Source of the DNA: an uncultured Pelagibacteraceae bacterium
GTDB lineage: Bacteria; Pseudomonadota; Alphaproteobacteria; Pelagibacterales; Pelagibacteraceae
DNA length: 64,000 bases
Direction of reading: 5' to 3'
Assembly (NCBI GenBank): GCA_902552755.1
Contig: CACDHV010000002.1
Span: forward strand, 25,427 to 89,426
Each line of letters begins with the position of its first letter. Position 1 is the stretch's first letter. The notes under the pieces were generated by a model. That model saw nothing but the letters and a program-made list of their open reading frames with translations, did not search any database and was not told the origin of the DNA. Both the position numbers and the translations under genes were made by a program. This document shows positions 1 through 64,000 of this stretch, one piece after another.

Positions 1-299
1 TTTGTATTTGCAACAGTTGTATTGTACATAGCAAAAACATAACTGCTAAATCCAATACCCAATATTATTCCACCAATTAAGCCAGGAATTCCCGATACAT
101 AAATTTTTTTAAATACCTCTCTTTTGTAAGTTACAATTAAAAAAATAGTTACAACAATTATAAAAAAAACCTGTCTCCAAAATAAGATTTGCCATAAAGT
201 TGATCCTTCAAATGATTTAACAATCAACCCACCAAAACTTAGACAAAATGCGCCAAAAAAGATTAATAATGGACCTGGTATCTTTGAAATAAAATTCAT
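1..299 (-). CDS. DMT/EamA-family transporter, N-terminal part (runs off window edge)
   Basis: Reverse-strand reading from ATG at 299: MNFISKIPGPLLIFFGAFCLSFGGLIVKSFEGSTLWQILFWRQ..., hydrophobic EamA-like start; open to window edge. Confidence 0.6.
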   Translation of the reverse strand, partial: MNFISKIPGPLLIFFGAFCLSFGGLIVKSFEGSTLWQILFWRQVFFIIVVTIFLIVTYKREVFKKIYVSGIPGLIGGIILGIGFSSYVFAMYNTTVANT

Positions 300-1255
300 T
301 TAAAATTGGAAATCAAATTTTGAGTTTCCATCTCATACAACTTAAATATAGTTTCTGCATCTTTTAAATTAATTTCTTTAAATTTAATTTTTGATCCTGG
401 AGGTATTTGTACTAGTTTGTCATAATCAGCACTTATTACAACTCCAATCTTAGGATAACCCCCTATAGTTCCATGATCAGATAGCATAATTATTGGATCC
501 CCATCTGCAGTGATTTGTATAACACCCTTCACTAATCCCTCTGACTTTATATTTGTATTTTTAATATTACTAATCTTAGGTCCTTTAAGTCTTATTCCCA
601 TACGGTCACTTAATTTGGTTACATTAAATTCATCACTTAAAAATGAATCTATTGCATCCTTTGAAAAATAATCAAAATGGGGTCCTTTTATTATTCTAAT
701 ATTTTCAATTTTAGAATTTAGGTATTCTATTTTATTTTTTGGCAGGATTTTTTTTATATTTTTTAAATGAATTATTTGTCCTTTCTCAAGTTTTTCCCCA
801 CTATTCGCTCCAATTTTAGCCTTAGTATTTGTAGAACAACTATTTAAATAATAATCTACCTCAAATGTGCCTCCAATAGATAAATAACCATATACTGATC
901 GATTGGTAGACAGTATATCTAAGCAATCATTATTCTCTAAAATAATATTTTCGTAACAACTTAATTCTAAATTTTTGTTTTTTCTTATAATTTTAAAATT
1001 AACATCTCCAGTAACATTGATGGAGATATTTTCTCCTATATATTTCAATTTTGGACCTTGATATGCAAATTCTAGGACCGGATTATTTATTTCATTGTTT
1101 GAAATGGTATTTGCTAATATAAAATTCCTATTATCCATTGCTCCACTAAAAGGTATGCCTATATGATAAAAATTATTTCTACCATTGTCTTGAAATGTAG
1201 AATTGATGCCTGGTCGTAATACCTTGAAATAATTTTTATTCATATTTATTTTCAT
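296..1255 (-). CDS. pxpC: 5-oxoprolinase subunit C / biotin-dependent carboxyltransferase (KipA family)
   Basis: Motifs GINSTFQDNGR...G.P.SGAMD and ITADGDPIIMLSDHGTIGGYPKIGVV typical of the family; next to pxpB and pxpA. Confidence 0.9.
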   Translation of the reverse strand: MKINMNKNYFKVLRPGINSTFQDNGRNNFYHIGIPFSGAMDNRNFILANTISNNEINNPVLEFAYQGPKLKYIGENISINVTGDVNFKIIRKNKNLELSCYENIILENNDCLDILSTNRSVYGYLSIGGTFEVDYYLNSCSTNTKAKIGANSGEKLEKGQIIHLKNIKKILPKNKIEYLNSKIENIRIIKGPHFDYFSKDAIDSFLSDEFNVTKLSDRMGIRLKGPKISNIKNTNIKSEGLVKGVIQITADGDPIIMLSDHGTIGGYPKIGVVISADYDKLVQIPPGSKIKFKEINLKDAETIFKLYEMETQNLISNFK

Positions 1256-1910
1256 ACTCTAGTTTAGAAATCGGATAAAATGATATTGTATCACCTGGGT
1301 TGATTAGATTAGGTTCAGTATTTTTTTTATTATCAAAAATATCAACTGGTGTTTTGCCAATTATATTCCAACCACCTGGGCTTTCAAAAGTATAAATATT
1401 ACAAAATTGCTCTGTTATACCTATGGAATTTTTTGGGACCTTAACTCTTGGTGTTTCTAAACGCTTTGCAAAAAGAGATTTATCCATATCTCCTAAGAAT
1501 GGCATTCCCGCAATAAAACCTGTCATATAACAATAATAATTTTTTGAAAAGAATGTTTCATAAATTTTTGCTTCATTTATCTTTAATAATTTTTGTAAAC
1601 GTTTTATATCTAGTGCAAATTCCTCTGCACAACAAACTGGTATTTTAATAAGATTATTTTTTGGATTATTATTTTTTTTTAACTCTAGATTTTCAACTTG
1701 TTTTTTTAATTTAGCAAAACTCGTAAGTTTTAAATCGAAACTAATTACTAGTTTATTATAACTAGGTGTAATATTTGTAATACCTAAAAAATTACTATCT
1801 CTTAAATTGTTAAAATAATTTATAACATTTCTGTTAATTTCTTTATTTACCTCAGTACCAAAGTCACAGTACAATGCTGCGTCACCAAGATTTGATATAT
1901 TTTTAATCAT
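1236..1910 (-). CDS. pxpB: 5-oxoprolinase subunit B (KipI family)
   Basis: GFIAGMPFLGDMD, TPR.KVP.NSIGI...Y.F.SPGGWNIIGKTP motifs; overlaps pxpC. Confidence 0.9.
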   Translation of the reverse strand: MIKNISNLGDAALYCDFGTEVNKEINRNVINYFNNLRDSNFLGITNITPSYNKLVISFDLKLTSFAKLKKQVENLELKKNNNPKNNLIKIPVCCAEEFALDIKRLQKLLKINEAKIYETFFSKNYYCYMTGFIAGMPFLGDMDKSLFAKRLETPRVKVPKNSIGITEQFCNIYTFESPGGWNIIGKTPVDIFDNKKNTEPNLINPGDTISFYPISKLEYENKYE

Positions 1911-1937
1911 GTCATGTTATACTTTAAGCTTTATAGT

Positions 1938-2711
1938 ATGGAAATTAATTTAAATTGTGATTTAGGTGAAAAATCAAAGCATCATTCAAATGAGAATGAT
2001 CCCGATTTACTCAAAATAGTAAACTCTGCAAATGTGGCTTGTGGGTACCACGCTGGAGATGAGGAAACTATGAGAGAAGTTGTAGAGATTTCAAAGCAAA
2101 ATAATGTAAGTATTGGTGCACATCCATCATTCAATGATCCAGAGAACTTCGGAAGAAAACGGATTAATCTTGGTGCTGATGAGATTTCTAAGCTTTTAAT
2201 AGATCAATATGAAATTTTGCAGAATATTGCCAATAAATTAGATGAAAAGGTTTCTCATATTAAACCACATGGAGCCTTGAATAATATGGCTTGTGAGGAC
2301 CTTGAGCTAGCAACAATTTTGGCAAAAACTATTTATAGTATTGATAAAGATATAATTTATTTAGTTCCAACAGGTTCAAAAATGGAAATTGCAGCTAAAA
2401 AATTAAATATGAAAATTGCATGTGAAATTTTTGCAGATAGAAATTATGAAGACGATGGAACGCTTGTGTCAAGAAGTAGGGATCATGCCCTAATAATCGA
2501 TCCTGAGAGAGCTAAAGAGCATGTATTCAATATGGTAAAAAACCAAACTCTTAATTGTCACAGTGGAAAACAAATACCTTGTGAAATCGATTCAATTTGC
2601 ATACATGGAGACAATGCAAGTTCTCTTTCGACTGCAAAACAAGTAAGAGAAAACTTGATAAAAAATAATTTAGAATTAAAGCCTCTAAATAAAATGAAAA
2701 AGTTTATATAA
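1938..2711 (+). CDS. pxpA: 5-oxoprolinase subunit A (LamB/YcsF family)
   Basis: MEINLNCDLGE..., NVACGYHAGD, GAHPSF.D..NFGR, HIKPHGALNN. Track start is 1914; the family N-terminus points to Met at 1938. Confidence 0.92.
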   Translation: MEINLNCDLGEKSKHHSNENDPDLLKIVNSANVACGYHAGDEETMREVVEISKQNNVSIGAHPSFNDPENFGRKRINLGADEISKLLIDQYEILQNIANKLDEKVSHIKPHGALNNMACEDLELATILAKTIYSIDKDIIYLVPTGSKMEIAAKKLNMKIACEIFADRNYEDDGTLVSRSRDHALIIDPERAKEHVFNMVKNQTLNCHSGKQIPCEIDSICIHGDNASSLSTAKQVRENLIKNNLELKPLNKMKKFI

Positions 2712-2713
2712 TT

Positions 2714-3193
2714 ATGATTAAAAAACTATTTACTCTTCTCATATTCTTTTTTTTAACTATTGAAACATTTGCTGCTGGAACAAGTTCATCAGATAAAAAA
2801 CCGAGCTATAAAAATGCTGTAAAAATAATTGAAGCAGCTAAGAAATATGAATCCAAAAATAAAATGGATAAAGCATTAAAAAGATATGAAAAAGCTCAAA
2901 AAATTTTATTAAAACTCGACAAAGAAAAGCCCTTACAAGCTGATACACTAAACTACCTGGGTTTTACAACTAGAAAACTTGGGGACTTTGAAGCAGGAGA
3001 GAAATATTACTTACTAGGTTTACAAGTTGAACCAAATCATGTTGGAATAAATGAATACTTAGGTGAATTATATGTCGTTACAAACAGAATAGATTTGGCA
3101 AAAGAAAGACTAGAAGTTTTAAAAGGTTGTAATTGTGAAGAGTATCAAGAATTAAAAGAAATTATAGACGGATCAAAAAAATCAAAATATTAG
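2714..3193 (+). CDS. exported TPR-repeat protein
   Basis: Signal peptide-like N-terminus and TPR-like repeats (ALKRYEKAQKIL..., DTLNYLGFTTRKLGDFEAGEKYYLLGLQVEPNH). Confidence 0.65.
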   Translation: MIKKLFTLLIFFFLTIETFAAGTSSSDKKPSYKNAVKIIEAAKKYESKNKMDKALKRYEKAQKILLKLDKEKPLQADTLNYLGFTTRKLGDFEAGEKYYLLGLQVEPNHVGINEYLGELYVVTNRIDLAKERLEVLKGCNCEEYQELKEIIDGSKKSKY

Positions 3194-4500
3194 TTTATAT
3201 TTTGAATCATTTGCTCAGGCATCCACAAGGCTATTTGAGGAAACAAAACAATTAAGATTACCGCAAATATCATCAACAAGAATAACGGAAACGCACTCTT
3301 GGCGATGTAGCCCATATCTTTGTTAGCCATACCCTGCAAAACAAATAAATTAAAACCAACTGGAGGGGTAATTTGAGCCATTTCAACAACTATAACTAAA
3401 AATATACCAAACCAAATCATGTCAAAACCAGCCTGCCTTATCATAGGTTCGATAATAGCCATTGTAAGCACAACTGCTGATATTCCATCAAGAAACATTC
3501 CTAAAATTATATAAAAAATCATTAATACGAAAATTAAAACATATGGTGATAATTCCATATTTTGTATCCAAATTGCTAGATTTCTAGGAAGACCAGTAAA
3601 TCCCATAGCGAGTGATAAAAATGTTGCTCCAGCTAATATGAATGCAATCATGCACGAGGTTTTTGTTGCACCAAGCAAAGATTCTTTAAAAGTTTTTAAG
3701 TTCAAACTTTTTTGAAAATAAGAAAGTATTAAAGCACCCACAACACCCAGAGATGCTGCTTCAGTTGCTGTTGCAATTCCAGTATAAATAGAGCCAATTA
3801 CACCAAGGATTAATAAAATTACAGGTATTAACTGTTTTGATTTACTTAATTTATTTAAAAATGAGTAATTTTCTTCAGTTAACGGCATTTTATTTTTATT
3901 TAACAAAGACCAAATGATTACATAGCCCATAAAAATCAGAGCAATCATTATTCCAGGAATTATTCCAGCTATAAATAGTTTAGCAATAGACTCTTGAACA
4001 GTTACTCCATAAATAATTAAAATAATTGAAGGGGGGATTAGTAATCCTAAAGTTCCAGAGCCCGCAAGACTTCCAAGTAAAATTTTTTCAGGATATTTTC
4101 TTTTTCTTAACTCTGGAATTGACATTTTTCCAACCGTAGCAACTGTTGCAGCTGAGGATCCAGATATAGCTGCAAACAATGCACATCCAACAACATTGAC
4201 ATGTATTAAACCTCCAGGAAGTTTCTGTAACCAAGGAGCCAGTCCCTCAAATAAATTTTCTGATAATTTAGTCCTAAATAAAATTTCTCCCATCCATACA
4301 AAAAGAGGTAAAGCAGTCAGAGTCCATGATGATGATGCACCCCAAATTGTTGTGGCCATCGCATCTCCAACTGGTCGAGAAGTAAATAAAATCATTCCAA
4401 TAGAAGAAACACCAATCATGCTTATTGCTACCCATATTCCAGAGCCTAAAAAAAGTAGTAATACTGTAATAAAAAAAATAGCTAATAAAATTTCAATCAT
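3190..4500 (-). CDS. dctM: TRAP transporter large permease (DctM-like)
   Basis: 436 aa polytopic protein, GSSAATVATVGKMSIPELRKRKYP and IPPSIILIIYGV typical of DctM; next to DctQ and DctP. Confidence 0.9.
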   Translation of the reverse strand: MIEILLAIFFITVLLLFLGSGIWVAISMIGVSSIGMILFTSRPVGDAMATTIWGASSSWTLTALPLFVWMGEILFRTKLSENLFEGLAPWLQKLPGGLIHVNVVGCALFAAISGSSAATVATVGKMSIPELRKRKYPEKILLGSLAGSGTLGLLIPPSIILIIYGVTVQESIAKLFIAGIIPGIMIALIFMGYVIIWSLLNKNKMPLTEENYSFLNKLSKSKQLIPVILLILGVIGSIYTGIATATEAASLGVVGALILSYFQKSLNLKTFKESLLGATKTSCMIAFILAGATFLSLAMGFTGLPRNLAIWIQNMELSPYVLIFVLMIFYIILGMFLDGISAVVLTMAIIEPMIRQAGFDMIWFGIFLVIVVEMAQITPPVGFNLFVLQGMANKDMGYIAKSAFPLFLLMIFAVILIVLFPQIALWMPEQMIQNIN

Positions 4501-4978
4501 TATTATAAATTTTTAAGATTAGCAGATGAAAGGCACATATAAAAAAAAGTGTTGCTCCAATAGCTACGCTACATTGAGGTATCCATATTAAAATTTCATC
4601 AGCACCTTCACTTCTTTCCTCAAACTCGTATGAGATTTTTAACATTTTGATAAAATAATATGACATATAACCTGCAAATATTGTTGTGACGACTAAGCTC
4701 CAAACTTCTAAAAATTTTTTTTTAAAACCTGTAGACTTTTCTAAAAATAATGTGATTCTTATATGACCTCCATTTACGAATGTATATGAAAGAGCAAAAA
4801 AAGATGAGGCAGCCATACAATACCCTGAGTATTCAGCTAACCCCCTTATGTAAAAACCGAAAATTCTAGATGCAATTCCAGTTAATATAAAAACTGCAAT
4901 AAGAATTAAAAAAACTGCAGCTATATATCCTGAATAATCATAAATATTATTTAATGATTTATTTAATTTCTGTAACAT
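4493..4978 (-). CDS. dctQ: TRAP transporter small permease (DctQ-like)
   Basis: 161 aa four-helix membrane protein, GHIRITLFLE motif, overlaps dctM. Confidence 0.85.
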   Translation of the reverse strand: MLQKLNKSLNNIYDYSGYIAAVFLILIAVFILTGIASRIFGFYIRGLAEYSGYCMAASSFFALSYTFVNGGHIRITLFLEKSTGFKKKFLEVWSLVVTTIFAGYMSYYFIKMLKISYEFEERSEGADEILIWIPQCSVAIGATLFFICAFHLLILKIYNND

Positions 4979-4980
4979 AA

Positions 4981-5010
4981 AAAAGGCTGTTTTTTTAAAC
5001 AGCCTTTTTT
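4981..5010 (-). terminator. Hairpin terminator/attenuator between dctP and dctQ
   Basis: Perfect 12-bp inverted repeat AAAAGGCTGTTT-TTTT-AAACAGCCTTTT with flanking A/T runs. Confidence 0.8.
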
Positions 5011-5022
5011 ATTATATTTTTT

Positions 5023-5994
5023 TTATTTGTATGCGGCAAGTACGCTAGCACCTGTTTTGCCAGCTTTTTTCTTCCATTCTTTTGCCATTTTTTTTCCAAC
5101 TTTTTGGAAATGTTTTTCTAAATCAGCATTTACTTTGCCTACTACCATTCCTGCAGCGGCTAGAGCTTTTTTATCTTCTATATTTCCAACTCTAGAAAGC
5201 ATCCAGCCTTTTTCTTCTGCAGCAGTAGCTTCTCTTTTAATTAGCATTTGAGTATCTGCATCTAACTTATTCCAAGATCCTCTATGCGCAACAACCATAT
5301 TTTTTGGGAACCAAGCAGCGATGTCATAGAAATATTTAACACCGTTCTCCCATATTTTGCTATTTTTACCAGTTGTTGGCGATGTAATCATACTTTCGAC
5401 TGCCCCTGTTGAAAATGCTTGACTGATTTCAGCCGCCTCAATTTTAGTTGGAGCCATACCTGTAAGCTCTGCAATTCTAATTGTTGCAGAATTATAAGCT
5501 CTAAATTTTAAACCTTCTAGATCTGAAACACTATTGATTTCATTTTTGCTATATAGTCCTTGTGCAGGCCATGGCACAGCATATAAAAATACTAATCCTT
5601 TTTGGTTTAAACTTTCAATGATTGCTGGCTTTGAAGCTTGATAAAGTTTCATAGCATCGTCATATGAAGTTGCTAAAAAAGGTTGTGAGTCAATTTCAAG
5701 AATAGGGTCAACTTTTCCTAATGCTGACATAAATCTTTCACCCATCTGTGCTTGACCAGTTCTTACCGCTCTAAAGATTTCTCCACCTTTAAATAATGAT
5801 CCACCAGGATGTGTAACTATTGTAAGTTTTCCTCCACTTTTCTCTGAAACATTTTTAGCAAATTCTGCTGCATTTGCTGAGTGAAAGTTGCTCGCACCAT
5901 AAGCTAAAGCCATATCCCACTTTTCAGAAGCATTTACATTTGCTATTAACAAGACAGAAAATAAAATAGAAAACAAAGTTTTTAAAATTTTCAT
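5023..5994 (-). CDS. dctP: TRAP transporter substrate-binding protein (DctP family)
   Basis: Signal peptide; VYxVPWPAQGLYS..., LEGLKFRAYNSATIRI...; strong AAGGAGG ribosome-binding site just upstream of start. Confidence 0.9.
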   Translation of the reverse strand: MKILKTLFSILFSVLLIANVNASEKWDMALAYGASNFHSANAAEFAKNVSEKSGGKLTIVTHPGGSLFKGGEIFRAVRTGQAQMGERFMSALGKVDPILEIDSQPFLATSYDDAMKLYQASKPAIIESLNQKGLVFLYAVPWPAQGLYSKNEINSVSDLEGLKFRAYNSATIRIAELTGMAPTKIEAAEISQAFSTGAVESMITSPTTGKNSKIWENGVKYFYDIAAWFPKNMVVAHRGSWNKLDADTQMLIKREATAAEEKGWMLSRVGNIEDKKALAAAGMVVGKVNADLEKHFQKVGKKMAKEWKKKAGKTGASVLAAYK

Positions 5995-6108
5995 TAATCC
6001 TCCTTAATTTTTAAAAAATACATCTCATTATGTATTATTTATTAAATCAATAAAAATTTTTCCATGTTTTATTGAAAAATTTGAAATTGTTATTATTATA
6101 TTGTTATC

Positions 6109-6723
6109 TTGATAGAAGAAGCCCTTATTTTACTGCAAATTATCTTTATAGATATTATATTGGCAGCTGATAACGCCATAATAATTGGTCTAATTGCGGC
6201 TAATTTTGTCCCAAAAAATAGAAAAAAAATCATATTTTGGGGAGTGGTCGGAGCTTTGATTTTTAAAGTTTTATTTGCAGTATTTGCAACATATTTATTC
6301 AAATTTTACTTTATAAAAATTCTTGGAGGTTTGCTTCTAATTTGGATAGTCAATGATCTTAGAAAAGATCTTTTACAAGCTCAGAGACAAATTAAATCAC
6401 CAACAAAAAAATCCTTAGAACCTTCATTTGCAAAGGGTATGTACAAAGTGCTTTTCGCAGATATTACAATTAGTTTTGATAATGTTATAGGTGTTGTTGG
6501 TGCTTCTAAGGGTAACTTTGGGTTTATGATTTTTGGTTTAATTTTATCTGTAGTCCTCACAGGTGCTATGGCCACTTATTTAGCTAATTATATTCAGAAA
6601 CATTTATGGGTCGTCTATATTGGAATAGTTGTTATTCTTATACTTGCAATACAGCTTATTATTGGTGGACTTGTTGACTTAGAAATTCTAAAAATTAATG
6701 AGGAATTTAAAAAGTATTTTTAG
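6109..6723 (+). CDS. TerC/YjbE-family integral membrane protein
   Basis: IDIILAADNAIIIGL and ITISFDNVIGVVGA motifs of TerC family; TTG start. Confidence 0.85.
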   Translation: MIEEALILLQIIFIDIILAADNAIIIGLIAANFVPKNRKKIIFWGVVGALIFKVLFAVFATYLFKFYFIKILGGLLLIWIVNDLRKDLLQAQRQIKSPTKKSLEPSFAKGMYKVLFADITISFDNVIGVVGASKGNFGFMIFGLILSVVLTGAMATYLANYIQKHLWVVYIGIVVILILAIQLIIGGLVDLEILKINEEFKKYF

Positions 6724-7499
6724 TAAGAATGCTTTAATGATGGATATGAACCTCTTTTAACGTCTGACCCAAATTTTTTAACTGCATTTCTAATATTTAT
6801 TTTAAAATTAGCATATTTCTTAACAAATTTTATTTTACTATTAGTCAAACCTAATAAATCGTCTAAAACTAAAATCTGACCATCACAAAACTTTGATGAT
6901 CCAATTCCTATTGTTGGAATTTCAATCGTCTCAGTAATTTTTTTTGAAAGTTTTTTCTCAATACATTCTAGTACAATAGCAAAAACACCTGCCTCTTCTA
7001 GGATTTTTGAATCTTTTAATAAATTTTTTTTTTCTTTTTCAGTCTTACCTTTATATCTAAATCTACCTCTTTGAGATTGTGGAGTTATACCTATGTGGCC
7101 CATTACTGGAATTTTATTATTTACTAAATGTTTAATTATATCTTTGATCTTACTACCTCCTTCTAATTTGATACCATCACATTTTGTTTCTTTAATTATT
7201 TTTTTACAATTTTTTAGCGCCTGCAATTTATTTTTATAAGTATTAAATGGCATATCTACAATCATTAAACTTTTTTTTACTCCTTTTCTTACACTTTTAG
7301 AATGTTCAATCATCATAGATAGGTTTACTTTTCTTGTTGTATCAAAATTATATAAAACAGAACCCAAGGAGTCTCCAACGAGTACAAGGTCTGTGTATTT
7401 ATCAATTTCTTCAGCAATATTTTTTGAGTAGGCTGTTAAGCAGACTATTTTTGACTTATTTTTTTTTTTTAATATAAGCCTACTTATTTTCGAAGGCAT
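6720..7499 (-). CDS. panB: 3-methyl-2-oxobutanoate hydroxymethyltransferase
   Basis: KIVCLTAYS, LVGDSLGSVLY, KLEGG, MGHIGITPQS, IPTIGIGSSKFCDGQILVLDDLLG. Confidence 0.93.
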   Translation of the reverse strand: MPSKISRLILKKKNKSKIVCLTAYSKNIAEEIDKYTDLVLVGDSLGSVLYNFDTTRKVNLSMMIEHSKSVRKGVKKSLMIVDMPFNTYKNKLQALKNCKKIIKETKCDGIKLEGGSKIKDIIKHLVNNKIPVMGHIGITPQSQRGRFRYKGKTEKEKKNLLKDSKILEEAGVFAIVLECIEKKLSKKITETIEIPTIGIGSSKFCDGQILVLDDLLGLTNSKIKFVKKYANFKINIRNAVKKFGSDVKRGSYPSLKHSY

Positions 7500-7508
7500 A
7501 AATATTTA

Positions 7509-7928
7509 TTACCAAGTGCCTGTATTTTCCATAGATTTCCATGGCTCTATTGGTTCCAAGTAGCCATCTTGAAGTATTTCAACAGAAATTTTATCTGGAG
7601 ATCTAACAAATGCCATATGACCATCTCTTGGTGGTCTGTTAATTGTATAACCCATGTCTCTTAATCTTTGACAAGTCTCATATATATTTTCAACTCTGTA
7701 CGCCAAATGTCCAAAGTTTCTTGAACCATCACCCAAACTATCTCCATCCCAATTGTATGTTAATTCTATTTCAGCTTTCTCATCATTTGGAGCAGCAAGA
7801 AATACTAAAGTATACCTGCCCTTTTCACTGTCTTTTCTTCTTGTTTCTTTAAGACCTAACCCTTCACAAAAAAATTTTAATGACTCGTCTATGTTTGAGA
7901 CTCTAATCATTGTGTGTAAATATTTCAT
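7509..7928 (-). CDS. gloA: lactoylglutathione lyase / glyoxalase I
   Basis: MKYLHTMIRVSNIDESLKFFCEGLGLKETRR..., HLAYRVENIYETC, FVRSPDKISVEIL. Confidence 0.88.
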   Translation of the reverse strand: MKYLHTMIRVSNIDESLKFFCEGLGLKETRRKDSEKGRYTLVFLAAPNDEKAEIELTYNWDGDSLGDGSRNFGHLAYRVENIYETCQRLRDMGYTINRPPRDGHMAFVRSPDKISVEILQDGYLEPIEPWKSMENTGTW

Positions 7929-7950
7929 ATAAGTTACTTATATAGTCTTA

Positions 7951-9513
7951 TTATTCCAATTCAATAGTACTCGGTGGCTTAGAAGTAATATCATAAACTA
8001 CTCTATTAATACCTCTTATATTATTTACAATTTGATTAGATACTGTTTGCATAAAAGATTTATTAAATTGAAAAAAATCAGCTGTCATTCCATCTTCTGA
8101 TGTAATTGCCCTTAAAAGACAAAGAAACTCATAAGTTCTATTATCTCCCATAACACCGACGGTTTTTACAGGAAGTAATGCAGCATAAGCCTGCCAAATC
8201 TTGTTATATAGGTTATTTTCTTTTAAAGAATTGATAAAATAATTATCAGCCTCTTTTAAAATGTTGATTTTTTCTTTAGTTATTATGCCAGGCATTCTTA
8301 TTGCAAGGCCTGGTCCTGGAAATGGATGTCTAGAAATTATTTCATTACTCAATCCTAGTTCTGATCCTAACTTTCTAACCTCATCTTTAAAAAGGTATTT
8401 AAGTGGTTCTACTAATTGAAGTTTCATTTTTTTTGGCAAACCGCCTACATTATGATGTGATTTAATTTTTGAAGTTTGACTTCCAGTCACAGATTTACTT
8501 TCAATTAAATCGGGATACAAAGTTCCTTGAGCCAAAAATTTTACATTTTTAATTTTATTTGCATATTTTTCAAATATTTTAATAAAAAGATTTCCTATTA
8601 TTTTTCTTTTTTTTTCTGGATCAGATATATTTTTTAATTTTGATAAAAATAAATTTTCAGCATTCACATAAATTAGATTAATTTTAAATTTCTTTTTGAA
8701 TGTATTTACAACTTGCTTTTCTTCATTTTTTCTAAGTAGACCAGTATTAACAAAGATGCATGTTAATTTTTTTCCTATTGCATTTGATAATAATTTAGCG
8801 ACTACACTACTATCTACACCACCAGATAATGCACAAATAACCTTAGAATTTCCTACACTATTTCTTACTTCATTTATTAACTTTGTTTTCTGATCTTTTG
8901 CTGACCAATTTTTATTTAATTTACAAATAGAAAATAAAAAATTTTTTAGTATTAATTTTCCTTTAATTGTATGACTTACCTCTGGGTGAAATTGAATACC
9001 AAACATTTTTTTTTCTAAATTTTCAATAATGCACATCTTAGAATTGTTACTTTGTGCAATTATTTTGAAGTTTTTTGGTAATTTTGTTACTTGATCAGCA
9101 TGACTCATCCAAACATTATTTTTTCCTTTAGAAAAAAAATTTTTTGTTAACTTACTTTTTTTAATTTCTTTTACCTCTGCTAGTCCAAATTCTCTATATT
9201 TTGAATTTCTTACACTTCCACCCATTGTTTTTGAAATTATTTGATGTCCAAAACAAATACCTAGTACAGGAGTCCCTAATTTAAGAAGTTTACTATTAAA
9301 CTTTACTTTTTTGCTTTCATAAACATTCAATGGGCCGCCAGATAAAACAATACCTTTGATATTTTTTTCAAAATTTTGGAACTTTTCTATTTTTTTGTGA
9401 CTTATAATTTCGCAATAAACTCCCAGTTCCCTTATTTTTCTTGCGATTAATTGTGTAAATTGAGAACCAAAGTCTACAATAAGTATCTTATTGAGAGTGT
9501 CCTCAAGACGCAT
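7951..9513 (-). CDS. guaA: GMP synthase (glutamine-hydrolysing)
   Basis: [62 protein letters not shown]-terminus. Confidence 0.96.
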
Positions 9514-9931
9514 CTTTTATCTCAAAATCCTTTAATCGACTTTCTATTGAAGCAATTTTTTCACACATATCTACACAAATTTTTTTAAAATCTTCACTTA
9601 ATTCATCTGCTTTTGAAAAGTTTGATCTTTCTAACTCCATATCAATTAAAAGGTACATTGCTTCTTCGTTCTTAGGATCTAAAAGTAAAGTAGTTCTTAT
9701 ATTTTTTTCTTCTTGTTTTTTATCATCTTCAATTTTAAAAATTTTAGCTAAATAAAGGTAAGATAACGAGTCTTTTGGGTTATAAACTATGTTTCTATGA
9801 AATAAAAATTTTGAATCTTCATATTTTTCTTTATCGAATAAATCTTTAGCTTGATTAAAAAAATTATTTTCATTTGTCTTAGCAACAGTACTAACTAAAA
9901 GAAATGTTAAAATTAAAATTAAGTATCTCAT
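9503..9931 (-). CDS. small exported TPR-like protein
   Basis: Signal peptide-like start; repeat region [52 protein letters not shown]. Confidence 0.6.
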
Positions 9932-9933
9932 AA

Positions 9934-10998
9934 TTATTTTTTTATAACATCTATATTATGTACCATACTTTCATAAAATCCTGCTTTAGTAATTTTTACA
10001 AATTTCGGTTTTTTTCTTAAATCAATTACTTTCTTGGCACCCATGTAGCCCATTGAAGATTTTAAACCTCCAACTAAGTTGTAGATTATGTTATCAACTT
10101 TACCTTTGTATTTAATATATCCCTCTACACCTTCCGCTACGTATTTTGATGTATCCTTTTGTTTCGTTTGAAAATATCTGTCTGCTGAACCTTTATTCAT
10201 AGCACCAATTGATCCCATACCCCTGAAATATTTATATAATTTTCCATTTTTTTTTATTTTTTTTCCAGGCGCTTCATCTGTACCTGCAAATAATGAACCT
10301 ATCATTACTGCATCTGCGCCAGCTGCTAATGCTTTAGCAATATCACCAGAAAATTTTATTCCACCATCAGCAATTAACCTTGTTTTACTTTTCCCAATTC
10401 CCTTTTTAACATTTAATATCGCACTTAGTTGTGGAACACCTATTCCAGCTACAAGTCTTGTTGTACAAATAGATCCTGGACCAATTCCTACTTTTATAAT
10501 ATCAACACCTAATCCTACCAAAAATTTTGCAGCTTCTGCTGTGGCTATATTTCCGGCACAAATTGCTGTTTTCTTAGGACGTATTTTTTTTATTTTTTTA
10601 ATTATATCTCCTACTTTTTTGGTATGTCCGTGCGCTGTATCAATTACTATTAAGTCTAAGTTTTCTTTTAATATTTTTTGAGCTCTTTTTAATTCTTTAT
10701 CACTCGCGCCAACTGCAGCACCTACTAGTAATTTTTTTGATTTTACTTTTCTAATTTCTCTAATCTGTTCTTCAATATTTAAGTTTCTATGAATTATTCC
10801 TAATCCCCCTGATCTTGCCATAGCAATCCCCATTGAAGATTCTGTAACAGTATCCATTGCAGATGACAAAAGTGGTATTTTCATCTTTAGACTTTCTGTT
10901 AAATTTATAGAGGTGCTTACTTCACTAGGTAGAATTGCTGAGTAATTTGGCGCTAAAGTAACATCATCAAATGTCAAAGCTTCTTTAATAGTTTCCAT
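9934..10998 (-). CDS. guaB: IMP dehydrogenase lacking the CBS (Bateman) module
   Basis: ALTFDDVTLAPNYS, AMDTVTE..MAIAMARSGGLGIIHRN, DTAHGH, GIGPGSICTTR, RGMGS; 354 aa with no CBS insert. Confidence 0.94.
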   Translation of the reverse strand: METIKEALTFDDVTLAPNYSAILPSEVSTSINLTESLKMKIPLLSSAMDTVTESSMGIAMARSGGLGIIHRNLNIEEQIREIRKVKSKKLLVGAAVGASDKELKRAQKILKENLDLIVIDTAHGHTKKVGDIIKKIKKIRPKKTAICAGNIATAEAAKFLVGLGVDIIKVGIGPGSICTTRLVAGIGVPQLSAILNVKKGIGKSKTRLIADGGIKFSGDIAKALAAGADAVMIGSLFAGTDEAPGKKIKKNGKLYKYFRGMGSIGAMNKGSADRYFQTKQKDTSKYVAEGVEGYIKYKGKVDNIIYNLVGGLKSSMGYMGAKKVIDLRKKPKFVKITKAGFYESMVHNIDVIKK

Positions 10999-11037
10999 GT
11001 CCTTATATAAATGATTCTTGAAAAAATAAAAGGATAA

Positions 11038-11649
11038 CTATTTCAAATTTCTACAAATTATAAAATTTTCTTTAGAGTCTTTTCTGCTTGAAGGAGGCTT
11101 GAAAATATCAACATCTTTAAAAGATTTTTTACCTAATGCGACAATCTCGTTAAAAGATGATCCCATAAAAAGTTTAGAAATAAAATTTCCTTTTTTATTA
11201 AGTAATTCAATGGCAAAATTCATTGCCTCAATACATAATTCTCCTGTAACTAATGAGTCTACACTTTTATTACCTGTGGTGTTAACTGCCATATCAGAGA
11301 CTATAAGATCAACTTTCTTACCAAAATAATTTTTGATATTTTTTTTTTGTTGCTCCTCAGTAAAATCCCCTTTTATATGTATTAAATTCTTTATTGGTTC
11401 AATATCCTTTAAATCAATTGAAATTATTTTAGAGTTACTGAAATTTCTTGATATATACTGAGACCAACTACCCGGGGCTGCGCCAAGATCTATAACTGAG
11501 ATATTATTTTTGATTATTTTAAATTTATTGTTTATTTCTTGCAATTTGTATACAGCTCTTGACCTATAACCCTCTAATTTTGATTTTTTGACGTAAATAT
11601 CTCTCTTTTGCTTAATGATCCAATTTTTTGAAAATTTATTCTTTTTCAA
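11038..11649 (-). CDS. rlmE: 23S rRNA (uridine-2'-O-) methyltransferase, RrmJ/FtsJ
   Basis: RSRAVYKLQEIN, VIDLGAAPGSWSQY, DLIVSDMAVNTTGN, SKLFMG. Confidence 0.93.
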   Translation of the reverse strand: MKKNKFSKNWIIKQKRDIYVKKSKLEGYRSRAVYKLQEINNKFKIIKNNISVIDLGAAPGSWSQYISRNFSNSKIISIDLKDIEPIKNLIHIKGDFTEEQQKKNIKNYFGKKVDLIVSDMAVNTTGNKSVDSLVTGELCIEAMNFAIELLNKKGNFISKLFMGSSFNEIVALGKKSFKDVDIFKPPSSRKDSKENFIICRNLK

Positions 11650-12549
11650 CTAATTCCCAAATCTTAAAGATTTTTCAATTATATCTCCATCCAATGTTTT
11701 AACTTTGGATATATAATTTTTATTATTTCTTATATTGTCATTATTTTTTCCTGCTAAATGAATAATTCCTATTTCATGGTTTGGTAAATAAGGTTCAACA
11801 AAAGTATTTTGTTTTTTGTCAAATTTAATCGCTTCGATTAAAGTCCAGTTGCAATAAGCAGGTAAAATTTCTACGTCTAAATTATCTGAATATATTGTAA
11901 TATTCATTGCAATTTGTTCTGAACCCCAAATTTTTCCTGAGGATAAAGCTTTTTTTAAATTTTTTTGCCAGATTTCCCAATGAGGAGCACTTTCTTCTAA
12001 GCAAAATAATCCAATATTCAAATGGGGTTTAAGGGCAACTTCTCTTGAAACTTTCTCTGAGAAACCTGATGATTTAGCGTGTTTATAATTTTGTGATTTT
12101 ATTCTCGCAAAACTTCCCCATACCCAATCTGCTCTTAAAACTCTTCCGTAAGATCTATCTGCTGATGTTGCTATTGCTAATTTTTTATTCTCACAGCCCT
12201 GAAAGTAAAGATCGATTGCGTACCAAGAGTTTACCCACGCATCAGCATCTATCCATAAATATTTTTTATATCCTGGAAAATAATTTGGTAAGAATGCTCT
12301 AGATACCTGACTTTTCAACCACTCTCTTCCTTTTATCTTAAAACTTGGAACTTCTATATCCCACTCAGCCTTTTTGATTTGAAATACTTTTTTTTCTAAT
12401 ATTTTAATTTGTTCACCAGTTAATCCTGCATCCATAATGCAAATATCTACTGTTTTGCTCTGTTCGAATCTATTAATTGAATCAATTAATTCGTTAAGAA
12501 GATTGAAATAATTTGAATCTGCTAATGAGATTATTGTATTTTCCCTCAT
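11650..12549 (-). CDS. GT8-like glycosyltransferase
   Basis: DADAW motif (KKYLWIDADAWVNSW), NIGLFCLEESAP, WGSEQIAMN, HLAGKN; GT-A-like layout. Confidence 0.55.
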   Translation of the reverse strand: MRENTIISLADSNYFNLLNELIDSINRFEQSKTVDICIMDAGLTGEQIKILEKKVFQIKKAEWDIEVPSFKIKGREWLKSQVSRAFLPNYFPGYKKYLWIDADAWVNSWYAIDLYFQGCENKKLAIATSADRSYGRVLRADWVWGSFARIKSQNYKHAKSSGFSEKVSREVALKPHLNIGLFCLEESAPHWEIWQKNLKKALSSGKIWGSEQIAMNITIYSDNLDVEILPAYCNWTLIEAIKFDKKQNTFVEPYLPNHEIGIIHLAGKNNDNIRNNKNYISKVKTLDGDIIEKSLRFGN

Positions 12550-12552
12550 TTA

Positions 12553-13368
12553 TTATAACACATCTTCATGATGATCAGTGTCATTTGCGATGGCTTTAGC
12601 ATTTTTTTTAATAATAAGATAATGCATTGAACTTATTGGAACCATTAACAAATAAATTACACCTGAAATAATAATAGCATTAAATGTATAAACAAGAATT
12701 AAGCCAAAATATAAGATTATTCCAAATAGCAAAAATATTGATGTACTTCTTGGGACAACTATTCTTTTAAAAGAATAGGTTGGTATTTTGCTTATTAATA
12801 ATATTGAAACAATTATAAACATAACAGGTACTATAATTTGGTAATTTAAGTTTAAAAACTGAAATTCACTAACACTTAATATTAAAGGCATTAAAACTAG
12901 AACTCCACCTGCGGGAGAAGGAATACCTTCAAAAAAATTATCTTTCCAAGAACTCTCTTCGTTTGATGAAACATTAAACCTTGCAAGTCTAAGAGCAACA
13001 CAAACAATATAAATTAACGCAATTAACCAACCTGCTCTTCCTGTTTCAGATAACGCCCAAAAATACATTATAAAAGCTGGGGCAACACCAAAACTTATAA
13101 CATCAGTAAGAGAGTCTAGCTCTTTTCCAACTTTAGAAGTTCCTTTAATTAACCTTGCAATTCTACCGTCTAATCCATCAATAATCGCTGCAATTATAAC
13201 TGCAATAATTGATAGTTCAAATTTACCATCAAATGCAAACTTAATTGAAGTCAATCCAATACATACTCCAACAAGTGTCAAAATATTTGGTAAAATAACT
13301 CTTGTTTTTTTACTCGAAACTAATTTAATATTTTTATTTTGAGGCTCCATTAACTTATTTTTTTGCAA
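12553..13368 (-). CDS. pssA: CDP-diacylglycerol--serine O-phosphatidyltransferase
   Basis: DGLDGRIARLIKGTSKVGKELDSLTDVISFGVAPA = CDP-alcohol phosphotransferase motif; next to psd. Confidence 0.93.
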   Translation of the reverse strand: MQKNKLMEPQNKNIKLVSSKKTRVILPNILTLVGVCIGLTSIKFAFDGKFELSIIAVIIAAIIDGLDGRIARLIKGTSKVGKELDSLTDVISFGVAPAFIMYFWALSETGRAGWLIALIYIVCVALRLARFNVSSNEESSWKDNFFEGIPSPAGGVLVLMPLILSVSEFQFLNLNYQIIVPVMFIIVSILLISKIPTYSFKRIVVPRSTSIFLLFGIILYFGLILVYTFNAIIISGVIYLLMVPISSMHYLIIKKNAKAIANDTDHHEDVL

Positions 13369-13999
13369 TTAAAGTTTCGCCAGCTATAGTTTTTTGTTCA
13401 ACTTTTACTAAAGGAGTATAATTTTCAAAATACATATCAGCTCTACTTCCAAATCTGATCATTCCTATTCTTGAACCTTGTTCTACAAGCTCATCTTTAG
13501 AAACCTCTGTTACAATCCGTCTTGCAACAAGTCCTGCTATTTGAACAACAATTATATCTTCTCCATCAGAATTTTTTATTTTATAATAATTTCTCTCATT
13601 ATCTTCACTTGCCTTATCTAAAGATGCATTAAAAAACTTTCCTGGTTTATAAAGTATCTCAGATATTGCTCCGGAACATGGAGATCTGTTTACATGGCAA
13701 TCAAATACATCCATAAAAATACTTATTTTTTTCATTTGTTTATTTTCTAAACCTAATTCTTTTGGACCGTTAGTATCCATTACTTGTAATACAACTCCAT
13801 CAGCTGGACTTGTAAGATAATTGTCGTCGCCAATAGAAATTCTTTCAGGATCCCTAAAAAAATAATAGCACCAAATGGTTAATACCAACCCAATAAACCC
13901 AAGAAATCCATTTATGAAATAAAGAATTATAGTTGCGATTGCAAAAATAATAATAAATTTGTAACCTTCATTGTGTATTTTTGGAAATATTTTACTCAT
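13355..13999 (-). CDS. psd: phosphatidylserine decarboxylase (short form)
   Basis: FFRDPER, SPADGVV, FMDVFDCHVNRSPCSG, RIGMIRFGSRADMYF (LGST-like GS processing region). Confidence 0.94.
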   Translation of the reverse strand: MSKIFPKIHNEGYKFIIIFAIATIILYFINGFLGFIGLVLTIWCYYFFRDPERISIGDDNYLTSPADGVVLQVMDTNGPKELGLENKQMKKISIFMDVFDCHVNRSPCSGAISEILYKPGKFFNASLDKASEDNERNYYKIKNSDGEDIIVVQIAGLVARRIVTEVSKDELVEQGSRIGMIRFGSRADMYFENYTPLVKVEQKTIAGETLIAKK

Positions 14000-14077
14000 G
14001 ACAAACCTATAATTGATAATTTTGGATTAATATGTATACAAAAAGAATAAATTCAACTATTAAGATATATCGAAAAA

Positions 14078-15292
14078 ATGAGTAAAATTAAGGTTAAAAA
14101 CCCCATTGTAGAGTTAGATGGCGATGAAATGACCAGAGTTATATGGGACTTCATAAAAAATAAGCTCGTTTTAACTTACCTTGATCTCAAAATTGAGTAC
14201 TACGATTTGGGAATGGAAAGTAGAGACAAAACAGAAGATAAAATTACAATTGAATGTGCTAATGCAATTAAAAGAAATGGTGTAGGGATTAAATGTGCAA
14301 CAATCACACCCGATGAAGCTAGAGTAAGGGAATTTAATCTTAAAAAAATGTGGAGATCTCCAAATGGTACAATAAGGAATATTATTGGAGGAACTGTTTT
14401 TAGAGAACCAATAATTTGTAAAAATATTCCAAAACTAGTGCCCTCATGGACAGATCCATTGATCATAGGTAGACATGCTTTTGGTGATCAATACAGAGCA
14501 ACAGACTTTACAGTACCCGGTAAAGGTAAGTTAGAAATCAAATGGACTGCTGAAGATGGTTCTGATGAAAGAAAGTATGAAGTCTTCAATTTCCCAGGTC
14601 CTGGTATTGCATTATCAATGTATAATTTGGACAAATCAATAGAGGACTTTGCAAGATCTTGCTTTAACTATGGATTAATTAAAAAATGGCCAGTTTACCT
14701 TTCTACTAAAAATACAATTTTAAAAAGATACGACGGAAGATTTAAAGATATTTTTGAAGAAGTTTTTGAAAAGGAATTTAAGGATAGATTTGATCAAAAT
14801 AAAATTACCTACGAACATAGATTGATAGATGACATGGTAGCATGCGCAATGAAATGGCATGGTAAATATATTTGGGCGTGCAAAAACTATGATGGTGACG
14901 TACAATCAGATACAGTTGCTCAAGGATATGGATCTTTAGGTTTAATGACAAGTGTCTTGCTTGCTCCAGATGGCAAAACAATGGAAGCTGAAGCTGCACA
15001 TGGAACAGTAACAAGACATTTTAGAATGCATCAACAAGGTAAAGAAACCTCAACAAATCCTATTGCATCTATTTTTGCATGGACAAGAGGTTTGGCTCAT
15101 AGAGGAAAATTAGATGGAAATGAGGAATTAATAAAGTTTGCAGAAACACTAGAAAAAGTATGTGTTGATTGTGTTGAAGAAGGCTCAATGACTAAGGACT
15201 TAGCTATTTTGATAGGACCTTCAACAAAGTATTTAACAACTAATCAATTTTTAGATACTTTAGATGGTAAGTTGAGACAAAAACTAAATTAA
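14078..15292 (+). CDS. icd: NADP-dependent isocitrate dehydrogenase
   Basis: [70 protein letters not shown]. Confidence 0.95.
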
Positions 15293-17947
15293 AGTTTTAA
15301 TTTTTTCAAAAGCCTCATCAATTTTATCTTTAAATTGGCCTCCTGCTTGTGCAAAATCTTTTCTACCACCACCACCTTTTCCACCAATAATTTCAGATCC
15401 TGTTTTAGCAAATGTGACTGCATCATATTTATCTGTAAGCTCATCTGTTATCCCAACTGCAAGACCAACTTTGTCTTCTAGACTAGCAAAAACTATTACA
15501 ATTCCTGTTTTTAACTCTTTTTTTCCGGCATCAACCAATTTTCTTAGCTCTTTAGGTGGAAGATCATCAACTTTTTGAAATCTTACACTTATATTATTAA
15601 TTTTAACATCTTGAATTATATTTTTTAAATTATTTTCTAAAATTGAACTAAATTTTAATTGCTCTAGTTGTTTTGATAATTCTTTAATTAAAATCTTATT
15701 ATCTTCATTTTCTATATTTGGTTTGCCACCTAATTTAATTATCTGTTTTGATAAGTCATTAATCATTTCTTCATCTTTTTGTGCGGATAAGTCAGATAAT
15801 TTTTCTTTATTTTGTAAGAAACTATTTAATTGATTTTCTCTAAGTGCTTCTACTCTTCTCACACCTGCTGCAATTGATGATTGGCTAATAATTTTGAATT
15901 TTCCAATGTCACCAGTGTTTCGTACATGTGTACCTCCACACAATTCAGTGGAAAAATACCTTTCTTTCTCATCTCCCATAGATAATACTCTAACCTCTTC
16001 TCCATATTTTTCTCCAAAGAGTGCCAGGGCTCCATTATCTACTGCTTCTTTAGGAGTCATGATCCTTGTTTTAACTTCTGATTTTTTTTGTACCATTGAA
16101 TTAACGTGATTTTCTATTTTTTCTATTTCCTGGTCTGAAATTGGTTTCATATGGCTAAAATCAAATCTTAATCTATCTGGTGCTACTAATGATCCTTTTT
16201 GTGTAACATGAGTACCTAATACTCTTCTTAAAGACTCATGCAAAAGGTGTGTTGCTGAGTGATAAGCTCTTATATTATTACGTCTATCAATATCAATTTT
16301 CATCTCAACATTGTCTTTGATTTTTATACTTCCTGATTTAACTTTGCCGTAATGTACAAATAGATCACCTAATTTTTTTTGGACATCTGTGATCTCGAAC
16401 TTAAAGTCTCCAGATATTATTTCACCAGTATCTCCTACCTGTCCTCCAGACTCTCCATAAAAAGGAGTTTGATTTAAAATAACAATTCCTTCATCGTTTT
16501 TATTCAATTCATTTACCTCTTTGTTGTCTTTTAGTAATGATAAAATAATACCTTCTGCTTGATCAGTCTCATATCCTAGGAATTCTGAAGGACCTAATCT
16601 ATCTTTTATCGAAAACCAAATATCATCTACCGCACTGTCACCTGAACCTTTCCAATTTTTCTTAGCAAGTTCTTTACTTTCTTTCATTAAACTTTGAAAT
16701 TTATGGTTGTCTATTGTTAACGATTTATTTTTTAAGATGTCTTGTGTCAGGTCTAATGGAAAACCATAAGTATCATAGAGTTTAAAAGCTACTTCTCCAG
16801 GTAATATCTTGTCTATTTTAGTCATTTCCTCATTTAATATTTTAATACCTCTGTCTAAAAGAATTAAAAATTTTTCTTCTTCCATTCTTAATGTTTCTTT
16901 AATTAAAGACTCAGCTCTTTCTATTTCTGAGTAATTACCTTTCATCTCATCTTTTAAAGTTTTAAAAATATTATAAAAAATTGGCTCTTTAGAACCAAGC
17001 AAGTGGGAATGCCTCATTCCTCTTCTCATAATTCTTCTTAGTACATAACCTCTTCCTTCATTTGATGGCAAAACTCCCTCAGCAATTAAAAATGAACTTG
17101 CTCGTAAGTGATCTGCTATTACTCTAAAACTTGCTAAATTATCGTTATTTGGTTCGACTTTTAAAATTTCTGCAGCAGAGTTTATTATTTTTTTAAAATG
17201 ATCTGTTTCGTAGTTGTCGTGAGTTCCTTGAAGCAATGCAGCAATTCTCTCTAAGCCCATTCCAGTATCAACTGATGGTTTTGGTAGATTAATACGCTTA
17301 TCTTTTGAAATTTGCTCATACTGCATAAAGACTAAATTCCAAATTTCTATAAATCTATCACCATCCTCATTTTTTGTTCCTGGCAATCCACCTTCTAAGT
17401 GGTCTCCATGATCATAAAATATTTCTGAACAAGGTCCACAAGGTCCAGTTTCACCCATAGACCAAAAATTATCAGATGTTGCTATCCTTATGATTTTATC
17501 TTCACTTAACCCAGCAATTTTTTTCCAGTAATTAAAGGCTTCGTCATCGTCGTGGTAGACTGTTACATAAAGCCTATTCTTATCTAAACCAAATTCTTTT
17601 GTTATTAAATTCCACGCAAGTTCAATAGCTCTTTCTTTAAAATAATCACCAAAAGAAAAGTTTCCCAACATTTCAAAAAACGTATGGTGCCTTGGAGTAT
17701 AGCCAACATTTTCAAGATCGTTATGCTTGCCTCCTGCTCTTACACATTTTTGAGATGTTGTAGCTCTTTGATAGTCTCTCTTTTCCAGTCCAGTAAACAC
17801 ATTTTTAAATTGGACCATTCCAGAATTGGCAAACATCAATGTTGGGTCATTATTCGGGACTAAATTGCTAGACTCAACTATTTTATGATCATTTTTTTCA
17901 AAATAATCCAAAAATGCTGACCTAATTTCATTTAATGTTTTAGCCAT
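15284..17947 (-). CDS. alaS: alanyl-tRNA synthetase
   Basis: [53 protein letters not shown]. Confidence 0.97.
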
Positions 17948-17996
17948 ATTTATCTAAAATACAGCATTTTTATATGATGTCTACACCTCTGAAGGG

Positions 17997-18027
17997 AAAA
18001 AAGGCGCCCAATAGAGCGCCTTTTTTT
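17997..18027 (-). terminator. Rho-independent terminator downstream of recA
   Basis: AAAAAAGGCGC-CCAATAGA-GCGCCTTTTTT inverted repeat; the minus-strand reading ends in a U-run after recA. Confidence 0.85.
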
Positions 18028-18046
18028 AATAACTAAAAGTTATCTG

Positions 18047-19192
18047 CTAATTCTTTTTAGTAGGAACCTCTTCCTCTTTCTTCTGTGCTTCAAGCTTTTC
18101 TTCGCTTAAAGGATTGCCCTCAATCTTTTTTGAAATAACACCAGCTTTTTCTCTGATAGCCATTTCAATTTCAGCAGCAGCTTTTGGATTTTGTTCAAGG
18201 TAAAGTTTAGCATTCTCTCTACCTTGACCAATTTTTTCACCTTTGTAAGCGTACCAAGCTCCAGATTTTTCAACAATCTCGGCTTTGGCACCAAGGTCGA
18301 TTAGTTCCCCTACTTTACTAATTCCTTTTCCATACATTAAGTCAAACTCAACAACTTTAAATGGTGGTGCAACTTTATTTTTAACAACTTTTACTCTTGT
18401 TGTGTTTCCAACAATTTGCTCTTTATCTTTTATTGCTCCAATTCTTCTAATATCCATTCTCACCGAGGAATAAAATTTTAAAGAATTACCTCCAGAAGTT
18501 GTTTCTGGACTTCCAAACATTACACCAATTTTCATTCTAATTTGGTTAATAAATATAACCATTGTATTAGTTCTTGAAATTGATCCTGTTAATTTTCTAA
18601 GAGCTTGAGACATTAGTCTTGCTTGAAGACCAACATGGTGATCTCCCATATCTCCTTCAATTTCTGCTCTTGGAGTTAATGCTGCAACTGAGTCGACTAC
18701 TAAAACTGACATTGAGCCAGATTTGATTAAAGTGTCAGTTATTTCTAATGCCTGCTCACCCGTATCTGGTTGAGAAATAAGTAACTCCTCAGTATTAACA
18801 CCTAATTTCTTAGCATAAACTGGGTCCAATGCATGTTCTGCATCAACAAATCCACAAATACCTCCTGCTTTTTGCGCTTCAGCAACAACTTGCAATGCTA
18901 ATGTAGTTTTACCAGATGACTCTGGTCCATAAATTTCAATAATTCTGCCTTTTGGTAATCCACCTATTCCAAGTGCCAAGTCTAAACTTAAAGATCCAGT
19001 GGAAATGGACTCAATATCCATTGCTTTTTGTTCTCCAAGCTTCATCACAGAGCCTTTTCCAAAGCTATCTGTTATCTGGCTGATTGCAGCATCTAGTGCT
19101 TTATTTTTTTCTTTATCTTCCAATTCTTTATCTTTTGTGGTTTTAACCACTTTTAGGTTATTTTTAGTCATTTTTTGCCTCGTTTTTTTCAT
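18047..19192 (-). CDS. recA: recombinase RecA
   Basis: [62 protein letters not shown]. Start may be the internal Met (MTKNNLK) at 19171. Confidence 0.98.
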
Positions 19193-19221
19193 TTATTAAC
19201 ATTCGAATCATGAAAATAAAT

Positions 19222-19236
19222 GTACACATTTTGTTC
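19222..19236 (-). promoter_or_regulatory. Degenerate SOS-box-like site upstream of recA
   Basis: Minus-strand GAACAAAATGTGTAC vs GAACAAAATAAGAAC at umuD (12/15 identical); one base off GAAC-N7-GAAC. Confidence 0.4.
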
Positions 19237-19279
19237 TCATTGGCAATATTTTTTTAAAATTAGGGCTAGAAGTCCCTAT

Positions 19280-20578
19280 TTATCTGAGTTTTAGGTATTC
19301 GCTATTTAATAAACCTGCGGACTTTAAGAGTCTATATTGAGCTAATAAATAATTTCTTTCAGCTTCAGCAAGATTAATTTTGGCATTTATTAAATTTGAT
19401 CTGGATTGAAGAACATCAAATGTAGATCTATTTAAACCACTCTCATATTCAAAACTAATCCCTTCATTTGCAATTTCAGCAGCCTTAACTTGTGATTGTA
19501 CGGCTCTTAGTAGACTTTTCGAAGATTCTAAAGTGGACCAAGCTGCAGTAACACCTTGTGTATTATTTCTAAAAGCATTCTCAAGTAATAATTTTTTCAT
19601 TCCTTTTACTTGAAGATTTTTATTTATATTAGATTTATTCTTTCCTCCAAATTGAAATGGCCAACTTACTGTTGCTTGTAGTACATCTTTTTCTCTTTCA
19701 TCATAAGTTGCGCTTAAATCATCTGTATATGATCTTTCAAGTGAAAGTTTTGCTGTCGGAGATAAATCTGATCTTGCGATTTTAACATCTAATTCAGACT
19801 GTCCATATTCTATTTCAGCAATAATAAGATTGGGACTTTTTTGTTCAGATATCTTTTTTGCATCAACTAAACTTGAAGGTAATGGAACTTCAGAATTATA
19901 AATTTTTTTTAATTTTTCATTACTGTTGATTGGTCCAATTATATTTTCATAAGCTAATTTGCTGGTAACGATATAATTTTGTGCTCCAATGTAACCTGCT
20001 TGTGCCCCTGATAAAGAAGATTGGGACTGTGCTAAGTCAGTTGCAGTTATTTGAGCTCTAGATAGTCTTGCATTATCTATTTCGAATTGTCTTTGGAGAA
20101 GGTTAACATTTTCTTCATTAATACTTAGTTTTTCATAAGCAAGGATTAAACCTGTATAAGCCTCAATTGCTTTCATAAAAACATCTTGTTCTTTTTTAAT
20201 GAGTTGTGCTTCAGACAAGTTTAATGCTAGTTTACTTTTTTCGTATTTTGTACCACGTTCACTACCATCTAAAAGTGTTTGTTCTAACTTTATAGAAGAT
20301 GTCATTGGATTTGTATTAGTTATAGAAGCATCAGTACCACCTTGATTTGTAAGTTTATTTGTATCTTCAAAACTTTTGGTTCCCGTAAGAGTTAAGGTTG
20401 GAAAAAAATCACTTTTAGAAATATTTAAGACTTCCTTTTGAACTTCTAAATTTTTTCTCTCAGCTTTAAGTTCTAAATTATTCTGATAGGTCTGTTTTAA
20501 TGCATCACTCAAAGATGCAGCATTTACTGGCATTATAAATGTTATTAAGCAGAAAGTGATTAAAGAGATTTTTTTCAT
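19280..20578 (-). CDS. tolC: TolC-family outer membrane efflux protein
   Basis: Signal peptide; SLSDALKQTYQNNLELKAERKNL..., long coiled-coil repeats, VLQSRSNLINAKINLAEAERNYLLAQYRLL C-terminal repeat. Confidence 0.88.
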   Translation of the reverse strand: MKKISLITFCLITFIMPVNAASLSDALKQTYQNNLELKAERKNLEVQKEVLNISKSDFFPTLTLTGTKSFEDTNKLTNQGGTDASITNTNPMTSSIKLEQTLLDGSERGTKYEKSKLALNLSEAQLIKKEQDVFMKAIEAYTGLILAYEKLSINEENVNLLQRQFEIDNARLSRAQITATDLAQSQSSLSGAQAGYIGAQNYIVTSKLAYENIIGPINSNEKLKKIYNSEVPLPSSLVDAKKISEQKSPNLIIAEIEYGQSELDVKIARSDLSPTAKLSLERSYTDDLSATYDEREKDVLQATVSWPFQFGGKNKSNINKNLQVKGMKKLLLENAFRNNTQGVTAAWSTLESSKSLLRAVQSQVKAAEIANEGISFEYESGLNRSTFDVLQSRSNLINAKINLAEAERNYLLAQYRLLKSAGLLNSEYLKLR

Positions 20579-21501
20579 TAATTATATTTTATTGATTTAA
20601 TTTGATGATTTCTATTTAAATTTAATACAATTGAAGAATATTTAGGAGCAAATTTAAACATATTTTGTGTGACCCTTTGGTAAGTCTGCATAAATGATAA
20701 TACCTCGCTTTTACTCATAACCTTATTATTTGCTTTATTTTTTGAGTTTAATTTTAGTAACGCCTCCTGTTTTAGCCTCCAGCTCTGTAATAATTTAAAA
20801 TTATCTGCTTTTAAAAATAACAAACAGTCTAATTGAGAAAATAATTTTTTGTATTTAGTTTGCAACTGGATATTTACATATTTTCTCCATCTTAAGTTTT
20901 TATCTTCTTTTCTTTCCAAAGAATTAATTGCTTTCTTTAAGGTTATATTTTTTTCTGCTCTAGCTCCTACACACCATCCCTCAAAGATTATAACATCTGG
21001 TACCTTTTTAACTAGATACCAAGACTTTCTTTTAAATCTATCATCTATTGCCTTATTAAATTTAGGAAGTCTTTGTTGATTAAATCGCTTTCCCTTTGTT
21101 TTTTTAAGTAGATCAAAAATAAAGTTTACATCGTGAGTGCCCGGAACACCTCTGGTCATTAATAAGGGGTGAATTTTTTTAGATAATTTTATTCTATCTT
21201 CTCGGGTTTTGTATAAATCATCAATTGATATTTTAAAAACATTTAATTTAAAATATTTAGTTAGAATAATCTTTAAAATAGAACTAATTGTTGTTTTGCC
21301 AGTTCCTTGACCTCCTGCTAAGCCAATTAAGTAAGGTTTAGATTTATTTGTTCTATTATTGATCCAGAAACTAATTGGAATTAGAAAAGATTTAATCATC
21401 TTTTCTTTATTTTTAAATTTTTCCTTTGTTGTTTCTTGAGATCTTATAAACTTAAAACAGTCTTTACTAACTTTTTTATAACACGCAGTAATTGATTGCA
21501 T
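20578..21501 (-). CDS. P-loop kinase, D-glycerate 3-kinase-like
   Basis: GLAGGQGTGKTTISSIL Walker A, SIDDLYKTREDR, RGVPGTHDV, DVIIFEGWCVGA typical of GLYK-like kinases. Confidence 0.75.
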   Translation of the reverse strand: MQSITACYKKVSKDCFKFIRSQETTKEKFKNKEKMIKSFLIPISFWINNRTNKSKPYLIGLAGGQGTGKTTISSILKIILTKYFKLNVFKISIDDLYKTREDRIKLSKKIHPLLMTRGVPGTHDVNFIFDLLKKTKGKRFNQQRLPKFNKAIDDRFKRKSWYLVKKVPDVIIFEGWCVGARAEKNITLKKAINSLERKEDKNLRWRKYVNIQLQTKYKKLFSQLDCLLFLKADNFKLLQSWRLKQEALLKLNSKNKANNKVMSKSEVLSFMQTYQRVTQNMFKFAPKYSSIVLNLNRNHQIKSIKYN

Positions 21502-21508
21502 AAAAAAT

Positions 21509-21877
21509 TTATTGTTTTTGATCTAAAGGATGATTTTTGCCGTCGTTCACTGGCACATCTTCAATTTCAAATGGCTCCACACCTTCTATACACGCTATAT
21601 TTACACCATATATTTTAGGATTACTTCTAGGTCTGTTATGAGTATGAATTCCACAGATAGAACAAAAGTAATGTTTAGCGGTATTAGTATAAAACTGATA
21701 AAGTGTTAATTTATCTTCTCCTTTTATAAGTTTAAAATCATCGGGTCCAAGTACTCCTATAATATAACCTTTTTTTTTGCAGATTGAACAATTGCAACGC
21801 ATAATCTTTTCAACACCACCTATAGGAATTTTAACTTTGGCTTCAACTGCCCCACAGTGACAAGTCAATTTTTTCAT
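21509..21877 (-). CDS. GFA-domain (glutathione-dependent formaldehyde-activating-like) protein
   Basis: CHCGAV, CNCSICKKKG, YFCSICGIHTHNRPRSNP cysteine pattern. Confidence 0.85.
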   Translation of the reverse strand: MKKLTCHCGAVEAKVKIPIGGVEKIMRCNCSICKKKGYIIGVLGPDDFKLIKGEDKLTLYQFYTNTAKHYFCSICGIHTHNRPRSNPKIYGVNIACIEGVEPFEIEDVPVNDGKNHPLDQKQ

Positions 21878-21897
21878 ATTTTAATCTCCTAATAAAA

Positions 21898-22380
21898 TTA
21901 TTTGTTAATAACTTTTAAATATTCTCCGTATCTTTTTAAGCTTTCCTCTGGCCATGTTTTCTTTGGATCATACATCTTTTCAAAACAAATTACATCATCT
22001 GTAAGTTTTAGCCATGGATCTTTATCTTTTGTAAAAATATGCACTTGTGGTGGAAAACTTTTTGAATTATCTAAAGTTTTAGTTCTAACTGTTAATCTAC
22101 CAACAGCTGAGGCATAATCAGTATAAATATAAGTTCCACATTTGGTACAAAAATATGCATTGGAAGTGGCGCCGCTTCCTGCTTTAAGTTCTGTTGATGC
22201 AACTTCTCCTTCTATAATTAAAGTGTTATCTAAGACGCTTGTATTAATAACGTATGAAGACCCAGTTATAATTTTACAATCTTTACAATGACAAGCTTGG
22301 GTGAATAGAGGCTTTTCTGTAATTCTATATTTAATCTGACCACAAATACATCCTCCGGTTAAGCTTTCGTTTTTTTCCAT
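21898..22380 (-). CDS. GFA-domain protein
   Basis: GGCICGQIKYRI, ACHCKDCKIITGSSYV, YFCTKCGTYIYTD. Confidence 0.85.
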   Translation of the reverse strand: MEKNESLTGGCICGQIKYRITEKPLFTQACHCKDCKIITGSSYVINTSVLDNTLIIEGEVASTELKAGSGATSNAYFCTKCGTYIYTDYASAVGRLTVRTKTLDNSKSFPPQVHIFTKDKDPWLKLTDDVICFEKMYDPKKTWPEESLKRYGEYLKVINK

Positions 22381-22495
22381 TTATTATCTTCAAACTATTT
22401 ATGGTTAAAGTTATCCACATGTATACAATATGTGGTTTCAATGTTCACGTTTTGATTCACTTTTGATTCAGTTACAGACTCAAAATACAACCTGA

Positions 22496-22524
22496 TTGAC
22501 ACTATTGAATAACTTAGATATTAA
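22496..22524 (+). promoter_or_regulatory. Candidate sigma70 promoter for umuDC
   Basis: TTGACA (22496-22501), 17-nt spacer, TATTAA (22519-22524). Confidence 0.5.
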
Positions 22525-22527
22525 TTA

Positions 22528-22542
22528 GAACAAAATAAGAAC
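22528..22542 (+). promoter_or_regulatory. Candidate alphaproteobacterial SOS (LexA) box, GAAC-N7-GAAC (= GTTC-N7-GTTC on the other strand)
   Basis: GAACAAAATAAGAAC, 4 nt before the umuD ATG, overlapping the predicted transcription start. Confidence 0.7.
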
Positions 22543-22546
22543 ATTT

Positions 22547-22942
22547 ATGAAGCTAACTATACCTTACTATTTACATAAAGCTGGCGCGGGTTTTCCGTCC
22601 CCTGCCACAGACTATATTGAGGAAGATATTGATTTAAATGTTCATTTAATCAAAAACGTTCCGGCAACTTTCATCATAAGAGTCCAGGGGAAATCAATGG
22701 TGGATGTGGGAATTAATGATGGCGATCTATTAGTTGTTGATAAGAGTTTAACACCAAAAAATTTCTCAACAGTTATTGCAAATGTTCATGATGAACTAGT
22801 TGTTAAAAGTTTAGTTCAAGAAAGAGATAAAAAATTTTTAACATCAGGTTCTAAAGAATTTACAGATCGAATTTTAATCAATGAAGATGAAGATATATTT
22901 ATTTGGGGAGTTGTAACTTATGTCATCCATTCAGTATACTAA
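22547..22942 (+). CDS. umuD: UmuD-like translesion polymerase V accessory protein (LexA-like autoprotease)
   Basis: [14 protein letters not shown] cleavage-site region (Ala-Gly), [20 protein letters not shown] with catalytic Ser, DELVVKSL with catalytic Lys. Confidence 0.9.
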
Positions 22943-24197
22943 AAAAATAGCACTTATTGATTGTAACTCTTTTTATGTTTCTTGCGAAAGATTATTTAAT
23001 CCTAAAATAAGAAAAAAACCTGTTGTAGTTTTATCTAATAATGATGGTTGTATAATTTCAAGATCAACAGAAGCAAAGGCTTTAGGCATTAAAATGGGAG
23101 AGCCTTACTTCAAGGCAAAAGATATTATTATTAAAAATAAAGTTAATGTTTTTTCATCTAATTATTCTTTGTATGGAGATTTATCTAGAAGAGTAATGAG
23201 AACATTAAAAAGATTTAACTCTGCCATCGAAGTATATTCTATAGATGAAGCATTTCTAGATTTGTCAAATTTTTTAGATGATGAAGTTGAAAAGGTTGGA
23301 AGAGAAATCAGAGAGACAGTTTTAAAGTGGACAGGTATTCCAACTAGTATTGGTATTGCTAAAACAAAAACTTTAAGTAAAGTTGCAAATCATATTGCAA
23401 AGAAAAAAAAATCAGGTGTAACAAGTTTGATAGGAATTGAAAATATTGATCCAATTTTAGAAAAAGTTGAAATTAATGATGTATGGGGTGTGGGAAGACA
23501 GTTAACAAAATTTTATCATAAAAATGGAATTTATAATGCAAAGCAACTAAAGAACAAATCAAATACATGGATAAAGAAAAACTCTAATGTTTTGGGTTCA
23601 AGAACTGCAATGGAGTTAAGAGGAGTCCCTTGCATTGATTTAGAGACAACGCAAACAAAAAGAAAAAGCTGTGTTGTATCTCGTTCTTTTGGTCAAAGAA
23701 TTGAAAAATACCAAGAACTAAAAGAAGCAGTTGCAAATTATTGTTTGAACGCATCTGAAAAAATTAGATCTGAATCTTTGATTGCAAAGTCAATTACTGT
23801 TTTTGTTAGAACAAGTCCTTTTCAAAGTAGATTTGGATATTATTCAAACTCAAAGACCATAGATTTTGCAATTTCAACAAATAATAGTATTGAAATAGTT
23901 AAAACTGCTTTGGTTGCTTTAGACTCTATCTTTAAAAACGGTTATCGTTATCAAAAAGCAGGTGTAATGCTGACCGGTTTATCTAATGAAGATGGTAGTA
24001 AGAACCTATTTTCTTGTGAAAAAGATGAGAAAATAAAGGGTTTAATGAGGTCTATTGATAATACGAACTATCGATATGGAAGATCCACATTAAGTCTTGC
24101 AAGTGCTGGAGTTCAAAAAAGATGGAACATGAGAAGAGAGCATTCATCTAAAATAGATACTGCAGATTTTTATTTACTACCAACGATCAGAACTTAG
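22920..24197 (+). CDS. umuC: UmuC-like Y-family DNA polymerase
   Basis: [76 protein letters not shown]; overlaps umuD. Confidence 0.95.
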
Positions 24198-24227
24198 TTT
24201 AAAAACATTAAAATAATCTTAATATTT

Positions 24228-25412
24228 TCAATTGTTTGCTACAGCATTATAAATGCAACCTATTCCTATTCCAATTTCTAAACCGTTTTTCAAACTTGAG
24301 CTATCTACTAATACTTTCTTAAGCCACTTTGAAATTTCGTGATCAGGATATCTTACTTGAAAAATATGAAACCATCCGGATGCATACCCTTGCCTATTTA
24401 TTTTTCTGAATACCTGATTACCATTGGATGGTTGAGAATTGTATTTTTTTTTTGCCCAAGGTTCTATTGACATAGGGTCCAGATAGCCTTCATGAAATAT
24501 CTGAACAGCTTTTAATAATTTAGTTTCCATATTTTTAGGCAGATCTAAATTTGCTGCATAAGCCATTTCAATAACTAAAAATAACTCAGCTAAAGATTGA
24601 TTGTGATAGTGAAGAGCTCTATTTCCACGAGTTGTTCTATCTTTAAAACTTCCATCTTTTAAAAGTTCTTTATTCATTCCTTTTAATACTTTTTTTATGT
24701 TATTTTTGTATTTTTTATGTTGCGAATGTTTAATAAATACATTTGGAAATGACCAACCACCTTGGTGACCATAAAAATCATTAATTGATTGATTGGGTAT
24801 TCTTTTATAAAAACTTTTAAACCATTTATTTATAATTTTATGTCGATTATCCTCAATTTTAAATCTCTTAAAATAAAAATCATAAATATAATTTAAATTC
24901 AGTATTGTAAATAATGTGCTAGCATCATCAAATTTAATTGCTGGATCTTGTCCATCTTTATCTTTCCACACACTTTTGCAATCTTTTGATTTGAGATTTT
25001 TTTGTTTATCACTAGAATAACATGGTTTAGTTTTAGTAAGTGCATCATTCGAAGCCCATATAAATAATTTATCAAAAAGTCTTTCTTTTAATATTTGATC
25101 ATCTGTGGCTGACATAAAAATAGTTGCTTTACTAAATTGTTGGAAAACATCCTCAAAATGTCCACCTTCAACCTCATCAATGTTATCCATTCGAGAATTA
25201 AACCCTTTAATTCTTTGAGGTAAATCTTTATCAATTATATCAAAACGTGTCTTATATTTATTAAATTCACAATATTTAATTTTATGTTCTTTACTCAAAG
25301 AATTATAGGTTTGTAAAATACTGTTTGGAACAAAAACATTCTCACTTAACTGATAGGCATAAGAAGAAGAATAAAAAAAATAAACAATTAAGAAAACTAA
25401 AATTTTTCTCAT
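24228..25412 (-). CDS. Secreted alginate-lyase-like (alpha/alpha toroid) protein
   Basis: Signal peptide; NDFYGHQGGWSFPNVFIK and RGNRALHYHNQSLAELFLVIEMA resemble alginate lyase family motifs; last gene of the glycan locus. Confidence 0.55.
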   Translation of the reverse strand: MRKILVFLIVYFFYSSSYAYQLSENVFVPNSILQTYNSLSKEHKIKYCEFNKYKTRFDIIDKDLPQRIKGFNSRMDNIDEVEGGHFEDVFQQFSKATIFMSATDDQILKERLFDKLFIWASNDALTKTKPCYSSDKQKNLKSKDCKSVWKDKDGQDPAIKFDDASTLFTILNLNYIYDFYFKRFKIEDNRHKIINKWFKSFYKRIPNQSINDFYGHQGGWSFPNVFIKHSQHKKYKNNIKKVLKGMNKELLKDGSFKDRTTRGNRALHYHNQSLAELFLVIEMAYAANLDLPKNMETKLLKAVQIFHEGYLDPMSIEPWAKKKYNSQPSNGNQVFRKINRQGYASGWFHIFQVRYPDHEISKWLKKVLVDSSSLKNGLEIGIGIGCIYNAVANN

Positions 25413-25421
25413 ATCTTAAAT

Positions 25422-26204
25422 TTATATTTTACTAAATGTAGATTTTTTTTTGTTCTTTAATGATAAATTATTGTAATTATAAGTTGTAGTACCTGTATCT
25501 CCAATTCGGTAAATTCCTATTTTAATATAAGGTTTATTGGGACCATAAGGCCCATCTGTTTTTTTTGAAGATATGGGTACATCATAATGCTGTAAAATAA
25601 ATTCATCATCCAAGTAATATTTAACAGATAAATATTTTGATTTTTTTTGATAATCAATTTCTGCCCTAAATTTATAAATTTTGCCTACTTCTAAAGTTAT
25701 AAAATTGTGCATTTTACAATTATCTTCAGAACATTCTCCTTTTGGAAACTTGTGAATTATACTCCACTTACCATTTAATCCAATCCATGAAGGTGGTGCA
25801 CCACTATTTCTACCATCATGAATTTGAAAAATAGTAGTCCTTTTTGATGGAGCACCTTCTATTAATAAATCTGTTTCAAATATTGAGTGACCAATTGGTA
25901 GTTTATGAGTAACTTCTTGTCTTCCTGAGTAAGGATATCCTCCTGAAGACTTTTTATCATTTTTACATTTACCAATATCACCTTTATCTAACTTAAATGT
26001 TATATTTTTAACTTTAAACTCATTTTTGTTGTAACTTTTTTTTGACTTTCCATTCACAACAAGCGCTTCTTTATCAACTATACCACACGAAACTTTCCAT
26101 TTATTTTTATTTTTCCATTCTCCAGCATTTGCAGGAACATTAATAGTAATTACAATAATCAAAAATAACAAAAAACTTTTCATATATTTTTTAAAATTTA
26201 CCAA
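25422..26204 (-). CDS. Secreted jelly-roll polysaccharide lyase-like protein (heparin lyase I/PL20-like fold)
   Basis: Signal peptide; SGRQEVTHKLPIGHSIFETDLLIEG, TTIFQIHDGR, KIGIYRIGDTGTTTYNYNNLSL. Confidence 0.6.
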   Translation of the reverse strand: MVNFKKYMKSFLLFLIIVITINVPANAGEWKNKNKWKVSCGIVDKEALVVNGKSKKSYNKNEFKVKNITFKLDKGDIGKCKNDKKSSGGYPYSGRQEVTHKLPIGHSIFETDLLIEGAPSKRTTIFQIHDGRNSGAPPSWIGLNGKWSIIHKFPKGECSEDNCKMHNFITLEVGKIYKFRAEIDYQKKSKYLSVKYYLDDEFILQHYDVPISSKKTDGPYGPNKPYIKIGIYRIGDTGTTTYNYNNLSLKNKKKSTFSKI

Positions 26205-27372
26205 CTACACTTTCATAGTGCACATAGCATGCATTATTCTCTTGGTCAGAAAAATTAGTGAATTTTTCCATACACTTACTTAAACCCTCTTTAGCTGCTC
26301 CAGCTTTGCTATATCCTATATACTTTAAAAGATATTTATCGTTATTTTTATTTTTAATTATTGCTAAAAAATTACCTTTCATTTCCTCAAATTTTATTTC
26401 TTCAGGAACAACTTTAGAAGTAATTCTTTTAATTTTTTTTGCGCCCTCTGGCATATATTCTGAGTCGCGAATTTTATATTTATATTTCGATCTTGCTATT
26501 TTATCTTTTGATTTATAATCACATTTTTCTTTATCCATGATTTTTTTGCAATCTTTGCTTATAATATATTCTTTAATGGATAAAGTTGAAGGTTCAGTTA
26601 TATTTGGATCTTGATTAGCATCCCAATATCTATAAAGACCAATTTTAAAAGCAATACCTCCTGTTTTGTCTAAAATCATGTTTGGTCCGTAAAACTCAAT
26701 TACCCTTTCATCATTTAACCACATTATAAATTCTCCATCATCTTTTTTAGATGGTTTTATTTTAAACAGTGCAGTGCTGTATTCTTTTTTAAATGCAGTT
26801 AAACTCCCTAAATCAAATTTATATAATTTTTGTTTAACTCTGTTTGCTACAGGGTCAATATCTGTCCAATAAACTTCTTCTATTTGTTTAAAAAAAAATT
26901 CCATTCTATTAGGAAGATCATCTTCGTCGGTAGTGTACCTAATTTGCATCGAAGGATAAATTATCTCTCCTCCTTTTTTAGTTCCAACTACTTGCCAAAT
27001 ATTAGCACTATGATTTTGTCCTGCATTTAATTTAAAAGTATATTTTAAGTAAACTTCCTTACCAAGTTTATGATAATTTTTCCTTTTAGTAACAAATTCC
27101 CATCTCTGAGCTTGATCATCTGAGAGATCCCAGTCCTCAGGATGCCCCTTCATACTATAATCAAGGGTAATCTCTACAGCTTCCTCATTTTCATTGTAAT
27201 TAAGTATTTGTTTATGTTTTGTCAAAGAGTCATATGCAAGACTCATTTTTTTCTTTGCTTCTTCACCAAGAATTTCTTTTTTAAATTTTTTCAAAGCATC
27301 AACTTTTTCTGCAAAAACATTTGTGTTTAAGAAAAATATTAAGGAAAATATGATTATTAAGAGTTTTTTCAT
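26191..27372 (-). CDS. Secreted polysaccharide lyase-like protein with extra Cys-containing C-terminal domain
   Basis: Signal peptide; DDGEFIMWLNDERVIEFYGPN and FKIGLYRYW; paralogue of 28396-29358; extra ~90 aa C-terminus (SKAGAAKEGLSKCMEKF...NACYVHYES). Confidence 0.55.
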   Translation of the reverse strand: MKKLLIIIFSLIFFLNTNVFAEKVDALKKFKKEILGEEAKKKMSLAYDSLTKHKQILNYNENEEAVEITLDYSMKGHPEDWDLSDDQAQRWEFVTKRKNYHKLGKEVYLKYTFKLNAGQNHSANIWQVVGTKKGGEIIYPSMQIRYTTDEDDLPNRMEFFFKQIEEVYWTDIDPVANRVKQKLYKFDLGSLTAFKKEYSTALFKIKPSKKDDGEFIMWLNDERVIEFYGPNMILDKTGGIAFKIGLYRYWDANQDPNITEPSTLSIKEYIISKDCKKIMDKEKCDYKSKDKIARSKYKYKIRDSEYMPEGAKKIKRITSKVVPEEIKFEEMKGNFLAIIKNKNNDKYLLKYIGYSKAGAAKEGLSKCMEKFTNFSDQENNACYVHYESVVGKF

Positions 27373-27381
27373 TTGTATATT

Positions 27382-28392
27382 TTAGTTAAGTTTTAAATTT
27401 TTTGTTGAACCATCTTTATAAGTAAACTCTACCTCTTTTTTTGAAATAGATTTTATTGATGTAAAACCATCATATTCACTTATAAATTCGTTTAATTTTT
27501 TTCTATTTTTCTTTGACATTTTTTTACCTGGAGCGTTTACACCTACGTCAATTATTAATTCAGCTCCATTTAAAAAAGCATTCACATAAGCTTTTATCGG
27601 AGGACCACAGGTCATAGCTTCAGTTAACCAAATTGGTTTATCAATATCAACACTTTTTAATAAATCTGCAAATTCATCTACCCATAGCTCTTTATCGCAC
27701 TGTCCATCTGGACCGCTTATATGGTGAATGTTTGCAATATCAAAGTGATCCTTAATTTTTGGTAAAGCTGATTTCCAGTATTTTTTATTTTCTGGAAACA
27801 TTCCTGCAGCACCAGCCATAACGATAACTGCATCCGGTTGCTGTTCTTTAATTACTTTTGAAGAAAAATTAAAGATTTCAACAAAATCTTCCTCGCTTCC
27901 TTTAAAAAACATATCAAACTCAGGTTCATTCATCACATCCCAATATATAATTGGTTTTGTTAATCCAGGCATGTCATTTGAACCATCTCCATCATAACGG
28001 TCAACTAATTTTATAAGAAAAGTTTTATAATCTTCCATTGAACAAGGTTTGCTCAAATATTTTGTAAAACGTTTTCCAAATGGACTTCTAGCTTTTTTTC
28101 TTTTACAAGATTTCTGATCCCAATTTGTATGAGGCCAGATGGTTGCTAAAATTGTTTGATTGTGATCTTGAGCATATAAGACGTATTTATCTACATCTTC
28201 CCAGAAAAATTTACCCTTCTCACTTTCTATGTGACTCCAAACAAAAGGTCCTGGATGAGGTCTAACCCACTGTCCATCTTTACCACGCATTTTTTTGTCT
28301 CTCATTTCAGTTAATTCACCAAATCTAGATTGAGAATTTGCAAAATTAGTTAAAAATAAAAGTGATAACAAAATCGTTAATAATTTTTTCAT
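27382..28392 (-). CDS. Secreted TIM-barrel glycoside hydrolase (clan GH-A-like)
   Basis: Signal peptide; WVRPHPGPFVWSHIESEKGKFFWEDVDKYV, IIYWDVMNEPEF (acid/base Glu), KPIWLTEAMTCG (nucleophile Glu). Confidence 0.7.
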   Translation of the reverse strand: MKKLLTILLSLLFLTNFANSQSRFGELTEMRDKKMRGKDGQWVRPHPGPFVWSHIESEKGKFFWEDVDKYVLYAQDHNQTILATIWPHTNWDQKSCKRKKARSPFGKRFTKYLSKPCSMEDYKTFLIKLVDRYDGDGSNDMPGLTKPIIYWDVMNEPEFDMFFKGSEEDFVEIFNFSSKVIKEQQPDAVIVMAGAAGMFPENKKYWKSALPKIKDHFDIANIHHISGPDGQCDKELWVDEFADLLKSVDIDKPIWLTEAMTCGPPIKAYVNAFLNGAELIIDVGVNAPGKKMSKKNRKKLNEFISEYDGFTSIKSISKKEVEFTYKDGSTKNLKLN

Positions 28393-28395
28393 TAA

Positions 28396-29358
28396 TTAAT
28401 TTATTTTGATTTCTGGTAAAGGCTTTGTCCATTTAATTGATTTAGAAATTTTTTTTCCGTAGGTAGGCATCCTATTACTACTTTTTCTATATCTTACATA
28501 GGAAACAGACTCTTTGTTTTCTGATTGGTAGGAACATTTATCTTGATCTAAAATTTCCTCACATTTATCACTATAACCAAATTCTTTTACCGTTAAAGAT
28601 TGTATTGGAGTTTCATTTAAAAGCACATCTTTTAGCCATCTATAAAATCCCCATTTAAATGTATATCCGTCACCTATCGTAAAATTTGGGCCATATACCT
28701 CAAAAACCTTCTTATCATCCACCCAGCCTATTATTTCTCCATTATCATCTTTTGATGCTAAAATTTTAAAACTAACAGTTCTGTAATTTTTAAATTGATC
28801 TACAGTTCCTAAAGGAAATTTATATGAAACCTTATCAAAATTAGAATTTTCGGGATCGCCTTTTAAATAAAAAACCTCTTTGGTAAAGCTTATTTGGTGA
28901 AAAACTGAATTTCCTCTAAATTGTAATTTCATCCAAGGTAAAAGTCTTGAGTTACCTTTATTGGCAATAACTTGAAAAAAACTTCCACCCACTGCAGGGT
29001 GTGTAGGAAAATCGTTCAACTTAAATGTATAGTTTATATATACAGGCCTCTTAAATTTCCTTGGTTTTTTCTTATTTGCAGTTTCCCATCTTTGATTTCT
29101 TTCACCAGTCCTTTCCCAGTCATTTTTGTGCCCTTTAAACTTTGTATCAAGTGTGATTTTAATTGCTTTCCCATCTGCATCTTCAAAAATAGATAGAGCT
29201 TTTTTTTTTGAAATCGATCTAGTATCATCTTTCATTTCTGATTTTGCTTTACCGATCAAAATTTCTTTTTTTAAAAACTTATATGGATTTTCAGAAGCGT
29301 GGGAATATGTTGAGACTAAGACAAAAGATAATAAAAATAAAAATAATTTTTTCTTCAT
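28396..29358 (-). CDS. Secreted polysaccharide lyase-like protein, paralogue of 26191-27372
   Basis: Signal peptide; DNGEIIGWVDDKKVFEVYGPNF, FKWGFYRW, SDKCEEILDQDKCSYQS parallels SKDCKKIMDKEKCDYKS. Confidence 0.55.
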   Translation of the reverse strand: MKKKLFLFLLSFVLVSTYSHASENPYKFLKKEILIGKAKSEMKDDTRSISKKKALSIFEDADGKAIKITLDTKFKGHKNDWERTGERNQRWETANKKKPRKFKRPVYINYTFKLNDFPTHPAVGGSFFQVIANKGNSRLLPWMKLQFRGNSVFHQISFTKEVFYLKGDPENSNFDKVSYKFPLGTVDQFKNYRTVSFKILASKDDNGEIIGWVDDKKVFEVYGPNFTIGDGYTFKWGFYRWLKDVLLNETPIQSLTVKEFGYSDKCEEILDQDKCSYQSENKESVSYVRYRKSSNRMPTYGKKISKSIKWTKPLPEIKIN

Positions 29359-30512
29359 ACTTTAAATAATTTGTCAGATAAATTTTGAAGTTTATCTCCC
29401 CAAAAAACTTCTTTCTGAATTCTTTTAAATTCAATGTCAAAAACGCTGGACATTGCTGAAGCATATACAGATCTAGCATCAATTGTTGAATTTAAGTCTC
29501 TTCCTTCAAATAACTCTTTTTTCTTTAGTCCTGGCCAATCAGTATAAACTTGCGATTTTTTTAATAAACCACCTGCCATAAATATTGCTGAACCATAGCC
29601 ATGTTCAGTGCCTCTTCCACCATTTTGTTCAATTGTTCTGCCAAATTCGGTAAGAGTTAAGACTAAAGTATTTTCGATTTCTGATCCTAGACCTTTCTCT
29701 AAACTTTTAAAAATTGAGTCCATTTCAATTAAACTATCTGAATGAGAACCATTCACACCTCCCTGAGCAGCATGAGTATCAAAACCATCAACTTCAAAAA
29801 CAGCAACTCTTGGACCATTTATTTTTTTTAATTCTAAACCTGCTTTATAGGCTAAAGACGAATTTTTACGAGACATCGAAGTACCACCACTACTCATCAT
29901 AGATCTATTAGCAATTATTTCCATCATATTAGCTAAATCATGCTCAGATTTATCTGCATAAACAGATTTTAAGAGTTGCAAAAGTTCTGTTCTTGGAAGT
30001 CTTTTTTTTGAAGGATAAAAATTATCATTACTTGGAATACCTCTTAATAGTAAAGGCATTGGTAAAGACAATGCAAGACCATCACCTTTTAGCTCTCCTA
30101 ATTTCATTCCTCTACCTAACCAACCAGTTTTTATTGCATAAGGTATGTGACCTCCAGTTTCCATTAAATTTTGACCATCAAAATGTGATCTTTTTGTATA
30201 TGGAATATTGGTTGCATGAACTATTGCTCCCAAATTATTTTGCCATAAATTATAAAAATTTTTTAGTTTAGGGTGAAGAGCAAAATCAGAATTTAATTTA
30301 ATTGTTTCATCTAAAATCAAATCTTTTCTTCTTTTTTCAAAGTTCCTATCACCTATTATCGGTACAGCACATAAACCATCCATTCCGCCTCTTAACATTA
30401 TAATTACAAGATTTTTTTTCTTTGTAGTATTTGCTAAAACAGGAAAATTAAAACCTGCTAAAAATAAAGTTGTTGCCGATCCTTTTAAAAAGTTTCTTCT
30501 TGATATTTTCAT
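29355..30512 (-). CDS. DUF1501 protein, Tat-type signal (alkaline phosphatase/sulfatase-like superfamily)
   Basis: MKISRRNFLKGSATTLFLAGF twin-arginine signal; MLRGGMDGL, SHFDGQNLMETG, LTEFGRTIEQNGGRGTEHGYGSAIFMAGG. Confidence 0.88.
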   Translation of the reverse strand: MKISRRNFLKGSATTLFLAGFNFPVLANTTKKKNLVIIMLRGGMDGLCAVPIIGDRNFEKRRKDLILDETIKLNSDFALHPKLKNFYNLWQNNLGAIVHATNIPYTKRSHFDGQNLMETGGHIPYAIKTGWLGRGMKLGELKGDGLALSLPMPLLLRGIPSNDNFYPSKKRLPRTELLQLLKSVYADKSEHDLANMMEIIANRSMMSSGGTSMSRKNSSLAYKAGLELKKINGPRVAVFEVDGFDTHAAQGGVNGSHSDSLIEMDSIFKSLEKGLGSEIENTLVLTLTEFGRTIEQNGGRGTEHGYGSAIFMAGGLLKKSQVYTDWPGLKKKELFEGRDLNSTIDARSVYASAMSSVFDIEFKRIQKEVFWGDKLQNLSDKLFKV

Positions 30513-31936
30513 GATTTAAGAGTCTCCGGTAAGTTAAACAACATCACATGTCTATTGGAAAGGTCAACTTGCTGATTTATTGTTTTAAGAATTTCACTTG
30601 AATTATCATAATTTTTTTCAACCATCTCCTCATAAAATTCATTTGTCTGCGATTTTCTATTTTTTTTGTAATATGCTTCTTTAGCATAAACGAGTCTTCT
30701 AATTAATAATTCAGGTGACATCCAATCATCAGACACATCTGACCATCCATTAGGTTGTTTTGCTAAATATGGATGATGACCAAGTTCTCTTAATAAATAT
30801 TCTAATGATCTTTGCTCATGAGTTGGTTTTAGACCTAAGGTATATAAATCCATCAATTTTGGTGTTGGTACTAATTCCACATCAGACATTTTACTCATTA
30901 TTAAAAGCCAATTCTCTGGATTTTGAAATTTATTGTATTTTTCAGAATAATTGAAAGCAACTTCTACTGCCGCTTTATGAACATCTGGTAAAAAACCATC
31001 TGATTTTTCCCAGGCTCTAATAATTGGTTCCATCATTTCTTTTGTTGGATTGTCGGTTATAAAATACCTGCAAAGTTTCATTGCAATAAATTCTCTACAA
31101 GATGGATGATTTACAAGATCAGTGATTACGGCTGATAAACTTTTTCTTCCTGATTTATATTTTTTACCTAAAATTCTTTTAGTACCTGGTTGATGATATT
31201 CACCATTGAAATGAACATCTCCAGTTTCTAATCTTTTTTTTCCCCAGTTAGGTCTCCATCCACTCATTACATATGCCATTTGAATAACATCTTCTTGAGT
31301 GTAGCCACAATCAGGTGAAACAGTGTGAAGCTCTAACAATTCCCTTGCGTGGTTTTCATTTACACCAACTTTTCTTCCCTTCTCTTTAGCCCATTGTGCT
31401 TCTTGGCTTTTAGGTCCGACATTATCATTATTATCTAAATGATGTATCATAGTCCAAGCTACTGTTGCTTCTTGAACCATTTTTTCAAAGGTTTGATTCA
31501 TATTGGCTCTAATAATCTCTCTTTGATATGCACCAGTAGTGTATTGAGCTAAAAAATCTTTTTCACTGATTGCAAAATGGTTTCCCCAGAAATACCATAG
31601 CTTAGCTAAAACAGGAGTTTCACTTTTTAAAGCTTCAGAATGTCTTATACATAATTCAAGATTCCACCAAAATTTTTGGCCTGTTAGATGTCTTAACTTA
31701 TTTTTTTCTCTTTTATATCCATCTTTATCGTTTTTAAATTTTTTTCTTAGAACCTTTCTATCTCCATAAACGTAATCTCGATAATAATTTCTAAGTTCTT
31801 TCTCTGGTAAAATTTTTCCCTTCCAGGAAAATTCTGGAATTTTATTTAATTGACTTGTTGCCCAATCTAATGGGTCTGATGGAACTTTATCTTTAGGTCC
31901 TAGTCCAAATGCAACCTTACGATAAAAATTTTTCAT
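30509..31936 (-). CDS. DUF1800 protein
   Basis: LWYFWGNHFAIS, NENHARELLELHTVSPDCGYTQEDVIQMAYVMSGW, overlaps DUF1501 gene by 4 nt. Confidence 0.88.
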   Translation of the reverse strand: MKNFYRKVAFGLGPKDKVPSDPLDWATSQLNKIPEFSWKGKILPEKELRNYYRDYVYGDRKVLRKKFKNDKDGYKREKNKLRHLTGQKFWWNLELCIRHSEALKSETPVLAKLWYFWGNHFAISEKDFLAQYTTGAYQREIIRANMNQTFEKMVQEATVAWTMIHHLDNNDNVGPKSQEAQWAKEKGRKVGVNENHARELLELHTVSPDCGYTQEDVIQMAYVMSGWRPNWGKKRLETGDVHFNGEYHQPGTKRILGKKYKSGRKSLSAVITDLVNHPSCREFIAMKLCRYFITDNPTKEMMEPIIRAWEKSDGFLPDVHKAAVEVAFNYSEKYNKFQNPENWLLIMSKMSDVELVPTPKLMDLYTLGLKPTHEQRSLEYLLRELGHHPYLAKQPNGWSDVSDDWMSPELLIRRLVYAKEAYYKKNRKSQTNEFYEEMVEKNYDNSSEILKTINQQVDLSNRHVMLFNLPETLKS

Positions 31937-31954
31937 AAATTATTTTAAATTAAA

Positions 31955-32824
31955 TTATTTCAAAGTGTCAATATCTGAAATGTTTGTTAAAGAATTATTA
32001 AATTCGCTAATGTTTTCTCTTCCTGAGACTTTTAAAATAACCAGACCAAATATAATAATTAAAGCTAGAGGTATAGCTGTAATTACACTGATATACTCAG
32101 CAATTATTATTAAATAAATTGCGTAAAAAGCTATTGATCTAAAAATTACACCTGTTTTAAAGACAGCGATAATGGATAAAGAGTGCATTATTAAATTGAA
32201 GAAACTCATTTTCGAAGGCCCAAAATATCTTGAGCCTCTTATTGATGGAGACTTAATCAAATTAATTTCAGTTTTTGCCAAAGAACCTGAAAAACTACTC
32301 CAAGTTGATTTCTCTTCGATTAGCTTTTTTACAGTTTTCTTTGTAAGGCAAGTATAGTTTCCAAATTTAATAAATTTTCCAGTGAAGGTTAAAGTAATAA
32401 TTTTGTGTAAAAAATAACAAATTTTAAAAATAAAACTTTCTGATCTTTTAACTCTCTCTCCAACAATTGTTGTATTTGGATTATCTTTAATCTTTTCTAC
32501 AAAGTTTTTTATTTCTTCTGGTCTATCTTCTCCATCTCCATCCATTGGTATTATATAATCAAAACTCTCGTTTTCTGAGATATGTTTTAGTCCTGCAGCT
32601 ATACATCTTGCATGGCCTCTATTTTTTCTCATATTTATTAATTTTAGAGATTTAATATTATTTAAATTTTTAGTTTCTAATATTTTTTCTTCTGTTGAAG
32701 CATCATTCACTACAATTACTGAAAATGAAGAGTTAAGGTCGGAAATATTAATATCAATTTCTTCAATTAATTTTGATACAGATTTAAAATCATTAAAAAC
32801 TGGAATTAATATTATAATATTCAT
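31955..32824 (-). CDS. GT2-family glycosyltransferase (polyprenyl-phosphate sugar synthase-like) with C-terminal membrane helices
   Basis: IIILIPVFNDFKSVSKLIEEI, VVNDASTEE, NRGHARCIAAGL, IIPMDGDGEDRPEEI. Confidence 0.85.
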   Translation of the reverse strand: MNIIILIPVFNDFKSVSKLIEEIDINISDLNSSFSVIVVNDASTEEKILETKNLNNIKSLKLINMRKNRGHARCIAAGLKHISENESFDYIIPMDGDGEDRPEEIKNFVEKIKDNPNTTIVGERVKRSESFIFKICYFLHKIITLTFTGKFIKFGNYTCLTKKTVKKLIEEKSTWSSFSGSLAKTEINLIKSPSIRGSRYFGPSKMSFFNLIMHSLSIIAVFKTGVIFRSIAFYAIYLIIIAEYISVITAIPLALIIIFGLVILKVSGRENISEFNNSLTNISDIDTLK

Positions 32825-32949
32825 TAGCTGACTGAACCTATTAGTCTAAATAATGAAGCAAAAAAACCGTAACCTGAAAGTTCAATCAGAACAATAATTC
32901 CAATGATGAACAAAAGTCTTTTATTTTTTTGGTTTAACTGAAATTTCAT
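32824..32949 (-). CDS. 41-aa single-pass membrane protein (not in ORF track)
   Basis: Minus-strand ATG 32949 to TAA 32824: MKFQLNQKNKRLLFIIGIIVLIELSGYGFFASLFRLIGSVS. Overlaps the stop of the upstream GT (ATGA) and the start of the downstream GT2 (TAATG). Confidence 0.6.
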   Translation of the reverse strand: MKFQLNQKNKRLLFIIGIIVLIELSGYGFFASLFRLIGSVS

Positions 32950-34259
32950 TTATATTTTAAACATTTCATATCTTTGTTGCACAAATAAACTTCACTTGAG
33001 TTATAAATCCATTTTGGTCTTTCAGGAAGATGGTAAGATATATTTCCAGCGATCCACTCATTACCCTTAATATATTCCATTTTTCCAAGGTCCTTGCCCT
33101 CTGTTTCATAAAAAACTTTAGCCTGCTTAGCTAAATATTTGCCATTAAAATCAGTTCTTTTGTCAGTCTTTGTAATTGAAACATAGGAGTATAAAATTGG
33201 AGATATAATAAATAAAATCAAAAATATTGAAGCAAAGACTTTCATTTTTTCCAAATTAATTTGAGATTTAAAAACATAAACAAATAGTAAACCAAAACTT
33301 ATATAGAATGGTGTCATCCACATAGTTCTGATTTTTACACCCATCGTAAATGATGTTAGAAAGATAAAGAAAATTGGAATTAAATTGATTGATAACAAGA
33401 ACAATAAATTATCATCATTTAAATTAATATTTACTTTAAACTTTTTAACTAAAATAAGAACCATTAATAAAAACGGTAATAATATTCCGATTTGCTTACC
33501 TAAAAATATTATAGGATGTTTAATATGGTTAAAAATACTTGCTTCTTCTGATCCAGTTCTAAGAAGTCCATAAGTAATGGTTATATAATCATTCTCGATT
33601 AGCCAAATGATATGCGGCAATAAAATTATTATAAAGGGTACGAATGAAACTAAACACTTAAAATTTAATTTTTTTGTATAAATCATGTAAATTAAAAGCA
33701 CACCTATTGCTAAACCTAGATAGATAAATAAATATTTTGATAAAAAACCTAGTCCAGCAAATAGGCCTAATAACAACCAATCTAATATTTTATTATTCTT
33801 AATGCCTTTCCATAAATAAAAGACTGAGATAGACCAAAAAGGTATTAAGCAAACATTTACATTAAATTCGGGTGTAGTGAAGTTATAAAAATATATTCCC
33901 TCTAATAACAAAACCGATAGCAAACAATATATTTTACTTTCAAAAAAATCTTCAGCTAACTTAAAAACTACAAAAAATGAAATTATAATACAAATTTGAC
34001 TTAGCAAATAATAAGCCCAATCTTGGGGTCCAAAAATTTTGTAAAATATTTCAGGCAGGAAAGCGCTCATTGGAGGATGTTTATTAAATCCCCAGTCTAA
34101 GTTACTGCCCCAAGCTAAAGCTTCGATAGTATCAAGTGGCAAGTTATAGTTTGTTAAAGTTGGAACAACTGTCCAAATTAATAAGTGGGATGTAATAAAA
34201 ATATAAAATAAATTACTAATATTCTTTTTATAAATGGCCATTTTTATTAATTTATACAA
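32946..34259 (-). CDS. ArnT/PMT-type (GT39/GT83-like) membrane glycosyltransferase
   Basis: Polytopic; DTIEALAWGSNLDWGFNKHPPMSAFLPEIFYKIFG typical of the first periplasmic loop of PMT_2 family. Confidence 0.8.
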   Translation of the reverse strand: MYKLIKMAIYKKNISNLFYIFITSHLLIWTVVPTLTNYNLPLDTIEALAWGSNLDWGFNKHPPMSAFLPEIFYKIFGPQDWAYYLLSQICIIISFFVVFKLAEDFFESKIYCLLSVLLLEGIYFYNFTTPEFNVNVCLIPFWSISVFYLWKGIKNNKILDWLLLGLFAGLGFLSKYLFIYLGLAIGVLLIYMIYTKKLNFKCLVSFVPFIIILLPHIIWLIENDYITITYGLLRTGSEEASIFNHIKHPIIFLGKQIGILLPFLLMVLILVKKFKVNINLNDDNLLFLLSINLIPIFFIFLTSFTMGVKIRTMWMTPFYISFGLLFVYVFKSQINLEKMKVFASIFLILFIISPILYSYVSITKTDKRTDFNGKYLAKQAKVFYETEGKDLGKMEYIKGNEWIAGNISYHLPERPKWIYNSSEVYLCNKDMKCLKYK

Positions 34260-34313
34260 TTAAAGCATTCTTGACACTTAATAAATGATGAATATATTCA
34301 CCATCTCATAAAT

Positions 34314-34736
34314 TTGGACATGGTAAAAATCTCTAAAAAATATATACCGAAAGATACTGAAAAATATATGTGTGCGAAACACCTTGCTTTTTTCAAGAAA
34401 AAATTAATTGATTGGAAAAAAGAATTAAAAATGACAAATAATGAAGCAATATTTAATGCATCTATGGACGATAACAGTGCTTCTGCAGATATTGTTGATC
34501 AAGCAAGTTCATATACTGAAAAAAATGTTGAAATGAGAGCAATCAATAGACAGATAAAATTAATTTCTAAAATTGATGGAGCTTTAAAAAAAATTCAAGA
34601 TGGAACTTATGGCTTCTGCGAGGAAACTGCTGAACCAATCGGACTAAAAAGATTAATGGCAAGACCAGTTGCAACTTTATGTATAGCAGCACAGGAAAAA
34701 CACGAAAAAGAAGAAAAAGTGTACGCAGATACCTAA
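34314..34736 (+). CDS. dksA: DksA-like transcription factor
   Basis: Coiled-coil with ASMDDNSASADIVDQASSYTE, then YGFCEETAEPIGLKRLMARPVATLCIAAQEKHE. Confidence 0.88.
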   Translation: MDMVKISKKYIPKDTEKYMCAKHLAFFKKKLIDWKKELKMTNNEAIFNASMDDNSASADIVDQASSYTEKNVEMRAINRQIKLISKIDGALKKIQDGTYGFCEETAEPIGLKRLMARPVATLCIAAQEKHEKEEKVYADT

Positions 34737-35359
34737 GGGTAATCTATTTCAGCATCTTTATTTAATACTTTAAATCCTTTGATCACTGCAGGACGCTTCG
34801 CAATATCCACATACCATCTTGCTAAACCTTTAAAATTTATTAATCCAATGTCATGTCTCTTATGTCTTGCTATCCAAGACCAAGTTGCAATATCTGCAAT
34901 AGAATATTCTTTTCCCGCTAGATAATCACTTAAGGAAAGTCTAGCCTCTAAATCTTCATAAAGTTTTCTTGTAATTTTAAAATATCTCTCTTCTCCCCAT
35001 TCACTTTTGCCCTGATGATAATAATGAAATTGATGATGTTGTCCTATCATGGGACCAATTAAACCCATTTGAGCCATCAACCATTGATTTATCTCTAATC
35101 TGTTTTCTTCAGGGTAAAACATATTACTTTTTTCACCAAGATACATCAGTATTGCGCCAGATTCGAAAACTGATTTATTAATTTCGTGATCTGTAATTAC
35201 TGGAATTTTATTAAAAGGACTAATTTTTTTGAATTCAGGTTTGTGTTGTTCACCTTCAGACAAATTTATCTTTGTAACTTTATAATCAAGTTTTATTTCT
35301 TCAAGCATGATACTAATTTTCCAACCATTTGGAGTATCAGCAGTAAATAGTTCTATCAC
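34733..35359 (-). CDS. glutathione S-transferase family protein
   Basis: ADTPNGWKISIMLEE, FKKISPFNKIPVI, SGAILMYLGEK, SIADIATWSW. Confidence 0.88.
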   Translation of the reverse strand: MIELFTADTPNGWKISIMLEEIKLDYKVTKINLSEGEQHKPEFKKISPFNKIPVITDHEINKSVFESGAILMYLGEKSNMFYPEENRLEINQWLMAQMGLIGPMIGQHHQFHYYHQGKSEWGEERYFKITRKLYEDLEARLSLSDYLAGKEYSIADIATWSWIARHKRHDIGLINFKGLARWYVDIAKRPAVIKGFKVLNKDAEIDYP

Positions 35360-36371
35360 TATTTTACACCCAATCTGTCTTTAATGGTGTTTGATGCTGT
35401 TGTAAATTCAAATCTGTATTTTTCGTTAGGTCTTGCATACTTGAAACAACCTCTTGCAGCTAGAGCGCCTTCATGAAAACCTGATAAGATTAATTTAAGC
35501 TTTCCTGGGTAAGTACATATATCACCAATAGCAAATATACCTTTCTTATTAGTTTCAAAGTTTTCAGTATTAACTGGGATTGCTTTTTTATCTAAATTAA
35601 GGCCCCATTCTGCAATTGGACCAAGTTGCATTATCAAACCAAAGAAACCCAAAACATAATCTGCTTTTAATATTTTACTCTCCCCTTCTTCACTTTTAAT
35701 TTCTACTTCTTCTAAAGATCCATTTCCTTTGACATCTTTAATTGAGTATTTAGTAAATAAATTAATTATATTTTTTTCACTTAATTCTTTAATTTTTTTA
35801 ACACTCGCAGGCGCACCTCTAAACTCTTCTCTTCTATGAATAAGTGAAACTTTAGAAGTATTCGATAGTTCAATTGCCCAATCAAGAGCACTATCTCCAC
35901 CACCAAATATCGCTACAGATTTATCTTTAAAAATTGTTTTGTCTTTAATTGAATATAAAACTGAAGTTCCATCGAACTTTTCTGCACTTTTTGTTGGAAA
36001 CTTTCTTGGCTCAAACGATCCCACACCACCTGCTATCACAACATTTGGTGTATGAAATTCTTTTCCATTTGTTGTTTTAACAACCCAATTATCATTTTCA
36101 TTTGTTAGTTCTTGAACTCTGTCATTTAAATGAAAATTAAATTTAAATGGTTTAATTTGTTCAATTAAATTATTAGTAAGTTCTTCTCCAGTACACTCTG
36201 GCACCGCAGGAATATCATAAATTGGTTTATCCGGATAAAGCTCAATACATTGGCCACCAATTTTATTCAGATTATCAACTATTTCACATTTCAGCCCAAT
36301 AATACCAAGTTGATGCGCACAAAATAATCCTGTTGGACCTGCGCCAACTATCACAACGTCAGTTTTTATCA

Positions 36372-36372
<1 letters not shown>
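35359..36372 (-). CDS. ferredoxin--NADP reductase (thioredoxin reductase-like)
   Basis: DVVIVGAGPTGLFCAHQLGI, IGGQC, IFGGGDSALDWAIEL, FAIGDICTYPGKLKLILSGFHEGALAA. Confidence 0.88.
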
Positions 36373-36748
<376 letters not shown>

Positions 36749-36771
36749 ATATATATCGTAACTAATTGTTA

Positions 36772-37536
36772 CTAAGCTCTTCTTGTAGAGTTAGAAACTG
36801 CACAAGACCAGATAATTAAACCAAATGCGATTTTATTAACAAAGTCTGCTAAGTTATAGATAACGTTTAACGCGTTACCATCTATTCCACCTGTTAGGTA
36901 ACCAAAAATGTAACCTAATGGGTAAATAGCCCAACCTACAGTAACAATCATTCTTAAAGCTCCAAATGCAGTTACTAAAGATTTATTTCCAGATTTAGCA
37001 GCAACTTTTCCTGCTTCACCTGAGAAGATTTCATAAAGAATGTAAATCCATCCAGCCATACCGATTATGAAACCTAGTGTAGCGTTGATGAATCCAGCTT
37101 CTCCAAGATATCCACCTATTAACATAACTAGTGAACCAATTAAGATTCTCCAGAATATGTTTGTATCAACTTTTCTTACTGCTGAAAGAATTAAGTAAAA
37201 TTCTACTAGCTGTAGTGGCACAGTAATTAACCAGTCAATGTATCTGTAAACAGTTGGAGTATCACCTGTTTCGATCCAAACTGCTCTCATATACATATAG
37301 TGAATAAATGCTATACCTGTTACTAATCCAGCTACGTTTACTGATTTTCTCCACTGAGCTGCTACATTTGCTTGCTCCATAAAGAAAAACGCAGTAGCTG
37401 CTAACATACCCATTGAGATTAGCCAGAATGAAATTCCAACGAAATCATCTGTTCTCAAAAAGTCTGTCGCTGCATTAGCTGCTGTTACGCTCATAAAAAG
37501 CACTAAGCCTAATGCTAACGTTTTTGTTGTCTTCAT
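36772..37536 (-). CDS. proteorhodopsin, Gln105 (blue-type) proton pump
   Basis: YRYIDWLITVPLQLVEFYLIL (D97/T101/Q105/E108 in GPR numbering); ADFVNKIAFGLIIW Schiff-base Lys helix. AGGGAG ribosome-binding site supports start at 37536 rather than 37551. Confidence 0.97.
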   Translation of the reverse strand: MKTTKTLALGLVLFMSVTAANAATDFLRTDDFVGISFWLISMGMLAATAFFFMEQANVAAQWRKSVNVAGLVTGIAFIHYMYMRAVWIETGDTPTVYRYIDWLITVPLQLVEFYLILSAVRKVDTNIFWRILIGSLVMLIGGYLGEAGFINATLGFIIGMAGWIYILYEIFSGEAGKVAAKSGNKSLVTAFGALRMIVTVGWAIYPLGYIFGYLTGGIDGNALNVIYNLADFVNKIAFGLIIWSCAVSNSTRRA

Positions 37537-37568
37537 AAAAAACTCCCTCATAGTTAGTTTTTTTTTAT

Positions 37569-37586
37569 TAGTTTAAATTTAAACTA
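37569..37586. promoter_or_regulatory. 18-bp perfect palindrome upstream of proteorhodopsin
   Basis: TAGTTTAAATTTAAACTA. Confidence 0.5.
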
Positions 37587-37604
37587 CAGACTAATCTAAT
37601 GATT

Positions 37605-37620
37605 AGCCTAAAGTTAGGCT
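37605..37620. promoter_or_regulatory. 16-bp operator-like inverted repeat upstream of proteorhodopsin
   Basis: AGCCTAA-AG-TTAGGCT, 7-bp arms with 2-nt centre. Confidence 0.45.
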
Positions 37621-37752
37621 TAGATAGCAAAAAAATTTAGTTTATTGAAGAGTTTTTGACCTCTAAAAAGTATTGATTTTACTTACTTTATAAAATTAAA
37701 TACAACCTGTTGCATAAAATCATTATAAAAGTGTATCAAAAAACAAATCACT

Positions 37753-39651
37753 ATGAAAAATAGTTTTAACAAAATTTATCAAGAGTCTATACAAAATCCC
37801 GAGGAATTTTGGAAAAATGTGTCTGATGATGTCTTCTGGTTTAAAAAACCTTCTAAGATTTTAAACAAGTCTAACCCTCCATTTTATAAATGGTTTGAAG
37901 ATGGGGTTACAAACACCTGTTACAACGCAATTGATGTTCATATTGATAAAGGTAACGGTGAAAAGACAGCTTTAATCTATGATAGCCCTATAACAAAATT
38001 TAAAGCAAAGTTCACTTATAATGAATTAAAGCGAAAAATTTCAAAATTTGCTGGTGCATTAGATAACCAGGGAGTCAAAAAAGGTGACAGAGTAATTATC
38101 TACATGCCGATGATACCTGAAGCAGTTATAGCGATGCTGGCTTGTGGAAGAATCGGCGCAATACACTCAGTTGTCTTTGGTGGATTTGCTTCAAATGAAT
38201 TAGCGAGCAGAATTGATGATAGTAAAGCAAAAATTTTAATTACTGCATCCTGTGGATTTGAACCCGGACGAACTGTTGAATATAAACCATTAGTTGATGG
38301 AGCATTGAAACTTGCAAAACATAAAGTTGAAAGAGTAATTTTCTTTCAAAGGAAAGATAACGAAGTAAAACTCAACTCTCCACTTGAAATCAGTTGGGAA
38401 GAGGCACTTGTTAATGCTAAACATAAAGATTGTGTTGAGATTGGAGCAAATGATTTTGCTTACATTTTATATACATCTGGAACTACAGGAATACCAAAAG
38501 GTATAGTAAGAGATGTTGGAGGTCATATAGTTGCTCTTAAATGGACAATGAAAAATATTTATAATGTTGATGAGAATGATGTTTGGTGGTCGGCAAGTGA
38601 TATTGGTTGGATAGTAGGACATTCATATATTGTTTATGCTCCATTATTCAAAGGATGTACAACAGTTTTATATGAGGGGAAGCCAGTTGGAACTCCTGAT
38701 GCAGGAGTATTTTGGAGAATAATTTCAGAGTATAAAATTAAATCTTTGTTTACAGCTCCAACAGCATTTAGAGCTATTAAAAAAGAAGACCCAGATGGAA
38801 AATTTTTCTCAAAATATGATTTAAGTTCTTTTGAATCTTTATTTCTAGCTGGAGAAAGAGCTGATCCCGATACAATAAAATGGGCTGAAAATCTTTTAAA
38901 TGTTCCCGTAATAGATCATTGGTGGCAAACAGAGACTAGTTGGGCAATAAGTTCAAATTGTACTGGAATAGAAATGCAAAAAACTAAGTATGGTTCAGCG
39001 TGTAAAGCAGTTCCAGGTTATGATGTAAAAATAATAAAACCAGATCATTCAATCGCGGAACCTAATGAGATGGGTGATATAGTTGTTAAATTACCTTTAC
39101 CACCAGGTACTTTCCCTACACTTTGGAATGCAGACAAAAGATACGAAGAAAATTATATGAATAATTATAAAGGTTACTATCAAACTTACGATGCAGGACA
39201 CATTGATGAAGATGGATACATTTGGATTATGTCGCGGACTGATGACATTATAAATGTTGCAGGTCATAGATTATCGACGGGTGCGATTGAAGAGGTTTTA
39301 TCTGAACATCAATCAGTTGCTGAGTGTGCTGTTCTTGGTATTGCAGACAAATTGAAAGGACAATTGCCAATTGGTTTAGTTGTTTTAAAATCTGGTGTTG
39401 AAAAAAACAATGAAACTATTTCAAAGGAATGTATTAAAATGGTAAGAGATAAAATTGGACCAGTTGCAGCATTTAAAGTTGTGATAGTTATAAAAAGATT
39501 ACCTAAAACGAGATCAGGAAAAATATTGAGAGGAACTATTCGTAAAATTGCGGACAAAGAAGATTATAAAATGCCGGCAACAATCGATGATCCAGTAATT
39601 TTAGAGGAAATTACTCAAAGTTTAATAGAGAATAAAATTCTTTCCGAATAA
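37753..39651 (+). CDS. prpE: propionyl-/acetyl-CoA synthetase (PrpE-like)
   Basis: YILYTSGTTGIPKGIVRDVGGH, DHWWQTETSWAI, SRTDDIINVAGHRLSTGAIEEVL, KTRSGKILRGTIRKI. Confidence 0.88.
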   Translation: MKNSFNKIYQESIQNPEEFWKNVSDDVFWFKKPSKILNKSNPPFYKWFEDGVTNTCYNAIDVHIDKGNGEKTALIYDSPITKFKAKFTYNELKRKISKFAGALDNQGVKKGDRVIIYMPMIPEAVIAMLACGRIGAIHSVVFGGFASNELASRIDDSKAKILITASCGFEPGRTVEYKPLVDGALKLAKHKVERVIFFQRKDNEVKLNSPLEISWEEALVNAKHKDCVEIGANDFAYILYTSGTTGIPKGIVRDVGGHIVALKWTMKNIYNVDENDVWWSASDIGWIVGHSYIVYAPLFKGCTTVLYEGKPVGTPDAGVFWRIISEYKIKSLFTAPTAFRAIKKEDPDGKFFSKYDLSSFESLFLAGERADPDTIKWAENLLNVPVIDHWWQTETSWAISSNCTGIEMQKTKYGSACKAVPGYDVKIIKPDHSIAEPNEMGDIVVKLPLPPGTFPTLWNADKRYEENYMNNYKGYYQTYDAGHIDEDGYIWIMSRTDDIINVAGHRLSTGAIEEVLSEHQSVAECAVLGIADKLKGQLPIGLVVLKSGVEKNNETISKECIKMVRDKIGPVAAFKVVIVIKRLPKTRSGKILRGTIRKIADKEDYKMPATIDDPVILEEITQSLIENKILSE

Positions 39652-39655
39652 AATT

Positions 39656-40966
39656 TTAATTATTGAACTTGATGGGCTTTCCTGATGCTTCTCCAAGGAT
39701 TTTTCCATCTTTCATTTTAATCTCTCCATTTATGATTGTATAAACTGGGGTTCCCTTAAACTTATGTCCATCAAAAGGTGACCATCCACACTTACTCTCT
39801 ATTAGTTCATTTTTGATTTCGATAATTTTGTTCATATCCACAATTGTAAAGTCTGCATCATAGTTTTCCTTTATATGTCCCTTACCTATAATACCAAAAA
39901 TTTTTGCTGGATTTTCACAGACAAGATTCATAAGCTGAACTAAAGTTAATTTTCCGTCATTTACATGGTTCAGCATCACAGGTAATAAGGTCTGAACCCC
40001 TGGCATTCCTGAGGGGGTATCCGGATATTCTTTATCTTTATTTATCTTCAGATGTGGAGCGTGATCCGAACCGATAGTGTCATTATAATTATTTCTTACC
40101 GCATACCATAGTCTATCGTAATGACTTTTTTCTCTAATAGGTGGATTCATCTGGGCATAAGTTCCAAGTTTGTTGTAACAATCTGGAGCATACATCGTTA
40201 AATGTTGTGGAGTTATTTCAAAAGTTATGTCTCCCTTATTCTGAGATAAAAAATCAATCTCCTGTTTAGTAGTAATATGCAAAATATGAGCCTTTTTACC
40301 AAGTCTTTTTGCAATTTTTACAATCTTTCTAGTAGACGATATTGCACATTCTTCATCCCTCCAAATTGGATGGGAATGAACATTGCCTTTTTCTCTCAAT
40401 TTCTTTCTTAAATTTAAAATATCTTCATCTTCTGAATGAACTGCAACAATTTTAGATGTACTTTCAAATACCTTTTCTATGTCCTTTTCTTTATGAACTA
40501 ATAATGTTCCCGTGGAGGAGCCAGCAAACAATTTAACACCACAACATCCATCTAAACCTTTAAGGTCAGCTAATTCGCTTTGATTAGTTGGAGTTGCTCC
40601 AAAATAAAATGCATGATTACAATACATTCTATTTTTTGCTAAATCTATTTTTCTTTGAAATTCTGCTTTATTTGTAGTTGCAGGATTAGTATTTGGCATT
40701 TCAAATACTGAGGTTATACCTCCAACAATTGCTGCTCTACTTCCAGAAGCTAAATCCTCAGTGTCTGTTGAGCCTGGCTCTCTAAAATGCGTCTGAGTAT
40801 CAATACAACCAGGAAGAACAGTAAGTCCAGTTGCATCAATTGATTGACTTGAATCTTCATCTAACTTACCAATTTTTACAATCTTGCTGTTTTGGATACC
40901 TATATCAAGATCTTTGAGATCTTTATCAATATAACACTTTCCATTTTTGATTATTAGGTCTAACAT
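39656..40966 (-). CDS. pyrC: dihydroorotase / dihydropyrimidinase-like amidohydrolase
   Basis: VLPGCIDTQTHFREPGSTDTEDLASGSRAAIVGGITSVFEMPNT, GSDHAPH, GMPGVQTLLPVMLNHV. Confidence 0.82.
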   Translation of the reverse strand: MLDLIIKNGKCYIDKDLKDLDIGIQNSKIVKIGKLDEDSSQSIDATGLTVLPGCIDTQTHFREPGSTDTEDLASGSRAAIVGGITSVFEMPNTNPATTNKAEFQRKIDLAKNRMYCNHAFYFGATPTNQSELADLKGLDGCCGVKLFAGSSTGTLLVHKEKDIEKVFESTSKIVAVHSEDEDILNLRKKLREKGNVHSHPIWRDEECAISSTRKIVKIAKRLGKKAHILHITTKQEIDFLSQNKGDITFEITPQHLTMYAPDCYNKLGTYAQMNPPIREKSHYDRLWYAVRNNYNDTIGSDHAPHLKINKDKEYPDTPSGMPGVQTLLPVMLNHVNDGKLTLVQLMNLVCENPAKIFGIIGKGHIKENYDADFTIVDMNKIIEIKNELIESKCGWSPFDGHKFKGTPVYTIINGEIKMKDGKILGEASGKPIKFNN

Positions 40967-41008
40967 TTGTAAAAAAACTACTTATATCATTCATTACAGT
41001 ATTACAAT

Positions 41009-41899
41009 ATGAATAGAAATAATATTTACATCCTAGAGGATAGGGGTCTTATTTATATTAATGGAGATGATTCAAAAGAATTTCTACAAAATATAATTAC
41101 AAACAACATTGAAAATGTAACAGATGATAGAAGTTGTTTCTCAGCTCTCTTAACCCCGCAAGGCAAATATCTTTACGATTTCATAATTATTAAACATAAA
41201 TCAGGTTATTTTTTGGATTGCGAAAAGAAAATTATTGAAAATTTATATAAACAGTTAAATTTATACAAGCTTAGATCTAAAGTAGAAATTTTAAATCTAA
41301 GTAATGAGTTTGTTGTTGCAAATTTAACAAAGGAAAAATTTCTAGAATTAGAAAATTCTAAAGATGAGATGGGTTTTACTATAAAATTTAGAGAAGATCC
41401 TATTCTTTTAGATCCAAGATCTGATAAATTAGGAGCTAGATTAGTGATTAATTTAGAAAAATTGTATCTTTCTATAAAAAAATTGGGATTAAAAGTTTCT
41501 GATGTAAATGAATATTATAATTACAGTCATGAATTAGGAATTGCTCAAATTGATACGCATAATCTGCAAGATAAAATATTTGGAATTGAATGTAATTTTG
41601 AAGAACTAAATGGAATTGACTTTGGAAAAGGATGTTATGTAGGGCAAGAAAATACAGCTAGAATAAAACTTAAAGATAAACTTAATAAAAGACTATTTGC
41701 AATTAAAGTTTTAGATGGAAAAATCAATAGTGACGAAATTACTTCTGAAAATAAAATTTTAGGAAAGTTATTGATTAACAATAAAAATCCATTTGCTTTA
41801 ATGAAACTAGAAGAGAAAAGCTTTAATTTTGATAAAAATCTAAAGTGCGGTGATGCAAAAATAAAGGTGTTAAGACCAAGTTGGATAAAAATTATTTAA
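41009..41899 (+). CDS. ygfZ: YgfZ/GcvT-domain Fe-S cluster assembly protein
   Basis: GIDFGKGCYVGQENTARIKLKDKLNKRLF (K-G-C-Y-x-G-Q-E), LLTPQGKYLYDF. Confidence 0.88.
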   Translation: MNRNNIYILEDRGLIYINGDDSKEFLQNIITNNIENVTDDRSCFSALLTPQGKYLYDFIIIKHKSGYFLDCEKKIIENLYKQLNLYKLRSKVEILNLSNEFVVANLTKEKFLELENSKDEMGFTIKFREDPILLDPRSDKLGARLVINLEKLYLSIKKLGLKVSDVNEYYNYSHELGIAQIDTHNLQDKIFGIECNFEELNGIDFGKGCYVGQENTARIKLKDKLNKRLFAIKVLDGKINSDEITSENKILGKLLINNKNPFALMKLEEKSFNFDKNLKCGDAKIKVLRPSWIKII

Positions 41900-42263
41900 T
41901 AAATTTTGATAAATCTGGTTTGAAATAGTCTGGTCCTTTCATAACTTTTCCAAATTCATTATATATTGGTTTTCCATCTTTTCCCAATTTACTCATATTA
42001 GATTTTTGAACTTCATCAAAACATTTATCTAAATTAATACCAAAAGCATGACCTGCGCCATAAGTAACATACAAAATATCTGTTAATGCATCTGCAACTT
42101 CAGTTAAATTTTTTTCTGATATTGCTTGTTTAAGTTCCTCTAACTCTTCACTAATCAATGAAATTCTTAACGAATTGATTTTATCTGTGCTTAAACTTGA
42201 TGAATCTTTTACACCTTGATTAAAAGTTTTCATAAACACACCAACTTTTTCAAAATTTGTCAT
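41892..42263 (-). CDS. MazG/PRA-PH-like nucleotide pyrophosphohydrolase
   Basis: SLISEELEELKQAISEKNLTEVADALTDILYVTYGAGHAFGI metal-binding EEx.ExxxD pattern. Confidence 0.82.
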   Translation of the reverse strand: MTNFEKVGVFMKTFNQGVKDSSSLSTDKINSLRISLISEELEELKQAISEKNLTEVADALTDILYVTYGAGHAFGINLDKCFDEVQKSNMSKLGKDGKPIYNEFGKVMKGPDYFKPDLSKFIK

Positions 42264-42330
42264 TTTACTCCTATATGATTTTATTATTATTTAATGTATA
42301 AGTGTATAGATATACTCTCAAAACTAAAAT

Positions 42331-43719
42331 ATGAAATTCAGAAAAGAATTTGACAGCATTGGTTCTATAAATGTGCCTGTGGATAAGTATTGGGGTGCAT
42401 CCACACAAAGATCAAAAAAATACTTTGATATTGGAGATGTATTAGTCAAACTGAAGTTAATTAAATCCATAGCTATTATAAAAAAAGCAGCTGCTATTAC
42501 AAATTATAAAAGCAAAGATCTTAATTTAAAAATTTATAAATCAATTTTACGAGCTTCTAGCGAAGTTATTGCTGGAAAATTAGATAATCATTTCCCTCTT
42601 AAAGTTTGGCAAACTGGCTCTGGCACACAAACAAATATGAATGTGAATGAAGTTATTTCAAATCGAGCAATTGAAATACTTAAGGGAAAAAAGGGTACAA
42701 AAAAACCTGTCCATCCAAATGATCACGTTAATAAATCACAGTCAACGAATGATGTATTTCCCACAGCAATGCATATTGCAATAGCAATGGAAACTAGAGA
42801 AAAACTATTACCAAGCTTAGCGTTATTAAATAAAGAGTTAAAAAAAAAGGTAAGTGAATTTAATAAAATAGTCAAAATAGGTAGAACACACCTTCAGGAT
42901 GCTACACCTTTATCATTGGGTCAAGAATTTTCTGGCTACCAATCTCAACTAGATGAATGTATTAAAAGAATAAATGTTTCACTGAATGAAATTTATTATT
43001 TAGCACAAGGTGGGACAGCGGTAGGTACAGGTATCAATACCAAAAAAAATTTTGATAAGAAAATAGTAAATGAAATTAAAAAAATCACAAAGTTGCCTTT
43101 TAAGCCAGCTAAAAATAAGTTTGCTGCACTTGCGGCACATGATGCGATAGTAAATTATTCAGGCACATTAAATACAACTGCAGTATGTTTAATGAAAATA
43201 GCAAATGATATTAGGTTTTTAGGTTCAGGACCAAGAGCTGGATATGGAGAGTTGATATTACCAGAAAATGAACCTGGATCATCAATTATGCCTGGCAAAG
43301 TAAATCCAACTCAATGTGAAGCTGTCACAATGGTTTGTGTAAAAGTAATTGGTAATCACAATGGAATTACAATGGCTGGATCACATGGTCATTTTGAACT
43401 TAATGTTTTCAAGCCTTTGATAATTCATAATGTACTTCAGTCAATTCAAATTCTAGCAGATAGTACAAAAAGTTTTGCAAAATATTGTATCTCCGGACTG
43501 AAAGCTGACAAAAATAGAATAAAATATTTAGTAGATAACTCTTTAATGTTGGTGACTGCCTTATCTCCAAAAATTGGTTATGATAATGCTGCGAAAATTG
43601 CAAAGAATGCATTGAAAAATAAAACTACTCTTAAATTTGAAGCAATGAGATCAGGTCTTATTAATGAGAAGGAATATGATAAAATTGTTGATCCCAATAA
43701 AATGATTGAACCTGATTAA
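42331..43719 (+). CDS. fumC: fumarate hydratase class II
   Basis: [72 protein letters not shown]. Confidence 0.96.
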
Positions 43720-45089
43720 GTATTTATAATATTCTTGACTAAAGATTTAAATTCTTGAGAATTTCTAATGTTAAACCTAGACTCACCACTGTTTTTATCT
43801 ACATATACTTTTTGATTAATTTTTATATCAAATATTGATACTAATCCGGTATTAATATTTTTATCCACTTTAAAATCGATTACATTTATACCCTCCACTT
43901 TATCTAATTTTACCTGAAATTTTCTAGCAAAATCTTTTTTATTTTTTATTAATAATGAGTTTGATGAATGAAATATTGCATCACCATTTTCTTCATTATA
44001 TTTTATTTCAGTTTCAATTTGGCCGATATCACCAATATTAAATATAACTTCATTTAATTTAACATTTTGTTGCGATATATTGAAACTTATATTACCATTT
44101 CTAATAAGTTCATGTTCAATGTTAGTCAGAAGGAATTTAATATTTCCATTTAAATTACCTAATAAATCAGGTTTTAAATTTAAAATAGAAAATATTAATT
44201 GATCAGCCAAAAAATTTAAATTTTGCTTATCCAATGAAATATTCGAATTGAGATAAAAGGGTGATAACTCTATTTTTGTGTCAAATTTAATATTATTATT
44301 ATTATCAGGAGACTTTAAAGTTATTAATTTATTTTTAAGCTCATAATCTATTTCAATATTTTGATTTAAGAAATTAATTGATGTGTAGCCTTTAAAGTCA
44401 GAACTACTATTATAGTATATCTGATTTTTAATTAAAATATTTGGCTCGTCAAAATCTACCTCTATTTTTGAATTCGTTTGAGAATTATATTTTTTTTTCC
44501 ATAATGATTTAAAATTTAAATCGAACAAATTTCCTTTAATATTTAATTTTTTAAAATCATCTTTTTTAGAAGTAATAAAATTAATTTTTTCTATTGGAGA
44601 TATAATTAAAGTCTCATCATTATCGTCTATTATAAATACTTTACTTTTTTTAATATAAAATGGTTTACTTTTACTTTTATGAAAATAATTTCTTAAAATA
44701 TTAAATTCTTTTTGTCTTAATAAAAAATTAGTATCTTGTATTTCAAATTTTTCAAAATCAACTTTTGATTTTGGATATAAACTATTAGATAATAAAAATA
44801 TCTTTAGATTCTTAATATCTACCAACATATCTTGGTCATTATTTTCATTAATTGATAATGATGAATCGCTAATTAACAAATGAGGTTTTGGAAGTAGTTG
44901 ATACTTTATGTCACCATTTATATTAAGGCTAATATCAAAATCAGAATAAAATTTACTTTCAATAATATTTTCTATGCTTTTATAATTAAATAAAACTGGT
45001 ATTGATAAATAGATGCTAAATGAAAAAAACAATGCAATTATTAGAAAAATGCCTTTTATAAATAATGATATTTTCTTAGTTTTGTTCAT
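43716..45089 (-). CDS. AsmA-like membrane-anchored protein
   Basis: N-terminal TM then ...[42 protein letters not shown], AsmA-like start; 457 aa beta-rich. Confidence 0.6.
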
Positions 45090-45125
45090 TAATTTAATAT
45101 CGCTTAAATCTCAAAAAAATAAACG

Positions 45126-47153
45126 ATGAATTTAGATTATTTAACAAATCTTAATGAAAGTCAGGAAGAGGCGGTTCTACATTTAAACGGACCTCTTTTG
45201 ATCGTTGCTGGAGCAGGGTCTGGCAAAACTAGAGTTCTTACTTCACGTATTGCACATATTGTTAAAAAACATAAGGCTTTTCCTAATCAAGTCTTGGCAG
45301 TGACATTCACAAATAAAGCAGCAAAAGAAATGCAATTAAGGGTCTCTAAATTCTTAAGAAAAGAGGCAACAGGACTTCCTTGGTTAGGTACTTTTCACTC
45401 AATTAGTGCAAAAATATTAAGAAAACATGCGGAAGCAGCTGGGTTAAAATCAAATTTTTCAATTATTGATCAAGATGATCAGGTAAGATTAGTAAAAAAT
45501 ATCTGCAAATCTCAAAACATAGATACAAAAAAAATATCTCCAAAATATATTTTAGCAGTTATAGATAAATGGAAAAATAAAGGTTTTTACCCTGACGAAG
45601 TTGTACTCAAACGTAAAGACATATTGGAAAAAAGTTTTATTGAGATATATAAAATTTATCAACAAAAATTATTAGATTTAAATGCTGCTGATTTCAGTGA
45701 TCTAATACTTCACACTGTTAAAATTTTTGAAAGACATAGAGATATATCAAAAATGTATTCAAAAAAATTTAAATATATTTTAGTCGATGAATATCAAGAT
45801 ACAAACTTTATTCAAAGTGAATGGTTAAAATATTTAGCGGAACATAATCAAAATATTTGCTGTGTAGGAGATGATGATCAGTCAATATATAGTTGGAGAG
45901 GTGCAGAAATTAAAAATTTTCTTCAATTTGAAAGTGTTTATGAAAATACAAAAATAATAAGATTAGAAAAAAATTATAGATCCACTCAAAATATTTTAAA
46001 TGTAGCATCAAATATTATTGAAAATAACCGAAATAGAGTGGGAAAAAAACTTTTTACAGACCAAGAAGATGGTGAACTTGTGACTTTAAACTGTTTTAGA
46101 AATGTAAAAGATGAAGCAACTGAAATTGGTTCTAATATTGAAGATTTTAAAAATAAATTTTCATATAATGAAGTTGCAATTCTTGTAAGAGCTATTTTTC
46201 AAACCAGAGAATTTGAAGAAAGATTTTTAAAAATTGGTGTTCCATACAGAATTATTGGTGGTATTAAATTTTATGAAAGAGCTGAAGTAAAAGATTGTGT
46301 TGCCTACTTAAAAACAGTTTTTCAACCTCAGGATGACTTAGCATTTGAAAGAATTTTAAACGTCCCAAAAAGATCTATTGGGGATACTACTGTGAAAGCT
46401 ATTAATAATTTTGCAAAATTAAATAAATGCTCACTAGAAGTAGCCTCAAAACATTTAATCGAACAAAACAAAATTAAACCTAAAACAAAATTAGGTTTAA
46501 ATTCTCTTTTAAATCTTTTAGCTAAATGGAGAAATGACTTAAACGGAAAAATGAATCATAACAAGTTACTACAAACAATTCTTGATGAATCTGGATATAG
46601 TGAAATGTTAAAAAATAAGAAAGACTTAGAAAATGAAAATAGGTTAGAAAATATAAAAGAATTATTAAATGCGATGAAAGAATTTGATAATTTGGAGAGT
46701 TTTTTAGAACATGTTGCCCTTGCAACATCATTAGATCAGGATTGGCAAAGTGAAAAGGTAAATTTAATGACAATACACGCATCTAAGGGACTTGAATTTG
46801 ATGTGGTATTCTTGCCTGGTTGGGAGGAAGGTTTATTTCCTCATCAGAAAAGCATTGAGGAAAAAGGCGAAAGTGGATTAGAGGAAGAAAGAAGATTAGC
46901 CTACGTAGCAATTACAAGAGCAAAAAAACTTGCAAAAATATCATTTTCTATGAACAGGTTTTATCAAGGGGATTGGATTGACAGTATGGCTTCAAGGTTT
47001 GTGGATGAACTTCCGGATGAATATATTAAAAAAAATAATAATTTTATAGATGAAAAAGAAGAAGATTTTGAATTTAACCAAGATATAGATTTTGATAGTG
47101 ATAGCGAAATAAGAAGTCCAGGTTGGATACGTTATCAAAAGAAATTAAAATGA
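45126..47153 (+). CDS. uvrD: UvrD/PcrA-type ATP-dependent DNA helicase
   Basis: LNESQEEAVLHLNGPLLIVAGAGSGKTRVLTSRIAHI, DEYQDTNFIQ, GDDDQSIYSWRGAE, TIHASKGLEFDVVFLPGWEEGLFPH. Confidence 0.95.
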   Translation: MNLDYLTNLNESQEEAVLHLNGPLLIVAGAGSGKTRVLTSRIAHIVKKHKAFPNQVLAVTFTNKAAKEMQLRVSKFLRKEATGLPWLGTFHSISAKILRKHAEAAGLKSNFSIIDQDDQVRLVKNICKSQNIDTKKISPKYILAVIDKWKNKGFYPDEVVLKRKDILEKSFIEIYKIYQQKLLDLNAADFSDLILHTVKIFERHRDISKMYSKKFKYILVDEYQDTNFIQSEWLKYLAEHNQNICCVGDDDQSIYSWRGAEIKNFLQFESVYENTKIIRLEKNYRSTQNILNVASNIIENNRNRVGKKLFTDQEDGELVTLNCFRNVKDEATEIGSNIEDFKNKFSYNEVAILVRAIFQTREFEERFLKIGVPYRIIGGIKFYERAEVKDCVAYLKTVFQPQDDLAFERILNVPKRSIGDTTVKAINNFAKLNKCSLEVASKHLIEQNKIKPKTKLGLNSLLNLLAKWRNDLNGKMNHNKLLQTILDESGYSEMLKNKKDLENENRLENIKELLNAMKEFDNLESFLEHVALATSLDQDWQSEKVNLMTIHASKGLEFDVVFLPGWEEGLFPHQKSIEEKGESGLEEERRLAYVAITRAKKLAKISFSMNRFYQGDWIDSMASRFVDELPDEYIKKNNNFIDEKEEDFEFNQDIDFDSDSEIRSPGWIRYQKKLK

Positions 47154-48829
47154 GTGATAAAATAAATAATATTATTTCATCAAATAATTTAGATGGATAT
47201 ATTTTGCCAAAAAATGATAATTATTTCACTGAGTATTCTAAAATAAATAATCTAAAATTAATTACAAATTTTTCTGGATCAGCAGGGTTTGCTATTTTTT
47301 TAAAAGATAAAAAATATTTATTTGTTGATGGAAGATATACTATTCAAGCAGAAAAAGAGGTTGGAAAAAAATTTGAAATTTGTGAAATTCCTTATGTGTG
47401 GCCTAAAGATATTTTGGAGAAAAAATTTAAAATTGGATTCGATCCAGATCTTTTTACTTGGGAAACTTTAAATAAATATTTTGGGTATAATTACAACTTA
47501 GTTCCTTTAAATTTTAAATTTAAAAGAAAAAGTAATACAAAAGTTAATTATCCATTTTTTAGTATCAAAACATCAACAGCAGGTGAAAGTGTAAATCAAA
47601 AAATAAATCGATTAATTGAAATAATGAAAAAAAAGAAAATTGATTATAATTTTATAAGCTCAGGTGAGAATATTTGCTGGCTTCTGAACATAAGGGGAAA
47701 AGATCTCCCAAATTCACCGATTGCAAATTGTAAAATGATATTGACGAAAGATAAAAAAATTTATTTTTTTTCAAGTCAAGATAAGATAAAAAAAATAAAA
47801 TTAAGTCATAAAAAATTAAAAATACAATTTTCAAAAGAAGACAATATTTTTAAATGCTTAATAAATCTTAAAAGTGGAAACTTTTGTATTGATGATAAAA
47901 CTTGTTCAGTATTTGAAGAAAGCTTAATCAGCTATAAATTTAAAATTGTCAGTAAAAAAGACCCTCTTTACAATTTAAAATCTTTAAAAAATAAAATTGA
48001 GATTAACAATATGGTTAATGCACATATAGAAGATGGAGTTGCTTTAACAAAATTTTTATATTGGATTAAAAATCTTAAAATAAATAACCTTACAGAGAAA
48101 AAAATTGAGAGGAAATTAGAGAGTTTTAGAAAAAGAAGCAAAAATTATTTATACCCAAGCTTTGATACAATAGCAGGATCTGGACCAAATGGAGCAATTA
48201 TACATTATAGATCTGATAAACTTTCTAACAGAAAGTTAAAGAATGATGATTTGCTATTACTTGATTCTGGCGGTCAATATAAATGGGGCACAACAGATGT
48301 AACAAGGACAATATGTTTTTCTAAAGTATCAAATAGAGTGAAGAATATATTCACAAGAGTTTTGAAAGGTCATATTGCTGTAGCCTTATCAAATATAAAA
48401 AAACTAAGAAATGGACATAATATTGATAAAATAGCAAGAAAAAGCCTTAATTCTATTGGTCTTGATTATCGTCATGGCACTGGTCACGGAGTTGGAGCAT
48501 TTCTTAATGTTCACGAAGGACCACAGGGAATATCAAAAAATAACTTTGTTAAATTAAAAGAAGGAATGGTTTTAAGCAATGAACCTGGTTTTTATAAAAA
48601 AAATGATTTTGGAATAAGAATTGAAAATTTAGTTTTTATCAAAAAAGTCAGATCTAAGCTTTTATTTGAAAATCTAACAATGGCACCAATTGATACAGAC
48701 TTGATCAATCTTAAAATGCTAAATAGAGAGGAAAAGAAATATTTATTCAAGTATCATTTTGATGTTTACAATAATATTTCACCATTTTTAAATAAAAATG
48801 AAAAAAAATGGTTAGCTAGCCTAATCTAG
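47150..48829 (+). CDS. pepP: Xaa-Pro aminopeptidase (M24B)
   Basis: LLLDSGGQYKWGTTDVTRTI, YRHGTGHGVGAFLNVHEGPQGI, EGMVLSNEPGFYK. Start reset to MSDKIN at 47150, overlapping the uvrD stop. Confidence 0.88.
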   Translation: MSDKINNIISSNNLDGYILPKNDNYFTEYSKINNLKLITNFSGSAGFAIFLKDKKYLFVDGRYTIQAEKEVGKKFEICEIPYVWPKDILEKKFKIGFDPDLFTWETLNKYFGYNYNLVPLNFKFKRKSNTKVNYPFFSIKTSTAGESVNQKINRLIEIMKKKKIDYNFISSGENICWLLNIRGKDLPNSPIANCKMILTKDKKIYFFSSQDKIKKIKLSHKKLKIQFSKEDNIFKCLINLKSGNFCIDDKTCSVFEESLISYKFKIVSKKDPLYNLKSLKNKIEINNMVNAHIEDGVALTKFLYWIKNLKINNLTEKKIERKLESFRKRSKNYLYPSFDTIAGSGPNGAIIHYRSDKLSNRKLKNDDLLLLDSGGQYKWGTTDVTRTICFSKVSNRVKNIFTRVLKGHIAVALSNIKKLRNGHNIDKIARKSLNSIGLDYRHGTGHGVGAFLNVHEGPQGISKNNFVKLKEGMVLSNEPGFYKKNDFGIRIENLVFIKKVRSKLLFENLTMAPIDTDLINLKMLNREEKKYLFKYHFDVYNNISPFLNKNEKKWLASLI

Positions 48830-50833
48830 TAAATTTAACCAATCTTTTTGAGATAAAATTTTTATTCCCAATTCTTTAGCTTGTTGGACTTTTCGTGTAG
48901 TAGGCTTTTCACCTGTTATTAAATATTTTAATTTTTTATTAACAGAGCTTACAACAGATCCTGAATTTTCTTCTATCAAAGATTTTGCTTCAGCTCTACT
49001 CATATTTTCCAATTTTCCAGTAAACATAAATGTATTATTTAATAATTTGCCGTCTTTATTTACTTTTAGATCAGTAATATTTAATAGTGAAGATAACTTT
49101 TCAACTATTCTATAATTTGACTTATTTTCAAAAAATTTTTTTAAGGAGTAAATTTGAGTTTCTCCAATTCCATCTATATTTAAAAATTCATTTAATTTTT
49201 TATTTTTAACAAAATTTAAAAAAATTGTTATCGACTTTGTATATTCTGCTAAAAGCTTAGCATTTTCAATACCGATATGTCTAATACCTAAAGAATAAAG
49301 AAATCTATCCAAAGGAACGTTTCTTGATTGATCTATTGAATATTTTAAATTTGAAACTGAGAGATCTCCCCAGCCCTCTAAATCTGATATTTTATTATAA
49401 TCTAAATTATATATATCTTGTGGGAATCTAATTAAATTAAGATTCCAAAAATTTTCTACAACCTTTTTTCCAAGTCCATCAATATTAATGGCTTCTTTTG
49501 ATATGAAATGTTTAATTTTTTCAATTGCAATTTTTTCACAATCATAGCCTTCATTTGTACATCTTCTTACGGCATCATGTTTTTTTGTTGTTTTATTAAA
49601 TTCTTTTATTGTTTCTGAGCCGCAAGAAGGGCAATTATTAGGAAAAATAAATTTTTTTGATTTTTTAACTCTTTTTTTTAAATCTACTAAAATTACATGT
49701 GGTATTACATCGCCCGCTCTCTCTATTTTTACAGTATCACCTACTCTTATGTCTTTTCTATTTATTTCATCTTCATTATGTAGAGTTGCATTCGAGACTA
49801 CAACACCCCCGATGTTAACTGGTTTTATGCGCGCTACAGGAGTTAATGCACCTGTTCTTCCAACTTGGATATTTATATCCTCAATTTGAGAATATGCACT
49901 ATCAGCTGAAAATTTATGTGCTATAGCCCATCTTGGAGAACTAGCAGTAAAACCTAATCTTTTTTGAAGATCAAGACTGTTAATTTTATAAACTAGGCCG
50001 TCAACATCATATTCTAAATCAAATCTATCTTTTTCAAAATTTTTGTGAAAATTTTCTAAATCATTAATAGTTTTTAAAACTTTATTGTGCTCGCTTGTTT
50101 TAAATCCCCATTTTTTTAATGATTTTAAAAATTCTGATTGTTTCTTTATTATTTTGCTTTCAAAATAGCCGTAGGTGTAGGCTATAAAATTAAGTGGAAT
50201 TTTTTTAGTTTGTTCAGAATTTTTTTGTCTTAATGAGCCTGAAGCTGCATTTCTTGGATTGGCAAAATTATTTTTTAAACTACTAAAATCACTTTTTTTT
50301 ATAAATACCTCACCTCTAATATCAATATCTCTTGGAAAGTCTTTATAAGTTATTTTTTGAGGTATATCAGAAATAGTTTTTAAATTTTCAGTAATTACCT
50401 CTCCTATCATACCATCTCCTCGGGATGCTCCTAAAACTAACAACCCATCTTTGTATGTTAGAGAAGCAGATATACCATCTATTTTTGGCTCAACGCTGTA
50501 TTCAACGTCGATTTTTTTATTTAAATAATTAAAAATTCTTTTTTCAAAATTTTCTAAGTCTTCTAAATCAAAAGCATTTGATAAAGAGAGCATTTTGACT
50601 CTATGGCTAGATTTAATGAAATTTTTAGATGGGGCAAATCCTAATGAAGAAGATGGTGAGGCGTTACTTGTTAGATAAGAATGTTTTTTTTCTAGATTTA
50701 GTATTTCTCTTTTAATTTCATCATATTCCTTATCTGATATTTTGGGAGAGCTTTGATCAAAATAAAGCTCATTGTGTTTTCTTAATTCACGAATTTTTTT
50801 ATTATAATATTTTTTAATATCATTTTCTTTCAT
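48821..50833 (-). CDS. ligA: NAD-dependent DNA ligase
   Basis: VEPKIDGISASLTYKDG, NPRNAASGSLRQ, VQVGRTGALTPVARIKPV-like region, CPSCGS, C-terminal BRCT. Confidence 0.96.
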   Translation of the reverse strand: MKENDIKKYYNKKIRELRKHNELYFDQSSPKISDKEYDEIKREILNLEKKHSYLTSNASPSSSLGFAPSKNFIKSSHRVKMLSLSNAFDLEDLENFEKRIFNYLNKKIDVEYSVEPKIDGISASLTYKDGLLVLGASRGDGMIGEVITENLKTISDIPQKITYKDFPRDIDIRGEVFIKKSDFSSLKNNFANPRNAASGSLRQKNSEQTKKIPLNFIAYTYGYFESKIIKKQSEFLKSLKKWGFKTSEHNKVLKTINDLENFHKNFEKDRFDLEYDVDGLVYKINSLDLQKRLGFTASSPRWAIAHKFSADSAYSQIEDINIQVGRTGALTPVARIKPVNIGGVVVSNATLHNEDEINRKDIRVGDTVKIERAGDVIPHVILVDLKKRVKKSKKFIFPNNCPSCGSETIKEFNKTTKKHDAVRRCTNEGYDCEKIAIEKIKHFISKEAINIDGLGKKVVENFWNLNLIRFPQDIYNLDYNKISDLEGWGDLSVSNLKYSIDQSRNVPLDRFLYSLGIRHIGIENAKLLAEYTKSITIFLNFVKNKKLNEFLNIDGIGETQIYSLKKFFENKSNYRIVEKLSSLLNITDLKVNKDGKLLNNTFMFTGKLENMSRAEAKSLIEENSGSVVSSVNKKLKYLITGEKPTTRKVQQAKELGIKILSQKDWLNLLD

Positions 50834-50838
50834 TTTTT

Positions 50839-51678
50839 TTAGTCAAATAATCCTTTAATTTTTTTAAGCAAAGAATTTTGTTTTTTAAGGTCTTTATTTA
50901 TTTCTTTTATTTCGTAATTTTTATCAAGAATTTTATAAGATCTTTCATACCATTCACTTGACTGATAATTATATCCAAGTAAAGCAGTATATTTCTTTGC
51001 TTCATCCAATAAACCTATTTTATAATTTAATTCAACTAGTCTATATAAAGCTTCTTCAACAAATATAGTTGTATCATACTCATTTACAATTTTTTTATAT
51101 CTATTCATTGCTGGTATCCATTTTTCTCTTTCTAAATAATAATTAGCAAGATATAGCTCCTTAGAAGCTAATATCTCCTCGATTAATTCAAGTTTAAACT
51201 TTGAGTCTTCTGCGAAATCAGTATTTGGAAATTCTTCAACCAATAAGATAAAATATTCTTTGGCTTTAATGATTTCACCTAAGTCTTTTTTCTCATCGAC
51301 TATAAGATTGTAATGACAAATCGCTAACAAATAATAAGCATAATCAGTGTTAGGATGGTTTTTGTATTTATCCAAAAATCTCTCAATTTCAATAATTGCG
51401 TCGGTAAAATACATTTGTGAATAGTAAGAATATGCCGCCATTAGAATTGATCTGGGAGCCCAGATGGATTGGGGATATAAAAGTTCAACTTCGTTAAATT
51501 TTTTAGCAGCAAAGAATACATCCCCATTATTAAATTCTTTTAATCCTTCTTTATAAGCATCAATCATTTGCATCTCCAAAACATTTTCTTTAATTAAAGA
51601 GACTTTTTCTTCTTTTTCAGCACAGGAAATTAAACTTAAGATAATAAATATACTTAAAAAAAAGTTATGAAATTTCAT
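50839..51678 (-). CDS. bamD: outer membrane assembly lipoprotein BamD
   Basis: Lipobox LISCAEK; YKEGLKEFNNGDVFFAAKKFNEVELLYPQSIWAPRSILMAAYSYY TPR pattern. Confidence 0.92.
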   Translation of the reverse strand: MKFHNFFLSIFIILSLISCAEKEEKVSLIKENVLEMQMIDAYKEGLKEFNNGDVFFAAKKFNEVELLYPQSIWAPRSILMAAYSYYSQMYFTDAIIEIERFLDKYKNHPNTDYAYYLLAICHYNLIVDEKKDLGEIIKAKEYFILLVEEFPNTDFAEDSKFKLELIEEILASKELYLANYYLEREKWIPAMNRYKKIVNEYDTTIFVEEALYRLVELNYKIGLLDEAKKYTALLGYNYQSSEWYERSYKILDKNYEIKEINKDLKKQNSLLKKIKGLFD

Positions 51679-51716
51679 TTATAAATTTTAGCAGAATATT
51701 TTTAAAATTCTAATTT

Positions 51717-52640
51717 TTAAGCAATAGATTTTAAATTATGACGATTATTTATTAATGAATGTGGTAAATTTTTACCTTTTATTTCAATTAAGGAATAATT
51801 TTTATTATCACTAAATACTTTTCTCAATAATTTATTAGTTAAACTGTGACCACCATGTCTACACTTAATAGAGCCTATTAATCTATAACCAACTAGATAA
51901 AGATCTCCCATGCAATCAAGAATTTTATGATTGACAAACTCATGTTTATTTCTCAAACCTTCTTCATTTAGCATCTTATTGCCTTTAACAACTATTGCAT
52001 TTTCTAAAGATCCACCTTTTCCTAAACCTTTTTTTTTTAATTTTTCAATATCTTCATATAAACAAAACGTTCTGGAGTTAAATATATCGTCTAGTTTATC
52101 TTCAAAGACATTTATTTTGTTCTTTTGATTATTTATTAACTTATTTTCATAATTAATCTCAAATTCAATTTCTAAACTTGCATTAGATTTTTCAACAGAA
52201 ATGAATTTTTGATCCTCTTCTATTTGAACAGTATTATTTATTTTAATCAATTTTATTGGGATATCACTATTCTTTAACCCAGTTTCTTTTATAACTTTAA
52301 CAAAATTTATTGCAGATCCATCAAGTATAGGAACTTCCTGTGAGTCTAGCTCTACAATTGCATTATCAATACCTAAACCTAAAAAGGCAGCCATTAGATG
52401 CTCTATTGTCGAAACTTTTACCCCATATTGATTTGATATAGTTGTACAAAGAGTTGCTTCAGAAACATTTTCAAAATTTGGAATAACTATGTTGTTATTC
52501 TTAAGATCAACTCTTTTAAAAATTATTCCAGAATTAGGAGATGCGGGTAAAATATTAAGGCTTACTTTTTTTCCAGTGTGAATCCCGACACCATTTAATG
52601 ATATTTTATTAGATACAGTTGATTGAGAAAGTAAGGACAT
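51717..52640 (-). CDS. lpxC: UDP-3-O-acyl-N-acetylglucosamine deacetylase
   Basis: GVGIHTGKKV, TIEHLMAAFLGLGIDNA, EVPILDGSA, RTFCLYEDIEKLKKKGLGKGGSLENAIV, NEFVNHKILDCMGDLYL-like region. Confidence 0.96.
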   Translation of the reverse strand: MSLLSQSTVSNKISLNGVGIHTGKKVSLNILPASPNSGIIFKRVDLKNNNIVIPNFENVSEATLCTTISNQYGVKVSTIEHLMAAFLGLGIDNAIVELDSQEVPILDGSAINFVKVIKETGLKNSDIPIKLIKINNTVQIEEDQKFISVEKSNASLEIEFEINYENKLINNQKNKINVFEDKLDDIFNSRTFCLYEDIEKLKKKGLGKGGSLENAIVVKGNKMLNEEGLRNKHEFVNHKILDCMGDLYLVGYRLIGSIKCRHGGHSLTNKLLRKVFSDNKNYSLIEIKGKNLPHSLINNRHNLKSIA

Positions 52641-52641
52641 C

Positions 52642-52684
52642 TACTTGAATATACAAAAACAAGACCAAGTTTAATATTCAAGTA
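52642..52684 (-). promoter_or_regulatory. 11-bp perfect inverted repeat in ftsA-lpxC spacer, abutting lpxC start
   Basis: TACTTGAATAT (52642-52652) and ATATTCAAGTA (52674-52684), 21-nt loop; 3' arm ends 1 nt before the lpxC ATG on the minus strand. Confidence 0.55.
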
Positions 52685-52703
52685 ATGTTACAAGAAAATA
52701 CGA

Positions 52704-53870
52704 TTATTTAGAAAATAGATTAAAAAACTTCTCAAAAAAGCCTATTTTTTTTGACTTTTTTTTATTATTTGTGAGGAATCTTTCATTACTTCTATGGTAA
52801 TTTATGCCTGCATTACAAATCATAGTGTCACTTTCATCAAAAAAAAGTAATTCTGAAAAAGACTTTTTTAAATTTAAACTATTGTAATTTCGTAGCAGCT
52901 TTGATCCACTTCCAATAAAAATTATTTTTGGTTTTTCAATAGAATTGAGTTGTTTAAAATAAATATTTTGTGTAACCGACATATCAATAATTTCATTTAC
53001 TCTTGCATCAATAACTTTTTTTAATAGATCAATTGGAATATTTTTTTCTGTTCTTTCACTATATAAGTTAAAATCATTGACAGAATTTTTAGTAAATGTA
53101 ATTTCATTTTCATTTTTATTAAATTTTATTTTTAAACTCTCAGAGTAATTAATATCTAATTTTAAAACTTTTGAAATATCCTTAGTTATATTGTTTCCAC
53201 CAATAGGTACAGATTTTATAAATTGAAATTTATTACTATTAAAAAATAAAGCACTTGTTCTTTCGTAACCAATATCTAAAAATATAAAATTTTTTTGGGT
53301 ATTTATATTTTTTTTATAAAAAATTGATTTAGTATAACTTGAGCAGTATATATTTAAGATATTCAAATTATTTTCTTTAAATTTTTTTGATAAATTACTT
53401 ATTAGAGATTTTTTTAAACAAATAAACTTTAACTCTAATATTAAAGATTTTACTTTTATATCATCAAATATATTTTCTAATTTTATACTATCATCTGCAA
53501 TCATTTTATTTATAACAATATGTACGACTTGATCTCTAAAATTATTTTCTGAAATAATAAAATTTGCTTCCTCAACTAATCTTTTATAATACTTTGAAAT
53601 TAAAGTTGGTTGATCAAAATATTTTTTTATTGAAAGTTCTAAAAAATTATATTCTGAAGAATCATATAATACATTTACATCAATCAAGTGTGTTGATAAT
53701 TTTTTTTCTGCGTCTCTTATCAACTTGTCTAATGATTTATCTAAATTTTCATTTTCTGATTCTTCAACAATTTTAATATTAGAAGAATAAATTATTTCTG
53801 ATGATTGATTAAATACTCCTAATCTTAAATTTTTAGATCCAAAATCTATTACTGTATCTAAATTATTCAT
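52704..53870 (-). CDS. ftsA: cell division protein FtsA
   Basis: TVIDFGSKNLRLGVF, FIFLDIGYERTSALFFNSNKFQFIKSVPIGGNNITKDIS, IFIGSGSKL; position next to ftsQ. Confidence 0.85.
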   Translation of the reverse strand: MNNLDTVIDFGSKNLRLGVFNQSSEIIYSSNIKIVEESENENLDKSLDKLIRDAEKKLSTHLIDVNVLYDSSEYNFLELSIKKYFDQPTLISKYYKRLVEEANFIISENNFRDQVVHIVINKMIADDSIKLENIFDDIKVKSLILELKFICLKKSLISNLSKKFKENNLNILNIYCSSYTKSIFYKKNINTQKNFIFLDIGYERTSALFFNSNKFQFIKSVPIGGNNITKDISKVLKLDINYSESLKIKFNKNENEITFTKNSVNDFNLYSERTEKNIPIDLLKKVIDARVNEIIDMSVTQNIYFKQLNSIEKPKIIFIGSGSKLLRNYNSLNLKKSFSELLFFDESDTMICNAGINYHRSNERFLTNNKKKSKKIGFFEKFFNLFSK

Positions 53871-54558
53871 TTTTGTTTGTCATTATAATTTGATCAGTAA
53901 CTCTTAGATCAATAATTTTCGTATTTGTTAAATTTTCATTATCTAATAATTTTTTATAAATTTTTATTGAGTCTATCTTATTATTAGAAGGTAACTTAAG
54001 AGTAAGCCCATTAGAAAATACCAAATCCCATCTTCTATTTTTAAAATAATAATAGTATTCTATTTTATTAATTTCTAACATTTGGTTATTTAAAGTATCA
54101 TATAAATTTAAAAATTCTTTTAATTCAAATTCCCCAAATACTGTTGGGGTTTTGTATTTTTCAAAAATTTGATTATAATTTATAAATTCTCCATTTTTAC
54201 CAATATAAAATTCTTCTCCATTTATAATTGTCTTTCCAATAATAGATGTTTTCGATAAATTTATGTTTATTGAAGAAGGCAAAATTTTCTTAACATTTAT
54301 ACTTTCTAAAAATTTAAATTTAGTTAATTTTTCTAAAACTTTATCTTCTTTTATTTTAAAAATATTTATATTTTTTAACTTACTTAATTGTTCTTCAATA
54401 TTTTTTTTTTCTTTATAAGATACCCCATTGATATTTATAGTCTTTAAACCAAAAATATCTTGATAATTTTCTAAAAATCTAAAATTAAATATTGAACTTA
54501 GAAAAATTAGAAAAAATAAATAAAGATATAGTTTATATTTACTTATTGATGGAAGCAT
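53863..54558 (-). CDS. ftsQ: cell division protein FtsQ
   Basis: TM plus POTRA-like region (ININGVSYKEKKNIEEQLSKLKNINIFKI...), between ddl and ftsA. Confidence 0.82.
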   Translation of the reverse strand: MLPSISKYKLYLYLFFLIFLSSIFNFRFLENYQDIFGLKTININGVSYKEKKNIEEQLSKLKNINIFKIKEDKVLEKLTKFKFLESINVKKILPSSININLSKTSIIGKTIINGEEFYIGKNGEFINYNQIFEKYKTPTVFGEFELKEFLNLYDTLNNQMLEINKIEYYYYFKNRRWDLVFSNGLTLKLPSNNKIDSIKIYKKLLDNENLTNTKIIDLRVTDQIIMTNKNE

Positions 54559-55459
54559 CTCTCATTATTTCTTCAATAAGTTGTGTGAAACTTATATTTT
54601 GATATCTAGCTATTTCAGGCACAAGAGATAGTGAAGTCATACCTGGCTGAGTATTAAGTTCTAATAAATAAAATTTGTTATTATAAAATCTAAAATCTGA
54701 CCTAGACACCCCCCTACATTTTAATAATTTATGTGCTTTCATAGCTATTGAATTAATTTTATTAAAATTTCTTGAACTTAAATTAACTGGAATTATATGT
54801 TCAGTTTTTGCACTAGTGCTATACTTAGCTTTGTAGTCATAAAATTTCCTTTTTGGTTTAAGCTCAATTATGCCCAGTTTTTTTTTACCTAAAATAGCAG
54901 CTTGAATTTCTCTTCCAGGTATATATTTTTCAATTAAAATATCTTTAAATTTTTCTAATTTCATTAAATTGCTATTAAAATTTTTTTTCTCACAAATATA
55001 TACACCTACACTAGATCCCTCATTAATAGGCTTTAAAACGACTGGAAATTTAAAATTTTTATCAATTTTTTTTATTATATTTTTAAGATTAAAATTATTT
55101 TTAAACGAAAATTTAATATATGGCGGTGTTAGAATATTATTTTTTATAAAAATTTTTTTTGAAATTTCTTTATCAATTGCAAGAGAAGATGATAAGACAC
55201 CTGAATGAGTATATCTTACTTTTTCAGACTCAAGTATTGACTGAATATAACCATCCTCTCCATACCTACCATGTAAAAGGTTTAAAACTAAATTTGGCTT
55301 AAATTTTCTTAATTTTTTGACAAAACTCCCATCTGGTTCAATTAATAAAAGCCTATACTTTTTATTTTTTTTTAATTCATAGATTACACTTTTGGCTGTT
55401 ATTAAGCTAATCTCTCTTTCATTAGAGTATCCCCCTGCTAAGATTAAAATTTTATCCAT
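54539..55459 (-). CDS. ddl: D-alanine--D-alanine ligase
   Basis: LAGGYSNEREISLITAKSV, LLHGRYGEDGYIQSILE, VLKPINEGSSVGVYI, ELNTQPGMTSLSLVPEIA. Confidence 0.95.
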   Translation of the reverse strand: MDKILILAGGYSNEREISLITAKSVIYELKKNKKYRLLLIEPDGSFVKKLRKFKPNLVLNLLHGRYGEDGYIQSILESEKVRYTHSGVLSSSLAIDKEISKKIFIKNNILTPPYIKFSFKNNFNLKNIIKKIDKNFKFPVVLKPINEGSSVGVYICEKKNFNSNLMKLEKFKDILIEKYIPGREIQAAILGKKKLGIIELKPKRKFYDYKAKYSTSAKTEHIIPVNLSSRNFNKINSIAMKAHKLLKCRGVSRSDFRFYNNKFYLLELNTQPGMTSLSLVPEIARYQNISFTQLIEEIMRDASINK

Positions 55460-56397
55460 TACTCAACCACAACAATTTCTAATTCTAATTTTACACCTGT
55501 CTGAGCTTTCACTTTCTTTTTAACAAAATTAATTAATGACTTCATATCTACAGATTTTGCATTTTTTTTATTGACGAAAAAATTAGCATGTTTCTCCGAG
55601 ATAATCGCATCCCCATAACTTGTCTCTTTAGGAACGCTTGCTCTAATTAGCTCCCAAACCTTTTTATCCGTTTGATTAATAGGATTTTTAAATGTACTAC
55701 CACTCGTTTTAATTTTAGTTGGTTGAGCCATATTTTTGACTGTATTTAATTCATTCATATAATTATTTATTTCTTTGCTATTTTTTTTATTCCCTTTAAA
55801 AGTAGCGCTTAAAAAAATTAAATCTTTAGGTAATTGTATTGATCTATAATTAAAATTAATTTTATTTGCAGGTATACTTCTTACAATACCTTTAAAATCA
55901 ACTAATTGAATAGAAATAAGAATATCTTTAAATTCTTTTTTAAAACATCCAGAGTTCATTCTTATACCACCTCCTATGGAACCTGGAATACATGACATAA
56001 ACTCTAATCCAGAAATATTATTATTCATTGCAAATTCCGAAACTTTTTTTTGTGAAGCAGCAGTTCCAGCAATGATTGTCTTGTTATCTAGAAGAGTAAT
56101 ATTTGAGAAACTTTTACCTAACTTAATTACTGTGCCTTGATATGTATCATCATCAAATAATACATTTGAACCATTTCCTAAAATAAATATTTTACCCCTT
56201 AAAGCATAAAGTTTTAGATATTCTACTAACCCTTTGAGAGATTTTGGTTTAAAAAAAATTTTAGTTTTTCCTCCAATATTGAACCAATTAAGATTTTTAA
56301 TGCTTTGATCAAAAAAAATATCCCCATCTATTAATAATACTGATTTTTTTATATCCGCTATTTCCATTAAAAAATATTTTCCAAATTTTTCATCCAA
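55459..56397 (-). CDS. murB: UDP-N-acetylenolpyruvoylglucosamine reductase
   Basis: NWFNIGGKTKIFFKPKS, ILGNGSNVLFDD, LEFMSCIPGSIGGGIRMNSGCF, SGSTFKNP. Confidence 0.95.
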   Translation of the reverse strand: MDEKFGKYFLMEIADIKKSVLLIDGDIFFDQSIKNLNWFNIGGKTKIFFKPKSLKGLVEYLKLYALRGKIFILGNGSNVLFDDDTYQGTVIKLGKSFSNITLLDNKTIIAGTAASQKKVSEFAMNNNISGLEFMSCIPGSIGGGIRMNSGCFKKEFKDILISIQLVDFKGIVRSIPANKINFNYRSIQLPKDLIFLSATFKGNKKNSKEINNYMNELNTVKNMAQPTKIKTSGSTFKNPINQTDKKVWELIRASVPKETSYGDAIISEKHANFFVNKKNAKSVDMKSLINFVKKKVKAQTGVKLELEIVVVE

Positions 56398-57770
56398 TTT
56401 GATATAGATCCTGCACCCATACCTATATAAATTTTTTTACCAAATACATTCTGTTTTATAAATTTTCGTAATTGTAATTCATCATCAACTTGTATTAATT
56501 TAACATCAGAATTTTTTATTATTAATTTTGCAAATGAATGATAAGTAAAATTAAGTTTTATTTTTTCGTTGGCTGTGTATATGGGGCACAATAAAACTGT
56601 ATCAGCCAATTTAAAACAATTTGAAAATTCTCTTTTCAAATTAATTACTCTTGAAATTCTATGAGGCTGAAAAACACATACAATTTCTGTATTTTTATAA
56701 ATACTTCTAACGCCACTTAAGACTGAACTTATTTCTGTTGGATGATGAGCATAATCATCATAAAAACTTATGTTGTTATGACTGAATAAATGAGAAAACC
56801 TCCTCTGAACTCCTTTAAAATTGTATAGTCCAAGTTTGATATACTTTTCAGGTAGTCCAATTGTAAATGCTAAAGAAACTGCAGCAGTTGCATTTTGAAT
56901 ATTGTGGATACCAATCATTGGAAGTTTAATTCCTTTAATTATTTTTTTTTTACTAGGTATATTGATTTTTATATCGAAATTAGAGAATTTGGCTGTTTGC
57001 TTTATATTTATTATTTGAAAATTAGAACTTTTATTTTTACCATATGTATAAAAATTTTTGTTTATTGATTTTTTTAGAACTTTTTTAAGATTGTAATCAT
57101 CACTACATATAAACCCTTTACCTACGGATGGTATTTTTTCAAAAAAATTAAGGAAACTTTTTTTAAGGTTATTTATATTTTTATAAAAATCTAGATGCTC
57201 TGCGTCTAGATTGGTAACTATGGAATAAGTAAAGGGAATCTTTAAAAAACTTCCATCCGACTCATCAGACTCAGTTACACACCAATTACTTTTACCCAAT
57301 TTTGCAGAATTACCAAATGAGTTTAATACACCACCATTGATTATAGTTGGGTCTAAGTTAGCTGCTGCAAAGATACTAGATACTAATGATGTTGTTGTTG
57401 TTTTTCCATGCGAACCAGTTACCACAACATTCCTCATGAAAGATACAATATGACCCAACATATCTCCTCTTGTATAAACTGGTAAGTTTTTTTTGATAGC
57501 CTCAACTAATTCTGGGTTATTTTTTTTAATGGCAGAGGAAATTACCAGAACAGTCGTTTTTTTTATATTCTCTTTTTTATGATTTAAAAAAACCTTTATT
57601 TTTTTTTCATTTAATCTTTCTATATTTCTATTATGTGCAATATCACTACCTTGAACTTTGTAACCTAAACCATTCATAATCAGTGCTAAACCACTCATAC
57701 CTATCCCACCAATTCCAACAAAATGAATAAGTTCATTTTTTCCTAAATTAATTTTCATTAATAAGCTCAA
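56367..57770 (-). CDS. murC: UDP-N-acetylmuramate--L-alanine ligase
   Basis: HFVGIGGIGMSGLALIMNGLGYKVQGSD, VTGSHGKTTTTSLV, FYDDYAHHPTEI. Confidence 0.95.
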   Translation of the reverse strand: MSLLMKINLGKNELIHFVGIGGIGMSGLALIMNGLGYKVQGSDIAHNRNIERLNEKKIKVFLNHKKENIKKTTVLVISSAIKKNNPELVEAIKKNLPVYTRGDMLGHIVSFMRNVVVTGSHGKTTTTSLVSSIFAAANLDPTIINGGVLNSFGNSAKLGKSNWCVTESDESDGSFLKIPFTYSIVTNLDAEHLDFYKNINNLKKSFLNFFEKIPSVGKGFICSDDYNLKKVLKKSINKNFYTYGKNKSSNFQIINIKQTAKFSNFDIKINIPSKKKIIKGIKLPMIGIHNIQNATAAVSLAFTIGLPEKYIKLGLYNFKGVQRRFSHLFSHNNISFYDDYAHHPTEISSVLSGVRSIYKNTEIVCVFQPHRISRVINLKREFSNCFKLADTVLLCPIYTANEKIKLNFTYHSFAKLIIKNSDVKLIQVDDELQLRKFIKQNVFGKKIYIGMGAGSISNWMKNLENIF

Positions 57771-58824
57771 TTAGTTTAGATTTATTTTTTTCCCAGGTAT
57801 TTTCTTTATTTAATTTTATTAAATTATTTTTTTTTGAAAAATATTCATTTTGATTTTGTAAAATTTTTACCATTAAATCTGTAAAGTTATTTTCGTCTAT
57901 ATGTTTTTGCATGATCAACCAGCAAGATTTATTTTTTTCATAAAATTCTGCATTATAATATTGATGATTATCTTTAGCATAAGGATATGGAATTGCCACA
58001 AATGGAATATTTAAATAAGCCAATTCTGAGATTGTTGATGCTCCAGAACGAGTAATAGCTAAATCATAATTAATAGCTTGCAATAATAATTTTTCGTCAA
58101 AGTGAAATAACTCATGCTCTATATGGTTTTTTTGATAAAATTCTTTTATATTTTCTTTTGAATTTTTATTAATTACTTGTTGCAAAACCTGTATTTTCTC
58201 TATTTTTGAGAGTTTTATAATTATTTTAGTAATAAATTCATCAAAGAATTTTGCCCCCTGGCTTCCACCGATAATTAATATTTTCTTTTTTTCTGCAATC
58301 GTTGTCTTCTCATTTTTTTGATATTTATAGATTTCTTTTCTAAGTAATGGTTTAATTAAATAAATCTTATTTGAGAGTTTTTTAGAAATACCTTTTAAAT
58401 TTTTTTTGTAACAAATAATTTTTTTAGCAAAATTAAGCATAAATTTGTTTGCTCTTCCTAAAACAAAATTTGGTTCAAAGATATAAATTTTTATATTCAA
58501 GAAATTTGAAGCTATGGATAAAGGTATAGACATATAACCACCAGTACTAATTATTATATTAAATTTATTAAATTTTAAGTATTTGTATGATTTTATTATT
58601 GAGATACAAAATTTTATTAAATTATACGGAAGTAATAAAAAATTTGAAAATAAATTTGGTACATCAATCAATGAATAATGATAATTTTTATCATTGATAA
58701 ATTTTGATCCTCTTAAATCTGTTGAAATATGTACTTCAAAATCATCTTTTAAAGCATCATATATACTTAATGATGGGATTACATGCCCACCAGATCCACC
58801 TGTTACAATAAGTATTTTTTTCAT
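57748..58824 (-). CDS. murG: UDP-GlcNAc:undecaprenyl-PP-MurNAc-pentapeptide GlcNAc transferase
   Basis: VTGGSGGHVIPSLSIYDAL, IIGGSQGAKFFDE, TRSGASTISELAYLNIPFVAIPYPYAKDNHQYYNAEF. Confidence 0.95.
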   Translation of the reverse strand: MKKILIVTGGSGGHVIPSLSIYDALKDDFEVHISTDLRGSKFINDKNYHYSLIDVPNLFSNFLLLPYNLIKFCISIIKSYKYLKFNKFNIIISTGGYMSIPLSIASNFLNIKIYIFEPNFVLGRANKFMLNFAKKIICYKKNLKGISKKLSNKIYLIKPLLRKEIYKYQKNEKTTIAEKKKILIIGGSQGAKFFDEFITKIIIKLSKIEKIQVLQQVINKNSKENIKEFYQKNHIEHELFHFDEKLLLQAINYDLAITRSGASTISELAYLNIPFVAIPYPYAKDNHQYYNAEFYEKNKSCWLIMQKHIDENNFTDLMVKILQNQNEYFSKKNNLIKLNKENTWEKNKSKLIELINEN

Positions 58825-58827
58825 CAG

Positions 58828-59937
58828 TTAATCTAATTTTCTTTTAGTTAAATTCAATATTAATCCTGATAAAATCGCTGTACTAACTATAGATGACCCT
58901 CCATAACTTAAAAAAGGTAAAGTCATTCCTGTGGTTGGAAGAATTCTTATATTAACACCAATGTGAATAAAAGTCTGTAACAAAATTAAAGAAATACATC
59001 CAGTTAAAATAAGTTTATATAAATCATCGTTGAGAAAATTAACTTTTCTTATTACTCTATATGAAAAAATTAAATATAAAAATAATATTCCAATAACTAT
59101 AATTGCACCAAACTCTTCTGATATAACTGAAACTATATAATCTGTATGTGCTTCGGGGACTCTTGAATTCAAAGTACCTTCTCCGATACCTTTACCAAAA
59201 AAACCACCATTTATAATTGCATCACTTGCTTTTTCAGCTTGGTAATTGTTACTCGAACTTGAATCTAAAAAAGCTAAAAGCCTGATTTTTATATACTCAA
59301 ATTTTGGAACAAATAATACCAAATAACTTAAAGTTGAACCAACAATGAAGAAGAATATAAAAAATACAAAAATATTTATTCCAGAGATAAAAATTAAAGC
59401 TAACCAAACCATTGATATTAAAAGGGTTTGCCCGATATCAGGTTGATAAACAAGTAATAATAATATTGGAACTATGAATAAAGCGCTTAAGAAGTATTTG
59501 AAATATAATCGTCTATTTTGAATAGTTAGCATTAATGATAAAACTACTATAAAAAAAGGTTTTACAATCTCAACAGGCTGAAATCTTGGTAAAAACATCA
59601 AATCTAGCCATCTTTTTGATCCCTTCACCTCTATTCCAAGGAAAGGAACTAATAACAAACTAATAAATGCAATTAAGAATAAAATCAATGAAAGTTTTGT
59701 TAAAATTTTTTGATTCAAAAATGATAGTATAATCAAAATCACTATTGCTAAAATAATGTAAGCAAAATGTTTAAAAAAAAAATAATATGATTTAGTATCT
59801 AATTTATCCGAAGCTATCAGAGAAGTAGAGACCAAAGAAAAGAAAAGACCTAATAAAAATAAAGTAAGAATTATGAATAATATAAATTTATCTATATTTT
59901 TCCACCAGTCATAAAAATTATCCAAATATTTATTCAT
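58828..59937 (-). CDS. ftsW: lipid II polymerase/flippase-family FtsW
   Basis: SEDS-type polytopic; GSKRWLDL...FQPVEIVKPF, PEAHTDYIVSVISEEFG, PTTGMTLPFLSYGGSSIVSTAI. Confidence 0.95.
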   Translation of the reverse strand: MNKYLDNFYDWWKNIDKFILFIILTLFLLGLFFSLVSTSLIASDKLDTKSYYFFFKHFAYIILAIVILIILSFLNQKILTKLSLILFLIAFISLLLVPFLGIEVKGSKRWLDLMFLPRFQPVEIVKPFFIVVLSLMLTIQNRRLYFKYFLSALFIVPILLLLVYQPDIGQTLLISMVWLALIFISGINIFVFFIFFFIVGSTLSYLVLFVPKFEYIKIRLLAFLDSSSSNNYQAEKASDAIINGGFFGKGIGEGTLNSRVPEAHTDYIVSVISEEFGAIIVIGILFLYLIFSYRVIRKVNFLNDDLYKLILTGCISLILLQTFIHIGVNIRILPTTGMTLPFLSYGGSSIVSTAILSGLILNLTKRKLD

Positions 59938-59939
59938 GT

Positions 59940-61238
59940 TCAGATTTTGTTAAATACGGTTTTTATAATTTTATTAAAAAATTTACCCCTATCCTCGAAG
60001 TTTTTAAATTGATCAAAAGAAGCAGCACATGGACTAAAAAGAATTACTTTTTTAGTATTATCATTTTTAATATCATTCTTTAAACTTTTCATAATCTTCA
60101 TAAGTGTTGATGAAGATTTATAAGGAATTTGGTTTGGTAGTGATTTAATCAAAATATTTCTATCTTTTCCGTAAACATAAGCTTTAGTATTTGATAAATA
60201 TTTTTTTTTTAATTTAAGTTTATCCCCCTTTTTAGCAAGTCCACCTAATATCCAATAAATATTTTTATAACTTTCAAGTAAAGGGGTTGTTGATGAGAAA
60301 CTTGTAGATTTTGAGTCATTAACAATTAATAATTTTTTTGATTTATAAATTATTTGTTGTCTATAATCCAATCCTTGAAATTTATTTGCAGTATTTAAGA
60401 CTGTTTTTAAATTTAGTTTTAACACCTTGGCAATACTAATAACAAAACTAAGATTTTTTCTGTTACCAGAATTGTTAAAGTAAATATTATCTATCTGTCT
60501 AAAATATTTTTTATATTTTAAATAATTTATTTTTGTAACTTTTGATTTTATTTGATTATTTTTAATTAGTTTATTTAGAAAATTATTCTGATTATCTATA
60601 AAAGCATAGTCATTTTTATTTTGAGATTTTACTATTTTAAATTTTGCCTCAACATAATTTTTAAAAGATCGGTGTCTTTCAAGATGATCTGGATTAAGAT
60701 TAAGAATAATTGAATACTTTGATCTATAGTATTTGCTATAATCGAGTTGATAAGAAGATGCTTCAATTACAAAAATTGTATTATTTTTAATTTTTTTCTC
60801 CATTAATATCGGATATCCAATATTTCCAGTTAATCTGACGTCTTTTTTATTATTTTTTAAAACTTCGTAGAGCAGTTTCGAAGTGGTCGATTTACCATTT
60901 GTTCCGGTAATTGTAATTTTAGTTATTTTTGGATAACTAATTTCAAATATATCAAGCTCTGAAATAATTTTAGACCTATTTTTAATCAAGTAGCTTGAAA
61001 TCTTACATTTCCTAATATCTATGCCAGGACTTAGAACAATAAAATCAACATTTATTTTTGATAATTTACGAATATTTGTTAATTTTTTTTTAAAGTCAGC
61101 TGGAATATTATTTTTATTATCGTCAAATACTAAACAGGTATTATTTTTTTTTAAAAAATTTAAACAAGCAATTCCAGATTTTCCTAATCCATAAATTAAA
61201 ATTTTTTTATTTTTAAAATAGATTTGTCTTTCATTCAT
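59940..61238 (-). CDS. murD: UDP-N-acetylmuramoylalanine--D-glutamate ligase
   Basis: ILIYGLGKSGIACLNFL, ITGTNGKSTTSKLL, LNLNPDHLERH, NDSKSTSFSSTTPLLESYKNIYWILGG. Start reset to Met at 61238 (TAATG overlap with mraY stop) from track 61295. Confidence 0.94.
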   Translation of the reverse strand: MNERQIYFKNKKILIYGLGKSGIACLNFLKKNNTCLVFDDNKNNIPADFKKKLTNIRKLSKINVDFIVLSPGIDIRKCKISSYLIKNRSKIISELDIFEISYPKITKITITGTNGKSTTSKLLYEVLKNNKKDVRLTGNIGYPILMEKKIKNNTIFVIEASSYQLDYSKYYRSKYSIILNLNPDHLERHRSFKNYVEAKFKIVKSQNKNDYAFIDNQNNFLNKLIKNNQIKSKVTKINYLKYKKYFRQIDNIYFNNSGNRKNLSFVISIAKVLKLNLKTVLNTANKFQGLDYRQQIIYKSKKLLIVNDSKSTSFSSTTPLLESYKNIYWILGGLAKKGDKLKLKKKYLSNTKAYVYGKDRNILIKSLPNQIPYKSSSTLMKIMKSLKNDIKNDNTKKVILFSPCAASFDQFKNFEDRGKFFNKIIKTVFNKI

Positions 61239-62323
61239 TATCTTAGTTTTAATGTTGCAAGACCTATCATTGCTAGAATAATTGATATTATCCAAAATCT
61301 AATAACTACAGTAGATTCAGGCCAACCTTTTTTTTCAAAATGATGATGTATTGGTGCCATTTTAAATATTCTTTTACCAGTTAGTTTGAAAGATATAACT
61401 TGTGCAATTACTGAAATAGCTTCTAAGACAAACAATCCACCCGTAATTGCAAGAACAATTTCATGTTTAGTAATTATACCAACTGCCCCTAATGATCCAC
61501 CTAATGCTAAGGATCCTGTATCACCCATAAATATCTTAGCAGGTGGAGCATTAAACCATAAAAAACCTAAACAAGATCCTATTATTGCACCACAAAAAAT
61601 AGAGGCCTCCCCTACTCCTTGAATATATGTTATTTGTAAATATCCTGAAAAAACTATATTTCCTGTCACATAACTAATAAAAGCAAAACATGCTGCAACT
61701 AATATTACAGGCACAGTAGCTAAACCATCTAGACCATCAGTTAAATTAACAGCATTTGAAGAGCCTACTATAACAAATAAATAAAATGGTATAAAGAACC
61801 ATCCTAAGTTAATTATTAGATTTTTAAAAAATGGAAAATACAAATTCTCAATCTCATTAGATCCACTGTAAAAATAAAGAATAAAAATTCCAAACAATGC
61901 TAAAATAATTTGAAATATGATCTTTAATTTTGAACTTATTCCGTTCGAATTATTTTTTTTAATTTTTTGATAGTCATCGTAAGCTCCAAGTAATCCAAAA
62001 GATCCAGCTATATAAAGTAAGAACCAATTATAGGGATTTGAAAAATCACCCCACAAAAGAACTCCTGAGAAAATACCTAGTAAAATCATAAGACCTCCCA
62101 TTGTTGGTGTTCCTATTTTTTTAACTATATGATCACTTGGTCCATCTTCCCTAATTGGGTCATGAATTTGATGTGATGAAAAATAATTGATAAGCGGACC
62201 TCCAACTAAAAAAACTACTATCATCGATGTAAACATTGATAGACCTGTTCTTACAGTCAAATATTTAAAAACATTATGAAAACTAAAAATTTCAACTAAG
62301 TTGGAAAATAGACTAAAAAGCAT
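61238..62323 (-). CDS. mraY: phospho-N-acetylmuramoyl-pentapeptide transferase
   Basis: GTPTMGGLMILLGI, NAVNLTDGLDGLA, FMGDTGSLALGGSLG, APIHHHFEKKGWPE. Confidence 0.97.
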   Translation of the reverse strand: MLFSLFSNLVEIFSFHNVFKYLTVRTGLSMFTSMIVVFLVGGPLINYFSSHQIHDPIREDGPSDHIVKKIGTPTMGGLMILLGIFSGVLLWGDFSNPYNWFLLYIAGSFGLLGAYDDYQKIKKNNSNGISSKLKIIFQIILALFGIFILYFYSGSNEIENLYFPFFKNLIINLGWFFIPFYLFVIVGSSNAVNLTDGLDGLATVPVILVAACFAFISYVTGNIVFSGYLQITYIQGVGEASIFCGAIIGSCLGFLWFNAPPAKIFMGDTGSLALGGSLGAVGIITKHEIVLAITGGLFVLEAISVIAQVISFKLTGKRIFKMAPIHHHFEKKGWPESTVVIRFWIISIILAMIGLATLKLR

Positions 62324-63998
62324 TAATTTTGCCTAGTTTTAAGCTTTGACTTATTTTATTTAGTCCTGTGGAGTTAGAACCTTTAATCATTAGATATTCA
62401 CCATTCTTAATATCATTTATCATAAAATTTAAGATATCTTTTTTTGAATTTAATATTTTTCCTCTTTTTTGTGGTTTAATTTTGTTAAATGTTTCAATAA
62501 TATTTTTGCCATATACATAAACTTTGTCAATTTTAGTAGCATTAATATAGTGAGCAGCTTCTATGTGAAGTTTTTTAGAATATTTACCAAGCTCCAACAT
62601 ATCACCTAAAAGAATTAATTTTCTTTTAGATTTTGAATTCATGCTATTTAATTTATTTAATGCAAATTGAAGTGATAAAGGGTTAGAATTATAACTTTCA
62701 TCGATTAGGTTAATAGTTTTTTCTTTTACCTTAATTACATTTAAATCTCCTCTTCCTTCTGGAAATTGATAATCATTAAAGAAAAATTTATCTAATTTTT
62801 CTAAATCAAAATATATAGATATCACTGCTAAAGTTGATAAAATATTATAAATATAGTTTTCTAAATTTTTTTTAATAATAAATTTCAATTTTATTTGATT
62901 ATATTTTATATAAATTACAGATCTAAGTTTCCCTCTTTTTATATTGATCAAACTCACATCTGATTTTTTTTGAATTCCAAATGAAATTATTCTTAATTTT
63001 TTTTTAATAGATTTATATTTTAAAAATTTAAAAAATTTGTCATCTGCATTTAATATAATCGTACCATCTTCAAGAATGTTATTAATTATCTCTGATTTAG
63101 CATTGGCAATACCTTTTAGATTTTTAAAATTTTTAATATGTGCGTATGAAATATTAGTAATTACACCAACATTAGGCATTATCTTTTTTGTTAAAAAATC
63201 AATTTCTCCTTTCTTATCCATTCCAACTTCAAAGATACCAATTTTATCCTCTTTGTTTATATTAAATAAAGAAATTGGAACTCCATATTTGTTGTTAAAT
63301 GATTTTTTTGAATAAGATGTTTGATATATTTTATTCATCATTTGCCCCAACATCTCCTTTAAAGAAGTTTTACCTGAAGATCCTGTGATTGCTATAGTTG
63401 AAATATCAGATGATGCTCTTATCATTTTTCCAATTTCTGAAAAGGTCTTTAACGAATTTTTTACATATATATCGTTTTTAAATTTATTTTTTTTTTTATT
63501 TTCATTAATTGAAATTGAGGCTCCATTGTTAAAAGCATGACTAACAAATTTATTTCCATCAAAGTTTTTTCCTTTAATGCCAAAGAAGATATTATTTTTT
63601 TTTGTTATTCTTGAATCAATTGAAGCTTCATTAATATTAATATTTTTTCCTATTTTTTTTTTGGTAATCTCTGAAATAATATTTGATTTCCAATTTCTAT
63701 TTGAAGATTTATTTTTAATCTTAATAAATTTTTCAATACATTTTTTATCCGAAAAGAACTTTCTAGACCTATATTCTTGATAGACTTCGTGCCCTTTTCC
63801 AGCTACGATAACTATCTCGTTTGACTTAATATCTAAAATTGCAGATTTTATTGCTCTTTCTCTTGATGGTATTTCTAATATTTTATTCTTTGAAATATTA
63901 GACTTGATATCTCTTCTTATTTTATTTGGATCTTCACTTCTTGGATTGTCATCTGTTAAATATATTTTATCACAATATTTATTAGCAATTTTCCCCAT
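62313..63998 (-). CDS. murEF: MurE (C-terminal part) fused in frame to MurF; runs off window edge
   Basis: N-terminal ~96 aa: YLTDDNPRSEDP (meso-DAP-type DNPR motif), ILEIPSRERAI, EIVIVAGKGHEVYQE; then MurF: ASIDSRITKKNNIFFGIKGKNFDGNKFV, ITGSSGKTSLKEMLG, LIDESYNSNPLSL, LLGDMLELG. Confidence 0.9.
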   Translation of the reverse strand: MGKIANKYCDKIYLTDDNPRSEDPNKIRRDIKSNISKNKILEIPSRERAIKSAILDIKSNEIVIVAGKGHEVYQEYRSRKFFSDKKCIEKFIKIKNKSSNRNWKSNIISEITKKKIGKNININEASIDSRITKKNNIFFGIKGKNFDGNKFVSHAFNNGASISINENKKKNKFKNDIYVKNSLKTFSEIGKMIRASSDISTIAITGSSGKTSLKEMLGQMMNKIYQTSYSKKSFNNKYGVPISLFNINKEDKIGIFEVGMDKKGEIDFLTKKIMPNVGVITNISYAHIKNFKNLKGIANAKSEIINNILEDGTIILNADDKFFKFLKYKSIKKKLRIISFGIQKKSDVSLINIKRGKLRSVIYIKYNQIKLKFIIKKNLENYIYNILSTLAVISIYFDLEKLDKFFFNDYQFPEGRGDLNVIKVKEKTINLIDESYNSNPLSLQFALNKLNSMNSKSKRKLILLGDMLELGKYSKKLHIEAAHYINATKIDKVYVYGKNIIETFNKIKPQKRGKILNSKKDILNFMINDIKNGEYLMIKGSNSTGLNKISQSLKLGKINAF

Positions 63999-64000
63999 TA

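Follow-up and report, generated by a model that had tools for sequence, protein, structure and literature searches.

The genes for a DUF1800 and a DUF1501 protein lie side by side on the minus strand of a 64,000-nucleotide stretch of DNA (the window), flanked by glycosyltransferase genes on one side and by genes for putative glycan-cleaving enzymes and umuD/umuC on the other. The window's genome is SAR11-like, AT-rich and about 1.0-1.3 Mb in size, and a proteorhodopsin operon is found nearby. The features of the locus, in window coordinates, are as follows.

22547-24197, plus strand: umuD/umuC, conserved flank across the variable site (open reading frames and locus comparison)
24228-25412, minus strand: PF05426 alginate-lyase-like protein, variable cargo (Pfam)
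25422-26204, minus strand: PF14099 lyase-like protein with a TTG start, variable cargo (Pfam)
26191-27372, minus strand: PF14099 lyase-like protein, variable cargo (Pfam)
27382-28392, minus strand: GH10-like protein, variable cargo (PF00331, E = 0.01, below the Pfam cut-off)
28396-29358, minus strand: PF14099 polysaccharide-lyase-like protein, 320 aa, variable cargo, with a 4-nt overlap with DUF1501 (Pfam, E = 7e-11)
29355-30512, minus strand: DUF1501 protein, 385 aa (Pfam PF07394, E = 3.6e-22)
30429-30512, minus strand: Tat signal peptide of DUF1501, about residues 1-28, with the motif SRRNFLKG (from sequence; RR invariant in the family)
30509-30512, minus strand: 4-nt ATGA overlap of the DUF1800 stop and the DUF1501 start, recurring in 42 of 43 SAR11 pairs
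30509-31936, minus strand: DUF1800 protein, 475 aa, leaderless (Pfam PF08811, E = 3.2e-71)
31955-32824, minus strand: GT2 glycosyltransferase, conserved flank, also in pair-less genomes (Pfam and locus comparison)
32946-34259, minus strand: PMT_2 glycosyltransferase, conserved flank, in 226 of the 297 genomes searched in the order

Both proteins belong to their Pfam families, with scores of 241.2 bits for DUF1800 against a curated PF08811 cut-off of 26.1 and 79.5 bits for DUF1501 against a PF07394 cut-off of 27, the latter match being confined to residues 229-346 in the C-terminal third of the protein. NCBIfam contains no match for either member of the pair, and PDB sequence searches with either protein returned nothing meaningful. 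The preliminary description of this DNA had reported 4-nt overlaps between DUF1800 and DUF1501 and between DUF1501 and the next lyase, and the ORF coordinates confirm both, the second being likewise an ATGA overlap. It had also stated that the two genes commonly co-occur, and we find that DUF1800 and DUF1501 are an obligate pair: they are adjacent in 41/41 SAR11 loci, in 60/60 loci from a phylum sample and in 79/80 GTDB loci, the 80th of which runs off its contig. Recurrence of the overlap within SAR11 and of the adjacency across these three sets shows that neither is due to chance. Genomes carry both genes or neither (12 with, 6 without), and PF08811 is present in 106 of 399 phylum-sampled Pseudomonadota genomes. 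Divergence of DUF1800 and DUF1501 within SAR11 is tightly correlated (r = 0.96, vs 0.64-0.68 for either protein against the adjacent GT2 gene), and the pair changes state at least nine times on a tree of 71 loci, which together indicate that it behaves as an independent unit. Among 60 loci there was no natural fusion of DUF1800 to DUF1501. Phage carriage was considered on the basis of a lone short, unannotated faecal "Bacteriophage sp." record with 24% identity, which we found unconvincing.

Predicted folds and candidate active-site residues

The proposed placement of DUF1501 in the alkaline phosphatase (AP)/sulfatase-like superfamily is supported by structure prediction. A Foldseek search of the PDB with the AF2 model (pLDDT 86.6, pTM 0.83) gave top matches that all belong to the AP superfamily (best E = 2.7e-6, probability 1.00), including sulfatases, EptC, YejM and NPP, with E values of about 1e-6 to 1e-4 and low TM scores of about 0.4. 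The top PDB profile matches are alkaline phosphatases, though non-significant, and hhalign sets the sequence TEFG of DUF1501 against the AP metal motif TADH. The candidate catalytic set consists of D45, S109, D245, H247, E289 and H304. Across 177 DUF1501 sequences D45, S109, H110, D245, H247, F290 and H304 are invariant (with one gapped row at D45) and E289 is nearly so (174/177), and by position the invariant residues resemble the nucleophile and the majority of the metal ligands of AP. At the metal-2 site, the AP histidine is replaced by the invariant F290 and the aspartate by glutamate, so the chemistry may be altered or lost.

The formylglycine motif C/S-x-P/A-x-R is absent from DUF1501, which has an invariant R-S-H-F at the nucleophile instead, while a true sulfatase within the SAR11 cargo reads CGPSR at this motif. 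Alignment of a sulfatase profile to DUF1501 with hhalign gave a probability of 0.6 and no usable alignment. Because the motif is lacking, sulfatase activity is unlikely, and judged by these residues a phosphatase/phosphodiesterase-type enzyme is more plausible. The active-site comparison suggested in the preliminary description shows the AP fold with conserved candidate metal ligands but neither the formylglycine motif nor the metal-2 histidine, and of the suggested removal of sulfate or phosphate groups it is the phosphatase-type activity that fits better.

DUF1800 is predicted to be almost entirely helical (AF2 model with pLDDT 87.3 and pTM 0.89). No match to PDB folds was found at E ≤ 0.001, and the predicted fold is thus one for which no solved relative was detected. 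Its conserved core is marked by the motifs FW.NHF and NEN..RE..ELHT.

Genomic neighbours within and outside SAR11

DUF1800 was found in 49 of the 297 genomes of the order, all from the window's genus. The site has the layout PMT2-GT2-(DUF1800-DUF1501)-cargo-umuC/umuD in 41 SAR11 loci, GT2 being now and then separated from the pair by further genes. The gene after the pair differs among SAR11 genomes, the lyase that follows DUF1501 in the window being a local feature, and the cargo at pair-bearing sites may consist of PF14099/PF05426 lyases, GH10-like proteins, urease genes, IMPDH, an amidohydrolase or a sulfatase, or be missing altogether. The sulfatase (PF00884) is a 527-aa protein, and six pair-bearing loci have it among their cargo; two 500-aa cargo proteins were also considered for this assignment and ruled out. 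The same site is empty in 11 of 40 pair-less genomes and filled with other genes in the rest, among them genes for lyases, PEP carboxylase and PhyH. The island that houses the SAR11 pair is hypervariable, and the cargo found there with it, glycan-cleaving or otherwise, is changeable.

The contiguous, overlapping genes of the window led to the proposal that the pair desulfates or dephosphorylates the glycan on which the neighbouring lyases and glycoside hydrolase act, within a polysaccharide-degradation locus. The AP/sulfatase-like fold of DUF1501 is in keeping with this, as are the presence of the PF00884 sulfatase among the cargo and a published link of the gene pair to horizontally transferred chitin synthases, described in passages of PMC5122149. 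Furthermore, GH10-like genes (7/32 vs 0/40) and one PF14099 lyase group (6/32 vs 0/40) were seen exclusively at pair-bearing sites, a restriction that may reflect shared ancestry, and the load of PL/GH genes is higher where the pair is present (1.8 vs 0.7 at pair-less sites). Urease genes are also enriched alongside the pair, however (10/32 vs 2/40), which argues that the pair-bearing islands are simply larger. The preliminary description had held that co-occurrence with CAZymes no greater than random would speak against its proposal, and at the level of presence or absence there is no excess: any PL/GH is found at 19/32 sites with the pair and 22/40 without it (p = 0.81), several pair-bearing sites having none at all. 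Nor is there an association on the tree, where PL/GH genes accompany the pair in 0.4 of nine independent contrasts and oppose it in 3.9. The association with CAZymes beyond chance that marks a polysaccharide-utilisation locus is thus not seen for the pair. Added to the missing formylglycine motif of DUF1501, these results leave the functional tie to the adjacent glycan enzymes weakly supported; we do not favour it and consider it unlikely.

A different set of neighbours recurs in the 139 pair loci from other Pseudomonadota used for comparison. An ECF sigma factor lies upstream of the pair in 34 of these loci (co-oriented in 27), a short protein containing a hydrophobic segment in 25, and a PF13801 "Metal_resist" ("heavy-metal sensor") protein in 25, and the complete trio of ECF sigma factor, short protein and PF13801 protein is found in 24 of the 139, from both alpha- and betaproteobacteria. 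In Ensifer adhaerens the trio neighbours the pair but is oppositely oriented, so these genes have stayed associated through rearrangement. The other recurrent neighbours tested included LysR, ABC transporters, MFS, aldo-keto reductase, integrase and similar families; there was no CAZyme among the recurrent families tested in the 139 loci, a set in which chitin synthases were not systematically covered, and this too argues against a role of the pair in glycan degradation. The trio might instead point to an envelope or metal stress unit, with the pair as the output of the ECF sigma/PF13801 sensor system acting on envelope phospho-groups or metal handling, and with SAR11 keeping the pair without its regulator. 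This is a possibility we hold only tentatively, given that the trio accompanies a mere fraction of loci, that no operon gene follows the pair in 115/131 loci, that the SAR11 site showed neither a sigma factor nor a PF13801 gene, and that "heavy-metal" is a family name rather than a demonstration of a metal response. Such a reading concerns the role of the pair and is compatible with the export route considered below.

Export signals and a proposed route across the membrane

The DUF1501 protein begins MKISRRNFLKGSATTLFLAGFNF, and its N-terminus (MKISRRNFLKGSATTLFLAGFNFPVLAN) is a Tat-type signal as called by the hydropathy and motif rules applied here to all signals; the PF10518 TAT_signal profile matches it with E = 0.0013, below the cut-off. 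The arginine pair is invariant across 177 aligned sequences save one gapped row, and TatC is encoded in the window's own genome. DUF1800 starts straight at its domain (MKNFYRKVAFGLG...), in an ORF that has no upstream in-frame start. Both observations bear out the preliminary description, which had noted the SRRNFLKG twin-arginine signal of DUF1501 and the lack of an obvious signal peptide on DUF1800. DUF1800 is leaderless in 43/43 SAR11 copies, in 35/60 from the unselected phylum sample, and in 77/81 GTDB copies, a set biased by having been gathered with a leaderless first query. A missed start codon was considered as the cause and ruled out: every SAR11 locus has an ORF that opens directly at the domain, and elsewhere the start sites annotated in RefSeq are consistent with this, three independent plasmid records showing a leaderless DUF1800 with a Tat-tagged DUF1501.

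A tree of 148 DUF1800 sequences has a well-supported split between a mostly signal-bearing clade (23/28, of Sec or lipoprotein type) and a leaderless clade (114/120), and in all six exceptions within the leaderless clade the in-frame start lies merely 9-13 codons ahead of the domain motif. Placement of the SAR11 sequences in this tree is uncertain because their branch is long. The residues N193, E194, N195, R198 and E199, together with Y212, are nearly always retained in both clades, and proteins that share this core can be expected to act on the same side of the membrane. DUF1501 is still Tat-tagged where DUF1800 bears its own signal, which indicates that transport of DUF1800 was not the only reason for the Tat signal to evolve. 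The simplest reading of these sequences is that DUF1800 is extracytoplasmic in both clades, the leaderless form probably leaving the cell with DUF1501, which alone has the export tag, and riding on it via Tat.

The chances seem to us about even that DUF1800 and DUF1501 form an obligate two-protein unit that works outside the cytoplasm and is exported by Tat, the signal sitting on DUF1501 and DUF1800 travelling as a leaderless hitchhiker. DUF1501 would fold in the cytoplasm and bind leaderless DUF1800, and its Tat signal would then take both proteins across the inner membrane. Once exported, DUF1501 is predicted to act as an AP-superfamily metallo-hydrolase, more probably phosphatase/phosphodiesterase-like than sulfatase, while the all-helical DUF1800, with its own conserved polar centre (NEN..RE..ELHT), may be its partner or a second enzyme. 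The cell envelope is the likely place of action. We infer the complex, the co-export, the catalysis and the envelope substrate from sequence.

Among redox enzymes, Tat substrates with a dedicated chaperone are known. By that precedent leaderless DUF1800, encoded by an overlapping gene and an obligate partner of a Tat substrate, could stay cytoplasmic and serve DUF1501 as its own chaperone. The sister clade of DUF1800 has Sec or lipoprotein signals on the same invariant core, however, which would be needless for a cytoplasmic chaperone, and both the size of DUF1800 (430-500 aa) and its enzyme-like polar conservation further make this role improbable. If the two proteins are instead exported together, they might make up a new and widespread type of two-subunit periplasmic phosphohydrolase that leaves by Tat, in which a subunit with the AP fold and an altered metal site (TEFG for TADH) carries a helical subunit of a fold unseen in the PDB, and which an ECF-sigma/PF13801 envelope sensor would control in many Pseudomonadota. 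We offer this broader proposal as a speculative one, with the balance against it.

An obligate unit with a clade-wide leaderless half, an invariably Tat-tagged half and recurrent ECF-sigma and sensor genes turns two DUFs into a testable export-and-enzyme hypothesis, for which Burkholderia and Rhizobium offer culturable hosts. The tempting assignment of the pair to the SAR11 glycan enzymes, which appear to be changeable neighbours and not obligate teammates, is corrected as well.

Relation to known systems

The open literature searched offered no function for DUF1800 or DUF1501, no account of the leaderless/signal split or of the ECF-PF13801 link, and no description of the PMT2-GT2/umuC-umuD site with its recurrent invariant pair; subscription literature was outside the scope of the search. 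Both COGs are expanded and uncharacterised in SAR202 genomes (PMC6946804). In the passages of Goncalves et al. (2016, PMC5122149) considered here, a DUF1800-DUF1501 operon is described beside transferred chitin synthases, the Tat motif on DUF1501 is noted and an unspecified functional link is proposed. That operon resembles the one in SAR11 in its gene pair, the DUF1501 Tat motif and a GT2 neighbour, its function being unknown there as well. Its GT2, however, is the transferred chitin synthase, whereas the SAR11 GT2 is a core gene present without the pair too, and the leaderless DUF1800, the clade split and the ECF/PF13801 mates go unmentioned in those passages. The SAR11 locus is also like other SAR11 hypervariable genomic sites in having strain-variable cargo flanked by conserved genes.

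DUF1501 is like the AP superfamily (alkaline phosphatase, NPP and S1 sulfatases) in its predicted fold, and its invariant D45, S109, D245, H247 and H304 are candidate equivalents of residues there, but it differs in reading TEFG at the TADH metal-2 motif, in lacking the formylglycine motif and in having no significant sequence match to a solved member. Hitchhiker export by Tat is established for E. coli PaoABC (PMC4273604), and the FAD glucose dehydrogenase with its hitchhiker protein is likewise a Tat hitchhiker complex (PMC6719666). Like these systems, DUF1800 and DUF1501 are co-encoded and co-inherited partners of which one is Tat-tagged and the other signal-free, an arrangement present in 43/43 SAR11 pairs and 114/120 members of the leaderless clade. 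PaoABC and the FAD glucose dehydrogenase are redox enzymes whose export is experimentally proven, whereas the pair described here would combine an AP-type protein with an all-helical partner, as suggested by sequence alone.

Hypervariable insertion site in SAR11 genomes

The SAR11 insertion site flanked by PMT2-GT2 and umuC-umuD (24228-31936 in the window; compared loci L032-L111) is hypervariable and is adjoined by the proteorhodopsin operon. Across these loci it is either empty or carries varying contents, including lyases, a GH10-like gene, urease genes, IMPDH, a sulfatase, PEP carboxylase and PhyH. The sulfatase, of family PF00884, is found as cargo in six genomes that bear the DUF1800-DUF1501 pair (L036, L049, L050, L053, L055 and L058) and is of the true formylglycine type, with the motif CGPSR. 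At the same site, the pair-less SAR11 genome G124 has six singleton genes (L084:11911-17196), with products of 851 aa, 387 aa and smaller.

Copy number and motif variation

The pair is duplicated in tandem in two SAR11 genomes, G131 (L033) and G279 (L036), the latter with an internal TAA in one DUF1800 copy. Another locus (L236:5986-8847) has two tandem DUF1800 genes followed by one DUF1501. Within the FW.NHF motif, DUF1800 position 120 is Phe in 21 of the 43 SAR11 sequences, which may reflect an alignment shift, and His in nearly all relatives.

Matches and neighbors beyond SAR11

A DUF1800-like stretch (23.5% identity) is present at 4921-5742 of MT837425.1, a phage record from faeces ("Bacteriophage sp.") that is short, carries no annotation and is possibly bacterial DNA. 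In some other Pseudomonadota, the pair is adjoined by a conserved trio of an ECF sigma factor, a short hypothetical protein and a PF13801 protein (L216:4030-5719, L199:4432-5898 and L261:7390-8822); the short protein contains a hydrophobic stretch and is a possible anti-sigma factor.
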